Shown here one piece after another: positions 1 to 48,900 of a stretch of DNA of 48,900 nucleotides. The stretch covers positions 1 through 48,900 of the forward strand of contig VMCJ01000040.1 in assembly GCA_008081395.1 (NCBI GenBank), written 5' to 3'. Each line of letters begins with the position of its first letter. Position 1 is the stretch's first letter. Both the position numbers and the translations under genes were made by a program. The DNA comes from Rhodospirillales bacterium. Its GTDB lineage: Bacteria; Pseudomonadota; Alphaproteobacteria; Bin95. The notes under the pieces were generated by a model. That model did no database searches. It saw only the letters and a program-made list of their open reading frames with translations, and had not been told where the DNA came from.

Positions 1-829
1 GCTTCTGAAATGGCATAACATCATATGTCAAGATATTACGGACAAAAGCTTGCTGCGTTTCATCAAGACGATTGAGCCACTGCTTCGACGCTCCAATCCA
101 ATAATAATCCCCGACAATGCCGTTCAAGCCGGCGATCGTGAAAAATGGCGCTTGATCCTTCGTGGTGTTAAACCCACCAAGAGATGTCAAAAGACCATCA
201 ATAACACCAGTCTGGAGTGCCGGAGGAACATCACCGAACGCCATAGTGGTTGGGTTTGAACCAAGAGCAGCAAGCAGAGCATTCTCAGCTGGTCCCATGG
301 AACGAATCTTCTTTCCTTGGAAATCCTCTGGCTTCATCAAGCGGCTTCCAGACCCTGCTCCCATGTACATGGATAAGTGTCCAGCAGCAAAAACTTCGAT
401 ATCGTGAACTTTATCAAAGCGATCTATTAAGAATTTATATGTTGAGGTAGTCTCAAGACCATTAATTGCCCCTGCTGTAGTCAGTAGTTGAGGCCCAACG
501 ACAAGGTTCATGTAGGGATCTACAGCTGCGGTTTTACCGAACTGACCCCAGGTCATTTCAAGGTTGCCCTCTGTCATTGCCTCAACAGCTTCTGGAATGC
601 GATAAAGCGCTCCAGCAAAATAAAGCCGAACCTCACTTCCAGGCACGAGAGCTTCGAGCCTTTCTTTGAAGTAAGTCATTGCAATTCCAGCCGGATGAGG
701 TGGTCCGGTCAGGTCCGCCGCGATACGGATTGTCATTGGCTTTACGTCGGCCGTTGCAGCCGAAGCGCCAAACACCGTCAGTGCGGCGGCGGCAACTGCA
801 GAAAGCAGGCCTTTTTTGCCAAACTGCAT
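1..829 (-). CDS. TRAP transporter solute-binding protein, DctP family (C-terminus cut by window edge)
   Basis: About 276 residues read without a stop from an ATG at 829 to the window edge, so the C-terminus is missing. An AGGGAG ribosome site precedes the ATG. The first ~27 residues are a Sec signal peptide (MQFGKKGLLSAVAAAA, then a small-residue cleavage region ending SAATA). The mature part carries DctP-family features: an EDFQGKKIR segment typical of the hinge strand, and the stretch MAFGDVPPALQTGVIDG, which matches the family's ligand-proximal helix. By family knowledge it would bind an organic acid in the periplasm and hand it to DctQM membrane subunits. Those genes are not visible and may lie beyond position 1. 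The substrate cannot be predicted. The family call is firm. Confidence 0.93.
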   Translation of the reverse strand, partial: MQFGKKGLLSAVAAAALTVFGASAATADVKPMTIRIAADLTGPPHPAGIAMTYFKERLEALVPGSEVRLYFAGALYRIPEAVEAMTEGNLEMTWGQFGKTAAVDPYMNLVVGPQLLTTAGAINGLETTSTYKFLIDRFDKVHDIEVFAAGHLSMYMGAGSGSRLMKPEDFQGKKIRSMGPAENALLAALGSNPTTMAFGDVPPALQTGVIDGLLTSLGGFNTTKDQAPFFTIAGLNGIVGDYYWIGASKQWLNRLDETQQAFVRNILTYDVMPFQK

Positions 830-873
830 ATTGATAATCTCCCTGATTTATTGCTTTTAAAACTTTAAACGGC

Positions 874-894
874 ATCTAAAACGATTTTTTAGAT
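874..894. repeat. AT-rich inverted repeat upstream of the TRAP receptor gene
   Basis: ATCTAAAA (874–881) and TTTTAGAT (887–894) form a perfect 8-bp inverted repeat with a 5-base spacer. It lies 45 bp upstream of the dctP-like start and downstream of the hydroxyacid dehydrogenase, which is transcribed in the same direction. It could be an operator for the transporter gene or a weak hairpin between the two genes. There is no GC-rich stem, so an intrinsic terminator is unlikely. Confidence 0.3.
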
Positions 895-965
895 AGCAGT
901 CTTTACAATAACCCGTCTTTGAGTTTCGCGCGAGTCAATTATTCATTGCCGCCAGTTTGATAAAT

Positions 966-1904
966 TTAAGAAATAACTCTGACAGGATTACCAGCGATCC
1001 AGCTCCGTACACACTCAACTGATTCCCGATAGAAAATATCAAGCGTGTCCTCAGTCACATACCCAAGATGAGGAGTTAGAATGGCATTGTCTAAAGTACG
1101 AATAGGATGGTCTGCTGGTAAAGGTTCAACTCCATAGACATCCAACCCTGCCCCACCAATAGATCTAGCCTGGAGAGCAGAAAGTAAGGCCTCTTCGTCG
1201 ATTATCGGACCACGAGAAGTATTTACGATACACGCCGTTGCCTTCATTTTTGCAAGGTCGTCACCTCCAACTAGACCTCTTGTTCTATCGCTTAACACCA
1301 AATGAACCGAAATAAAGTCTGACTCTCTGAACAAAGTATCCTTATCTACCAACTTTGCTCCATGATCCTTGCATGTCTCCTCAGTTAAATTTTGGCTCCA
1401 GGCAATCAAATTCATATTAAATGCGCGTGCATATACTGCGAGTTGTTGGCCAAGCTTTCCGAGGCCAAGAAGCCCGAGCGTTGCACCATTTAGGCTTTTA
1501 CCAATCGTCGTCTGCCACTCGCCTCGGCGCATCCTCCGTCCCTCTTGGGGAATGGAGCGCGCAAGTGAAAGGATCAACCCCATAGCAAGCTCTGGTGTGG
1601 GGGTAGAGCTACCTCTTGTGCCTGTTACCACGACATTTCGTTCTCGGGCTGCATCCATATCGATGGAAGCATTCCTCATACCTGTGGTGACAATTAATTT
1701 CAGATTTGGCAATGCTTCTATCACCGACTTAGGGAAAGCAGTCCTCTCTCTCATCAAACAAACAACTTCAAAGGGCTTCAGACGCTCAATTACTCGACTT
1801 TGGTCTGCTTGATGATCCCGAAAAACTGTTACATCTAGGCCGCTCCAATCCGCAGCAGATAGAGCCACTCCCTGATAATCATCCATTATTGCTATTTTGG
1901 TCAT
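966..1904 (-). CDS. D-2-hydroxyacid dehydrogenase, NAD(P)-dependent
   Basis: 312 residues, a normal length for the D-isomer-specific 2-hydroxyacid dehydrogenase family. The Rossmann dinucleotide motif is visible as GLLGLGKLGQ in mid-protein. The catalytic triad is present: Arg in VNTSRGPI, Glu in DVYGVEPL and His in TPHLGYV. It is expected to interconvert a 2-oxoacid and a D-2-hydroxyacid in the cytoplasm. The start ATG at 1904 follows an AAGGA site. It is divergent from the LppC-like gene and upstream of the TRAP receptor on the same strand, so it may act on an acid imported by that transporter (inference). A second, different member of the family lies at 19690–20691. Substrate unknown. Confidence 0.93.
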   Translation of the reverse strand: MTKIAIMDDYQGVALSAADWSGLDVTVFRDHQADQSRVIERLKPFEVVCLMRERTAFPKSVIEALPNLKLIVTTGMRNASIDMDAARERNVVVTGTRGSSTPTPELAMGLILSLARSIPQEGRRMRRGEWQTTIGKSLNGATLGLLGLGKLGQQLAVYARAFNMNLIAWSQNLTEETCKDHGAKLVDKDTLFRESDFISVHLVLSDRTRGLVGGDDLAKMKATACIVNTSRGPIIDEEALLSALQARSIGGAGLDVYGVEPLPADHPIRTLDNAILTPHLGYVTEDTLDIFYRESVECVRSWIAGNPVRVIS

Positions 1905-2016
1905 TTGCCTTTGCGTCCTTAATTTCGCCTAGTTCTTGCTATTACGATTGCGCCGAAGTTTTATGCTTGTCTAGTAGAGAGTAAATCAATCGTTCGCGCA
2001 TGTTTGGAGAAGCTAT

Positions 2017-3507
2017 TTGTTGAAAAACATGGTTTTTCATTGGGGAAGTACCTTCCGCACGGTTTCCGCGGCCTTGATTATTTTTTCTCTGGCTGCTTGC
2101 CAGACTAATCAAACAGGTCCTCTCACACCTAACCAAACGACTAATAAATCATCTTCAAAAGAGATATTCGCAGCACCAGAAAAATCAGCCCAAGCACCAA
2201 GTGCGAATATCAAACCATTGCCATTAGTCCGCTCTCGTCCAGTCAAAATTGCGTTACTCGCTCCATTTTCTGGAGCAAACGAAATTGCTGGTAAGGAAAT
2301 CACTAACGGCGCCGCCATGGCATTACTAGACACACCTGATGTGGTGGCGGAATTGGTTTCTTTTGACACTGCAAGTGACATTCTAAAGGCAGCCACCGAA
2401 GCTTCTGCGTCTAAAACAGATATTATCGTTGGTCCACTTTTTGGCCATGACGCTACGGCTATATCTCCCATCCTTACAAATTCAGGATTGATGGCTCTAT
2501 CTTTTTCAAAAGACAGCCGGATTATCAGCTCTAATATCTTTTTAATGGGCCAAGCCGTTGAGCTAGAAACATCACGAATTTTGAGGCATGCTGCTCGTTC
2601 AGGAGCAAAAACCGTTGCCATTTTTGGTCGCCAAGGCCCCTTTTCTGCAGCAAGCGTAAAACAAGCGCAAAGAGAAGCCAATTTCTCCGATCAGCTCAGG
2701 GTGCAGCTTGCTGTCTATGATGAGGACGAGGATTATACTTCGGTTGCCCGAAGGGTTCGGGATCTAACGAGAAATGAATTTCGGCAGAGCAACCGAAAAA
2801 TTAACGCCATCCAGCTCAAATCCCAACTCATTGAGGCAAACACTCCCGACGGTATTTTAAATTCCATGGCATCTCAGTATTCTGGTCGGGAGAAAGAATT
2901 GCTGGAGAGCTTAGCTCAGTCTTACAGACGGATGACAACTACCGGCATTCCTAAAATTTCGGCAATTAACTCTGTTATCAATCGCTACACTGCTGCTGGT
3001 GGCCTCGGCCAAAGTCCGATCGATACATTTCTATTAACGGTCAGCGGTGCAGAGCTCTCTACCGTAGCTCCAATGTTTCAGCTTTACGATGCAAAAGCGG
3101 CGGGCGTTCAATTGGTTGGCTTATCCCGCTGGAAAGAAATGGACCCCAAGCGTGCACGAGAATTGCATGGGGGAAAATTTGCAGCGCAGCCATCAGATGA
3201 TATTTTCAACAATCGTTACAAATCTATTTTTGGAACTCCTCCTACAGAACTCGTTGGAATAGCATATGACGCCATGAAGCTAGCACTTGAAGCTAGCCGC
3301 GAAGGGTCGCGCCCCCTAAAATCAATTGAACTCAGAAAAATCGGTTCCATAAGAGGCGCTCATGGTTCGGTACGTATGTCCAATGGTGGTATGGCTTTGC
3401 GCCCTTTAGAAATTCTTGAAGTAAGGTCAAGAGGATTTCAGGTCATAGAGCCAGCTCGCATAATTGATCCATTGGCAATCGCTGAAACATCTGCAAGCTC
3501 GAAGTGA
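2017..3507 (+). CDS. LppC/LpoA-like penicillin-binding-protein activator lipoprotein
   Basis: About 496 residues. The N-terminus is a lipoprotein signal peptide: a hydrophobic stretch ends in the lipobox SLAAC, placing the lipidated Cys at residue 28 if translation starts at the TTG at 2017. Other in-frame starts are TTG 2020 and ATG 2029; GGAGA at 2005–2009 best fits 2017 or 2020. After a Pro/Ser/Thr-rich linker comes a periplasmic-binding-protein-type fold (KIALLAPFSG, then DIIVGPLFGHDA) as in Peripla_BP_6. This matches alphaproteobacterial proteins named penicillin-binding protein activator. The family tie to cell-wall synthesis comes from LpoA of enterobacteria and is unproven here. Unusually, modB follows after only 18 bases, suggesting co-transcription. 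Confidence 0.82.
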   Translation: MLKNMVFHWGSTFRTVSAALIIFSLAACQTNQTGPLTPNQTTNKSSSKEIFAAPEKSAQAPSANIKPLPLVRSRPVKIALLAPFSGANEIAGKEITNGAAMALLDTPDVVAELVSFDTASDILKAATEASASKTDIIVGPLFGHDATAISPILTNSGLMALSFSKDSRIISSNIFLMGQAVELETSRILRHAARSGAKTVAIFGRQGPFSAASVKQAQREANFSDQLRVQLAVYDEDEDYTSVARRVRDLTRNEFRQSNRKINAIQLKSQLIEANTPDGILNSMASQYSGREKELLESLAQSYRRMTTTGIPKISAINSVINRYTAAGGLGQSPIDTFLLTVSGAELSTVAPMFQLYDAKAAGVQLVGLSRWKEMDPKRARELHGGKFAAQPSDDIFNNRYKSIFGTPPTELVGIAYDAMKLALEASREGSRPLKSIELRKIGSIRGAHGSVRMSNGGMALRPLEILEVRSRGFQVIEPARIIDPLAIAETSASSK

Positions 3508-3525
3508 CGCTCCAGGGCTAAATAC

Positions 3526-4203
3526 ATGGAATATTTAACTGAACTCTGGCCAGTAATTTCGCTCACCTTAAAGCTAGCTTCTGTAACTACAGTGCTACTG
3601 TTATTGATAGGATCCCCAATTGCATGGTTCTTAGCGCGCTGCAAATCTGGTTGGAAAGAACCTCTTGCCGCGTTGATCGCGATGCCATTGGTACTGCCAC
3701 CCACAGCTCTTGGTTTTTATTTGCTTTTGGCTTTAGGTCCAGATGGACCCGGCGGATGGCTTGCAAATCTTTGGGGTGGGCGCAGCCTCGCCTTTTCATT
3801 CACCGGCCTTGTAATTGGCTCGATGGTCTATTCGCTGCCGTTTGTCGTGCAGCCCATTCGCAACGCATTTGAGGCAATTCGCGAGCCAACATTGGAAGCA
3901 GCTCGGACCCTTGGCGCCACCCCAACGGACATCTTTTTTCGCTTAGCCTTACCACTGGCGCAGCGAGGAATTCTCACTGGCGCTATCCTGGCTTTCGCCC
4001 ATACCATAGGAGAATTCGGCGTTATTCTGATGATAGGCGGCGATATTCCTGGAGAAACTCGCGTTGCCTCAGTGGCGTTGTACGACTTCGTCGAAGCATT
4101 GGAATGGGGCAAAGCTCATATCCTCGCCGCAGGCATGATTGCATTTTCCTTTCTGGTAGTTCTCACCGCTCTTATGCTCAGCAAAACTCAGCGGACATCC
4201 TAA
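3526..4203 (+). CDS. modB: Molybdate ABC transporter permease ModB
   Basis: 225 residues with five or so hydrophobic segments, the usual size of ModB. The cytoplasmic EAA loop that contacts the ATPase is clear (EAARTLGATPTDIFF, about residues 124–138), as is the GEFGVILMIGGDIPGET segment characteristic of molybdate/tungstate permeases. It starts 18 bases after the LppC-like gene and ends 2 bases before the modC start, so the two transport genes are translated together. No modA binding protein is adjacent, so the receptor must be elsewhere. The Mo-hydroxylase genes from 9.4 kb on are the likely beneficiaries of molybdenum uptake (inference). Confidence 0.92.
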   Translation: MEYLTELWPVISLTLKLASVTTVLLLLIGSPIAWFLARCKSGWKEPLAALIAMPLVLPPTALGFYLLLALGPDGPGGWLANLWGGRSLAFSFTGLVIGSMVYSLPFVVQPIRNAFEAIREPTLEAARTLGATPTDIFFRLALPLAQRGILTGAILAFAHTIGEFGVILMIGGDIPGETRVASVALYDFVEALEWGKAHILAAGMIAFSFLVVLTALMLSKTQRTS

Positions 4204-4205
4204 GC

Positions 4206-5297
4206 ATGAACACTGATAGGATCATTGCACAATTTAAAGGAAAGGTAGGCGGCTTTTCAGTCGACGCAAACTTTGAAATTCCTCTATCTGGTGTGACTGC
4301 ACTTTTTGGGCCGTCAGGATCAGGAAAAACAACCATCCTCCGTTGCCTTGCTGGTCTTACAAAACTTCCAGGCTCGCTAAGTGTTGGGAATTTAGCATGG
4401 CAGACACCTAACCATTTCACTCCGCCCCATCTAAGACCCATTGGTTTTGCATTTCAGCAAGCCGAATTATTTCCCCATTTATCGGTGAACAAAAATCTGG
4501 ATTTTGCGGAAAAACGGTCTGCAAGACGCCAGGGTGCAGGCACACCAATAGATAGATCGGTGATTGTTGAATTATTGGGTCTCACGCATTTATTGAGACG
4601 CATGCCAACCAACCTCTCTGGAGGTGAACGACAGCGCGTTGGCATCGCGCGAGCCTTATTATCACGCCCCCGCTTACTTCTTTTAGATGAGCCGCTGGCC
4701 GGTCTTGATCAGTTGGCAAAAGAGGAAATCCTCCCATACCTTGACAATCTCACTACAGCATCAAACGTCCCTATAATTTATGTAAGTCACGATATTGGTG
4801 AGGTGGCACGTTTATCAGACCTTATTCTCCAAATATCCAAAGGCCGGGTCGTGGGAATAGGGCCGGCGAACGAAATGGTCGAGCGCCTTGGCCTTGATGC
4901 GGGAGTATCATTATTCGAAGAGAGTGTTCTTTTGACTGGCCATATTACTAGCCATGATAAAGCGAACAGAATGACACAAATCAGTATGGCAAATGGCCAG
5001 CTGGCATCACCTATTATTGATCTCCCTATTGCACACAAGGTTAGAATTCGGGTCAGAGCACGTGATGTGGCCATTGCATTGGAGGCACCAAAAGCCATCA
5101 GTATTCGCAATATATTGCCTGCGACCGTGGTTATTTGTGAGATTGACCAAGCAACTGGATCAGCCAATGTGTCACTTGATCTTGGGGGACAAAGCCTGCG
5201 TGCACGAATTACGCTTGCTTCGCTGAATGAACTTGATTTGCGACCAGGTAATCAGGTGTTCGCGTTGATCAAAAGCGTAACGTTTGATGGGCGCTAA
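4206..5297 (+). CDS. modC: Molybdate ABC transporter ATP-binding protein ModC
   Basis: 363 residues from ATG 4206, two bases after the modB stop. The Walker A motif GPSGSGKTT sits at residues 35–43, the ABC signature LSGGERQRVG at about 136–145, Walker B as LLLLDEP and the switch His in YVSHD. The C-terminal ~120 residues fit the TOBE/MOP-like oxyanion-binding domain of ModC, with paired strands such as RIRVRARDVAIALEAP. It would power molybdate import with ModB. The reading frame is open further upstream to 4104 inside modB, but 4206 gives the family-like N-terminus. The stop overlaps the end of the convergent aminotransferase gene by 4 bases, leaving no room for a terminator between them. 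Confidence 0.93.
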   Translation: MNTDRIIAQFKGKVGGFSVDANFEIPLSGVTALFGPSGSGKTTILRCLAGLTKLPGSLSVGNLAWQTPNHFTPPHLRPIGFAFQQAELFPHLSVNKNLDFAEKRSARRQGAGTPIDRSVIVELLGLTHLLRRMPTNLSGGERQRVGIARALLSRPRLLLLDEPLAGLDQLAKEEILPYLDNLTTASNVPIIYVSHDIGEVARLSDLILQISKGRVVGIGPANEMVERLGLDAGVSLFEESVLLTGHITSHDKANRMTQISMANGQLASPIIDLPIAHKVRIRVRARDVAIALEAPKAISIRNILPATVVICEIDQATGSANVSLDLGGQSLRARITLASLNELDLRPGNQVFALIKSVTFDGR

Positions 5298-6490
5298 TTA
5301 CGATCAAGGAACACCGTTAATCTTTGCATAGCCTTATTCAGATTTTCTTTTGACGATGCAAAACAGAGACGTATCCAGCCTTCACCTTCCGGGCCAAATG
5401 CTCTGCCAGGAGCAACTCCGACTTTTGTTTCTTGGAACAACTGCTTAGCCCAGTCCAAGCTATCGTTCATCCCCTGCACTTGAAAGAATGCATAGAAAGC
5501 CGCTTGAGGTTTTGAAACCGCAACTTTTGGATGCTCAAGTAAAGCTGACATCACAATGTCTCTTCCTTGGCGACATCTCTCACGGATTTCTTGAACAAGG
5601 TGTTCGCCTTCTGTCACGGCAACCAAAGCCGCCTTTTGCAAAAAGGGGGGAACAGAACTGACGCTGTACTCAATCAACTCATTAAAAGCATGATTTAACC
5701 AAGCTGGATGCGTAAGCCAGCCCACTCGCCAGCCCGTCATAGCCCAGCTTTTTGAGAAGCTGTTAACGACAATAACAGCATCCTCTGGCTCTGCTATATC
5801 AAGGAATGAAGGTGCTACTTGTCTTTCATACACTAACCGAGTGTAGACCTCATCTGACATAATCCAGATGCCATGCTTGCGTGAAAATTCCAAAATTTCC
5901 TGTTGCTGTTCCCTTTCCATCATCCAGCCGGTTGGATTCCCCGGTGAATTGATGAAAATCATTCGAGTGTTTTGGTCGCAAGAAGCAAAGAGGGCATCAA
6001 GGTCAAGATTCCAAACACCATTTTCGGCCTGGAGGGCAACCAATCTAACCTCAGCTCCGGCCACCTCTGCCGCCGCCTGAGCATTAGGCCAAACTGGTCC
6101 AACAATCACACAATTATCCCCAGCTTGCAGAATTGCCTGCATTGCAGTCAAAATTCCGTGCATCCCCGAAGCGGTTACGGTCACTCGTTCTGGGCCGACG
6201 TCTCGGTCATAGAGATTGGTCATATATTCCGAAAGTGCGCTCCTAAGCTCAGGAAGACCCCGCTTATGACTGTAGAAAGTCTCTCCAGCAACCATAGCCT
6301 GATGAGCGGCATCGCAGATAAAGTGCGGAGTTGGAATGTCCCCTTCCCCGTACCATAGTGGTATAGCGTCCGCATCGCCCAAGCCGAGGCGAGCAACCTC
6401 ACCAATCAATTGTGGGGTTGCCTCAGCTACTCGCGAACGTATCCGGGCACGACCTGGAGCGTTGGCAGGCCCCCTAGCCGAATTTACCAA
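5294..6490 (-). CDS. PLP-dependent class I/II aminotransferase
   Basis: 398 residues. Fold-type I aminotransferase motifs are present: NSPGNPTGW for substrate/PLP contacts, DEVYTRLVY (Asp binding the pyridine nitrogen), and SFSKSWAMTGWRVGW, which contains the Schiff-base lysine and the phosphate-binding Arg. The start is a TTG at 6490 with GGAG eight bases upstream. The class II aldolase gene ends 26 bases before it on the same strand, and the EthD-like gene precedes that, so the three probably form one operon. Amino donor and acceptor cannot be deduced; subgroup Iγ members act on aromatic or branched amino acids. Good family call, unknown substrate. Confidence 0.92.
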   Translation of the reverse strand: MVNSARGPANAPGRARIRSRVAEATPQLIGEVARLGLGDADAIPLWYGEGDIPTPHFICDAAHQAMVAGETFYSHKRGLPELRSALSEYMTNLYDRDVGPERVTVTASGMHGILTAMQAILQAGDNCVIVGPVWPNAQAAAEVAGAEVRLVALQAENGVWNLDLDALFASCDQNTRMIFINSPGNPTGWMMEREQQQEILEFSRKHGIWIMSDEVYTRLVYERQVAPSFLDIAEPEDAVIVVNSFSKSWAMTGWRVGWLTHPAWLNHAFNELIEYSVSSVPPFLQKAALVAVTEGEHLVQEIRERCRQGRDIVMSALLEHPKVAVSKPQAAFYAFFQVQGMNDSLDWAKQLFQETKVGVAPGRAFGPEGEGWIRLCFASSKENLNKAMQRLTVFLDRN

Positions 6491-6516
6491 GGATCAAACT
6501 CCGACTGTTATCGCTG

Positions 6517-7290
6517 TTAGGTGCGATAGCTAGGATCCTGACGGTCCAACCCACGTAGAAGCCCTGGCCAGGCCCGTTCGCCTTTAGGCTCTGAACCAAT
6601 AGCGCCATATTTAGCTAAACTAGCGAGCGCATCATCATCAGGAACGATATAGTCTTTTCCAGAAGCTAATACGTCTACTTGGATCTTACAGCTCATTTCC
6701 ATGTAATAAAGAAAGTGAAATGCTTCTGCTGCGGAACGCCCACATGCAAGCAATCCGTGGTTTCTGAGCACCATAAGGTACTTGTCGCCAATATCTCGCT
6801 GTAAGCGATCACACTCATCTTCATCAGACGTGACCTGCGCATAATCGTGATAGGCCACCTGATCAAGGATAAGATTTGAGTGTTGAGATAATGGGAGCAA
6901 ACCACATTCCATCGCCGAGACAGCCGTTCCCGCACGTGAATGGGTGTGTAGGACGAAATTCACTTCGGGGCGCGCTTTTAAAACAGCGGTATGGATTAGA
7001 TGGCCCGCCTCATTATATTCACCTCCAGGAGGATCAATCACGTTACCATCCCAGTCCGCCTTTATCAGGGAGGACGCCGTTATTTCATCAAAAAACAGGC
7101 CATAAGGGTTGATCAAGTACGCGTTATCTTCACCCGGAACTCGGGCAGAGATATGAGTGTAGATCAGATCTGTCCATCCATATTTGACAAAGAGACGGTA
7201 CAAAGCTGCAAGATCAACACGTGCCTTCCATTCGGCTTCGGAATATTTTGAGTCTACAGCCCTAAGAGCTGGTTGTGCAGGAGGGTTCAT
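6517..7290 (-). CDS. Class II aldolase/adducin family protein
   Basis: 257 residues, the usual size of the aldolase II/adducin fold. Metal ligands are visible as HTHSRAGTAV (the paired His of the zinc site) and a downstream His in RNHGLLACG. The family includes fuculose- and ribulose-phosphate aldolases and decarboxylases. This longer form, with a ~25-residue N-terminal extension and a C-terminal region beyond the fold, is common in catabolic clusters and mostly uncharacterised. It lies 11 bases downstream of the EthD-like gene and 26 bases upstream of the aminotransferase gene. A retro-aldol or decarboxylation step before transamination is plausible but is inference. Confidence 0.9.
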   Translation of the reverse strand: MNPPAQPALRAVDSKYSEAEWKARVDLAALYRLFVKYGWTDLIYTHISARVPGEDNAYLINPYGLFFDEITASSLIKADWDGNVIDPPGGEYNEAGHLIHTAVLKARPEVNFVLHTHSRAGTAVSAMECGLLPLSQHSNLILDQVAYHDYAQVTSDEDECDRLQRDIGDKYLMVLRNHGLLACGRSAAEAFHFLYYMEMSCKIQVDVLASGKDYIVPDDDALASLAKYGAIGSEPKGERAWPGLLRGLDRQDPSYRT

Positions 7291-7301
7291 GGCCTCTCTC
7301 C

Positions 7302-7607
7302 TTAAAGTTTTTGTTTAATTTCTATGACTTCGCGGGTGCGGGTTACTTTGCCGTCCCATAGACGATCAAATTCCGCTATCAGCGTTTTAATCGCCTCAGA
7401 GGAGGCAATAGCACGAGCTCGCTCTAGATTTGGAAATTTGTAAAGAGCGATATGGATACCTGGGGTGACATCACTCCAGCCGCGCTCAGCTCCCTCTGCT
7501 CCAAATGCTTTGATAGCGTCGGGCAAGTGCTCTTTTTCATACCAAAGGTCAAAGGCCTCACGGCTTTCTTCTTCTACCTCTGCTTCAACAATCAGATAAG
7601 CGGCCAT
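7302..7607 (-). CDS. EthD-like dimeric alpha/beta-barrel protein
   Basis: 101 residues from ATG 7607. A GGGAG site 11 bases upstream supports this start over a TTG at 7625 that would add six residues. The sequence has the short ferredoxin-like alpha/beta pattern, with WYEKEHLPDAI resembling the substrate-facing segment of EthD/dimeric barrel proteins. Such proteins are small cytosolic dimers, sometimes isomerases, decarboxylases or accessory proteins in oxidative catabolism. It is first in a probable operon with the class II aldolase and aminotransferase. The fold assignment is moderately strong; the biochemical role is unknown. Confidence 0.72.
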   Translation of the reverse strand: MAAYLIVEAEVEEESREAFDLWYEKEHLPDAIKAFGAEGAERGWSDVTPGIHIALYKFPNLERARAIASSEAIKTLIAEFDRLWDGKVTRTREVIEIKQKL

Positions 7608-7757
7608 TTTCGGTTTCACTCCCAAAACAGAGCCGAAATAGAAGCAGTTCCTGAAAGATCTTGCAATCTTTTAAAGCATCCAATTTTCTTCGCTCTGCGC
7701 GAAACAGTCAAAGATCCCCGGTCTGAAAACCCGCAAGCAAAAATCAGTTTTTCAAGA

Positions 7758-9185
7758 TCAGAAGAACACGAAGGTCACTAGCACGAAGATAGGAACCAAA
7801 ATCAGCCCAGACCACGCCATGTAGCCAAAGAAGCTAGGCATGCGGATACCACCTTCTTCAGCAATCGCACGGACCATAAAGTTTGGAGCGTTACCAATGT
7901 AAGTATTAGCACCCATGAATACGGCACCCGCAGAAATAGCAAGTAGTGTTTGGGCCATTGGTCCCATCAATGCTTGTGGATCGCCGCCTGCGGTATTGAA
8001 AAATACCAAATAAGTAGGCGCATTATCAAGAAAACTGGACAAAATCCCTGTTAACCAGAAATAGGTTTGATTAATTGGTTCGCCTTCTGGCGTAGAGACC
8101 ATCGAGACCAGACCACTAAGTGCACCGGAACTTCCAGCTTTAAGGATGGCAATAGCTGGAACAATAGTAAGGAAAATACCAATAAATAATTTCCCTACTT
8201 CCATGATTGGGAACCAAGTAAATCCGTTTGCCGTCCTGTTTTGCATAGGGGTGATTTTCCAGGACAAGTATGCAATCAGCAGTAAAAGGATATCACGGGC
8301 TATGTTCTGCAGTTCCCAGTGTACGTGATAAATAACAAATTCAAGGTGTGGCTTCCAAATACCACTCATCAGAACAGCTGCGACGATCCCTGCAAGGAAT
8401 AAAAAATTTACTTTCCCATCAATACCAATGGCCTCATGAGCTTCATTAGGGTCTGGTTCCGGCACCCCACCTTCTTTCTTAACGAGCGCGGAGTCTATCG
8501 CGAAGTAGAGGGCCAATAGGATAAGAGACACCATTAGCATTGGCATGAACATGTGTGTTGTAGGCCAGAAGAACTCAACTCCTTTGAGGAATCCTAAAAA
8601 CAATGGCGGATCGCCTAACGGAGTCAGTGATCCCCCGATATTCGCAACCAAGAAAATAAAAAATACAATCGTGTGAACGCGATATTTACGCTTCTCATTC
8701 GCACGCATCAAAGGTCGGATTAACAACATGGCCGCGCCCGTCGTGCCCATCCAACTTGCCAGTACTGTTCCCAAAAGAAGAAATCCAGTGTTCAGGATTG
8801 GCGTGCCAACCAGACGTCCCCGAACCCGCACGCCTCCAGCTACGGTAAAGAGTGATAACAATAAAATGATAAAAGGGATGTACTCTAAGAGAAGGACATG
8901 GATCACTTCATAAACCGCGATGGATGCACCAAAAACAACGGTAAATGGGACCAAAAAAGCGGCCGCCCAAAATGCTGAAATTTTCCCAAAATGGTGGTGC
9001 CAGAAATCTGGCGCCACAAGGGGAAAAATTGCGATAGAAAGAAGTATTCCCGCAAAGGGCACGATCCATAGAAGCCCCAACTCTCCACCATCTAAATGCG
9101 GCGCTCCTGCCCCTGCAGCAAGGACAGGCGATGCTACTGAGAAAGTTATCAAAGCAAGAAGAGCACTAAAGATCCGAAATTTCAT
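7758..9185 (-). CDS. NhaD-type sodium:proton antiporter
   Basis: About 475 residues from ATG 9185; AGGGG six bases upstream fits this start. An upstream ATG at 9191 has that site directly abutting it, and the frame is open to 9275. The first ~23 residues form a signal-like hydrophobic stretch ending VLAAG, as in NhaD proteins of marine bacteria. Ten or more membrane helices follow, with the family segments GTTGAAMLLIRPLMRAN, NIGGSLTPLGDPPLFLGFL and SSFLDNAPTYLVFFN. By family knowledge it exchanges Na+ (or Li+) for protons across the inner membrane, in keeping with a saline habitat. It is divergent from coxG, with a 232-bp region between them, and is read in the same direction as the EthD–aldolase–aminotransferase genes 150 bp beyond its end. 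Confidence 0.9.
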   Translation of the reverse strand: MKFRIFSALLALITFSVASPVLAAGAGAPHLDGGELGLLWIVPFAGILLSIAIFPLVAPDFWHHHFGKISAFWAAAFLVPFTVVFGASIAVYEVIHVLLLEYIPFIILLLSLFTVAGGVRVRGRLVGTPILNTGFLLLGTVLASWMGTTGAAMLLIRPLMRANEKRKYRVHTIVFFIFLVANIGGSLTPLGDPPLFLGFLKGVEFFWPTTHMFMPMLMVSLILLALYFAIDSALVKKEGGVPEPDPNEAHEAIGIDGKVNFLFLAGIVAAVLMSGIWKPHLEFVIYHVHWELQNIARDILLLLIAYLSWKITPMQNRTANGFTWFPIMEVGKLFIGIFLTIVPAIAILKAGSSGALSGLVSMVSTPEGEPINQTYFWLTGILSSFLDNAPTYLVFFNTAGGDPQALMGPMAQTLLAISAGAVFMGANTYIGNAPNFMVRAIAEEGGIRMPSFFGYMAWSGLILVPIFVLVTFVFF

Positions 9186-9270
9186 CCTCATCCCCTGCGG
9201 TTTAATCGGTTGGCTATCTCTGAGCGCCAAAACTTTTCTTGGACAGAGTATGCATAAGCTCGTGCGGAAC

Positions 9271-9286
9271 GCCAAGCTCTCTTGGC
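9271..9286. repeat. Short perfect inverted repeat between divergent nhaD-like and coxG genes
   Basis: GCCAAG (9271–9276) and CTTGGC (9281–9286) form a 6-bp perfect inverted repeat with a 4-base spacer inside the 232-bp divergent intergenic region. It could be an operator half-site pair or an mRNA hairpin. No T-run follows on either strand, so a terminator is unlikely. The rest of the region holds no gene that I can support. Confidence 0.25.
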
Positions 9287-9417
9287 ATTAAAAGATGGGT
9301 GAAAGAAGTATCAATGGAGATTGAATCATCGTATGTGGACTCATATCTTGGTGAGTAATGTTGAAAATTCGCGAGCAGCGCTGCGCGATACCGCTAATCT
9401 CTAAAGGCAATTTTATT

Positions 9418-10062
9418 ATGGAAATGCAAGGCGAAGCCCAAATTCCCGCACCAAAGCAGGTAGTCTGGGACGCATTGAACAACCCCTCAGTTCTGCGTGA
9501 GTCAATTCCTGGTTGTGAAGAGTTAAACCAGGAAGGTGATGATAGCTTTACCGCAAAGGTTAAAGCGAAAGTAGGGCCTGTCAGCGCTAGGTTTTCAGGA
9601 AAAGTCCACTTGTCAGATATTGATCCCCCAAACGGTTATCGCATTCATGGAGAAGGTTCGGGCGGAGCGGCTGGTTTTGCTAAAGGCGGCGCAACTGTAA
9701 ACCTCGAAGATGATGGCGCTGGCGGAACTGTTTTGAAATATAGTGTGGATGCTAGCGTGGGTGGCAAGCTAGCACAGATCGGTTCTCGGTTGATTGACGG
9801 AGCCGCCCGCAAACTTGCCGACGAATTTTTTGAAAAATTTGCCAAACTTGCGGCAGAACAGAGCTCGGCCGCAGAGACTGACGTTGATAATGAAACAGTG
9901 ATACAAAAAACATCAACTTCAGACCAAACATCTACTACCGAAGGTAACGTATCAAATAGCTCGGAGCCGGGAAAAACCTCTCCTGAAAAAGGTATTTCTC
10001 TGCCTATATGGCTGTTAGGCTTAGCGATTATCCTAGGGGTTTTGCTTTACGCTTTCTTTTAA
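9418..10062 (+). CDS. coxG: CoxG-like SRPBCC protein with C-terminal membrane anchor
   Basis: 214 residues from ATG 9418, with AAAGG about ten bases upstream; the frame is open to 9358 but that extension lacks support. Residues 1–150 match carbon monoxide dehydrogenase subunit G: MQGEAQIPAPKQVVWDAL at the N-terminus, GPVSARFSGKVHL, and a GGTVLKY strand with the final helix ADEFFEKFAKLA. A polar Ser/Thr-rich linker follows, then a single membrane helix at the C-terminus (PIWLLGLAIILGVLLYAFF). In Oligotropha, CoxG helps anchor CO dehydrogenase to the membrane; the tail here would serve that purpose. It is the first gene of a coxG-S-M run and is divergent from the antiporter gene. Confidence 0.9.
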   Translation: MEMQGEAQIPAPKQVVWDALNNPSVLRESIPGCEELNQEGDDSFTAKVKAKVGPVSARFSGKVHLSDIDPPNGYRIHGEGSGGAAGFAKGGATVNLEDDGAGGTVLKYSVDASVGGKLAQIGSRLIDGAARKLADEFFEKFAKLAAEQSSAAETDVDNETVIQKTSTSDQTSTTEGNVSNSSEPGKTSPEKGISLPIWLLGLAIILGVLLYAFF

Positions 10063-10162
10063 AAAGAATGTTTTGAAGTTGACCGTAGGCTTCAAGAGTA
10101 AGATTATTTTCACATAACGAATATCAGCAAGAGTTGCTGGGGCGTTCATTGCGGAGAGTGCG

Positions 10163-10627
10163 ATGCCAAGCGTATCAATGACAATTAATGGCAAGCAAGT
10201 TGCAGGTGAGGTCGAGGAGCGCACACTGCTCGTCGACTTTATTCGTGAAGACCAACGTCTCACAGGAACACATGTTGGATGTGACACCAGTCAATGCGGC
10301 GCTTGTGTTATCCATGTGAATGGTGAGGCAGTAAAAGCATGTACAATGCTCGCTGTTCAAGCGAACAATTCTGAAATAACCACGATCGAAGGCCTCGCGA
10401 ATGGCGACGATCTACATCCAATGCAAGAGGCCTTTCGAGACAACCACGGCCTGCAATGTGGCTTCTGTACTCCTGGAATGATTATGAGTGCCGTTGCTCT
10501 CGCTAAAAGAAATTCTGCGCCCTCCGAAGCAGAAGTGCGTCACTACTTGGAAGGCAATCTCTGCCGTTGCACCGGCTACCATAACATCGTCAAATCAGTG
10601 ATGGCCGGCGCAAGGGCTATGACCTAA
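10163..10627 (+). CDS. coxS: Mo-hydroxylase small subunit, two [2Fe-2S] clusters (CoxS/XdhA type)
   Basis: 154 residues, the standard size. The plant-type ferredoxin cluster ligands are C40, C45, C48 and C60 (in [12 protein letters not shown]...KAC). The second, helical-domain cluster uses C99, C102, C134 and C136 (CGFCTPGM and [10 protein letters not shown]). Both sets are complete, so it should pass electrons from the Mo centre to FAD. It follows coxG by 100 bases and precedes coxM by 23. The large subunit that should complete the heterotrimer is not next but begins at 15909. CO as substrate should not be assumed. Confidence 0.96.
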
Positions 10628-10650
10628 GTCAGAGATCAAAAGAGGAAATA

Positions 10651-11442
10651 ATGTATAATTTCAAATACCAAGTTGCTTCCTCAGCTGAAGACGCAACATC
10701 GAAAATAAATGCGTCGGACGAAGGTAAACTTCTTGCAGGTGGCATGACACTTTTGCCAACTATGAAACAGCGGCTGGCAATGCCCAGTGATCTTATTGAT
10801 CTATCTGGGGCCTCACTGACCGGGATAACCGCATCAGAGAAAACAGTATCTATCGGCGCCATGACTACCCATGACACGGTTGCCAACTCCAAAGAAGTAT
10901 CAACAGCCATACCTGCACTGGCAAAATTGGCCGGTGGAATTGGGGACCCAGCAGTGCGAAACCGTGGTACCATTGGGGGTTCAATTGCTAATAATGATCC
11001 AGCAGCGGATTATCCTGCCGCTGTGCTTGGACTGGGTGCAACAGTTATAACTAACAGGCGGTCGATCAGCGGCGATGACTTTTTTAAAGGTATGTTCGAA
11101 ACGGCTCTGGAAGAAGATGAGGTAATCGTTAAAGTTGATTTCCCAACTCCTCTCACAGCTTCCTACGTAAAATTCCCCAATCCTGCATCAAGATACGCCA
11201 TTGTCGGCGTGTTTGTAGCGAAAACAATTTCGGGTGTGAGAGTAGCCGTGACTGGTGCAGGTGCGTGTGTATTCCGAGCAACAGAGATGGAAGCTGCACT
11301 AACGAAAGATTTTTCCCCTGCCGCGTTGAACGATTCATCGATCTCCGAGGATGGGCTTAATGCTGATATTCACGCAAGTGCCGAGTATCGTGCACATCTG
11401 GTTGGAGTAATGGCCAGACGTGCCGTAGCTGCTTGCGAATAA
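10651..11442 (+). CDS. coxM: Mo-hydroxylase medium FAD-binding subunit (CoxM type)
   Basis: 263 residues, slightly shorter than typical CoxM (~285). Both FAD-binding signatures are present: AGGMTLLPTMKQRL at residues 29–42, and a GDPAVRNRGTIGGSIANNDP segment near residue 100. AGAGACVFRA begins the C-terminal CO-dehydrogenase flavoprotein domain, which appears compact. The start ATG has AGAGGA five bases upstream. It lies 23 bases after coxS. A convergent epimerase gene ends 40 bases downstream, closing this transcription unit without the large subunit. It would transfer electrons from the 2Fe-2S clusters to an external acceptor. Confidence 0.95.
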   Translation: MYNFKYQVASSAEDATSKINASDEGKLLAGGMTLLPTMKQRLAMPSDLIDLSGASLTGITASEKTVSIGAMTTHDTVANSKEVSTAIPALAKLAGGIGDPAVRNRGTIGGSIANNDPAADYPAAVLGLGATVITNRRSISGDDFFKGMFETALEEDEVIVKVDFPTPLTASYVKFPNPASRYAIVGVFVAKTISGVRVAVTGAGACVFRATEMEAALTKDFSPAALNDSSISEDGLNADIHASAEYRAHLVGVMARRAVAACE

Positions 11443-11482
11443 TTCAGCAGAACAGCTTTAGAGTAAGGTGGAAAAAGATCAA

Positions 11483-12475
11483 TTAATTCCCCCAATAGCC
11501 TGGAGTAGCCTTTTTCCAACTCAGAAAAGACTGAGCCGACTCAGTTGGATCTAGCCAGAGGTTTATTCCAAATTCAGCAGAAAATCTGTCTATAGATAAG
11601 GGTCTACGGTCACTAAGGCCGTGCAAATTCACATTTGATTCCTCATCATTCTCTGCAAGTCTCCAGCACAGTTCTGGTCTCACCGAAGTAAGGGCGTCCA
11701 ACCAATCGGCAACTGCCCAGCTTTTACCTGCTGAAATATTGTAAAGACTATGCTTCCGCGATTTTGCTTTTAATAAAATTGCGACAGCTTCTGCCACTTT
11801 CCTGCTATCAGTCCAATCTCTAGCACACCTTCGAGGAAGAACTGCGACCTCGCCTTTAAGCATCAGTATCGCTGCTTGCAAATGTGGAGAAAGCGTATCA
11901 CGACGCCCTGTATCTCGCTCCCATCGACCATAAACAGCTGATAGTCTTAAATTAATGATATCGGTGGCCCAAAGTTCAGAAAGACGAGCCGCGATCCCCT
12001 CCGAAGCAAGTTTTGATACTCCGTATAGGGTATTTGGCTTTGGCCACGTTCCCTCTTCCGTGATACTTCCATCTCCCTCAAAACCAGAAATTCCATAGGC
12101 CGAAGCTGAGGAAAGGTTGATAATACGCTTAACTCCTACTCCTCGGGCAGCTTGAAGAAGATTTGTAAAACCAAGAATGTTGGTCTCCAACGTCTCCGTT
12201 GGTCGCTCTCGTTCTCTTGCATCTGCTGACGTTACTGCCGCCGCACAAACTAAAGCATCAATGCCTCTAAGGGCCTGCGCCGCCTCACCAGCATCGGTAA
12301 CATCGGCAACCTGAATTTCAAGAGCGCCTGGACCGCTATGGGCACCAAGAAATTTTAACGCTGCTTCTGGAGGTTGGTTGATATCAACAAGAAGCACATG
12401 GGCTCCTTGTTGCAAAAGTACCTCCGCAATCGCCAATCCCACAAAACCTGAGCCACCAGCAATCCCAACAAGCAT
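11483..12475 (-). CDS. NAD-dependent epimerase/dehydratase (extended SDR)
   Basis: 330 residues. The N-terminal nucleotide motif GIAGGSGFVGLAIAEVL and the active-site pair YGVSK (Tyr and Lys of YxxxK) with an upstream Ser-rich NLSSASAYG strand identify an extended short-chain dehydrogenase/reductase, as in NAD-dependent epimerases. The reaction is likely oxidation, epimerisation or dehydration of a sugar or another hydroxylated compound. It stands between coxM (convergent) and the MFS gene (divergent), splitting the Mo-hydroxylase gene set. There is no sugar-nucleotide pathway around it, so a catabolic role is possible. Specificity unknown. Confidence 0.9.
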   Translation of the reverse strand: MLVGIAGGSGFVGLAIAEVLLQQGAHVLLVDINQPPEAALKFLGAHSGPGALEIQVADVTDAGEAAQALRGIDALVCAAAVTSADARERERPTETLETNILGFTNLLQAARGVGVKRIINLSSASAYGISGFEGDGSITEEGTWPKPNTLYGVSKLASEGIAARLSELWATDIINLRLSAVYGRWERDTGRRDTLSPHLQAAILMLKGEVAVLPRRCARDWTDSRKVAEAVAILLKAKSRKHSLYNISAGKSWAVADWLDALTSVRPELCWRLAENDEESNVNLHGLSDRRPLSIDRFSAEFGINLWLDPTESAQSFLSWKKATPGYWGN

Positions 12476-12652
12476 CAGTGCCTCCCAAACAATTTAACGG
12501 ATAATCGCAGCGGTAGCCCAAACGATGCAATACGCATTAATTTTGAAAACGGTTAATAATTTGACAAACCACATGTTAGTATCTTCGTGTTTTTTCTAAG
12601 TCTGAAAAATAATTGCCTGTAGCGCACACTCATTGAATTAGGGTCACCGAAA

Positions 12653-13873
12653 ATGGCTTTAGTCTCAGAAGCTCCACCAAGCCAAGCCCGAGTGCTATCA
12701 CTGATCGGCGTTGGGCATTTTTTGAGTCATTTCTACATACTATGCCTGCCCCCGATGTTACCGCTATTCGCTAGAGAATTCGACGTGGGCTTCGCAATAT
12801 TGGGAGGAGCGCTCACAGGATACGCCTGGATCGGAGGCATCCTTCAAGCGCCAGCCGGAGCAGCACTAGAGAAAATTGATGCCCGCAAAATGCTTGCTGC
12901 AGGCCTCGCACTAAACGCCACTGCAATTGGGCTTATTGGGTTAGCTGAGAGCTTTTGGCAATTTGCTGCTTTGGCTGTGATCGCAGGAGTTGGGAACGCA
13001 GTATTTCATCCAGTTGACTACGCTATCATTGCGGCAAAGGTCACCGAAAAGCATCTTGGCCGAGCATATTCATTACACACTTTTTCTGGGTTTTTTGGTG
13101 GGGGTGTAGCACCGGTAGCTATGCTCACCCTAAGCGGTATTTTTGACTGGCGAACAGCCTTTATCCTCGTTGGCATTTTCGGAGTTTGCGCAGCAGGAGT
13201 AATCTTAGCGCAAGGAGATGCCCTCGCCGGGGAAGAAAAAGCTAATACAACACAAAAAGAAAAATTAGGTGCATCAAAGTCAGTTTTATACTCAGCGCCA
13301 GTGCTTCTCTATTTCCTCTTTCTCGCAACCTATGGCTTGGCAACGGGCGGGATCAGCTCTCAAGGTGTTGTTGTTATGGTCAAACTGGGTTTGGCAGATG
13401 AAGTTGGGGCTGCTCAGGTTTTATCTACCTACCAATTCTCAGTCGCTGGCGGGATCTTATTAGGAGGAGTAATCGCCGAAAAATTTGGTCGCCATGGTTT
13501 AACCGCAGCCATCTGCTTGCTAACCACAGCGGCGTTGATGCTAACCCCCTCTGGACTTCGCCTCGACGGAGCATGGCTTTACTTAGTCTTCGCAGCTGCA
13601 GGATTCGGTTTTGGCGCCGTGCTACCGGCGCGAGATCTAATGGTTAGAGCAATTACACCTGCCGGCGAAAACGGGCGAATTTTTGGGTTTGTGTTTGTTG
13701 GCCTTTCAATTGGCTCAGGACTAGCGGGCATTTTATTTGGTGCACTAGTCGACGCTGGTTTTGATATGTGGGTATTCCCGATCGTCAGCATTCTTCTGAC
13801 TTCAGCGGTAATCATCACAACCTTGGCTCAATTGGCAGCCGGTAAAGCACAGTCACTGGAACAAAGAAACTAA
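12653..13873 (+). CDS. Major facilitator superfamily transporter
   Basis: 406 residues with about 12 hydrophobic segments in two halves separated by a charged loop near residue 200 (EEKANTTQKEKLGASK). The sequence around GALTGYAWIGGILQAPAGAAL corresponds to helix 2 and its loop. An AGGG site precedes ATG 12653. The gene is followed after 5 bases by the HDAC-like deacetylase and then by LivH, so the three are probably co-transcribed. Direction and substrate of transport are not predictable. The 177-bp region upstream is divergent with the epimerase gene and includes a TTGACA at 12561–12566, but no convincing −10 element at the right distance. Confidence 0.9.
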   Translation: MALVSEAPPSQARVLSLIGVGHFLSHFYILCLPPMLPLFAREFDVGFAILGGALTGYAWIGGILQAPAGAALEKIDARKMLAAGLALNATAIGLIGLAESFWQFAALAVIAGVGNAVFHPVDYAIIAAKVTEKHLGRAYSLHTFSGFFGGGVAPVAMLTLSGIFDWRTAFILVGIFGVCAAGVILAQGDALAGEEKANTTQKEKLGASKSVLYSAPVLLYFLFLATYGLATGGISSQGVVVMVKLGLADEVGAAQVLSTYQFSVAGGILLGGVIAEKFGRHGLTAAICLLTTAALMLTPSGLRLDGAWLYLVFAAAGFGFGAVLPARDLMVRAITPAGENGRIFGFVFVGLSIGSGLAGILFGALVDAGFDMWVFPIVSILLTSAVIITTLAQLAAGKAQSLEQRN

Positions 13874-13878
13874 CCGCG

Positions 13879-14808
13879 ATGAGCTTTGCTATATATCTTG
13901 ATGACGCCTCACTTAGTCACAACCCGACGCCAGGCCACCCTGAACGCCCTGCACGCTTTGAAACAGCAGTTCTCAGGCTTTCTGAACCAGACCTGAAAAA
14001 TCTACCACGCCGAACAGCAAGCTTAGCAAAGCCAGAGCAAATCAAATTGGCTCACGCTGAGAATTATGTCGACTTCATATTAGGGGCCGAACGAGACGAT
14101 GCCATAATTATGCTAGATGGCGACACTTCTATAGGCCCTGGGTCAACTCAAGCTATTTTAAAAGCAGTTGGAGCAGGCATTGACGCTGTAGATGACATTC
14201 TCTCCGATAATATTACACGGGCATTTGTGCTTGCTCGACCGCCTGGCCATCATGCTGAAGTCGATCGCGCCATGGGGTTTTGTTTTTTTAACTCTATCGC
14301 AATAGCTGCCCAACACGCTCGTAAAACGCATCACCTAAAGAGAGTAGCGATCCTCGACTTCGATGTGCATCACGGCAATGGAACCCAATCTATTTTCTGT
14401 GATGAGCCAGACGTAATCTTCGCCTCCACCCATCAAATGCCTCTTTTCCCAGGAACAGGCGCTGTCTCCGAACGAGGGGTTGGCAATATCTGGAATAGGC
14501 CTCTTGCTCCGGGCGACACCGGCAATGACTTACGCACTGCTTGGGAAAAACACTTGTTTCCTGCGATAGATGAATTTGAGCCAGAGCTAATCCTAGTATC
14601 CGCCGGTTTTGACGCTCATATTCGTGACCCTTTAGGCAACATCGAAGCTGAGGCCTCAGACTTTGGTTGGATTACTGATAGAATAGTAGAGCTTGCCAAC
14701 GCACACGCCTCAGGCAGAATTATTGGGTTCCTTGAAGGAGGGTATGACCTCCAGGGCCTATCAGAATCCCTAGCGGCCCATCTGACTAGTCTTACAAAAG
14801 GACTTTGA
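13879..14808 (+). CDS. Histone deacetylase family protein (acetylpolyamine/acetoin-utilisation type amidohydrolase)
   Basis: 309 residues. The arginase-like deacetylase motifs are complete: the active-site His pair in RPPGHHAE, GFCFFNSIAIAA, zinc ligands Asp and His in DFDVHHGNG and Asp in SAGFDAH, and the transition-state Tyr in LEGGYDL. N-terminal HPERPARFE is also typical. Bacterial members remove acetyl or other acyl groups from small amines such as polyamines, or act on unknown amides. It starts 5 bases after the MFS gene and is followed after 14 bases by LivH, which suggests that a transported acylated amine is deacylated here (inference). Confidence 0.93.
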   Translation: MSFAIYLDDASLSHNPTPGHPERPARFETAVLRLSEPDLKNLPRRTASLAKPEQIKLAHAENYVDFILGAERDDAIIMLDGDTSIGPGSTQAILKAVGAGIDAVDDILSDNITRAFVLARPPGHHAEVDRAMGFCFFNSIAIAAQHARKTHHLKRVAILDFDVHHGNGTQSIFCDEPDVIFASTHQMPLFPGTGAVSERGVGNIWNRPLAPGDTGNDLRTAWEKHLFPAIDEFEPELILVSAGFDAHIRDPLGNIEAEASDFGWITDRIVELANAHASGRIIGFLEGGYDLQGLSESLAAHLTSLTKGL

Positions 14809-14822
14809 AGTAGAGATATCGA

Positions 14823-15707
14823 GTGGAGTATTTTTTTCATCTCCTTATCAGTGGGCTCTTATCTGGTCCCGTTTATGCGGTGGTTGGGGTGGCTTTTGTT
14901 GTTCTTTATCGCGCTTCATCGGTTTTAAATTTCTCTCTCGGAGCTTGGGTAAATCTTGGAGCGAAATTAACTGGTATAGGCACCTCAACGATTGGACTCC
15001 CCCTATTTATAGCGATCCCAGGAGCACTAGCTGCACTCTCTGGTTTGGCCGTAATTTTTAACAAACTGGTCGTCGACAAGCTTTCAAATCGTCCTATCAC
15101 ATCCATGGTGATGGCCACGCTTGCACTCGGTGTTCTTATGCGTGCAGGTTCAGCTTGGACACTAACTGGACTACCAAGCGAAATTGTCTTGCCTTTTGGC
15201 AACGAGCTACTTTGGTGGGGAGATATTCCCCTTCCACCTTCTCGCTTACTAGCAAGCTCAGCCGCAGTTGGAATAATCGCTGGGCTTTGGGTTTTCTTTG
15301 AGTTCACTCGAGCTGGTATTGCTCTAAGAGCAATTGCTGACGATACCGCAGCCGCTGCTTCAGTTGGTATCCCATCTATGCATTATCTATCCTTAGCTTG
15401 GGCATTATCTGCAGTGGCAGCTGTCGCCGGGGGAATACTATGGACGGTAGATGGGCTCGGTGGCTTTTCCATGACGTTGGTACTTGCAAAAGTTTTACCG
15501 GTAGTGGTCATAGGAGGCCTTACAAGTTTTGCAGGGACAATAGTTGCTGCAATGCTAATTGGCGTTACGGAAAATATGGCTGCGGGTTATCTTGATCCTG
15601 TAATTGGGACAGGGTCCGGCGCACTTGTATCAGGCCTTTTAATCTTCATAACTCTCGCCATTAGTCCTAATGGTCTATTTGGTAAAGCAAGTGTGCAAAG
15701 AATTTGA
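14823..15707 (+). CDS. Branched-chain amino acid ABC transporter permease, LivH type (orphan)
   Basis: 294 residues with eight or so membrane segments. LivH traits include LISGLLSGPVYAVVGVAFVVLYRAS at the N-terminus (partly quoted as LLSGPVYAVVGVAF), the ASVGIPSMHYLSLAWALS cytoplasmic region that contacts the ATPase, and VVIGGLTSFAGTIVAAMLIG. The start is a GTG at 14823 with a weak ribosome site, suggesting coupling to the HDAC gene ending 14 bases earlier. No LivM, LivF, LivG or binding protein occurs in the window, so it cannot form a transporter from local genes alone. It either uses subunits encoded elsewhere or is a relic of a larger cluster. Confidence 0.88.
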   Translation: MEYFFHLLISGLLSGPVYAVVGVAFVVLYRASSVLNFSLGAWVNLGAKLTGIGTSTIGLPLFIAIPGALAALSGLAVIFNKLVVDKLSNRPITSMVMATLALGVLMRAGSAWTLTGLPSEIVLPFGNELLWWGDIPLPPSRLLASSAAVGIIAGLWVFFEFTRAGIALRAIADDTAAAASVGIPSMHYLSLAWALSAVAAVAGGILWTVDGLGGFSMTLVLAKVLPVVVIGGLTSFAGTIVAAMLIGVTENMAAGYLDPVIGTGSGALVSGLLIFITLAISPNGLFGKASVQRI

Positions 15708-15908
15708 CCATCACACCAGTTGCTAACGATTTAATGTGAAATTACGTCCATGTTTAAATTGGTCGCATAAATTTTTTATTTTCTTGGCCCAAAGAAAAAA
15801 CAATAAATTCTCGACACATCTAAATATTTTTAACAGAAGGCTCAGGGAACGGGTCGCATAAACTTGTATCCTATATATGATCTGTATGCCGCCTCGAAGG
15901 ATACCCAT
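15708..15908. promoter_or_regulatory. 201-bp upstream region of coxL with an 11-bp direct repeat
   Basis: This AT-rich gap between livH and coxL contains GGTCGCATAAA twice in the same orientation, at 15761–15771 and 15852–15862, 91 bp apart. Between them TTTTCTT and AAGAAAA form a 7-bp inverted repeat around GGCCCA. The second direct repeat lies 46 bp before the coxL ATG. The arrangement suggests regulator binding sites controlling the large-subunit gene separately from coxSM. No strong −35/−10 pair stands out. Function is inferred only from the repeats. Confidence 0.4.
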
Positions 15909-18197
15909 ATGCCGCATCCTGCGCCCGGCCATGGCCGGCTAGAAGACCATCGATTTTTGACAGGCCAAGGCTTGTATACTGCCAACCTTCAAAGATTTGG
16001 TATGGCTCATCTTGCGGTCGTGCGTTCTCCTCATGCACACGCTGACATAATTTCCATAAATGTAGATCACGCGAAACGTTTTCCTGGCGTCTTACTCGTC
16101 ATGACAGGTCCAGACTGGACTGCTGCTGGTTACGGTGACTTGCAGAACACCTCTCAAATTCCAAGCGACCCTCCCCTAGTACGCCCTCCCCGTCCTGTAC
16201 TTGCTAGAGACCGGGTCCGACACCAAGGAGAGCCAGTCGCCTTTGTTGTTGCAAAAACTCGTGTAGCCGCAACCGATGCAGCAGAAGCGATAGCAATTGA
16301 CTACGCACCTCTGCCCTCAGTCGTTACTCCTGAGGATGCAGTTAAAGAAAATGCAATCCAAATTTGGGACGACGCTCCGGGTAATATTTGCGCACTCTTT
16401 TCCGCAGGGGATTGGGAAAAGGCTACAGCCAACATCAATGCTTCCACGCACATTCTCGAATTTACTTGCGATAACCATAGAGTTTCAGCTTTACCTCTCG
16501 AAACTAGAGCAGCAATTGGCGAGTACGACAGAAATTCGGACAGCCTGCTTTTGACAGCATCCACCCAAGGTGTGCACACGATAAAAAATGGCCTTCTTCC
16601 CGTCTTTAATATCTCGAAAGAAAAACTGCATGTAGCAGCTGAGGATGTAGGAGGAGGCTTCGGGGCGAAAAACTTTGTGTATCCTGAGTGGGCAATGGTG
16701 CTGGCTGCGGCTAAGAAATTAAATATTCCTGTTCGATGGATCGGCGATCGAAGCGAAGACGTCACATCTGGTGCTCACGGTCGCGCAGTTAAGACTTACG
16801 CCCGTTTAGGCCTTGATGCAGAGGGACATTTTACAGGCCTCGCCGCTGAACTCGTGGCCGATATTGGCGGACACCTTTCAACAGGTGCTCCAGGTAGTGG
16901 CACAGTATCGGTTACCCGTTCCATCCATGGCATTTATGATATTCCAGCCGTGGCAATGAAGGCGCAAGCGGTGTTTACGAATACCGCTCCAGTTGACGCT
17001 TATCGAGGAGCAGGAAAACCAGAAGGCAATTATATGATGGAGCGTCTGGTTGATGAGGCGGCCCGACAGTTTGGGTTCGATCCAATAGACTTACGCCGCA
17101 AGAACGCAATACAAACGTTCCCCTACAAAACTCCACTTGGTTTTGATATCGACATTGGCAGGTTTAAAGAAAATATTGAAGATGCGGTAAAAATAGCCCA
17201 TCGCAACGATTTCAAAACACGACGGCAGGAAAGTGCTGAAAGGGGTCGCTTAAGAGGTCAAGGCTTTGCCTGCTTCCTAGAAAGTGCCAGAGGTGCCCCA
17301 TCTGAAGCTGCAGCACTAAGCTTCTCCGACGATGGAATGATCGAAATACGTGTAGGGACTGAGTCGAACGGCCAAGGCCATGAGACAACATTTAAGCGTC
17401 TCACAGCAGATCGCCTTGGCGTTGAAATAGAAGTAATCCGATATATCCAAGCCGATACTCGCGAGACAACAATGGGTAATGGCCATGGGGGCGCTCGCTC
17501 GATGCATATGGGCGGCACTGCAATTTACCACACAATTGAATCTGCTCTAGAAAAAGGACGGGCCGTAGCCTCCCAACTATTGCAAGCAAACCCTGAGACC
17601 ATTTTCTTTCGTAGTGGTGATTTCATTGCTGGAGATGGGCGTGCAGTTTCCCTATTCGATGTAGCATCAGCTGCTAAGCAATCTGAATTTGGCTTTGAAT
17701 CTGGCCTCGACAGCTCATGGCATTGGGATAACGCTCCAATAACATGGCCTGCTGGATGTCACGTAGCAGAAGTTGAAATTGATCCAGAGACCGGAATGGT
17801 GGAGCTTCTCTCATACAACGCGGTAGATGATTATGGCACTCTACTGGACCGCCAACTTACCGAAGGCCAAGTGCAGGGCGGACTCGCTCAAGGGATTGGT
17901 CAGGCACTTAGTGAGAGGATTGTGTATGACAAGAATGGCCAATGCCTTTCAGCAACTTTAATGGATTATGCGCCCCCCTATGCTGCCTCTATTCCAAATT
18001 TAGAAGTCCACTTCGAGTCAACCATAAGTGAAGCTAACCCATTGGGGGTAAAGGGCTCAGGGCAAGCTGGAGCTATAGCGGCATCACAAACCGTTATGAA
18101 TGCTGTTGTTGATGCTCTTACCTCTGCGGGCGCTCAGCCAATCGACATGCCGGCAACCCCAGAGAAAGTTTGGTTAGCATTGAGGGACGCAAAATAG
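15909..18197 (+). CDS. coxL: Mo-hydroxylase large subunit (CoxL form II-like/XdhB type) with Glu→Gln at the catalytic position
   Basis: 762 residues from ATG 15909, with AAGGA eight bases upstream; the frame is open to 15864. The aldehyde-oxidase/xanthine-dehydrogenase fold begins GRLEDHRFLTG. Molybdopterin-binding segments are GGGFGAKN, QGHETTF and MGNGHGGARS. The active-site loop reads AYRGAGK at residues 364–370, like form II CoxL-type proteins (AYRGAGR) and unlike true CO dehydrogenase (AYxCSFR), so CO is probably not the substrate. At residue 719 the usual catalytic Glu of GxGExG is Gln (GSGQAG, codon CAA at 18063–18065). It presumably pairs with CoxS and CoxM 4.5 kb upstream. The flavin monooxygenase gene begins 4 bases after its stop. 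Confidence 0.92.
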   Translation: MPHPAPGHGRLEDHRFLTGQGLYTANLQRFGMAHLAVVRSPHAHADIISINVDHAKRFPGVLLVMTGPDWTAAGYGDLQNTSQIPSDPPLVRPPRPVLARDRVRHQGEPVAFVVAKTRVAATDAAEAIAIDYAPLPSVVTPEDAVKENAIQIWDDAPGNICALFSAGDWEKATANINASTHILEFTCDNHRVSALPLETRAAIGEYDRNSDSLLLTASTQGVHTIKNGLLPVFNISKEKLHVAAEDVGGGFGAKNFVYPEWAMVLAAAKKLNIPVRWIGDRSEDVTSGAHGRAVKTYARLGLDAEGHFTGLAAELVADIGGHLSTGAPGSGTVSVTRSIHGIYDIPAVAMKAQAVFTNTAPVDAYRGAGKPEGNYMMERLVDEAARQFGFDPIDLRRKNAIQTFPYKTPLGFDIDIGRFKENIEDAVKIAHRNDFKTRRQESAERGRLRGQGFACFLESARGAPSEAAALSFSDDGMIEIRVGTESNGQGHETTFKRLTADRLGVEIEVIRYIQADTRETTMGNGHGGARSMHMGGTAIYHTIESALEKGRAVASQLLQANPETIFFRSGDFIAGDGRAVSLFDVASAAKQSEFGFESGLDSSWHWDNAPITWPAGCHVAEVEIDPETGMVELLSYNAVDDYGTLLDRQLTEGQVQGGLAQGIGQALSERIVYDKNGQCLSATLMDYAPPYAASIPNLEVHFESTISEANPLGVKGSGQAGAIAASQTVMNAVVDALTSAGAQPIDMPATPEKVWLALRDAK

Positions 18198-18201
18198 GTC
18201 C

Positions 18202-19530
18202 ATGAAAAAAAAGCAACTATGTCTTGGTGCTTTCATGCGCCCTGTCTCGATCCATACTGCTGCTTGGCGTTTTCCCGGTGGATCACCAGATGCAAATTTT
18301 AGTCTCAAGACGATTGTTTCCCTCGCCAAAAAACTAGAAGCCGCGAAGTTCGATGCGTTTTTCATGGCAGATCATCTAGCTGTATTGAACATGCCTATGG
18401 ACGCCTTGAAGCGCTCAGCTACCGTCACCTCTTTTGATCCTCTAACGCTCCTTCCCGCAATCGCAATGGTTACTAATCGCCTTGGATTGATTGCAACTGC
18501 TTCTACTACTTTTGAAAGTCCGTACTTAATAGCACGGCGATTTGCATCACTAGATCATATTTCAGATGGCAGAGCTGGATGGAACATCGTTACAACTTCC
18601 AATCCTGACGCAGCAAAAAATTTTGGCATGGATGATCAAATGCCCCATGCGCAGCGTTATGCCCGTGCCAGAGAATTCTTCGACGTGGTAACCGGCCTGT
18701 GGGACAGTTGGGCCGATGATGCCTTCGTGCGCGACGTAGAAAAGGGAATATTTTTTGATCCAGACCGACTGCATATCCTAGACCACGAAGGTGAGTACCT
18801 AAAAGTCAGAGGCCCTTTAAATATCGCCCGCCCTATCCAAGGATGGCCTTTGATTGTTCAAGCAGGCGCTTCAGATGCTGGCCGTCAATTAGCAGCTGAA
18901 ACCGCTGAAATGGTTTTTTCTTCCGCTCGTAACATCCCTGACGCTCAAGAATATTTCCAAGACATTAAGTCACGAGCAGAAAACGCAGGCCGAAACCCAG
19001 ACCATCTTAAAATTCTTCCTGGCGCCCTGGTAATAGTTGGAGAAACGGAGTCAGAAGCTCGTGAAAAAAGAGACCTTCTCGATAGCCTTGTTCATTACGA
19101 CAGTGGCATTGCGTCACTATCCATAGCTCTAGGACATGACGCCTCAAAATTTGACCCAGATGCTCCGTTACCGAACGTTCCAGAGACTGAAGCCTCAAAA
19201 AGTGGCCAAGCTCGAGTAAAAAGCCTAGCACAAGCGGAAAACCTAACCGTTCGCCAACTCGCAGGACGTTTTGGTGGATATGCTGGCAATGCGTTTGTAG
19301 GAACGCCTAAAAGTATAGCGGACGAAATGGAAGCATGGATCGACGAGGACGCCTCTGATGGTTTCAACATCATGATGCCGTACCTACCGATGGGCCTTGA
19401 CGACGTATGTGAAAAAGTTGTGCCGGAACTTCAGCGAAGAGGAAGATTCCGGACTGAATATTCGGGCCGAACTTTAAGGGAAAATCTTGGTGTACCACGA
19501 CCCAAAAACAAATTCTTTCAGACACAGTAG
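18202..19530 (+). CDS. LLM-class flavin-dependent monooxygenase (NtaA/SnaA/DszA family)
   Basis: 442 residues, the usual length for the NtaA/SnaA/DszA branch of bacterial luciferase-like monooxygenases. Family features include LGAFMRPVSIHTAAWR near the N-terminus, DAFFMADHL, SDGRAGWNIVTTSNPDAA, HAQRYARAREF and the GWPLIVQAGASDAGRQLAAE phosphate-binding region (quoted at its core). These enzymes use reduced FMN from a separate reductase to oxidise sulfones, aminopolycarboxylates and related compounds. It begins 4 bases after coxL and is surely co-transcribed. No flavin reductase is adjacent; a nitroreductase-fold protein 22 kb away is a remote candidate. Substrate unknown. Confidence 0.93.
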   Translation: MKKKQLCLGAFMRPVSIHTAAWRFPGGSPDANFSLKTIVSLAKKLEAAKFDAFFMADHLAVLNMPMDALKRSATVTSFDPLTLLPAIAMVTNRLGLIATASTTFESPYLIARRFASLDHISDGRAGWNIVTTSNPDAAKNFGMDDQMPHAQRYARAREFFDVVTGLWDSWADDAFVRDVEKGIFFDPDRLHILDHEGEYLKVRGPLNIARPIQGWPLIVQAGASDAGRQLAAETAEMVFSSARNIPDAQEYFQDIKSRAENAGRNPDHLKILPGALVIVGETESEAREKRDLLDSLVHYDSGIASLSIALGHDASKFDPDAPLPNVPETEASKSGQARVKSLAQAENLTVRQLAGRFGGYAGNAFVGTPKSIADEMEAWIDEDASDGFNIMMPYLPMGLDDVCEKVVPELQRRGRFRTEYSGRTLRENLGVPRPKNKFFQTQ

Positions 19531-19689
19531 AAACGATTTAGTGCAGAGACGGAGAGTAAATTTTTCCATCCCACCCAGTTGGTGTAATTAGAAGCAAGCT
19601 TCGATATTCACTGAATCGCGGGCTAGACACTCTTAACGGGCCGCGGCACATTCAAGATGAGAACTAAACATGCAAAGGCACAATATTCC

Positions 19690-20691
19690 ATGCGAATTCT
19701 TATCACGGACAGACATCTCCTTGCCGACGGCCTCGAACAGGAAGCCGCCGGTCCTGATATCGAAATCGAAGCTTTTGCTAATCCAGAAGAGGTGACTGAC
19801 GACGCATGGGCACGAGCCGATGGGATAGTTACTTATCGCGGAGCCAAAGTCGTGATGGCAAATTTGGCAAAGATGCAAAAAGCCCGCATTGTAGTTCGCG
19901 GTGGTGTGGGCTTTGATGGACTAGACCTCAAAGCTCTGGGAGAGAGAGGCATCGCTGTTTGCACGGTGCCCGACTACGGCACAACAGAAGTGGCCGACCA
20001 TGCTATTGCATTAATGCTTGCTCTTCGTCGCGGACTTGATCGCTATGATGAGCGCATGCGAACGGATCCAAAAGGTCTTTGGCGTTATGTAGATAGCCCT
20101 TGCATCGACCGCCTGAAAGGAAAGACTTTTGGCGTATTTGGGATGGGGCGGATAGGCCTGGCAGCGGCTAGAAGAGCTGCTGGTTTCGACATGAATATTG
20201 TCTTCTACGACCCCTTTCAACCCGACGGATATGAACTTGCCACCGGATACACTCGCCTTAAATCAGCTGAAGAGTTATTCGAATTATCTGATACAGTTTC
20301 CATCCATTCCCCTCTGAATGAAGGTACTAGAGGAGCAATTAATGGAGACTTGCTTGGACGGATGAAGGAAAGGGCAATTGTGATTAATACGGCGCGTGGA
20401 CCAATTGTAGATCTAGATGCAATGTATAACGCTTTAAAAGCTGGAACCCCATCTGGCGCTGGCTTAGACGTCTTGCCTGAGGAACCCGCAAATACCGATC
20501 ATCCTCTGATTAAGGCCTACATGGCGAAGGAAGAATGGCTGCAAGGGCGATTGATGATCTCCCCCCATGCTGCATTTTACAGCCCACCTGGCCTACGCGA
20601 CTTGCGGTTCAAAGCTGTCGCGACTGTAGCTCAACGTCTTCGTGACGGTTCGGTTAGAAACTGTCAAAACCTTGAATATTTGGTGGATTGA
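19690..20691 (+). CDS. C-terminal-binding-protein-like NAD-dependent D-2-hydroxyacid dehydrogenase
   Basis: 333 residues from ATG 19690, chosen because AAAGG lies ten bases upstream and the resulting N-terminus MRILITDRHLL is family-like; an upstream ATG at 19657 would add 11 residues. Motifs: GVFGMGRIGLAAARRA (NAD binding), Arg in VINTARGPIVD, Glu in VLPEEPANTDHP and His in SPHAAFYSPP. This is the CtBP-like branch of the 2-hydroxyacid dehydrogenases. Its stop codon shares an A with the start of the following FAD/Fe-S dehydrogenase (TGATG), so the two enzymes are translationally coupled and probably act on the same hydroxyacid/oxoacid pair (inference). Confidence 0.92.
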   Translation: MRILITDRHLLADGLEQEAAGPDIEIEAFANPEEVTDDAWARADGIVTYRGAKVVMANLAKMQKARIVVRGGVGFDGLDLKALGERGIAVCTVPDYGTTEVADHAIALMLALRRGLDRYDERMRTDPKGLWRYVDSPCIDRLKGKTFGVFGMGRIGLAAARRAAGFDMNIVFYDPFQPDGYELATGYTRLKSAEELFELSDTVSIHSPLNEGTRGAINGDLLGRMKERAIVINTARGPIVDLDAMYNALKAGTPSGAGLDVLPEEPANTDHPLIKAYMAKEEWLQGRLMISPHAAFYSPPGLRDLRFKAVATVAQRLRDGSVRNCQNLEYLVD

Positions 20692-23603
20692 TGCCTGACG
20701 GTTTCCGACACTCATCACAAACACTCATAACAGGTCAGCGTGTTGGCGACCCAAAGCTTGCCAATCGACTGTCACGAGCTGTAGAAGGCGACGTTTTCTT
20801 TGATGCCCCATCTCGTGGCCGTTACTCCACCGATGCCTCCATATATCAAATCGAACCTATTGGCATTGTTAGGCCGAAATCGATTACGGATGTAGAAGCT
20901 GTTTTAAAAATAGCTGCGGAAGAAGGTTTGCCAGTCCTTCCACGTGGCGGCGGGACGAGCCAATGCGGGCAGACTGTTGCTGAAGCAATTGTGCTTGATA
21001 CGTCCACCTATATGAATTCGATTTATGACATCAATACCGAAAGTAAGACCGCGAAAGTTGCTCCCGGCGTTGTGCTAGCCCAGTTAAACGCCCAATTAGC
21101 CAGCGAAAAACTCTTCTTTCCAGTTGATCCATCTACAGCAAGTAGATGCACAATTGGTGGCATGGCCGCCAATAACTCCTCTGGTGCGCGCTCGATCCGC
21201 TACGGCATAATGGCGGATAATGTTTTGAGCATCGATGCAATGCTTGCAAATGGTTCAACCCATTACTTTGGATGGGTTGACGGTGATGCGGAAAATGAGC
21301 TCGGTAAATTTCTTCAAGGATTAGCGCATCGCGAGCAAGAAGAAATAAATAAACGCGTGCCGAAGGTTCTAAGACATGTAGCTGGCTATAACCTGCATCG
21401 GATACAGCCACCAGGCTCAGGTGGCTTTAATATGGCCGACATTCTAGTCGGGTCAGAGGGCACACTTGGATTTTTCAAAGAGATAGAACTGAAACTGCAG
21501 CCTCTACCGGCAAAAAAGGCAATTGGCATATGCCAATTTCCAACCTTTAGAGCAGCAATGGAAGCAACCCAGCATCTGGTCACTCTTGATCCGGATGCTG
21601 TAGAGCTCGTGGACCGAACAATTATTGAACGCTCGCGTGCAATGCCCGCGTTTGCAGATATTGCGAAAATAATGTCTCCAGGAGAACCTCAGGCTCTATT
21701 GATAGTTGAGTTTTCTGGTGAAACTGAAACTGAACTTCTGCCCCGTCTCCAAGATCTAGAAGTCCTTATGGGGGATATTGGATGGCCTAACGCGGTTGTG
21801 AAGGTTACAGACCCACTCACTCAGCGCAGGGTTTGGGGCGTAAGAGAGGCCGGATTAAATATAGTGATGGCGATGACTGGAGATGCGAAACCAGTCTCTG
21901 TCATAGAAGACTGCGCCATCCCTCTAGAACACTTGGCTGACTTCACAGACAGGCTGACAGGCCTATTCGAACGGTACGATTCAAGTGGCACTTGGTATGC
22001 ACACGCCAGCGTTGGGCTTCTGCATGTTCGACCAATTCTAAATATGAAAACCTCAGAGGGCGCTGCCAAGCTGAGGTCTATAGCGGAAGAAGCCTTCGAA
22101 ATAGTAGCGGAATATGAAGGATCACATTCAGGCGAGCATGGTGATGGGAAAATTCGGTCAGAATTCATTGAAACCATGCAAGGTCCAAGACTTGCTCGAA
22201 CATTCGAAGAAATTAAGGAAAAATTTGACCCTGCAGATCGATTTAATCCAGGCAATATAGTCCGGCCGCCTAAGTTAGATGATCGCGGTTTGATGCGTTT
22301 CAAACCAGGTTACGGTGCCCGACCTATTCAAACTGGCTTAGATTGGTCAGTCTGGGGAGGTTTCCTTGGTGCTACCGAAATGTGCAACAACAACGGAACT
22401 TGCCGATCTCTCCAAGCGGGCGTCATGTGTCCAAGTTTTAAGGCCACTCGGGATGAAACACACGTCACCCGTGGAAGGGCTAATACGCTCAGATTAGCGC
22501 TTTCGGGTCAGTTAGGCGAAGAAGATGCAGCCTCTGCAGCAATGTCGGAAGCCATGGAACTTTGTGTGGGTTGCAAAGGGTGCAGGCGGGAATGCCCAAC
22601 GGGTGTAGATATGGCGCGTATGAAAATTGAGGTCGCGCATCAAGAATTAAAAAGAGGAAACAAGCCTGCTCTTGGCGATCGTATAACGTCATTCTTACCA
22701 CGAATTGCCCACAAGCTTTCTAAGTTGGGAAACATCTTAAACCTCCGGGATAGAATACCCGGGCTCGCATGGATTTCGGAAAAGACAACCGGTCTTGCAG
22801 CCCAGCGCAAATTACCAACCTGGTCACCAGATCCTTTTAAAGAAGAAGTAGGGGGCTCACCAATCGGAGACGGACTGGATGTCGTCCTTTTCGCTGACAC
22901 ATTCACCACGTGGTTTGAGCCAGAAAAGCCGCGAGCAGCAGTTCGCGTATTAAAAGCAGCTGGTTTTCGCCCCCACGTTATTCGTGGACCTGATGGCAGA
23001 GGACCATGTTGCGGGCGCACTTTCTTAGCAAATGGCATGATTGATCAGGCAAGGGAAGAAGCACTCAGAACACTTGACCTTCTGGAGCCATTTTTAAAGA
23101 TAGGCGCCCCAGTTCTTGGGCTAGAACCAGCATGCCTCTTTACGTTTAAAGATGAGTTTGTAGCTCTCAAGCTAGACGAAAGAGTTCAGGCGTTGGGAGA
23201 AGCCGCGCAACTCATTGATGAATTTCTTGTCTCGAAAACAACTGAAGACTTCAGAGCTAAGTTAAAAAATGGCCCTAAGAAAATATTGGTTCACGGTCAC
23301 TGCCATCAAAAAGCCTTCGGTGTTGCAGAAAAAACATTAGACGCTCTGCGGCTGATACCCGATGCAGAAGTTTCGATGGTAGAAAGCTCGTGCTGCGGAA
23401 TGGCTGGGTCATTTGGATATCAGAAGAAAAATCTTTCTGTCTCACTTGCAATGGCAGAGCTCAACCTTCTACCTGCTGTTCGTAAAGCAGATCCCGATAC
23501 TATCATCGTTGCAGATGGGACAAGTTGTCGACACCAAATAGAAGATGGAACCGGACGTCGAGCTTTGCATGCGGTTGAGGTACTAGCTAATTCGCTGCGC
23601 TGA
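20691..23603 (+). CDS. FAD-linked oxidase fused to Fe-S/CCG domain (YdiJ/GlcD-GlcF-like D-2-hydroxyacid dehydrogenase)
   Basis: 970 residues. N-terminal FAD-binding PCMH domain: LPRGGGTSQCGQTV (~82–95), GGMAANNSSGARS and DILVGSEGTLGFFKEIEL. Then an FAD-oxidase C domain containing HSGEHGDG. A 4Fe-4S region has MCNNNGTCR...MCP near 563 and CVGCKGCRRECP near 625. Finally two CCG-type cysteine-rich domains: GPCCGRTF (~772), HGHCHQKAFG (~868) and SSCCGMAGS (~900). This GlcD+GlcF-like fusion matches E. coli YdiJ, a D-2-hydroxyglutarate dehydrogenase, and D-lactate dehydrogenases, which send electrons to quinone or cytochrome. All Fe-S ligands appear intact. ATG 20691 overlaps the preceding stop. 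Substrate probably a D-2-hydroxyacid. Confidence 0.92.
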   Translation: MPDGFRHSSQTLITGQRVGDPKLANRLSRAVEGDVFFDAPSRGRYSTDASIYQIEPIGIVRPKSITDVEAVLKIAAEEGLPVLPRGGGTSQCGQTVAEAIVLDTSTYMNSIYDINTESKTAKVAPGVVLAQLNAQLASEKLFFPVDPSTASRCTIGGMAANNSSGARSIRYGIMADNVLSIDAMLANGSTHYFGWVDGDAENELGKFLQGLAHREQEEINKRVPKVLRHVAGYNLHRIQPPGSGGFNMADILVGSEGTLGFFKEIELKLQPLPAKKAIGICQFPTFRAAMEATQHLVTLDPDAVELVDRTIIERSRAMPAFADIAKIMSPGEPQALLIVEFSGETETELLPRLQDLEVLMGDIGWPNAVVKVTDPLTQRRVWGVREAGLNIVMAMTGDAKPVSVIEDCAIPLEHLADFTDRLTGLFERYDSSGTWYAHASVGLLHVRPILNMKTSEGAAKLRSIAEEAFEIVAEYEGSHSGEHGDGKIRSEFIETMQGPRLARTFEEIKEKFDPADRFNPGNIVRPPKLDDRGLMRFKPGYGARPIQTGLDWSVWGGFLGATEMCNNNGTCRSLQAGVMCPSFKATRDETHVTRGRANTLRLALSGQLGEEDAASAAMSEAMELCVGCKGCRRECPTGVDMARMKIEVAHQELKRGNKPALGDRITSFLPRIAHKLSKLGNILNLRDRIPGLAWISEKTTGLAAQRKLPTWSPDPFKEEVGGSPIGDGLDVVLFADTFTTWFEPEKPRAAVRVLKAAGFRPHVIRGPDGRGPCCGRTFLANGMIDQAREEALRTLDLLEPFLKIGAPVLGLEPACLFTFKDEFVALKLDERVQALGEAAQLIDEFLVSKTTEDFRAKLKNGPKKILVHGHCHQKAFGVAEKTLDALRLIPDAEVSMVESSCCGMAGSFGYQKKNLSVSLAMAELNLLPAVRKADPDTIIVADGTSCRHQIEDGTGRRALHAVEVLANSLR

Positions 23604-23703
23604 AGAAGACCTTAATTTTCCGTTAGTCCCATTATTATGGCATTGTTGCAGCCTTAGTAACTCAAAAGCATTGAACAACAACAATTTAGATGGGATTGAA
23701 AAA

Positions 23704-24039
23704 TTGAAAGCCATAAGAAATTTGATGGCAATAATTCTGATATTAGCCCCCTCGACAGCGCATCTATCCGAGGTCAAAAATCCTGAAATTCAAGACGCAA
23801 GTTTCGTAAAACAGATTAATGCTCTGGAACAAGAACTAGAGCTCACAAAAAAGGCACTTGCAGAAGCCCAGGAGAAAGCAAAAACCGCGCTCGATGCCGA
23901 GGCTCAGGCTAAGAATTTAATTCAAGCCCAGATCAGTGACTTAGAAGATCAGCGCACTTATGCAATTATCGCTGCAGTCATAATGTTTTTATTAACTATG
24001 TTTGCATTATTTCGGAAACCAAGGCCAACCACATCATGA
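23704..24039 (+). CDS. Small coiled-coil membrane protein of unknown function
   Basis: About 111 residues if translation starts at TTG 23704 (GGGA upstream); a TTG at 23671 would add 11 residues. I do not recognise a family. Visible parts are an N-terminal hydrophobic signal or anchor (LMAIILILAPSTAHL), a polar heptad-like helix rich in Glu, Lys and Ala (about residues 35–85), and a second membrane helix near the C-terminus (YAIIAAVIMFLLTMFALF) ending in a basic tail, RKPRP. The topology suggests a periplasmic coiled coil tethered at one or both ends. Its stop overlaps the hydantoinase A start by 4 bases (ATGA), so it is translated as part of the operon. It may be a membrane partner of the neighbouring enzymes. 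Confidence 0.68.
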   Translation: MKAIRNLMAIILILAPSTAHLSEVKNPEIQDASFVKQINALEQELELTKKALAEAQEKAKTALDAEAQAKNLIQAQISDLEDQRTYAIIAAVIMFLLTMFALFRKPRPTTS

Positions 24040-26099
24040 CATGGACAATTGGCGTAGACGTTGGTGGAACTTTTACAGATTTCCACGCCCGTAACGATGT
24101 TTCGGGAAAAGAATTGGTCTTCAAACGGCCATCAACACCACATGACCCAGGTGAAGCAATTCTCAAAGGCCTAGAAGAATTAGAAAAGGCACATAATCTG
24201 CCACTAACTGAAATCGCTAGGATTGCGCACGGAACAACAGTAGCAACTAATGCTCTGATACAGCGGAAGGGCGCATTAATAGCTGCTGTTGCAACCAAAG
24301 GCTTCCGGGACCTTCTCGAGATTGGCCGTCAAGTTCGTCCTCATATGTACGATCTCAATCTCGATAAACCAGATCCTCTTGCAAGCGAAGCAATGCGTTT
24401 TGAGGTTGCTGAAAGACTTAACTGGCAGGGTGAAGTAGTTACCCCTTTGACCGATGCAGAAGCGTCAAGGGTCGCGAAACAGGTAGTCGAAAGCGGAGCC
24501 GAAGCCGTAGCAATTTGCTTTCTTTTTGCCTACCTAAATCCCCAGCATGAGCAAAAATTAAGGGACGCAATACTTTCTCTAAAACCAGAAATGCGTGTTT
24601 CGATTGCTTCTGACGTACAACCAGAATTTCGCGAATACGAGCGTTTCCAAACAACTGCCATTAACGCCTATCTGCAACCTCGGTTGGCCAGTTATGTAGA
24701 ACACTTAGCGTCGGGCCTAAATCATCGCGTTGGCTCAGCGACGCTTGGCATCAATCAATCGTCTGGCGGCCTAATGTCCGCCACGAAGACTGCCGCATTT
24801 CCGGTGCGCACAGCTTTATCTGGTCCTGCGGCAGGCGCAGTAGGAGCTGCCTATGTTGCACGTAACGCGGACCGCCCTTTTGTTATTACCTTAGACATGG
24901 GTGGAACGTCAGCTGATGTCGCTCTTATCGCTAATGCTGATACAGAAATTACATTCCAACGAGACGTAGCCGGGTTTCCTATCAGGCTGGCCATGGTGGA
25001 CATCGATACGGTCGGAGCCGGAGGAGGTTCAATCGCTTGGTTTGAACGAGATGGATTGTTGAAGGTAGGCCCAATTAGTGCAGGTGCTGCACCTGGTCCT
25101 GCATGTTACGGCCAAGGCGGTACAGAGCCTACGGTAACAGATGCAAACCTCGTTCTGGGCCGCCTATCCGCCACAGGCTTACTGGATGGTGCACTTCCGT
25201 TAAACACAGAGTCTGCTGTGTCCGCTTTAAAGCCAATTGCGGACCGCATCGGCATATCTGTAGAGGAAGCGTCTCTTGGAATTTTGGCAATTGCCGTATC
25301 AAATATGAGTCGTTCAGTGCGTCGAATGTCGGTTGAGAGAGGTCACGACCCCCGTAATTTCACTTTAATGGCCTTCGGAGGAGCAGGCCCCTTACACGCT
25401 CGAGATGTTGCTGCAGAATTAGGAATGTCTGAGGTACTTGTGCCGCCTGCACCCGGCATTGTATGTGCCCAGGGCTTACTCGTCTCAGATCAAAAAGAAG
25501 ATTTTGTCGCAAGTGTGCGGCTTCCACTATCACAAACCGCAATGGCGGAAGCAGCTAAAATGATTGGGAATTTGGCTGAACTTGCCCATTCATGGTTTGA
25601 GTCCGAACGCCTTCCAGATGAAGGAAGGTCAATGGAGTTATCCCTTGATCTCCGCTATGTCGGACAAAACTTCGAGCTAATCGTACCTGCCGCCTCGGGG
25701 GCCAATCTAACTGCACAAGATTTGCCTGATGCAGAGACGCTAGCAAATCTATTTTTTGATGCACATGACCGCGCCTATGGCTTCCACGATGCAAGCGCAC
25801 CAATCGAAATTATAAACTTTAGAATGACAGCTCGGGGAAGACTTTACGAACAAACGCAGAAAAATGAGCGAAAAGAAAACTCTGGCCCACCTGAACCCGA
25901 GAGTACGCGAACCGTTTGGTTCGATAGTAACGCTGGGATTGAAACACCCGTATATCGCAGAGAAAAGCTCTACCCAGGACTTCAGTTTGAGGGGCCGGCA
26001 GTAGTTGACCAATTAGATGCAACTACGCCCATATTTCCAGGCGATCGGGTAGAGGTTTTGGCAGACGGTTCCATTCTAATTCGACTTCAAGGAGCCTGA
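24036..26099 (+). CDS. hyuA: Hydantoinase/oxoprolinase family protein, A (ATPase) subunit
   Basis: 687 residues, the normal length for HyuA-type subunits. The ASKHA nucleotide-binding signatures are present: GVDVGGTFTDFH at the N-terminus, AHGTTVATNALIQRKGA and DMGGTSADVALI. In the family these subunits hydrolyse ATP to activate a cyclic amide, ketone or similar carbonyl compound together with a B subunit (N-methylhydantoinase, 5-oxoprolinase, acetone or acetophenone carboxylase). The start overlaps the stop of the small membrane protein, and hyuB begins 3 bases after its stop. Which reaction applies cannot be told from sequence; no third carboxylase subunit is nearby. Confidence 0.94.
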   Translation: MTWTIGVDVGGTFTDFHARNDVSGKELVFKRPSTPHDPGEAILKGLEELEKAHNLPLTEIARIAHGTTVATNALIQRKGALIAAVATKGFRDLLEIGRQVRPHMYDLNLDKPDPLASEAMRFEVAERLNWQGEVVTPLTDAEASRVAKQVVESGAEAVAICFLFAYLNPQHEQKLRDAILSLKPEMRVSIASDVQPEFREYERFQTTAINAYLQPRLASYVEHLASGLNHRVGSATLGINQSSGGLMSATKTAAFPVRTALSGPAAGAVGAAYVARNADRPFVITLDMGGTSADVALIANADTEITFQRDVAGFPIRLAMVDIDTVGAGGGSIAWFERDGLLKVGPISAGAAPGPACYGQGGTEPTVTDANLVLGRLSATGLLDGALPLNTESAVSALKPIADRIGISVEEASLGILAIAVSNMSRSVRRMSVERGHDPRNFTLMAFGGAGPLHARDVAAELGMSEVLVPPAPGIVCAQGLLVSDQKEDFVASVRLPLSQTAMAEAAKMIGNLAELAHSWFESERLPDEGRSMELSLDLRYVGQNFELIVPAASGANLTAQDLPDAETLANLFFDAHDRAYGFHDASAPIEIINFRMTARGRLYEQTQKNERKENSGPPEPESTRTVWFDSNAGIETPVYRREKLYPGLQFEGPAVVDQLDATTPIFPGDRVEVLADGSILIRLQGA

Positions 26100-26102
26100 G
26101 GG

Positions 26103-27683
26103 ATGCCTACTCTAGACTCAATTGGCTTAGAAATTCTCTCCAATGCTCTCAAGTCCATAAACGATGAGTGTTTTGTGGCCCTCATGAAGGCCAGTTATTC
26201 AACAAACATTAAAGAACGACATGACCATTCAACCGCAATAATGAGTGCAAATGGTGATTTGATTGCTCAGGCTGATATGAGCTTACCAATTCATGTTGCA
26301 TCCATGAGTGGTCTGATGCGTTGCGTTCTTGAAAAATATGGTGGCGATATTCACGCCGGTGATATTTTCGTTGCAAACGATCCTCACACTGCTGGCGGCA
26401 CCCATCTACCTGACGTTAACTTTGCAGCGCCTGTCTTTATACATGACGAGCTTATTGGTTTTGTGTGCAACATAGCGCACCATGCAGATATTGGTGGAAT
26501 GGCTGCTGGTTCTATGTCGGGAGGCATGACCGAGATCTATCAGGAAGGGCTTCGAATACCAGTAACTCGAATTGCTCAGCGGGATGAAATTAAGCAAGAG
26601 ATTCTGGATATTTTTCTACTTAATGCTCGCGCCCCTCAAGAGCGCCGCGGGGATTACTACGCCCAGATAGCGGCCGCCAAGTTAGGTGTTCGCCGGCTTC
26701 ATGAGCTAGGAAGCCGCCATGGTGCAGAAACACTGAAAGAGGGATTTCAACAACTACTTAAACGCTCGGCTGACCGGATGGCACTTGCTTTAAAAGAAGT
26801 TCCAGATGGCGTCTATGAATTCGAAGACTTTATGGATGATGATGGCGTCAAAACAATCGATGTACTTCTTAAGGTCCGAATTGAGGCCAAAGCTGGAAAA
26901 CTCAGTTTTGATTTTACCGGCACAGCACCTCAAACAGCCGGCAATATCAATATGACATTGAATGCAACACAGTCTGCAGTCATTTTTGCCATTAAATCTC
27001 TGCTCGACCCTGAGGCGCCTAACACCCAAGCCGTTATTGATTGCGTTGATATACAAATTCCAAAAGGTACAGTTGCCAGTGCGGTGTTCCCAGCGTCCGT
27101 TGCTGGTCGTGCTCACACCTGCCAACGGGTAATAGATGTTGTGATGGGCGCGCTTGCTCCTGCTCTACCTACTCTTGTGCCCGCGGCACCAAATGGAGCC
27201 AATACAATGGCAGTTTTCTCTGGGATCGATCCTAGGTCTGGAGATCCATATGTTTACCTCGAAACAATTGGTGGAGGCGCAGGGGGCCGACCAACAAAAC
27301 CAGGTAAAGATGGGGTACAAACCGGCATAACCAATACATCCAATCTGCCAGTTGAAGCCATTGAAAATGAATATCCGCTTATGGTTCTAGAGTATGGGCT
27401 TGCGCCTAATTCAGGAGGTAAAGGCAAGCATTCTGGAGGCCGTGGAATTAGAAGAATTGTAAAACCTATTGGGCATCAGTGCATTTTTAATGGCGTAGGC
27501 GAACGATTCCGAAACCCACCCTGGGGACTTGCCGGCGGCGAAGATGGCGGAAGAGGCCGTTTTGCGATGATCAACGACAAAGGTGAGGAAGCACCTCTTC
27601 CAGGCAAAACAGGAGATAGAATTATCGAGCAAGGTGGTTCTGTATTGATGGACTCACCAGGCGCTGGTGGTTGGGGCAAGTGA
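26103..27683 (+). CDS. hyuB: Hydantoinase/oxoprolinase family protein, B subunit
   Basis: 526 residues, full length for HyuB. Characteristic segments are MKASYSTNIKERHDHSTAI, FVANDPHTAGGTHLPDV with the metal-site His/Asp residues, IAHHADIGGMAAGSMSG, and a glycine-rich C-terminus (GGEDGGRGRF ... DSPGAGGWGK). It starts 3 bases after hyuA and completes the ATP-dependent amidohydrolase or carboxylase pair. It is the last gene of the run that begins with the 2-hydroxyacid dehydrogenase. A paralogue without an A partner is at 39042–40799. No terminator is obvious before gpt, 84 bases downstream. Confidence 0.94.
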   Translation: MPTLDSIGLEILSNALKSINDECFVALMKASYSTNIKERHDHSTAIMSANGDLIAQADMSLPIHVASMSGLMRCVLEKYGGDIHAGDIFVANDPHTAGGTHLPDVNFAAPVFIHDELIGFVCNIAHHADIGGMAAGSMSGGMTEIYQEGLRIPVTRIAQRDEIKQEILDIFLLNARAPQERRGDYYAQIAAAKLGVRRLHELGSRHGAETLKEGFQQLLKRSADRMALALKEVPDGVYEFEDFMDDDGVKTIDVLLKVRIEAKAGKLSFDFTGTAPQTAGNINMTLNATQSAVIFAIKSLLDPEAPNTQAVIDCVDIQIPKGTVASAVFPASVAGRAHTCQRVIDVVMGALAPALPTLVPAAPNGANTMAVFSGIDPRSGDPYVYLETIGGGAGGRPTKPGKDGVQTGITNTSNLPVEAIENEYPLMVLEYGLAPNSGGKGKHSGGRGIRRIVKPIGHQCIFNGVGERFRNPPWGLAGGEDGGRGRFAMINDKGEEAPLPGKTGDRIIEQGGSVLMDSPGAGGWGK

Positions 27684-27767
27684 AAACCAAGCAACCATCA
27701 AGCAAAAGCATAGCTCTCCGAAGCATATTATCTGATATTCAACCACATCAATGATCGGAGCATAAAA

Positions 27768-28256
27768 ATGTCTCAGCGATATTTTCCTATTTCATGGGAT
27801 GAGCTGCATCGTGATGCTCGCGCTCTTGCTTGGCGCCTTATGGAATTAGGTCCTTTTGATCGCATTGTCGCTATAGCCAGAGGAGGATTGGCACCCGCAG
27901 CAATAATAGCGAGGGAGCTCGACATTCGTCTTGTTGATACGATTTGCATCGTCTCCTACAGAGAAATTCAAGGAGAGAAGGCGGAAGAACGAGGGGCATT
28001 AGATATTTTAAAGGGGTTAGATGGAGATGGCACAGGGGTACTAATAATTGACGACCTGGTTGATAGTGGCGAAACAGCTAAGGCTGTAAAAGCTATGCTT
28101 CCAAAGGCTCACATAGCTACGGTTTACGCTAAACCTGCTGGCGTTCCACTTGCCGACTCCTACGTCACTTTAGTTAGCCAGGACACGTGGATAATTTTTC
28201 CTTGGGACGAAGGAGAAACCATCGCAAAAGCGCATGCGGCGGGTAAGCGAGCATGA
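27768..28256 (+). CDS. gpt: Xanthine(-guanine) phosphoribosyltransferase
   Basis: 162 residues, the size of bacterial Gpt. The PRPP-binding motif [14 protein letters not shown] is at residues ~86–99, and the flexible N-terminal region [19 protein letters not shown] is typical of XGPRTases of alpha- and gammaproteobacteria. A GGAG ribosome site precedes ATG 27768. It salvages xanthine or guanine to nucleotides in the cytoplasm. Its end faces the convergent ParB-like gene with only 7 bases between. Salvage of purines is ordinary, so I do not infer a link to the Mo-hydroxylase. Confidence 0.93.
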
Positions 28257-28263
28257 CCATTAT

Positions 28264-28509
28264 TTAATATCTTTTTGCTCCCACGTAGATGCAGGAGATA
28301 ATCTCATCTCCTAAGGCTCGCATGGCCTCAAGCCTATGCAGCCCTTCTACAAGAATTGTTTTTTCCCCATCCTGCCGAACCTGAATAGGCACCTTAAGTC
28401 CATCTTCTAAAATGCTCTCCGCCAGTTGATCAACATTAGCTTGATCTAACGTACGCTTGCGCTTCGCGGGGATATAAACATCTGCGATAGCAATGGACTT
28501 AGTTTCCAT
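28264..28509 (-). CDS. Small stand-alone ParB/sulfiredoxin-like domain protein
   Basis: 81 residues from ATG 28509, placed by a strong AGGAGG at 28515–28520; the frame is open to 28545. The sequence is essentially one ParB N-terminal (ParB/Srx nuclease-like) domain: DVYIPAKRKRTLDQANVDQL, GLKVPIQVRQ and the conserved LVEGLHRLEAMRALG, which corresponds to the nucleotide-contacting GxHR box. There is no helix-turn-helix or dimerisation domain, so it is not a chromosome-partition ParB. It follows meaB by 55 bases on the same strand. Such small proteins are often annotated as ParB-like nuclease-domain proteins of unknown role; CTP binding or regulation is possible. Confidence 0.78.
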   Translation of the reverse strand: METKSIAIADVYIPAKRKRTLDQANVDQLAESILEDGLKVPIQVRQDGEKTILVEGLHRLEAMRALGDEIISCIYVGAKRY

Positions 28510-28563
28510 CATTACCTCCTGTTGAGAGGACATGGTAACGCTCATTTAGCGAAGAGGCGACTG

Positions 28564-29595
28564 TTAAGTTTCTCCAAAATCTGAAGATAAACCTATCGCT
28601 TTGAGTACGCGCTCCACACCCTGAGGGGCTGTTATATCAGCAGCACAGACAGCTGCATTAACCTCCTGAAGCATCACTTGCACTCCATCTTTGTCTAGAT
28701 AGCCCCGAAGAAGGCGATCCTCTAGCATTGCTCGCATCCAACCTCCCTGTTGGTCTTGGCGACGCCTGTCGAATTCTCCGTTTGCCTGCATAACCTCTCT
28801 ATGCCGATCAATCTCTGCCCAAAGATCGTCGAGCCCCTCGCCCGATAAACCGCTACATTTCACAACAGGAGGCGACCAATACTGCGATGCTGGGACCATG
28901 ATATGAAGTGCGGCTGAATACTCCCTCCTCGCGGCTTCTGCCCTAGCCGCGTTTTCACCGTCGGCTTTATTGACAGCTATCATGTCCGCTATTTCTAACA
29001 ATCCTTTCTTGATACCCTGGAGTTCATCGCCAGCGCCAGGCAACATCAATGCCAAAAAGAAGTCTGTCATTTCCGCAACAGTAACCTCTGATTGACCAAC
29101 GCCTACGGTCTCTACTAACAAAACATCGTAGCCCGCCGCTTCCATCACCACCATTGTCTCACGTGTTGCCCGGGCTACACCTCCGAGGGTGCCAGATGAT
29201 GGTGAAGGTCGGATAAAGGCTCTAGAATCCGCCGCGAGATTGGCCATCCTAGTTTTATCGCCAAGAATACTACCTTGTGTTCTTGATGAGGTTGGGTCCA
29301 CAGCCAAAACAGCTACTTTTCTTCCATCACCTATCAATCGTTGTCCCAACGCCTCAATAAAGGTGCTTTTGCCTACGCCTGGGACACCCGTAATACCTAC
29401 TCTGTAGGACTGACCTGAGTGAGGTAACAGGCATTGCAGCATCTCCTGTGCTGCCTTTCGTCGAGAGCTATTATTACTTTCAACCAAAGTAATAGCTCGA
29501 CCAATTGCAGCCCTATCGCCTGCCAGCACACCATCCGCCAGCTCTTTGACAGTCTTCTGATACCGTTGAGAGGATGTGTTTGGTTCGGAGGTCAT
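28564..29595 (-). CDS. meaB: Methylmalonyl-CoA mutase-associated GTPase MeaB/ArgK
   Basis: 343 residues, standard for the MeaB/ArgK G3E-family GTPases. The P-loop GVPGVGKST is at residues 70–78; DPTSSRTQGSILGDKTRM and VETVGVGQSE (switch regions) and NKAD (guanine specificity) follow. MeaB loads and protects adenosylcobalamin-dependent methylmalonyl-CoA mutase. No mutase subunit is in the window. The ParB-like gene lies just downstream on the same strand. The GTPase motifs appear intact. Confidence 0.95.
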   Translation of the reverse strand: MTSEPNTSSQRYQKTVKELADGVLAGDRAAIGRAITLVESNNSSRRKAAQEMLQCLLPHSGQSYRVGITGVPGVGKSTFIEALGQRLIGDGRKVAVLAVDPTSSRTQGSILGDKTRMANLAADSRAFIRPSPSSGTLGGVARATRETMVVMEAAGYDVLLVETVGVGQSEVTVAEMTDFFLALMLPGAGDELQGIKKGLLEIADMIAVNKADGENAARAEAARREYSAALHIMVPASQYWSPPVVKCSGLSGEGLDDLWAEIDRHREVMQANGEFDRRRQDQQGGWMRAMLEDRLLRGYLDKDGVQVMLQEVNAAVCAADITAPQGVERVLKAIGLSSDFGET

Positions 29596-29623
29596 CGCCT
29601 TAAACTAACTTTAAAGGTGTCGA

Positions 29624-29697
29624 TGGTAGGTACAACTGGTATTGAACCAGTGCACCCCGCCGTCCAAAATCATTGACTGCACGCTGAATTACGAGCC
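29624..29697 (-). pseudogene. tRNA-like remnant: intact T-arm and CCA end, degraded 5' half
   Basis: Read on the minus strand, the 3' end has tRNA geometry: a T-arm with stem ACTGG/CCAGT and loop TTCAATA (29635–29651), then seven acceptor bases, a discriminator base and an encoded CCA (29624–29626). Farther 5' the sequence resembles a D-arm (GCTCGTAATTCAGC), but the predicted anticodon stem does not pair and no 5' acceptor strand complementary to TGTACCT is present. This looks like a decayed tRNA or a copied tRNA 3' end, such as an integration-site scar. It lies in the 259-bp gap between divergent meaB and the DUF3108 gene, which otherwise holds nothing I can support. Confidence 0.45.
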
Positions 29698-29854
29698 AAC
29701 AAGGTTTCGGAAATTGCTGTTGCAGGTATGTCATTCGAATGCGCACTGTTAATCCTGATTAGAACGACTAAGTTCTTGATACTGGCAGATTTAAGGCATG
29801 CAGCCCAAATAAAAAATGTCAAAATGAGTCCACTCTTCTCTGGGGATCTAACTC

Positions 29855-30703
29855 ATGGTGCGCTGGAAAGTAGTTCTTATTGCCATTCTTTTGGCAGTCC
29901 CCTCCCATTCAAGGGCCTCACAGTTCAAGACAGAAGGAGGAGAGTTTTCCTATGTTGGATATATGGGTGGCATTAAAATCGGAAACGCAACTATAGGTGT
30001 TGCTTTAAAAACTGATGACTACTCGGTCAAACTTAACATGGAAACAGGCGGCATAGTTGGATGGTTCGTAAAATGGACTAACCTATCCGCTGTATTTGGG
30101 AAAATGAGTGCTGAAAATGAGGAGATATTTTCACCTGTCTCATACCAAAATCAGAGTGTATGGAAAGAAAAAAGGCGCTTAATTGAAATTGCTTTTGAAG
30201 CAGGAAAAACAGAAGTCCAGACCGCCATCCCGGATCCAATCAAGGATGAGGGCCGCAAGTCAATTTCAGTAACCGATTTAAAGAATGCTATTGATCCACT
30301 CACCGCTCTCATCAAAGTTGGAAAGACGATTGAGAAAACTGGTTCTTGTACATCCATACTCAAAATTTTTGATGGCAGACGACTTTTTCAGATCGAGATT
30401 GAGGACAAAGGATCAGCCGAAGTTAGCGTAACTCGCCGCGCTCCATTTGGTGGAAAAGCTCATCGGTGCGATTTTGTCTCCAAACAATTGGCTGGCTTTA
30501 AACCTAACAAGGAACCAAGTGAAAAAAGTGGAAGTTTCTATTTCAGACAGCTTGACGATAGTGCTGGCATTATGCCCGTTCAAATCAAGGCAGATTCAAG
30601 TTACGGGTCATTGATTATGCATCTAAAGCATTTCCAAAACCTAAAACCCGAAGTCATCAAACAAGCTAAACAGAAATCCCAAAACACAGGTCACGTCCAA
30701 TGA
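29855..30703 (+). CDS. DUF3108-like exported protein
   Basis: 282 residues with a cleavable signal peptide (VVLIAILLAVPSHSRA, cleavage near residue 21). The mature protein begins with beta strands such as GEFSYVGYMGGIKIGNATI, resembling the DUF3108 family: periplasmic proteins with a repeated-strand lipocalin-like or LolA-like fold, whose role is unclear. The middle segment ITDLKNAIDPLTALI has its close counterpart here in SVTDLKNAIDPLTALI, also typical of that family. The stop overlaps the start of the threonine aldolase gene by 4 bases (ATGA), so the two are translated together. Assignment is from remembered family patterns only. Confidence 0.72.
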   Translation: MVRWKVVLIAILLAVPSHSRASQFKTEGGEFSYVGYMGGIKIGNATIGVALKTDDYSVKLNMETGGIVGWFVKWTNLSAVFGKMSAENEEIFSPVSYQNQSVWKEKRRLIEIAFEAGKTEVQTAIPDPIKDEGRKSISVTDLKNAIDPLTALIKVGKTIEKTGSCTSILKIFDGRRLFQIEIEDKGSAEVSVTRRAPFGGKAHRCDFVSKQLAGFKPNKEPSEKSGSFYFRQLDDSAGIMPVQIKADSSYGSLIMHLKHFQNLKPEVIKQAKQKSQNTGHVQ

Positions 30704-31722
30704 TAAACCTTTTCAGTGACACACAAACCAAGCCCTCAGATGCTATGCGGAAAGCTATGGCTGCCGCGGAAGTTGGAGATGAACAACGAGGTGAAGATCC
30801 AACAGTTAACCTCCTCTGCGAACGTGTTGCAGAGTTACTTGGAAAGGAGGCTGCTATATTCTTACCTTCGGGCACAATGTGTAACGAGATTGCGTTATTG
30901 GTCCACTGTCGGCCGGGTGATGAAATCCTTTGCGATAAGACATCTCATATTCTGAACTACGAAGCCGGAGGCCCGGCAGCGTTAGCGGGTGCTGTTATGA
31001 CACCTATCGATGGTGATCGAGGAGTATACTCAGCAGACCAACTAAAGGCATATATCCGACCAGAACACCGATATGGCCCACGCACACGTGTGGTAGAAAT
31101 TGAAAACACCGCAAACATGGGTGGTGGTCGGATATGGCCAATAGATACGCTTAATGCCGTCACAAAATTAGCAAAAGCTAAGGGTCTAATCGTACATTTA
31201 GATGGTGCGCGACTTTTGAATGCTGTTGTAGCATCGCGAATACCGGCATCGGAGTATACCGCTTCTTGTGACAGTGCTTGGATTGATTTCTCTAAAGGAT
31301 TAGGAGCTCCAGTCGGCGCTGCGCTAGCAGGGTCAAAGGCATTTATCGAAGAAACATGGCGATGGAAGCAACGTCTGGGCGGGGCGATGCGCCAAGCTGG
31401 GATTATCGCAGCAGCTGCCCTTTACGGTCTTGACCATAACATCCCACTGCTCGCGAAAGACAATGAAAACGCTGCAATGTTTGCTGGCATAATCGCTGAT
31501 AGCCCTAAATTTATTGTAGACCCTACTTCGGTGGATACAAACATTGTTATTTTTGACCTTGCTGACGGCATGGATGCACAAGCCCTTTCCAGAAAACTGG
31601 AGGCAGAAGCAGGTATACTGATAGGTGCGATTGGTCCCTCAACACTCCGCGCAGTAACTCATTTAGACGTCAATGAAGCATCAGTTCGTTCTGCTGCGGA
31701 GCACTTGCTCCGTATTGTTTGA
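30700..31722 (+). CDS. ltaE: Low-specificity threonine aldolase
   Basis: 340 residues. The fold-type I PLP threonine aldolase pattern is clear: FSDTQTKPSDAMRKAM at the start, GDEQRGEDPTVNLL, LPSGTMCNEIALL, the Asp in VHLDGARLLNA, and the PLP lysine in WIDFSKGLGAPVG. It cleaves L-threonine or allo-threonine to glycine and acetaldehyde. Its ATG overlaps the stop of the DUF3108 gene. The following 152 bp up to dapF contain no gene; TTTACA (31839) and CTATAT (31862) have 17-bp spacing but match consensus weakly. Confidence 0.92.
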   Translation: MINLFSDTQTKPSDAMRKAMAAAEVGDEQRGEDPTVNLLCERVAELLGKEAAIFLPSGTMCNEIALLVHCRPGDEILCDKTSHILNYEAGGPAALAGAVMTPIDGDRGVYSADQLKAYIRPEHRYGPRTRVVEIENTANMGGGRIWPIDTLNAVTKLAKAKGLIVHLDGARLLNAVVASRIPASEYTASCDSAWIDFSKGLGAPVGAALAGSKAFIEETWRWKQRLGGAMRQAGIIAAAALYGLDHNIPLLAKDNENAAMFAGIIADSPKFIVDPTSVDTNIVIFDLADGMDAQALSRKLEAEAGILIGAIGPSTLRAVTHLDVNEASVRSAAEHLLRIV

Positions 31723-31874
31723 AATCATTTGGAGGCTCATACCTGAAACCTGAATATTAACCGACTGAAGGTACGTTCTACTCACCAGGCCTGTGCAAGA
31801 AAATATGATCTCAAATCGGTCGCGCAGCACCCAGCGATTTACAAACTGGCACTTAAAGCCCTATATCCCGCGGT

Positions 31875-32732
31875 ATGTCTGACGCAAACTCACCCCTAAT
31901 GATACCTTTCGTGAAAATGCACGGTCTGGGCAACGATTTTGTTGTCATAGATGCTCGCGATCGCACATTTCAGCCGGACCACGCATTAGCTGCAGCAATT
32001 GCTGACCGTAGGCAAGGCGTTGGGTTCGACCAGATGCTGGTCATGCGACCTCCAACAGACCCTCGCGCCGATGTTTTTATGTCTATTTATAATGCCGATG
32101 GAGGTGAGGTAGAGGCGTGTGGTAATGGAACGCGCTGCGTGGCTCGACGAATAATGGCAGAGAGCGGTAAGTCTCGAGCGATTGTCCAAACCGTTGCGGG
32201 GCTCCTTGATGCGCACGCGGCACCAGATGATCTAGTCGCTGTCGATATGGGATACGTTCGCACTGAATGGAATGAAATCCCAATTAAGGAAGCCTGTGAT
32301 ACTTTGCATGTCCCTATAGAGCTAGGCCCACTATCCGACCCTGTCGCTGGAAATGTTGGAAATCCGCACGTCACATTTATTGTTGACGATATAGATACCG
32401 TTATGCTGTCAGAACTTGGGCCACAATTAGAGCATCACCCAAGTTTTCCGGAACGCGCAAACATAGGAATTGCGCAGGTCATTGATAGAAATAACGCGCG
32501 CTTGCGGGTATGGGAACGGGGCGTTGGCGAGACTAAGGCGTGCGGGACAGGAGCTTGTGCTGCAGCCGTAGCTCTGGCGCGACGAAATTTAACGGAACGA
32601 GAAGTCACAATAGAGCTTTTGGGTGGACCTCTTGAACTTTCTTGGCGGCCAGATGGACATATCATCATGACTGGACCCGCATCATCTAGTTTCATTGGTG
32701 CATTTGATGCAGCTGAGCTAATGCGGCGATGA
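31875..32732 (+). CDS. dapF: Diaminopimelate epimerase
   Basis: 285 residues. Both catalytic cysteines are visible: C82 in EACGNGTRC and C223 in KACGTGACAA, along with MHGLGNDFVVIDAR and NPHVTFIVDD. It converts LL- to meso-diaminopimelate for lysine and peptidoglycan. It begins a tightly packed trio, dapF–mtaB–ftsY, each overlapping the next by an ATGA. That order is common in alphaproteobacteria and helps to place the organism. Confidence 0.97.
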   Translation: MSDANSPLMIPFVKMHGLGNDFVVIDARDRTFQPDHALAAAIADRRQGVGFDQMLVMRPPTDPRADVFMSIYNADGGEVEACGNGTRCVARRIMAESGKSRAIVQTVAGLLDAHAAPDDLVAVDMGYVRTEWNEIPIKEACDTLHVPIELGPLSDPVAGNVGNPHVTFIVDDIDTVMLSELGPQLEHHPSFPERANIGIAQVIDRNNARLRVWERGVGETKACGTGACAAAVALARRNLTEREVTIELLGGPLELSWRPDGHIIMTGPASSSFIGAFDAAELMRR

Positions 32733-34009
32733 ATATTTCTCAGACAGAGCATATCACCACAAAAGTAGAAACATTTGGGTGCCGCCTTAATGCATATGAG
32801 AGCCAGGTAGTGCTTGAACACCTGGAGGCCGCAGGGCAACGCAACATAATTGTGTTCAATACATGCGCAGTTACAGCTGAGTCTGAGCGGCAGGCACGCC
32901 AAGCTATTCGACGGGCCCGCCGTGAAACACCTGATGCTCAGATAATCGTTACCGGCTGCGCCGCCCAAATTTCCCCCGAAATTTGGTCCGCGATGCCTGA
33001 AGTAGACCGAGTAATCGGAAACCTGGAAAAGATGGAGGCAAGCACATGGAGCCAAAGCGCTTTAGCTAAAGAAAGCCTCGTTGTAAGTGACATTATGCAG
33101 GCAAAAGAGACTGCAAAACATCTAATCTCAGGGTTTGGCGGCAAGGCTCGCGCTTTTGTCGAAATTCAACAAGGATGCGATCACAGATGCACTTTTTGTA
33201 TAATTCCCTATGGTCGCGGTAACAGCAGAAGTGCACCGATAGGGGTAATATCTAGGCAAGTTCAAGCTCTAGTAGAGGCAGGAGTAGCTGAAATTGCTTT
33301 CACTGGAGTGGACATAACATCGTTCGGTGGAGACTTGCCTGGAAAGCCCTCACTGGGTCAATTGGCACGTCGAGTCCTCACTCAAGTTCCTGACTTAAAG
33401 CGCCTTCGTCTCTCATCTATTGATCCCGCAGAAGTTGATGATGACCTGTTAAACTTGATAGCGGAAGAGCCTCGACTCGCGGGCCACCTACACCTCTCTC
33501 TTCAGGCAGGCTCCAACCTAATCCTAAAAAGGATGAAACGCCGTCATTTAATCGAGGATGCCAAGAAACTGGTTGACTGTGTCAGGAAAGTTCGCCCTGA
33601 GATAGTATTCGGAGCAGACTTGATCGCAGGGTTTCCTACTGAAACTGATCAACTGTTTGAAGAGACGCTTAATCATGTGCACGAACTTAATTTAACTTGG
33701 CTGCATGTGTTCCCCTATTCGCCAAGGCCCGGCACTCCTGCTGCACGGATGCCACAAGTGCCCCGCGGGGTTATCAAAAACCGAGCAGCTATCTTGCGCG
33801 AATTAGGAAACTCGCAGTCGACAAAGTACCTGCAATCTCAGGTGGGAAAAAAGTTCAAACCTATTATGGAGACAGCCCATAGAGGACGTGCTGAGAGCTT
33901 CGCCGAAATAGAAATAGAAGAAGCCCAAAAGATTGGTGAAATGCCAATGGTTCATATAACAGGCATTAAAGATGGTCGCCTGCTTGGGACTGTGGAGAAC
34001 TCCGTATGA
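32729..34009 (+). CDS. mtaB: tRNA t6A37 methylthiotransferase MtaB
   Basis: 426 residues. The N-terminal UPF0004 domain contains its three cluster cysteines at C18 (TFGCRLN), C46 (NTCAV) and C77 (TGCAAQ). The radical-SAM CxxxCxxC motif is C150, C154 and C157 in CDHRCTFC. A C-terminal TRAM-like region follows. It adds a methylthio group to t6A at tRNA position 37. It overlaps dapF and ftsY by 4 bases each. All cluster ligands are intact. Confidence 0.95.
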   Translation: MNISQTEHITTKVETFGCRLNAYESQVVLEHLEAAGQRNIIVFNTCAVTAESERQARQAIRRARRETPDAQIIVTGCAAQISPEIWSAMPEVDRVIGNLEKMEASTWSQSALAKESLVVSDIMQAKETAKHLISGFGGKARAFVEIQQGCDHRCTFCIIPYGRGNSRSAPIGVISRQVQALVEAGVAEIAFTGVDITSFGGDLPGKPSLGQLARRVLTQVPDLKRLRLSSIDPAEVDDDLLNLIAEEPRLAGHLHLSLQAGSNLILKRMKRRHLIEDAKKLVDCVRKVRPEIVFGADLIAGFPTETDQLFEETLNHVHELNLTWLHVFPYSPRPGTPAARMPQVPRGVIKNRAAILRELGNSQSTKYLQSQVGKKFKPIMETAHRGRAESFAEIEIEEAQKIGEMPMVHITGIKDGRLLGTVENSV

Positions 34010-34914
34010 GTTGGTTTGAACGGCTTAAAAAAGGCTTAACAAAAACTTCATCTAAACTAACACAGAATGTCGTAGCCGCAGTTGATGGTCGCAAGCTTGA
34101 TCAAGAAGCGATCGAGCAACTCGAAGACGCCCTAATTATGTCGGATATGGGGCCATCGGTAGCAGCCCAGCTGATCGAAAGCTTGGATGATATGCGCGGA
34201 AGAACCGTGAGCGATACTGAGGTTCGCGAGCGGATTTCTCAAGAAGTGACCCGCATTTTAGAGAGGGTCGCTGAGCCTATTGATCTCTCCCAAAACAAGA
34301 AACCATTTGTCATTCTTGTCATTGGAGTCAACGGCACTGGAAAAACTACAACAATTGGAAAACTAGCTTCAGCATTAAAAAATTCCGGCGAAAAAGTAAT
34401 GATCGCAGCGGGCGATACATTCAGAGCTGCCGCGGTGGAACAACTTCAAATATGGGGAGAAAGAGCTGGAGTTCCTGTCGTAACCCAAGATAACGGATCA
34501 GATGCTGCGAGCCTTGCCTTCGAAGCAATACAAAAGGCGAAAGACGAAAACATCGACGTGCTGTTAATTGATACTGCAGGACGGCTGCACAATAAATCCA
34601 ACTTAATGGATGAACTAAAAAAGATCGTCAGAGTTATTAAGAAAATAGACCCATCGGCACCTCATGAGACTTTACTCACACTGGATGCAACCACAGGTCA
34701 AAACGCTCTTAGCCAAGTAAAAGTTTTTGGAGAGATGGCTAACGTAACAGGCCTAGCTCTTACAAAACTCGATGGCACGGCAAAAGGCGGCGTCGTAATA
34801 TCCCTGGCCAAGGCTTACGACATACCGGTTCGCTTGATAGGAGTTGGTGAGGGTCAAGAGGACATGCAGCCATTCCAACCCAGGGAATTCGCGAGAGGAC
34901 TTTTAGGCCTTTAA
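34006..34914 (+). CDS. ftsY: Signal recognition particle receptor FtsY
   Basis: 302 residues, a short form with an N domain and GTPase G domain but no long acidic A domain. G-motifs: GVNGTGKTT at residues 107–115, DTAGRLHNKSNLMDEL, TKLDGTAKGG, and the closing GVGEGQEDMQPF. It receives SRP–ribosome complexes at the inner membrane. Its ATG overlaps the mtaB stop. CTATCT (34915–34920) and AGATAG (34945–34950) downstream form a weak inverted repeat but no convincing terminator. Confidence 0.96.
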   Translation: MSWFERLKKGLTKTSSKLTQNVVAAVDGRKLDQEAIEQLEDALIMSDMGPSVAAQLIESLDDMRGRTVSDTEVRERISQEVTRILERVAEPIDLSQNKKPFVILVIGVNGTGKTTTIGKLASALKNSGEKVMIAAGDTFRAAAVEQLQIWGERAGVPVVTQDNGSDAASLAFEAIQKAKDENIDVLLIDTAGRLHNKSNLMDELKKIVRVIKKIDPSAPHETLLTLDATTGQNALSQVKVFGEMANVTGLALTKLDGTAKGGVVISLAKAYDIPVRLIGVGEGQEDMQPFQPREFARGLLGL

Positions 34915-34979
34915 CTATCTCGTGGATCTCAGTTAATGGATCATAGATAGCTAAAAAGGTCCCTCTATTGGTCGCACCG

Positions 34980-35933
34980 TTAGTCAGCTTGCTTGTAGTT
35001 AGTGTACTGACCCTGATTTCTGAAACGTACAAGATAGTCAGGAACTTCGGCGGCTATCGCTGTTGCGTCTAGGCCTAAGTCTGCGAGTGTAAGCGCCCCC
35101 TCATTAACCACATTATGTTTGCGCAACAAAATAAGTTGGTCCCGAGTCAACGGAGGAGCTGGGAGAAACTCCATGATAGCAGCCAAAGGCTTTAAAAAAG
35201 GCGCAGGCACAGGAACAAGCGCACGCGAACGCCCAGTCTCTGAAAGAATGTATTCAAGAAGCGCCTTGAAACTTAAGACTTCAGGTCCCCCCAACTCATA
35301 GGTTTTCCCTGAAGCCCCTTCATTTTCGAGTGCTGCCATTACAGCATCAGCAACATCTCCAACATATACAGGTTGGAATTTAGTTCTGCCTCCATCCACA
35401 AGTGGTAACGCAGGAGCCATACGCGCCATTGCTGCAAACCTATTGAAAAAGTCGTCTTCGGGACCGAAGACTACACTTGGGCGAAGAATTACACTCTCAG
35501 GGATTGCAGAGCGAACAGCCTCCTCTCCTAGAAACTTGCTTCTTGCATAGGCACTTGCACTGTCCCCATCAGCGCCAATCGCCGAAACATGGACCATATT
35601 CTGAATTCCTGCAGCAGATGCAGCATTAGCAATATTTTCCGGTCCCTGAACATGAGCCATCCGAAAGCTCTGGCGTCCGCCTTCAGAGAGAATTCCAACC
35701 AAATTCACCACTGCATCAGAGCCTTCAACAGCAACCCGAATTGAGTCGGCATTACCAATGGAAACTTTGAATGGAGCAACCTGTCCTACAGCACCCATTG
35801 GCTTGAGAAATTTTGCACCCTCTGGATCGCGGGTGGCCACCCGGACGCGGGCGCCCTTAGCCGCTAATCTTTTTACAACGTATCGACCGATAAAACCCGA
35901 CCCACCAAATACTGTAACCAGTCGTCCCTGCAT
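34980..35933 (-). CDS. NDUFA9-like NAD(P)H-binding SDR protein (complex I-associated type)
   Basis: 317 residues. The atypical SDR motif VFGGSGFIGRYVV is at the N-terminus, with NLVGILSEGGRQSF, SAIGADGDSASAYARSK and RPSVVFGPEDDFFNRFA following. This pattern matches the alphaproteobacterial relatives of the mitochondrial complex I subunit NDUFA9/39 kDa. The conserved active-site-like YARSK is kept. Likely role: assembly or stability of NADH dehydrogenase or a quinone-linked function, but none is proven here. It is convergent with ftsY and divergent from rlmI across a 109-bp gap. Confidence 0.88.
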   Translation of the reverse strand: MQGRLVTVFGGSGFIGRYVVKRLAAKGARVRVATRDPEGAKFLKPMGAVGQVAPFKVSIGNADSIRVAVEGSDAVVNLVGILSEGGRQSFRMAHVQGPENIANAASAAGIQNMVHVSAIGADGDSASAYARSKFLGEEAVRSAIPESVILRPSVVFGPEDDFFNRFAAMARMAPALPLVDGGRTKFQPVYVGDVADAVMAALENEGASGKTYELGGPEVLSFKALLEYILSETGRSRALVPVPAPFLKPLAAIMEFLPAPPLTRDQLILLRKHNVVNEGALTLADLGLDATAIAAEVPDYLVRFRNQGQYTNYKQAD

Positions 35934-36042
35934 TCCGTCTCAACCCTCAGCCAGAAATAAATTTAACCACTTATATACATCGATAAGCATCTTATTGGCG
36001 ACTACTCTTGCGATGCTTTCAATAAGCTTCTATCCGAAACTC

Positions 36043-37236
36043 ATGACTAATGCACCCATTCCTCAAATTCGCCTTCTCCCAAAACGCCACCGGCGCGTAA
36101 AAATGGGACACCCTTGGATTTACTCTAACGAAATTGAGATGACCTCGGAGGCCAAAAGTTTAACCCCAGGTAGTGTTGTAAATTTTAAGAATGCTTCAAA
36201 CGATCTATTCGGAACTGGGTTCTTTAACCCAAAACCATTGGTGGTAGGAAGAATTCTCTCAAATGAGGTCAATGTACCTATTGATGAGCAATTCATACTT
36301 GAACGACTAACCCAAGCTTGCACTTTGCGAGATAGGTTATTTAGAGAGCCATTTTATCGATTGATACATGCCGAGGCCGATGGAATGCCCGGAGTAATCA
36401 TGGACCGATATGATGACACGATAGTTGTACAGATAAACTCTGCTGGCTTTAATTTGTTAGAAAGCGAAATTCAAAGTGCTTTAAAGCGACTACTTAATCC
36501 CAAGACAATCATTATTCAGAAAAGTTCAGCTGCAAGATCGTTGGAAGGGCTGTCTTCAGAAACAGATAAAGTTTTGGGAAAAGTTTCAGAACACACTGAG
36601 TTAATGGAAAACGGGCTGGTTTTTATAACGGACCTAAAAAATGGGCAGAAGACTGGATGGTTTTATGACCAGCGCGGCAACCGAGCTGCTGTAGCTGCCA
36701 TCGCATCAGGAGCTCGCGTACTAGATTGTTATTGTTATCTGGGTGGCTTCGGGATTAACGCTGCAGCCGCAGGCGCTGAATCGGTGACAATGGTAGATCG
36801 CTCTGAAAGTGCGCTTTCTCTGGCAGAAGCTGCAGCGGACCGAAACGGGCTAGGCAGAATATGCAATTTTGAACGTGATGAGGCATTTACTTTTCTTGAA
36901 AAAGCTCTGTCACAAGGGAAACGTTGGGATGTTGTCATTGTAGACCCCCCAGCGTTTGTAAAAAGTCGTAAAGACTTAGCTGCGGGCCTCCGTGGTTATC
37001 GCAAACTCTTACGCCTCGCAGCTCTACTGGTAGAACCAGGAGGCTTTCTTTTTGCAGCCTCATGCTCACATAACGTTGATGAAAAGGCATTCAGCGAGCA
37101 AGTGCGCCATGGGTTAGCCGATGCAGGACGCAACGGTCGCCTACTGCGCACCGGTGGCGCTGCACCCGATCATCCAATACACCCTTTTCTGGCTGAAAGT
37201 GCTTATCTTTGCAGTGAACTACTGCAGCTTGATTGA
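36043..37236 (+). CDS. 23S rRNA (cytosine-5)-methyltransferase, RlmI-like
   Basis: 397 residues from ATG 36043. The frame is open to 35758, but that extension runs through the divergent NDUFA9-like gene and is not family-like; a further ATG lies at 36013. An N-terminal PUA domain (RLLPKRHRRVKMGHPWIYSNEI) is followed by a linker and a SAM methyltransferase domain with GWFYDQRGNR, ARVLDCYCYLGGFG (SAM motif I) and VIVDPPAFVKSRK, whose catalytic region is followed by ASCSHNVDE. Length and domain order match RlmI, which makes m5C1962 in 23S rRNA. Confidence 0.88.
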   Translation: MTNAPIPQIRLLPKRHRRVKMGHPWIYSNEIEMTSEAKSLTPGSVVNFKNASNDLFGTGFFNPKPLVVGRILSNEVNVPIDEQFILERLTQACTLRDRLFREPFYRLIHAEADGMPGVIMDRYDDTIVVQINSAGFNLLESEIQSALKRLLNPKTIIIQKSSAARSLEGLSSETDKVLGKVSEHTELMENGLVFITDLKNGQKTGWFYDQRGNRAAVAAIASGARVLDCYCYLGGFGINAAAAGAESVTMVDRSESALSLAEAAADRNGLGRICNFERDEAFTFLEKALSQGKRWDVVIVDPPAFVKSRKDLAAGLRGYRKLLRLAALLVEPGGFLFAASCSHNVDEKAFSEQVRHGLADAGRNGRLLRTGGAAPDHPIHPFLAESAYLCSELLQLD

Positions 37237-37311
37237 TGCCCGAACTGTTGCGCAAGCGCAAAAACCTGCCTAGCGTTTATTCCAGCGGAAGTAGAAATAG
37301 GGTTTTGCGCC

Positions 37312-39027
37312 ATGCATGATATCGTTATTCGCAATGGAACAATAATCGATGGAACCGGTGCACCGAGCTATGTCGGTGATATTGCTATCAGTGGTGATCA
37401 GATAGCCCAGGTTGGAGGAGAAATCGGACCTGGAAAGCGAGAGATAGATGCAAATGGAAAATTAGTAACACCTGGTTTCGTTGATGTGCATACCCACTAT
37501 GACGGCCAAGCCACATGGGATCCTATGCTAACGCCCTCTTCTTGGCATGGCGTTACCACAATCCTTTTTGGCAATTGTGGCGTAGGCTTTGCACCTTGCC
37601 GCCCCCAAGATCATGAAGCTTTGATCGACCTCATGGAAGGTGTCGAAGACATTCCTGGCATTGTACTGTCCGAAGGACTTAAATGGGATTGGGAAAGTTT
37701 TCCCGAGTATTTAGATGCACTGGAGAAACAGGAGCGTGTAATCGATATCGGTGCTCAGATGCCCCATCATCCTTTACGGGTTTACGTAATGGGGGAGCGT
37801 GCAATTAATTTTGAAGATGCAACGGCAGATGATATTGCCGAAATGCGAAAACTTACGGAAGAAGCATTGCAAGCTGGAGCCTTCGGCTTCACTACCTCGC
37901 GAACCGAGTCCCACCGAACTACAAAAGGCGAACGAGTCCCTGGCCGATATGCTGCTGCCGATGAGCTCATTGGCATTGGTGAAGCATTCAAGAGCGTCGA
38001 CCACGGCGCATATGGCATGCTAAATGATTTTGAGGACGAAGAAGCTGAATTCCAATGGATCGAAACTATTGGAAAAGAAACAGGCCGGCCTCTCTGGTTC
38101 CTTCTGACAGACCGATATTCGGACCCTGAACGCTGGCGTCGTCTCATGAAAGGAGCTCACAAAGCTCGTGACGGCGGGGCCAATGTAACCGCTCAGATTG
38201 CTGGGCGTGCTGTTGGTATTATTTTGGGTTTCTCTACCTCACTGACGCCGTTCAGTGGACGTCCAACTTTTGCTGCACTCGATGGAGTGCCTCAAGCTGA
38301 GAGACTACAAAAGCTAAAAGATCCCGGGGTTCGGGCTCAAATTCTTTCAGAGGAAAATTCAGACGAACTTCTTTCGCGGCTTCCTCCTCTGCAAAGAGCT
38401 ATCGCAAATCGATGGGACCGTATGTACATTCTGAATGACCCGCCAGAATATGAACCCAAACCTGAGGCTGCAGTTCAGGAAGCAGCAAAGATTGCAGGGA
38501 AGTCACCACAAGAATTTGTTTATGACTTTATGGCAGAGGGTGATGGAGGTGGGATGGTGCTTTTTCCCGTTACTAATTTTGTCACCGGGGATTTAGAGCC
38601 AGTTCACGAAATGATGCAGGATGAAGCAACAATCGTGGGTTTAGGTGATGGAGGTGCCCATTGCGGTCAAATATGCGACGCTTCAATGCCCACGTTTATG
38701 CTTACTCACTGGACACGAGACCGAACTCGAGGAGGAAAATTCCCCATTGAATGGGCAGTCCGCCGCCTTACCAGCGAAACCGCTGATTTTTTTGGTTTCA
38801 AGGACCGAGGACGTCTTGCGAAGGGTTTGAAGGCGGACGTCAACATTATTGACTACGATGCTCTTCAAATCCGTCGGCCAGAAGTCATTTTTGATCTTCC
38901 AGCAGGTGGGCGCAGGCTAGTTCAAAAAGCCGAGGGCTATGAAATGACAATCGTATCTGGAGTGCCAGTGTTCGAAAACGGCAAACATACTGGGGCTCTA
39001 CCCGGCAAGCTGGTTCGAGCTGGCTAA
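37312..39027 (+). CDS. Amidohydrolase, N-acyl-D-amino-acid deacylase-like
   Basis: 571 residues. It belongs to the metal-dependent amidohydrolase superfamily: MHDIVIRNGTIIDGTGAPS at the N-terminus, the HxH metal site in VDVHTHYDG, the Cys of FGNCGVGFAPC (equivalent to the metal-bridging Cys of D-aminoacylase), and Asp in LGDGGAHCG near the end of the barrel. Long ~570-residue members are often annotated D-aminoacylase but act on varied amides. It heads a probable operon with hydantoinase B (14 bases after), MaoC and nitroreductase. Substrate unknown; hydrolysis of an acyl or cyclic amide is expected. Confidence 0.9.
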   Translation: MHDIVIRNGTIIDGTGAPSYVGDIAISGDQIAQVGGEIGPGKREIDANGKLVTPGFVDVHTHYDGQATWDPMLTPSSWHGVTTILFGNCGVGFAPCRPQDHEALIDLMEGVEDIPGIVLSEGLKWDWESFPEYLDALEKQERVIDIGAQMPHHPLRVYVMGERAINFEDATADDIAEMRKLTEEALQAGAFGFTTSRTESHRTTKGERVPGRYAAADELIGIGEAFKSVDHGAYGMLNDFEDEEAEFQWIETIGKETGRPLWFLLTDRYSDPERWRRLMKGAHKARDGGANVTAQIAGRAVGIILGFSTSLTPFSGRPTFAALDGVPQAERLQKLKDPGVRAQILSEENSDELLSRLPPLQRAIANRWDRMYILNDPPEYEPKPEAAVQEAAKIAGKSPQEFVYDFMAEGDGGGMVLFPVTNFVTGDLEPVHEMMQDEATIVGLGDGGAHCGQICDASMPTFMLTHWTRDRTRGGKFPIEWAVRRLTSETADFFGFKDRGRLAKGLKADVNIIDYDALQIRRPEVIFDLPAGGRRLVQKAEGYEMTIVSGVPVFENGKHTGALPGKLVRAG

Positions 39028-39041
39028 CTTGTCATCCCGCA

Positions 39042-40799
39042 ATGGTTAATCAGCCCGATGAAAATGATAAGGCGGTATTAGCTGAACAGAGCCCCATTGA
39101 CGCTATAGCACTTGAAGTCTTTTCTAACCGCCTACTTGCTATAGCGGAAGAAATGGGCAGACGTCTTGTCCGATCATCATTTTCTCCAAATATCAAGGAA
39201 CGACGGGATTGCTCGACCGCATTATTTACGGCTGACGGCAGGTTAATAGCTCAGGCGGCGCATATACCAATCCATCTAGGCTCTCTATTCGGAGCTGTTG
39301 ATGCGATTATTGACAGATATCCAATAGAAAACATGAAGCCTGGGGACGCATTTATCGCCAACGATGCATATCTATGTGGCGGAACACACTTGAATGACAT
39401 TTCGATTATCGAGCCCGTTTTTGTAGATGGACACGTGCACTATTTCGCCGCCTGCATTGGTCACCACACTGATGTAGGCGGTCCAACCCCAGGCTCGATC
39501 GCTCCAGATGCGAGTTCTATTTTTGAGGAAGGAATTAGAATTCCAGCCATCCAAATTTCACGAAATGGTGAAATCGATGCAGGACTATTAGATCTTATAG
39601 CTCATAACACCCGAGAACCCGAAGTACGCAAACTCGACCTGGAAGTGCAATCAGCTGTATCGCACTTTGGGGCAATACGTCTTGCCGAACTAGCTTCTCG
39701 TGAGGGTATTCAGCGCATGAATTTCCTCACCGACGAACTTATCAGGTATGCCAAGCGCCGACTTGCAGGACGCATTAATGAACTTCCAGATGGCGAATAC
39801 ACTCATACGGTATGGATGGATGACGATGGCCTCGGAGGTGATCCATTACCGATTTGCGCAAAGCTAATAATCAAAGGCCAACAGCTAATTTTTGACTTTG
39901 CAGGAACTGGAAATCAATCCCGAGGCGGATTTAACCTGCTACCTTCGGGCGTGAAGGCTACGGTCGGATATGCAGTAAAAGCCCTACTCGATCCAGAACT
40001 TCCACCTAACACAGGGCTTTTCGAGGCATTGGAACTTCATATTCCTGAAGGAACAATACTAAATCCGAGATTTCCCGCAGCAGTTGGCGCAAGAACCACC
40101 ACTTGTCAGAAGCTCTCGAGTGCTATTTTCGGAGCATTGCAGCCAGTTCTACCTGAAGAAAGAACGATGGCTTCAAGTCACGATATACTTGCCTCTATGG
40201 TATTCGGAGGCGAAACCGTGGCTGGGACTCCCTATGTGTATTTAGAGACAATAGGTGGTGGGAATGGGGCTCTTTCCAACATGGACGGTATGGATGGTGC
40301 TCACTGCCATATCACGAATTCCTTAAACACGCCCGCAGAGGCGGTCGAAAGCAGCTATCCACTTCGCGTTATCGAATATTCTTTGATTGAAGGATCAGGA
40401 GGAATAGGTCGTATGCGGGGTGGCATGGGGCTTGCACGAGAAATTGAGGTTGTTGGCCAACACGCTAGTTTTTCCAGTCGCGGAGATAATTTTAAAACAT
40501 CACCCAAGGGTGCAAACGGTGGAGGTGATGGTGGAAGAGCTCGCGTTATCGTGAAACCTAAAAATGGACCTCAGAGAATTATAGACGTTAAACAGCGTAG
40601 GTTGATGATGGCTCCAGGTGATAGAGTGCGGATGGAAACGCCTGGAGGAGGTGGCTTCGGAGAACCTCATTCACGATCGCCTGATCACTTAGCAGCTGAT
40701 ATCGCAGATGATCGTCTTTCAAGTGATGTCACAGAGATATACCCAGCCGCGCTTGCTCAGGATGCTAAAAGGCGCAGTTCGCTTTTAAAATCACGTTGA
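39042..40799 (+). CDS. Hydantoinase B/oxoprolinase family protein without an adjacent A subunit
   Basis: 585 residues, longer than the HyuB at 26103 by an N-terminal ~20-residue leader and a ~35-residue C-terminal tail after the glycine-rich end (METPGGGGFGEP). Family segments are FSPNIKERRDCSTALF, FIANDAYLCGGTHLNDI, IGHHTDVGGPTPGSI, YVYLETIGGGNGA and GANGGGDGGRARV. No HyuA gene is nearby; the gene follows the amidohydrolase by 14 bases and precedes MaoC by 40. It may borrow the HyuA at 24036 or function alone. Confidence 0.92.
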   Translation: MVNQPDENDKAVLAEQSPIDAIALEVFSNRLLAIAEEMGRRLVRSSFSPNIKERRDCSTALFTADGRLIAQAAHIPIHLGSLFGAVDAIIDRYPIENMKPGDAFIANDAYLCGGTHLNDISIIEPVFVDGHVHYFAACIGHHTDVGGPTPGSIAPDASSIFEEGIRIPAIQISRNGEIDAGLLDLIAHNTREPEVRKLDLEVQSAVSHFGAIRLAELASREGIQRMNFLTDELIRYAKRRLAGRINELPDGEYTHTVWMDDDGLGGDPLPICAKLIIKGQQLIFDFAGTGNQSRGGFNLLPSGVKATVGYAVKALLDPELPPNTGLFEALELHIPEGTILNPRFPAAVGARTTTCQKLSSAIFGALQPVLPEERTMASSHDILASMVFGGETVAGTPYVYLETIGGGNGALSNMDGMDGAHCHITNSLNTPAEAVESSYPLRVIEYSLIEGSGGIGRMRGGMGLAREIEVVGQHASFSSRGDNFKTSPKGANGGGDGGRARVIVKPKNGPQRIIDVKQRRLMMAPGDRVRMETPGGGGFGEPHSRSPDHLAADIADDRLSSDVTEIYPAALAQDAKRRSSLLKSR

Positions 40800-40839
40800 G
40801 CAAATTCAAAATCAGCAAGAAGAAAGAGGGCTACTGATA

Positions 40840-41337
40840 ATGTCTGCTGAGAATTTTTCTGATCGTCCTTGGCGGGGACCACGCGTACCAGAACAGCGAT
40901 ATTTTGAAGATTTCAAGTTAGGGGAACGCTTCATTTCGCCATCTAGGACTCAGACCGATGCTCTCTTTGCCGCATTCCAGATGGCGAGTGGAGATAATCA
41001 TCCAATTCATTATGATATCGAGTATTGCCGAAATCTCGGTTTCCCCGGCCTCCTCGCCCATGGAATGCAAGTATTAATCCAGGCAGCCCCAGGTGCGGGA
41101 GACTTTCCATTCATTGTGCAAGACAGCCTCAAAGCTATAGTAGAGCTGACCGCTCGTTTTAAAGCACCTGTTTTTTCCGGTGACACAACTTATCCAATGC
41201 TCGAAGTGGTTGATTTAGAACCAGGCCGAACAACTGGAGTAGTTGTACTTCGAGCAACAGTACACAATCAGCGAGACGCGCTTTGCATGGAGGGTGAAAT
41301 TAAGACACTCATTAAAAAACGAAATGCAGAAAACTGA
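40840..41337 (+). CDS. MaoC-family (hot-dog) dehydratase/hydratase
   Basis: 165 residues with a single hot-dog domain. YFEDFKLGERF begins the fold, and the catalytic Asp/His of the hydratase-2 motif are seen in ASGDNHPIHYD, followed by GFPGLLAHGMQV. Members hydrate enoyl-CoA or related unsaturated acyl thioesters or dehydrate the reverse way. It is in line with the amidohydrolase and hydantoinase B genes, pointing to a beta-oxidation-like or hydroxyacid step in the same pathway (inference). A loose ribosome site is GAGGG ~11 bases upstream. Confidence 0.9.
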   Translation: MSAENFSDRPWRGPRVPEQRYFEDFKLGERFISPSRTQTDALFAAFQMASGDNHPIHYDIEYCRNLGFPGLLAHGMQVLIQAAPGAGDFPFIVQDSLKAIVELTARFKAPVFSGDTTYPMLEVVDLEPGRTTGVVVLRATVHNQRDALCMEGEIKTLIKKRNAEN

Positions 41338-41439
41338 TTCTTATCAGGCTCAGGAATAATTGGTTTTTGAAGATCATAAATTCTTTTGGGAAATAATAAT
41401 TAACCTAAGCCATCAGAGGGTCTGAGACAGAAACTCATC

Positions 41440-42090
41440 ATGCCGCCATTCAACCTCAAAGAAACTGATAAATTATTAACTACAACCAGGGCTGTTAGAA
41501 GACGCCTTGACTTTAAAAAGCCCGTACCTCGCGAAGTTATTCTAGAGTGCCTCGATATTTCCCAGCAGGCTCCCACAGGAAGCAATCGACAGGGATGGCG
41601 TTGGATTATCGTAACCAGCTCGGAAAAACGTGAAGCTCTTGCTGATATTTATCGGAGAGGTGCTGGAGAGTACTTGGTTAAGTCCCAAGATGAAGCTGCT
41701 GCCAATGGCGACAATCAAACAGAGAGAGTTTATTCTTCCGCACAGTATTTGGCAGAAAATCTTGAAAAAGTGCCTGTTCATGTAATTCCACTCATCAAAG
41801 TGGATCATATGGCAAAAAACCCACCAGTTACGGCGTGGGCAGGGTTGATGGGCTCGATCATGCCTGCAGTTTGGAGTTTTCAACTTGCTCTTCGCGCTCG
41901 TGGACTGGGTTCTACTTTGACCACTCTTCACCTTCACAACGCGAATGAAGCTCAGGATTTACTCTGCATTCCATCAGAGTTCATGCAAGTAGGTCTTCTA
42001 CCTGTTGCTTACACTATTGGTAAGGACTTCAAACCCGCCAAGCGGCCTCCAATCCAGAATATCGTGTCCTGGGACCAGTGGCAGGATTGA
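41440..42090 (+). CDS. Nitroreductase-family FMN-dependent oxidoreductase
   Basis: 216 residues. Nitroreductase-fold FMN-binding residues are suggested by TTRAVRRRLDFKKPVP and QAPTGSNRQGWRWIIV, the latter matching the family's PSxxNxQPW/R site. LRARGLGSTLTTLH near the C-terminus is also typical. It reduces a nitro, quinone, enone or flavin substrate using NAD(P)H. It is the last plus-strand gene of the block and converges with the Rieske operon across 28 bases. It could conceivably supply reduced flavin, but no evidence ties it to the distant flavin monooxygenase. Confidence 0.9.
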   Translation: MPPFNLKETDKLLTTTRAVRRRLDFKKPVPREVILECLDISQQAPTGSNRQGWRWIIVTSSEKREALADIYRRGAGEYLVKSQDEAAANGDNQTERVYSSAQYLAENLEKVPVHVIPLIKVDHMAKNPPVTAWAGLMGSIMPAVWSFQLALRARGLGSTLTTLHLHNANEAQDLLCIPSEFMQVGLLPVAYTIGKDFKPAKRPPIQNIVSWDQWQD

Positions 42091-42118
42091 CGGCCATTAA
42101 AATCAGAAGTTCTACAAT

Positions 42119-43243
42119 CTAGTTTGTCTGTGCAATCAGCTCATCCAAACTACGGTGAAAATTACAAATAACCTGTTCATATTTTCCAAAAGTGAAATAT
42201 TCATTAGCCTCACTAGAAATGCCGTCCTGGATACTTTTTGCGGCTGCTCGGTCTTCAAGCAGCCCAGTGTCCTGTACAAAGTTGGCATCGCGTCGAGCAA
42301 TCTCTAAACTTTCTTCGGTGGCCGCCTCCCCTTCATTTGTTAATTGATAAACCACCCAGCGTGTTGATGTCGGAGTCAGAGGCTCCAAAATTATAAAAAG
42401 GGTGTGGTTAGACAAGACTGACGTATGAGCGTGGGGAAAGATTTGAAACACTTGGGTGAATCGTCCTGCATAGTTCCGATCCTCTGGTAACTTTTCTCTG
42501 AGTCTCTCTATTCTATTGAACGGGAACACGATCAGCGCATTTCGCTTATACAGCTCTATTATGTTTAAATTATCATACCCGTAGGGATAGAATGATTTAT
42601 TGTGTAGTGCCCGTATGTGGTACCCTTCCATTGAGGTTTCACCGATAAGCTTCCAATTTGCCTCGTCAACAAACTCCAGCGAGTTAAAAACCTTCTGTTC
42701 GGGCTTTATAATTTCTGGAAGGCACTCAAGAGCACCATCAGAAACCGGCTTTTCTTGCGTAACAAAAACGATACCAGATTTTTCTTCAGCGGTTACTGCA
42801 ACCAGTCCATGGCTTTCCTTGTCAACTGACGGAAATCCCTCAAAGCCAGGGATGTGCTTAAGCGCACCATCCAAACTATAAGTCCAAGCGTGATACGGAC
42901 AAACAAAGCTCTTAGCGCAGCCTGAACCTTCTTTTAGCGCCATTCCTCTATGCCTACATGCATTACGAAATGCCCGCACAACACCATCGTCACCACGGAC
43001 GACCAGCAGGGGCGTCCCGGCAGCCGCTCGCGCGATGTAAGACCCAGCCTCAGGTAAGGCCGCCGAAGGACAGAAGGGCAGAGGGATGCGGCGCATCATT
43101 TTTAACTCTGCCTGAAAACGCTCCATAGACTGATAATTCTCAACTGGCTCCCGCCAAATTCCTTCGCCAACATCAGTTGTTTTATTATCGACATGCCTAA
43201 TAACCCGTTCGTAAATTTCCTGCGGGGTCGGTAATTTCGCCAT
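42119..43243 (-). CDS. Rieske-type aromatic ring-hydroxylating oxygenase alpha subunit (second copy, Glu-type)
   Basis: 374 residues from ATG 43243, with GAAGAG seven bases upstream and the start 10 bases beyond the beta-subunit stop; an extended frame to 43294 would overlap that gene. Rieske ligands: C96 and H98 (CRH), C115 and H118 (CPYH). Mononuclear iron ligands H209 and H214 in EGYHIRALH, preceded by E206 in the place where naphthalene-type oxygenases have Asp. A Glu bridge is known in CntA/carnitine-type enzymes. It is the third gene of an alpha–beta–alpha operon. Electron-transfer ferredoxin and reductase are absent. Confidence 0.9.
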   Translation of the reverse strand: MAKLPTPQEIYERVIRHVDNKTTDVGEGIWREPVENYQSMERFQAELKMMRRIPLPFCPSAALPEAGSYIARAAAGTPLLVVRGDDGVVRAFRNACRHRGMALKEGSGCAKSFVCPYHAWTYSLDGALKHIPGFEGFPSVDKESHGLVAVTAEEKSGIVFVTQEKPVSDGALECLPEIIKPEQKVFNSLEFVDEANWKLIGETSMEGYHIRALHNKSFYPYGYDNLNIIELYKRNALIVFPFNRIERLREKLPEDRNYAGRFTQVFQIFPHAHTSVLSNHTLFIILEPLTPTSTRWVVYQLTNEGEAATEESLEIARRDANFVQDTGLLEDRAAAKSIQDGISSEANEYFTFGKYEQVICNFHRSLDELIAQTN

Positions 43244-43253
43244 TATAAACTCT

Positions 43254-43769
43254 TCACACATTATAAATGTCGATTGGTATATCGACGCGGTCATTTAAAA
43301 AAGTGATATGCTTACGCGCAATTTTTAAATCGCCGTTTTCATGACGGCTGAACGTGTAATCATAACGACCACCATGAATGCGAGCTCCCTTCCTGTCACC
43401 GTATTGATGCACAGTCCAGCTGCAGGAAGCTTCTATAGTGGTCTCAGAAGCTGCTATCAGCAAAACATTACCAACCACATGGGTACTCCTAGGCATCGGT
43501 GTAGAGGCGTAACTATCACGAGTGTTGATACGATAAACTCTATCATCCAAGCCTGTCTTATTATGAAAATAGATAAGGAAGAGCTCCTTAGTTGGGTCGG
43601 TAGCAAGAGTTGTTTCGTTAATCCATGCGGGAATTAGGTACTCGGCATCTTCACTGTACAAGTTTAGCCACTCATCAAATCGGCGCATATCGAGCAAGTA
43701 CGCTTCTCTGTAGATCAGCTGCTCAACTTCATGCTGCAAGCAAAGATCCGCGTTAGTAACGTTACTCAT
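43254..43769 (-). CDS. Aromatic ring-hydroxylating dioxygenase beta subunit
   Basis: 171 residues, the usual size of the small cone-shaped beta subunit (NTF2-like fold). Typical stretches: EVEQLIYREAYLLDMRRFDEWLNLY near the start (core quoted as YREAYLLDMRRFDEW), then strands such as YRINTRDSYAS and SWTVHQYGDRKGARIHGGRY (in part). It has no cofactor and supports the alpha subunit hexamer. The start overlaps the first alpha gene by 4 bases, and the second alpha begins 10 bases after the stop, so all three are one operon. It is expected to partner the first alpha (43766–45097). Confidence 0.9.
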   Translation of the reverse strand: MSNVTNADLCLQHEVEQLIYREAYLLDMRRFDEWLNLYSEDAEYLIPAWINETTLATDPTKELFLIYFHNKTGLDDRVYRINTRDSYASTPMPRSTHVVGNVLLIAASETTIEASCSWTVHQYGDRKGARIHGGRYDYTFSRHENGDLKIARKHITFLNDRVDIPIDIYNV

Positions 43770-45097
43770 TTATCCGCAGCCATTAGTTCGGCCCAACGGC
43801 GATATTGCCCAATATAAATTGTTTCCATATCCCAAGGTTTATTGTGGCCTTTCGGCTCGATCTTAAGTTCACGAATGTCTTTATCAGCTCCAACGCCAGC
43901 AGAGGCTATGCCTCGATCAAACGGGGACCACTTGGCGAGCTTGCCCCCAACACCAGTCTGAGTATCCTCTAGTGCAACGGAGTCATCCGGGGTAGCAAGC
44001 CCACTTGTCAAAAAGAAATCTCGGAATTTGTCCAGTCGGGCTCGTCGAGCTTCGGAACTCTCACCTTTAGGCGCTATACAAAATACTTGTATTTCTGTTC
44101 TGCTGGGACCCAAAGGTCGGATAATTCTGATTTGTGTTGATGACTGGTCCATTAAAAATACGTTTGGATAGATGAGCAAATTACGTCCACGCCCCACCAT
44201 CCAATTCCATTTTTCCTCACCAACTGTCGGAAGCAGTTTATCCCTCGCTTCGTATAATGGCGCTGCTTCGGGAGCTCCTCGATCCGACCAAATAACATTA
44301 TGTCCGCGACCTAAGTCATAACATCCAGTTTCAACATTACCCGAGTCAAAACGAGCATTTTCGGTCAGTTTCATTCCGGAAGCATTATTCAGTTCATTTC
44401 TACGTCTAACTGTTTGTGCAAAATTACGATGCACAACTCCTACATGATAGCCATCGACACCGTTTTCTATTTGTAGCTTCCAGTTACATTCAACAATGTA
44501 TGTTGAAGATCCTGGCAGCACCTCTAATCCATCAGGCGATTGGTCTGCCATCATATCAATGAAAGGTTTGGTATTATCTAAATGCTCTGAGAGCGGAGGC
44601 ACTTCTGCGTTAAGACTTGCAAAAATAAACCCTCTGTAATTCTCAACTCGTGGCAGTCGCGTAAGACTAAAGCACGATTTATCAACACCATTAGGATAGC
44701 CTATCTCTTCATCCTTAATGCGAATGCAATCACCATCAGACTTAAATGTCCAACCGTGGTAACGGCAAACAAAAACACGAGCGTTGCCTTGTCGGGTTGG
44801 TGTAAGAAGCGCTCCCCTATGAGAACATGCGTTAATAAGGCCACCAATTTCGCCATTATCCAGACGGTTAATTATTACGGGTTGGCGCCCAATTTCTGTC
44901 CAGAGATAATCCCCCTGCTTTGGTATTTGACTTTCATGGGCGACATAAATCCAGGTCTTCTCGAATATTAGGGATATCTCGTCTTCGAAAATGCCTGGGT
45001 CATCGTAAATGGACCGATTGATGCTAAAATTACCGTCAGCTGTCCGGTCATCGACCATGCTAGAATAGTCTAATGTAGATCGACGCATGTCTGGCAT
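43766..45097 (-). CDS. Aromatic ring-hydroxylating dioxygenase alpha subunit (first copy, Asp-type)
   Basis: 443 residues from ATG 45097, with AGGAGG seven bases upstream. Rieske ligands: C91 and H93 (CSH), C111 and H114 (CRYH). Active-site iron ligands H218 and H223 with bridging D215 are seen in NGVDGYHVGVVH. The length fits alpha subunits of alpha3beta3 dioxygenases such as benzoate 1,2-dioxygenase. It hydroxylates an aromatic or other ring, using electrons from a ferredoxin reductase that is not encoded here. It is the first gene of the minus-strand trio, divergent from the 45187 gene. Confidence 0.93.
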   Translation of the reverse strand: MPDMRRSTLDYSSMVDDRTADGNFSINRSIYDDPGIFEDEISLIFEKTWIYVAHESQIPKQGDYLWTEIGRQPVIINRLDNGEIGGLINACSHRGALLTPTRQGNARVFVCRYHGWTFKSDGDCIRIKDEEIGYPNGVDKSCFSLTRLPRVENYRGFIFASLNAEVPPLSEHLDNTKPFIDMMADQSPDGLEVLPGSSTYIVECNWKLQIENGVDGYHVGVVHRNFAQTVRRRNELNNASGMKLTENARFDSGNVETGCYDLGRGHNVIWSDRGAPEAAPLYEARDKLLPTVGEEKWNWMVGRGRNLLIYPNVFLMDQSSTQIRIIRPLGPSRTEIQVFCIAPKGESSEARRARLDKFRDFFLTSGLATPDDSVALEDTQTGVGGKLAKWSPFDRGIASAGVGADKDIRELKIEPKGHNKPWDMETIYIGQYRRWAELMAADK

Positions 45098-45161
45098 GGG
45101 AGTGCCTCCTGCAAGATGAGTACAAATATTGCAAACTTTTTGGGGATGCCTCCAGACCGTA

Positions 45162-45175
45162 TAAAAATATTTTTA
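45162..45175. promoter_or_regulatory. 14-bp perfect AT palindrome in the divergent Rieske/45187 promoter region
   Basis: TAAAAATATTTTTA is perfectly self-complementary and sits 11 bases before the start of the 393-residue gene, immediately before an AAGGA ribosome site. It may be an operator, or an A/T-rich element of a core promoter for either gene. The whole divergent gap is 89 bp. No clear −35/−10 pair was found, so the functional reading is tentative. Confidence 0.28.
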
Positions 45176-45186
45176 AGGATGCGTAA

Positions 45187-46368
45187 ATGGCCGAAGACAC
45201 AACCTGGCTAGTAACTCCCGTTGGCCAACGCGCAGATGGCAGCTGGATTACCGACGTGCTTGCCGAAAGAGCTAGAGAAAATGGACTTCTATGGCGTTAT
45301 GCGGAGGCCACTAACTTTTCCAGGGAACGAATAGAAGTAGTTCGCGGCTTAACTGTTGATCAGTTGAAGGAGTTGTACTACCGGCGCGGTTGGACAGATG
45401 GCTTACCTATCATCCTACCCACCAGATCTCGCGTCAGAACTTTTCTACGCCATGCAAAACAAAGTGGCGATAAACATATTGGAGAGGCGGAACCTCTCTT
45501 TGGACAGGTTACGATGGAAAAAGCGGCTGCCAATGCGGTAATGGCTGGCTGTGATCCAAAACACTTTTGTTTTGTCATTGCGGCACTGGAAGCAGTTCTC
45601 GAGCCTTCTTTTAACCTTCGTGGCGTTCAAACGACCGACGAGAATGTGACGCCACTTCTCTTGCTTTCAGGGCCAGATTTAGAGCGCTTAGATCTTCATG
45701 GAGGTGTAGGTGCTTTGGGACCTGGCTGGCGAGGAAATATGGTTATCGGCCGAGCTCTTCGGCTCGCAATTCAGAACATTGGGGGAGGGTGGCCCGGGAC
45801 CACAAATCTGGCTGGCCTTGGCCAACCGGGCCGCCTATCGCTTGTTCTGCCAGAAAATGAAACTGATTCTCCTTGGCCGAGCTTGAGGGAACGGCTTGGT
45901 TATTGCGAGAATGACACACTTCTTATGGCTCTGCGAGCTGAAGCAACTGTTACGTGCACGGGTAGGATAGATGACCTAGGAAGCTTGCTGCGTTCCTCTC
46001 TATCAGCTTTCAGTCGCCTGCATGGAGGAACATGTGCCGTAGCTATTGCTCCATTTATTGCTCAGACATTGGCCCAAGATGGTTGGACGGAGCAGGATGT
46101 TAGAAAACACCTCTGGCAACTATCTCATGCCGATCCGGAAGAATATAATCGAAGTTGGATTATGAAGGATCTTCAACCACGAACGGGGATAGCAGATTGG
46201 GCAATTGCAGCCCTGAAAGCAGGGAATGGACCACCTGCTGTAGAAACACCAGACCATATTGTTCTTGTCGTTTCAGGAGCAAACGCGGCAATTCCACAAC
46301 ACGCGTACTTCCCAACTTGGGGATTTCCTGAAGCTCGAATCACAAAAAAGATTCAACGGATCGATTGA
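45187..46368 (+). CDS. Conserved-looking protein of unknown function with GWTDGLPI motif
   Basis: 393 residues, soluble, with no signal peptide or membrane helix. I do not recognise a named enzyme. Features seen are YYRRGWTDGLPIILPTRSRV near residues 60–80 (motif core GWTDGLPI), a Gly-rich middle (LHGGVGALGPGWRGNMVIGR and NIGGGWPGTTN, in part), and a C-terminal strand HIVLVVSGANAAIPQHAYF. From memory, similar GWTDGLPI-type proteins accompany UGSC-motif proteins in catabolic loci, but I cannot confirm that here. It is divergent from the Rieske operon, so it may belong to the same pathway. An AAGGA ribosome site supports ATG 45187. Confidence 0.75.
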   Translation: MAEDTTWLVTPVGQRADGSWITDVLAERARENGLLWRYAEATNFSRERIEVVRGLTVDQLKELYYRRGWTDGLPIILPTRSRVRTFLRHAKQSGDKHIGEAEPLFGQVTMEKAAANAVMAGCDPKHFCFVIAALEAVLEPSFNLRGVQTTDENVTPLLLLSGPDLERLDLHGGVGALGPGWRGNMVIGRALRLAIQNIGGGWPGTTNLAGLGQPGRLSLVLPENETDSPWPSLRERLGYCENDTLLMALRAEATVTCTGRIDDLGSLLRSSLSAFSRLHGGTCAVAIAPFIAQTLAQDGWTEQDVRKHLWQLSHADPEEYNRSWIMKDLQPRTGIADWAIAALKAGNGPPAVETPDHIVLVVSGANAAIPQHAYFPTWGFPEARITKKIQRID

Positions 46369-46479
46369 TATCTTCGACGCTATCAAAATGCGTTTTGAAA
46401 CTGATAGACGTAAGCCACAGTTTGCCCTAATTTCTGGATCATCGCATCCGAAGGGCGGGTGCTTAGTTGGATACCCTCA

Positions 46480-47634
46480 ATGCGTTATCTAATTTCTTGC
46501 TTATTGGCAGTTATAACTTTCTCCTTATCCATTACGCCCACAATCGCACAGCAGCGTGGAAATCGCCCTCCTCCAACCCTCGTTGGAGACCAAATACGGC
46601 AAGAAACAGCTAGCGAAACAACGGCAATCGTAGGGCGCTTTGTATCAACGCGGAGTGGGCCCATAGCCACCCGAGTTGCTGGTGCTATTGATAATGTTTT
46701 GGTCGAAGTGGGAGACAGAGTTAAAGCTGGGCAAATTATTGCCGAGCTAGCAACTGATCGGTTGTCAGCGGAGGTCCAGCGTCGGAAAGCGTTATTAGAG
46801 CTCAGCAACGCCCGCATTAAAACAGCTAAGGCATCTCTAAAGCTTGCGGAACAATCATTAAATCGCCTAGAGCGACTTCGGAACTCAGCTGCCTTTTCTG
46901 AGGCTTTGCTTGCGGACAAACAACGAGAGGTGGAGAGATCGGCAGCGCAGGTAAAAGAAGTAGAAGCAGACAACGCCCGCGCCCTTGCTGAGCTAAAATT
47001 AGCCCAGGTTGATTTAGATTATAGTCAAGTTAAAGCGCCCTACCCGGGCGTCGTAGCTGAAAGGCACGTGGAAATTGGCGGATTTGTAGGACTGGGCGCT
47101 CCTATTGTTACCCTGATTGGGGACAAGGCACTTGAGATTGAAGCAGAGGCTCCAACAGACCGCATGGGTGGAGTACAACCCGGTGCTACTGCATCTGTTA
47201 TGTTGGGCGCTGCCTCGAGTTCAATAAAAGTCCGAGCTGTATTGCCTCGCGAAACCGGTGTATCCCGCACTCGCACTGTGCGCTTTGGACCGCTACCCGC
47301 AGAGTTGGAAAAGTTAGCCATCGCAAATGCTGCAGTAACAATTCATATACCAATAGCCGCCCCTGAAACGGTCGTCACGATCCACAAGGATGCGATAATT
47401 CGTCGACCTGCAGGCGCAGTTGCGGTATTCGCCAAGCCTGACCAAGAACAAGAGGGGCTATTCAAAGCCGAAATCAAGTCAGTCGACTTAGGCTCTGCTG
47501 TTGGGCGTCGTTTTATATTGAAGGAAGGGGCCTCGCCTGGCGATATAGCAGTGATCCGAGGCAATGAAACGCTTCGCCCCAATCAAGCATTCAAACTCGT
47601 TGGCAACCAGCCTACAGGAATGTCCAAACGATGA
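46480..47634 (+). CDS. RND efflux pump periplasmic adaptor (HlyD/MFP family)
   Basis: 384 residues from ATG 46480; an upstream GTG at 46459 is less family-like. A signal peptide (LISCLLAVITFSLSITPTIAQ) is followed by the barrel-sandwich half VGRFVSTRSGPIATRVAGAI, a long alpha-helical hairpin (about residues 95–175, charged and Ala/Leu/Glu-rich), and the returning half APYPGVVAERHVEIGGFVG. It links an inner-membrane RND pump to an outer-membrane channel. Its stop overlaps the pump start by 4 bases. Confidence 0.92.
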   Translation: MRYLISCLLAVITFSLSITPTIAQQRGNRPPPTLVGDQIRQETASETTAIVGRFVSTRSGPIATRVAGAIDNVLVEVGDRVKAGQIIAELATDRLSAEVQRRKALLELSNARIKTAKASLKLAEQSLNRLERLRNSAAFSEALLADKQREVERSAAQVKEVEADNARALAELKLAQVDLDYSQVKAPYPGVVAERHVEIGGFVGLGAPIVTLIGDKALEIEAEAPTDRMGGVQPGATASVMLGAASSSIKVRAVLPRETGVSRTRTVRFGPLPAELEKLAIANAAVTIHIPIAAPETVVTIHKDAIIRRPAGAVAVFAKPDQEQEGLFKAEIKSVDLGSAVGRRFILKEGASPGDIAVIRGNETLRPNQAFKLVGNQPTGMSKR

Positions 47635-48805
47635 ACCTCATCCGTGCTGCGATCGAACGGCCTGTCGCCACAGTTTCGGCTGTTCTGATGATCGTTCTAT
47701 TTGGAGGGCTTGCTCTAACGACAATCCCAATCCAGCTAATTCCTGAGGTCAATAAACCTCAAGTTACGGTTCAAACCTTATGGCCCGGAGCTGCCCCCGC
47801 AGAAGTGGAGCGGGAGATAGTCAATCGTCAGGAAGAAGTCCTCCGTGGTGTCGAAAATCTCGAAAATATGGAGAGTCAGTCCAGTACTGGAAGGGCTCGT
47901 GTAAAACTTACATTTGCCGTTGGCACAGATATGGATAAGTCACTGTTGCTAGTTGCAAATCGACTCGATCGGGTTAACGGTTATCCAGAGGAAGCCGATG
48001 AACCTACGCTTAAGACGGCGAGTTCTGACGACAATGCTATTGCATGGTTCTCCATTCAACGTCTCCCAGGGAATGAGAAACCAATCCACACATATCGAGA
48101 TTTTGTGGAAGATTTTGTCCAAGACCGATTTGAACGTGTGCCTGGAGTTGCTTTAACCAACCTTTATGGTGGGGGAAGTCGCGAACTCCAAATAATCATA
48201 GATCCTGAAAAACTTGCACAATACCGCCTCACGATCAGTGAAGTTGTAAATCGTATTCGCACAGAGCATGCCTCCTTCTCAGCAGGAGAGTTAGACGAAG
48301 GAAAACGAAGTTATGTAACGCGCATGGAAGGCAACTTAGATCGCCCTTCAGCCGTGGAAGACGTTGTTTTGAGATCTGAAGTTGACAGATCTACAGGAGC
48401 TGTTTCGCGCGTAACCGTTCGAGATATCGCCAAGGTTGAATTTGGTTATTCCGAACCCACAGCACGGATTAGAAGAAATGGCGCCCCAGGTATTGCTGTA
48501 AATGCTGTTCGTGAAACCGGGGCTAATGTCATCAAAGTGATGGAAGGCTTAAGAGAGGCGACCGCCGATCTAAATGATACTGTGCTTAAGCAGAACGGCC
48601 TGACTATCAAACAAGTATATGATGAGACAGTTTATATAGAGTCAGCCATTGATCTGGTGCAATCCAACATAATCATCGGTGGCTTATTAGCCTCTTTGGT
48701 ACTTCTGTTGTTTCTTCGCTCATGGAGACCAACCGTAATCGTTGCGATTGCTATCCCTGTATCCGTAATTGGCTCTTTCGTAGCCATGGCAGCGCTTGGG
48801 CGCTC
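47631..48805 (+). CDS. RND efflux transporter permease, N-terminal part (truncated at an apparent junction)
   Basis: About 391 residues from ATG 47631. It begins NLIRAAIERPVATVSAVLM, has QLIPEVNKPQVTVQTLWPGAAP (core PEVNKPQVTVQT) and a periplasmic PN/PC region with GVALTNLYGGGSRELQI. The second membrane helix reads IIGGLLASLVLLLFLRSW, followed by PVSVIGSFVAMAALGRS. This is standard HME/HAE-RND pump sequence. After GRS (about 48803) the frame stays open to the window end, but the residues no longer resemble an RND protein, and the opposite strand encodes an EamA-type segment. The pump is therefore cut off by a junction, not by normal termination. Confidence 0.88.
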
Positions 48806-48900
48806 ACCCGTCCCCATCCAGACCCAGAACGGGCCGAGCACCATCTCCAGCAACATGAACAGGCTGACAATGGTGGGGCTGGTATGGCGCGGTGCCAGTG
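48797..48900 (-). CDS. EamA/DMT-family transporter fragment (both ends cut)
   Basis: Read on the minus strand from the window edge, the codons give LAPRHTSPTIVSLFMLLE followed by MVLGPFWVWMGTGERPSA, a close match to the penultimate helix of the EamA drug/metabolite transporter family (APRYxSA...LLLEPVLGPLWVWLxxGExPS). The fragment is 34–35 residues, with no start or stop. Beyond GERPSA the minus-strand frame becomes an RND antisense shadow. Base composition is richer in G+C (about 60 of the last 95 bases by hand count). It probably comes from another locus or organism. Confidence 0.65.

Follow-up and report, generated by a model that had tools for sequence, protein, structure and literature searches.

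Quinoline 2-oxidoreductase and 6-hydroxypseudooxynicotine dehydrogenase each work with an iron-sulfur (S) and a flavin (M) subunit of their own. In the accepted mechanism of the molybdenum hydroxylases, a glutamate takes the proton of the Mo-OH group and so starts the attack on the substrate (PMC3624778). Replacement of this glutamate by glutamine in mouse AOX1 (E1265Q) gave a protein with 60% Moco and no detectable activity on any substrate tested (PMC2671166). As to the subunits, the glyceraldehyde oxidoreductases GAOR2 and GAOR3 of Sulfolobus tokodaii combine two different large (L) subunits with one common M/S pair (PMC4726530).

Among the described systems, the form II CoxL proteins are the closest sequence neighbours (35-45% identity) of the large subunit considered here. 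It resembles them in fold, domains, active-site loop and cofactor-binding motifs, but differs from them by Gln at the catalytic Glu position, by AYRGAGK where they have AYRGAGR, and by four further signature residues; nor does its gene have CoxS and CoxM genes of its own beside it. The large subunits of quinoline 2-oxidoreductase (1t3q) and 6-hydroxypseudooxynicotine dehydrogenase (7dqx) likewise share its fold and cofactor motifs but have retained the Glu, as has Sulfolobus GAOR2 (Glu672). The E1265Q variant of mouse AOX1 carries the same substitution at the Mo centre; however, it is a dead laboratory mutant with an otherwise unchanged pocket, whereas the Gln described below occurs naturally, is fixed and comes with further changes.

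A glutamine at the position of the catalytic glutamate

The sequence studied is the forward strand of positions 1-48,900 of contig VMCJ01000040.1 (assembly GCA_008081395.1, genome label G000); this whole stretch of 48,900 nucleotides is called the window. The Gln gene with its motifs, the CoxG, CoxS and CoxM genes, the deletion scar and the NtaA/DmoA-family gene lie on its plus strand. The gene for the Gln-type, CoxL-like molybdenum-binding large subunit spans 15909-18197 and encodes 762 amino acids from an ATG start, with an alternative TTG start at 15864. Positions 18054-18071, GGCTCAGGGCAAGCTGGA, are translated as GSGQAG, and within the segment KGSGQAG (18051-18071) the codon CAA at 18063-18065 specifies Gln at the position of the catalytic Glu; this is residue 719 when counted from the ATG at 15909 and residue 734 from the upstream TTG. 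In HMMER alignments with the best solved relatives, namely Mycobacterium CO dehydrogenase, quinoline 2-oxidoreductase, 6-hydroxypseudooxynicotine dehydrogenase, Hydrogenophaga CO dehydrogenase and Sulfolobus glyceraldehyde oxidoreductase (8uem, 1t3q, 7dqx, 1ffu and 4zoh), Gln719 stands opposite the Glu of KG.GE/KG.AE in all five large subunits, and no gaps occur nearby. The original prediction, which had placed Gln719 of KGSGQAG at the family's catalytic Glu position, is thus confirmed by the reading of the sequence and by these five alignments. It had also named, as a possible refutation, an alignment with another Glu at the Mo centre; this and misalignment in general are ruled out by the ungapped alignment to the five structures and by a comparison of 18 Gln-type with 36 Glu-type proteins, in which no new invariant acidic residue appeared in the Gln-type group.

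In other respects the protein has the appearance of a normal member of its family. The Pfam domains Ald_Xan_dh_C, MoCoBD_1 and MoCoBD_2 all match far above cut-off, and the three motifs that had been predicted to be intact were all found: GGGFGAKN (16650-16673) and QGHETTF (17373-17393), both cofactor-binding motifs recognized by motif reading and orthologue comparison, and the active-site loop AYRGAGK (16998-17018), which corresponds to the form II CoxL loop AYRGAGR with Arg replaced by Lys at position 370. The AlphaFold2 model has a pLDDT of 88.9 and a pTM of 0.88; against the solved large subunits of CO dehydrogenase and quinoline 2-oxidoreductase, the protein shows 28-33% identity and TM scores of 0.91-0.92. 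Judging from these comparisons, it is a member of the xanthine oxidase family by descent and fold, but falls outside the Glu-dependent hydroxylases, as the catalytic Glu at GxGE is replaced by Gln in 18 of 18 clade members.

More specific assignments failed. Form I aerobic CO dehydrogenase (CoxL) is ruled out by the absence of the Cu-binding Cys loop AYxCSFR, AYRGAGK having Gly for Cys; the TIGR02416 score is 424.5 bits against a cut-off of 991. Form II CoxL proper was rejected since AYRGAGK is found in 18/18 proteins and the gene is solitary rather than part of a coxSLM operon. The glyceraldehyde dehydrogenase alpha subunit (NF041018) was rejected at 521.5 bits, below the curated cut-off of 790, although Sulfolobus GAOR1-3 (4zoh) provide the best NCBIfam matches for the L, S and M proteins alike (NF041018/20/19), all of them below cut-off.

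The glutamine is fixed in a clade and accompanied by other substitutions

The gene, with GSGQAG, is present in five of the five genomes of the genus, the four orthologues being 64-83% identical to the window gene. The order comprises 14 genomes of a single family, and the other two genera have no Gln-type gene. Wider sampling, of 385 genomes of the class and 399 of the phylum, added members from five more alphaproteobacterial families, at 48-52% identity. Gln is found in all 18 full-length clade members (48-83% identity, six alphaproteobacterial families), encoded by CAG in 16 cases and by CAA in two; a partial member, L113, has Gln too. All 36 CoxL-type paralogues at 35-45% identity have Glu. 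In a quick tree of 56 proteins, the Gln group makes up one side of a branch with an SH-aLRT of 100, which corresponds to a single change. Hence, the question whether Gln is clade-wide and forms a single clade in a tree can be answered in the affirmative, with conservation at about 50% identity, and the close homologues with Glu that might have exposed a sequencing error were not found within the clade. Because 18 of 18 members across six families have Gln, chance and a one-base error as its source are ruled out. A pseudogene is ruled out as well, by a frame open in all members and a dN/dS of 0.060 between the window gene and its nearest orthologue (in genome G002), a sign of purifying selection.

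Sixteen further matches to the pattern GxKGxGQxG, retrieved from genomes of the class, include only two Mo subunits, L113 and L109, the rest being unrelated. The latter (L109:382-2697, genome G224) is a distant Mo subunit of 35.5% identity with Gln at the same site. The plasmid collection contained no clade member (best identity 42%), and a single-protein query of the genome contigs yielded just one relative. In the part of the literature that was covered, a natural Gln variant is not reported, and AYRGAGK was not found.

Five other positions co-vary with Gln719, each fixed in 18/18 clade members and rare or absent in the Glu-types: Arg370 is replaced by Lys beside the AYRGAG loop (Lys in 18/18 Gln-type, Arg in 35/36 Glu-type proteins), Tyr456 by Phe, Gly461 by Arg, Thr526 by His and Ser529 by Ala. 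The last two lie in the segment GHGGARSMHMGG (17481-17516), where residues 526-531 align with TYGSRS of CO dehydrogenase, a stretch that lines the Mo site. The Mo-cofactor motifs GGGFG, QGHETT, the GxxSRS region and EGQxxGG are kept across the clade, SRS reading ARS. L109 has Ala529, but Arg370 and Thr526 rather than Lys370 and His526; the shared Ala529 hints at a coupling between positions 529 and 719, while the two differences suggest that L109 may represent a second, independent Glu to Gln event.

A solitary gene and a truncated operon

None of the clade genomes has an S/M pair belonging to the Gln gene. A separate CoxG-S-(L)-M operon lies 4-10 kb upstream of it in G000 and G002, and in G001, G003 and G004 the Gln gene and the CoxG-S-L-M operon are on different contigs; the other clade loci have no S or M gene near the Gln gene, except for an unrelated complete set beside L134. 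Close Glu-type relatives are solitary as well, with 11 of 12 loci checked lacking S and M over 13-20 kb, so the solitary organization is older or broader than Gln, and the idea that Gln brought about the loss of S/M is ruled out.

In the window, the operon consists of a CoxG-like gene (9358-10062; Pfam COXG and synteny), a CoxS-like [2Fe-2S] subunit gene (10163-10627; Pfam Fer2/Fer2_2, 93% to G002, pN/pS 0.054) and a CoxM-like FAD subunit gene (10651-11442; Pfam FAD_binding_5 and CO_deh_flav_C, 81% to G002), the latter two being candidate partners in trans. The four sister genomes have a single operon made up of CoxG, CoxS, a Glu-type CoxL and CoxM (L037, L041, L042 and L043), whereas in the window CoxS and CoxM, both intact, are 23 bp apart, and about 2.4 kb of Glu-type CoxL is missing at the scar (10628-10650). 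The nearest match to the lost gene elsewhere in G000 is only 43% and represents a different paralogue. In G002 the gene is flanked by near-identical direct repeats, GATCACAAAGGGAGGAAAT and GATCACAAGGAGGAAAA, and the scar in the window, GATCAAAAGAGGAAATA, is the product expected from recombination between repeats of this type, by which the Glu-type CoxL was probably deleted; an assembly fault is a possible alternative. The repeats include ribosome-binding sites, and the loss is precise. The molybdate transporter genes modB and modC (3526-5297, above the NCBIfam cut-offs) precede the CoxG-S-M genes by about 4 kb. The prediction that both partner subunits have full Fe-S and FAD motifs was correct in so far as the genes are real and intact, but at a distance of 4.4 kb they are part of another operon; the complete three-subunit enzyme that it implied is not supported by the comparison, since in the relatives the large subunit encoded between these genes is a different one, of the Glu type, deleted here.

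Altogether, G000 encodes 7 large, 3 Fe-S and 2 FAD subunits. One contig (C90) carries a full set, another (C23) an S gene with an Ior-type L gene, and a third (C6) a CoxS/CoxM pair that has lost its own L, which is the only other S/M set for five L genes; four of these five are on contigs without S or M (C2, C8, C21 and C28). With these numbers and the precedent of Sulfolobus GAOR2/GAOR3, subunit sharing in trans appears to be the likeliest arrangement for the Gln protein. In Sulfolobus the L genes are encoded apart and the sharing of one M/S pair was demonstrated, whereas here we infer it; G000 is 96% complete, so that an S/M set may be missing from it.

The immediate neighbour of the Gln gene, 4 bp downstream, encodes an FMN monooxygenase of the NtaA/DmoA family (18202-19530; TIGR03860, 567.7 bits), but this gene adjoins it only in G000, G002 and G003, three of the five genomes of the genus. 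Elsewhere, the Gln-type gene shares a 4-bp overlap with a HyuA-like gene (L098), or is adjoined by MlrC (L095) or acyl-CoA carboxylase subunits (L093). These neighbours vary among genomes and name no substrate; at most, their annotations hint at the breakdown of nitrogen-containing compounds. The window also contains a caprolactamase-like HyuA/HyuB pair (24036-27683, below cut-off), a second HyuB-like gene (39042-40799), a lone LivH/UrtB-type ABC permease gene (14823-15707) whose direct neighbours include no partner permease, ATPase or binding protein, and a gene (45187-46365) for a 393-aa protein that matches nothing in NCBIfam and adjoins a Rieske dioxygenase gene set.

What could a molybdenum enzyme do with glutamine?

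Given that E1265Q inactivates mouse AOX1, it would be unsafe to suppose that the clade still follows the usual mechanism without change. Because the Glu to Gln replacement is stable, other active-site residues have changed and Fe-S/flavin genes are not adjacent, this widespread bacterial branch probably does different chemistry from its relatives. We favour, with a probability of roughly 0.55, the view that the clade is a selected subfamily of re-tuned Mo enzymes with altered Mo chemistry and shared S and M subunits. The Gln protein would bind the Mo-cytosine dinucleotide cofactor, would borrow CoxS/CoxM encoded at 10163-11442, or another pair elsewhere, as its electron-transfer scaffold, and would carry out a Mo-dependent reaction in which no carboxylate deprotonates Mo-OH. 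Some other group would accept the proton, the leading candidates being the substrate itself and His526, which is invariant in the clade and, by its place in the sequence, beside the pocket; Gln719 would serve as a neutral hydrogen-bond partner to the substrate or to Mo-OH(H). That His526 replaces the Glu as base is no more than a guess from sequence position, and L109, which carries Gln separately without this His, counts against it. Of the original suggestion of a subfamily with altered chemistry, the subfamily is supported by the clade-wide Gln and the linked active-site changes; the chemistry itself we infer from the mutagenesis of a relative (PMC2671166).

Three other readings are to be considered. 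The lack of dedicated S/M genes in every clade member, together with the loss of the base of oxidative hydroxylation, would fit a solitary L subunit whose Mo centre acts as a Lewis acid in hydration, hydrolysis or C-N/C-O lysis: if no electrons leave, the protein can do without the Glu base and without Fe-S/FAD subunits. Some of the neighbours, of the HyuA/HyuB and MlrC types, are for amide or lactam breakdown. Yet the Glu-type relatives are just as solitary, S/M genes do occur elsewhere in G000 and their sharing has a precedent (PMC4726530), and nothing points positively to a redox-neutral reaction, which makes this reading unlikely. That a Mo clade of the xanthine oxidase fold gave up oxidative hydroxylation altogether, to become a solitary, redox-neutral hydratase, hydrolase or lyase, we regard as quite unlikely. 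An analogue, the tungsten acetylene hydratase, belongs to a family different from the xanthine oxidase fold, and we know of no member of the xanthine oxidase family that works without electron transfer, so that such a clade would be the first.

The inactivity of the mouse mutant (PMC2671166) could also mean that the L paralogue is a non-catalytic pseudoenzyme kept for binding, regulation or holding the cofactor. This is hardly what one would expect from a dN/dS of 0.06, from cofactor motifs retained across about 50% divergence, and from a Mo pocket in which specific, fixed and co-varying replacements are seen instead of loosening, and we consider it quite improbable. Least likely of all, though well served by a fold and an active-site framework that are mostly those of normal hydroxylases and by the electron transfer available from shared S/M subunits, is an ordinary oxidative hydroxylase of conventional chemistry that tolerates Gln, the deprotonation of Mo-OH being substrate-assisted or driven by solvent: the Glu is otherwise invariant (36/36), its replacement by Gln kills mouse AOX1, and five further positions have changed together with Gln719. 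Thus, we rank the re-tuned Mo enzyme with shared S/M subunits above the redox-neutral Mo enzyme, followed by the pseudoenzyme and then by the conventional hydroxylase.

Conclusions

Databases will tend to label the Gln proteins as "CO dehydrogenase large subunit" or "xanthine dehydrogenase family protein", thereby implying an activity that may be absent. A natural clade in which Gln is fixed, with matching changes around it, offers a test of whether the Glu base is obligatory or whether the fold does other chemistry, and the Fe-S and FAD genes retained after the deletion of their large subunit represent a natural experiment on the sharing of electron-transfer subunits among bacterial enzymes.
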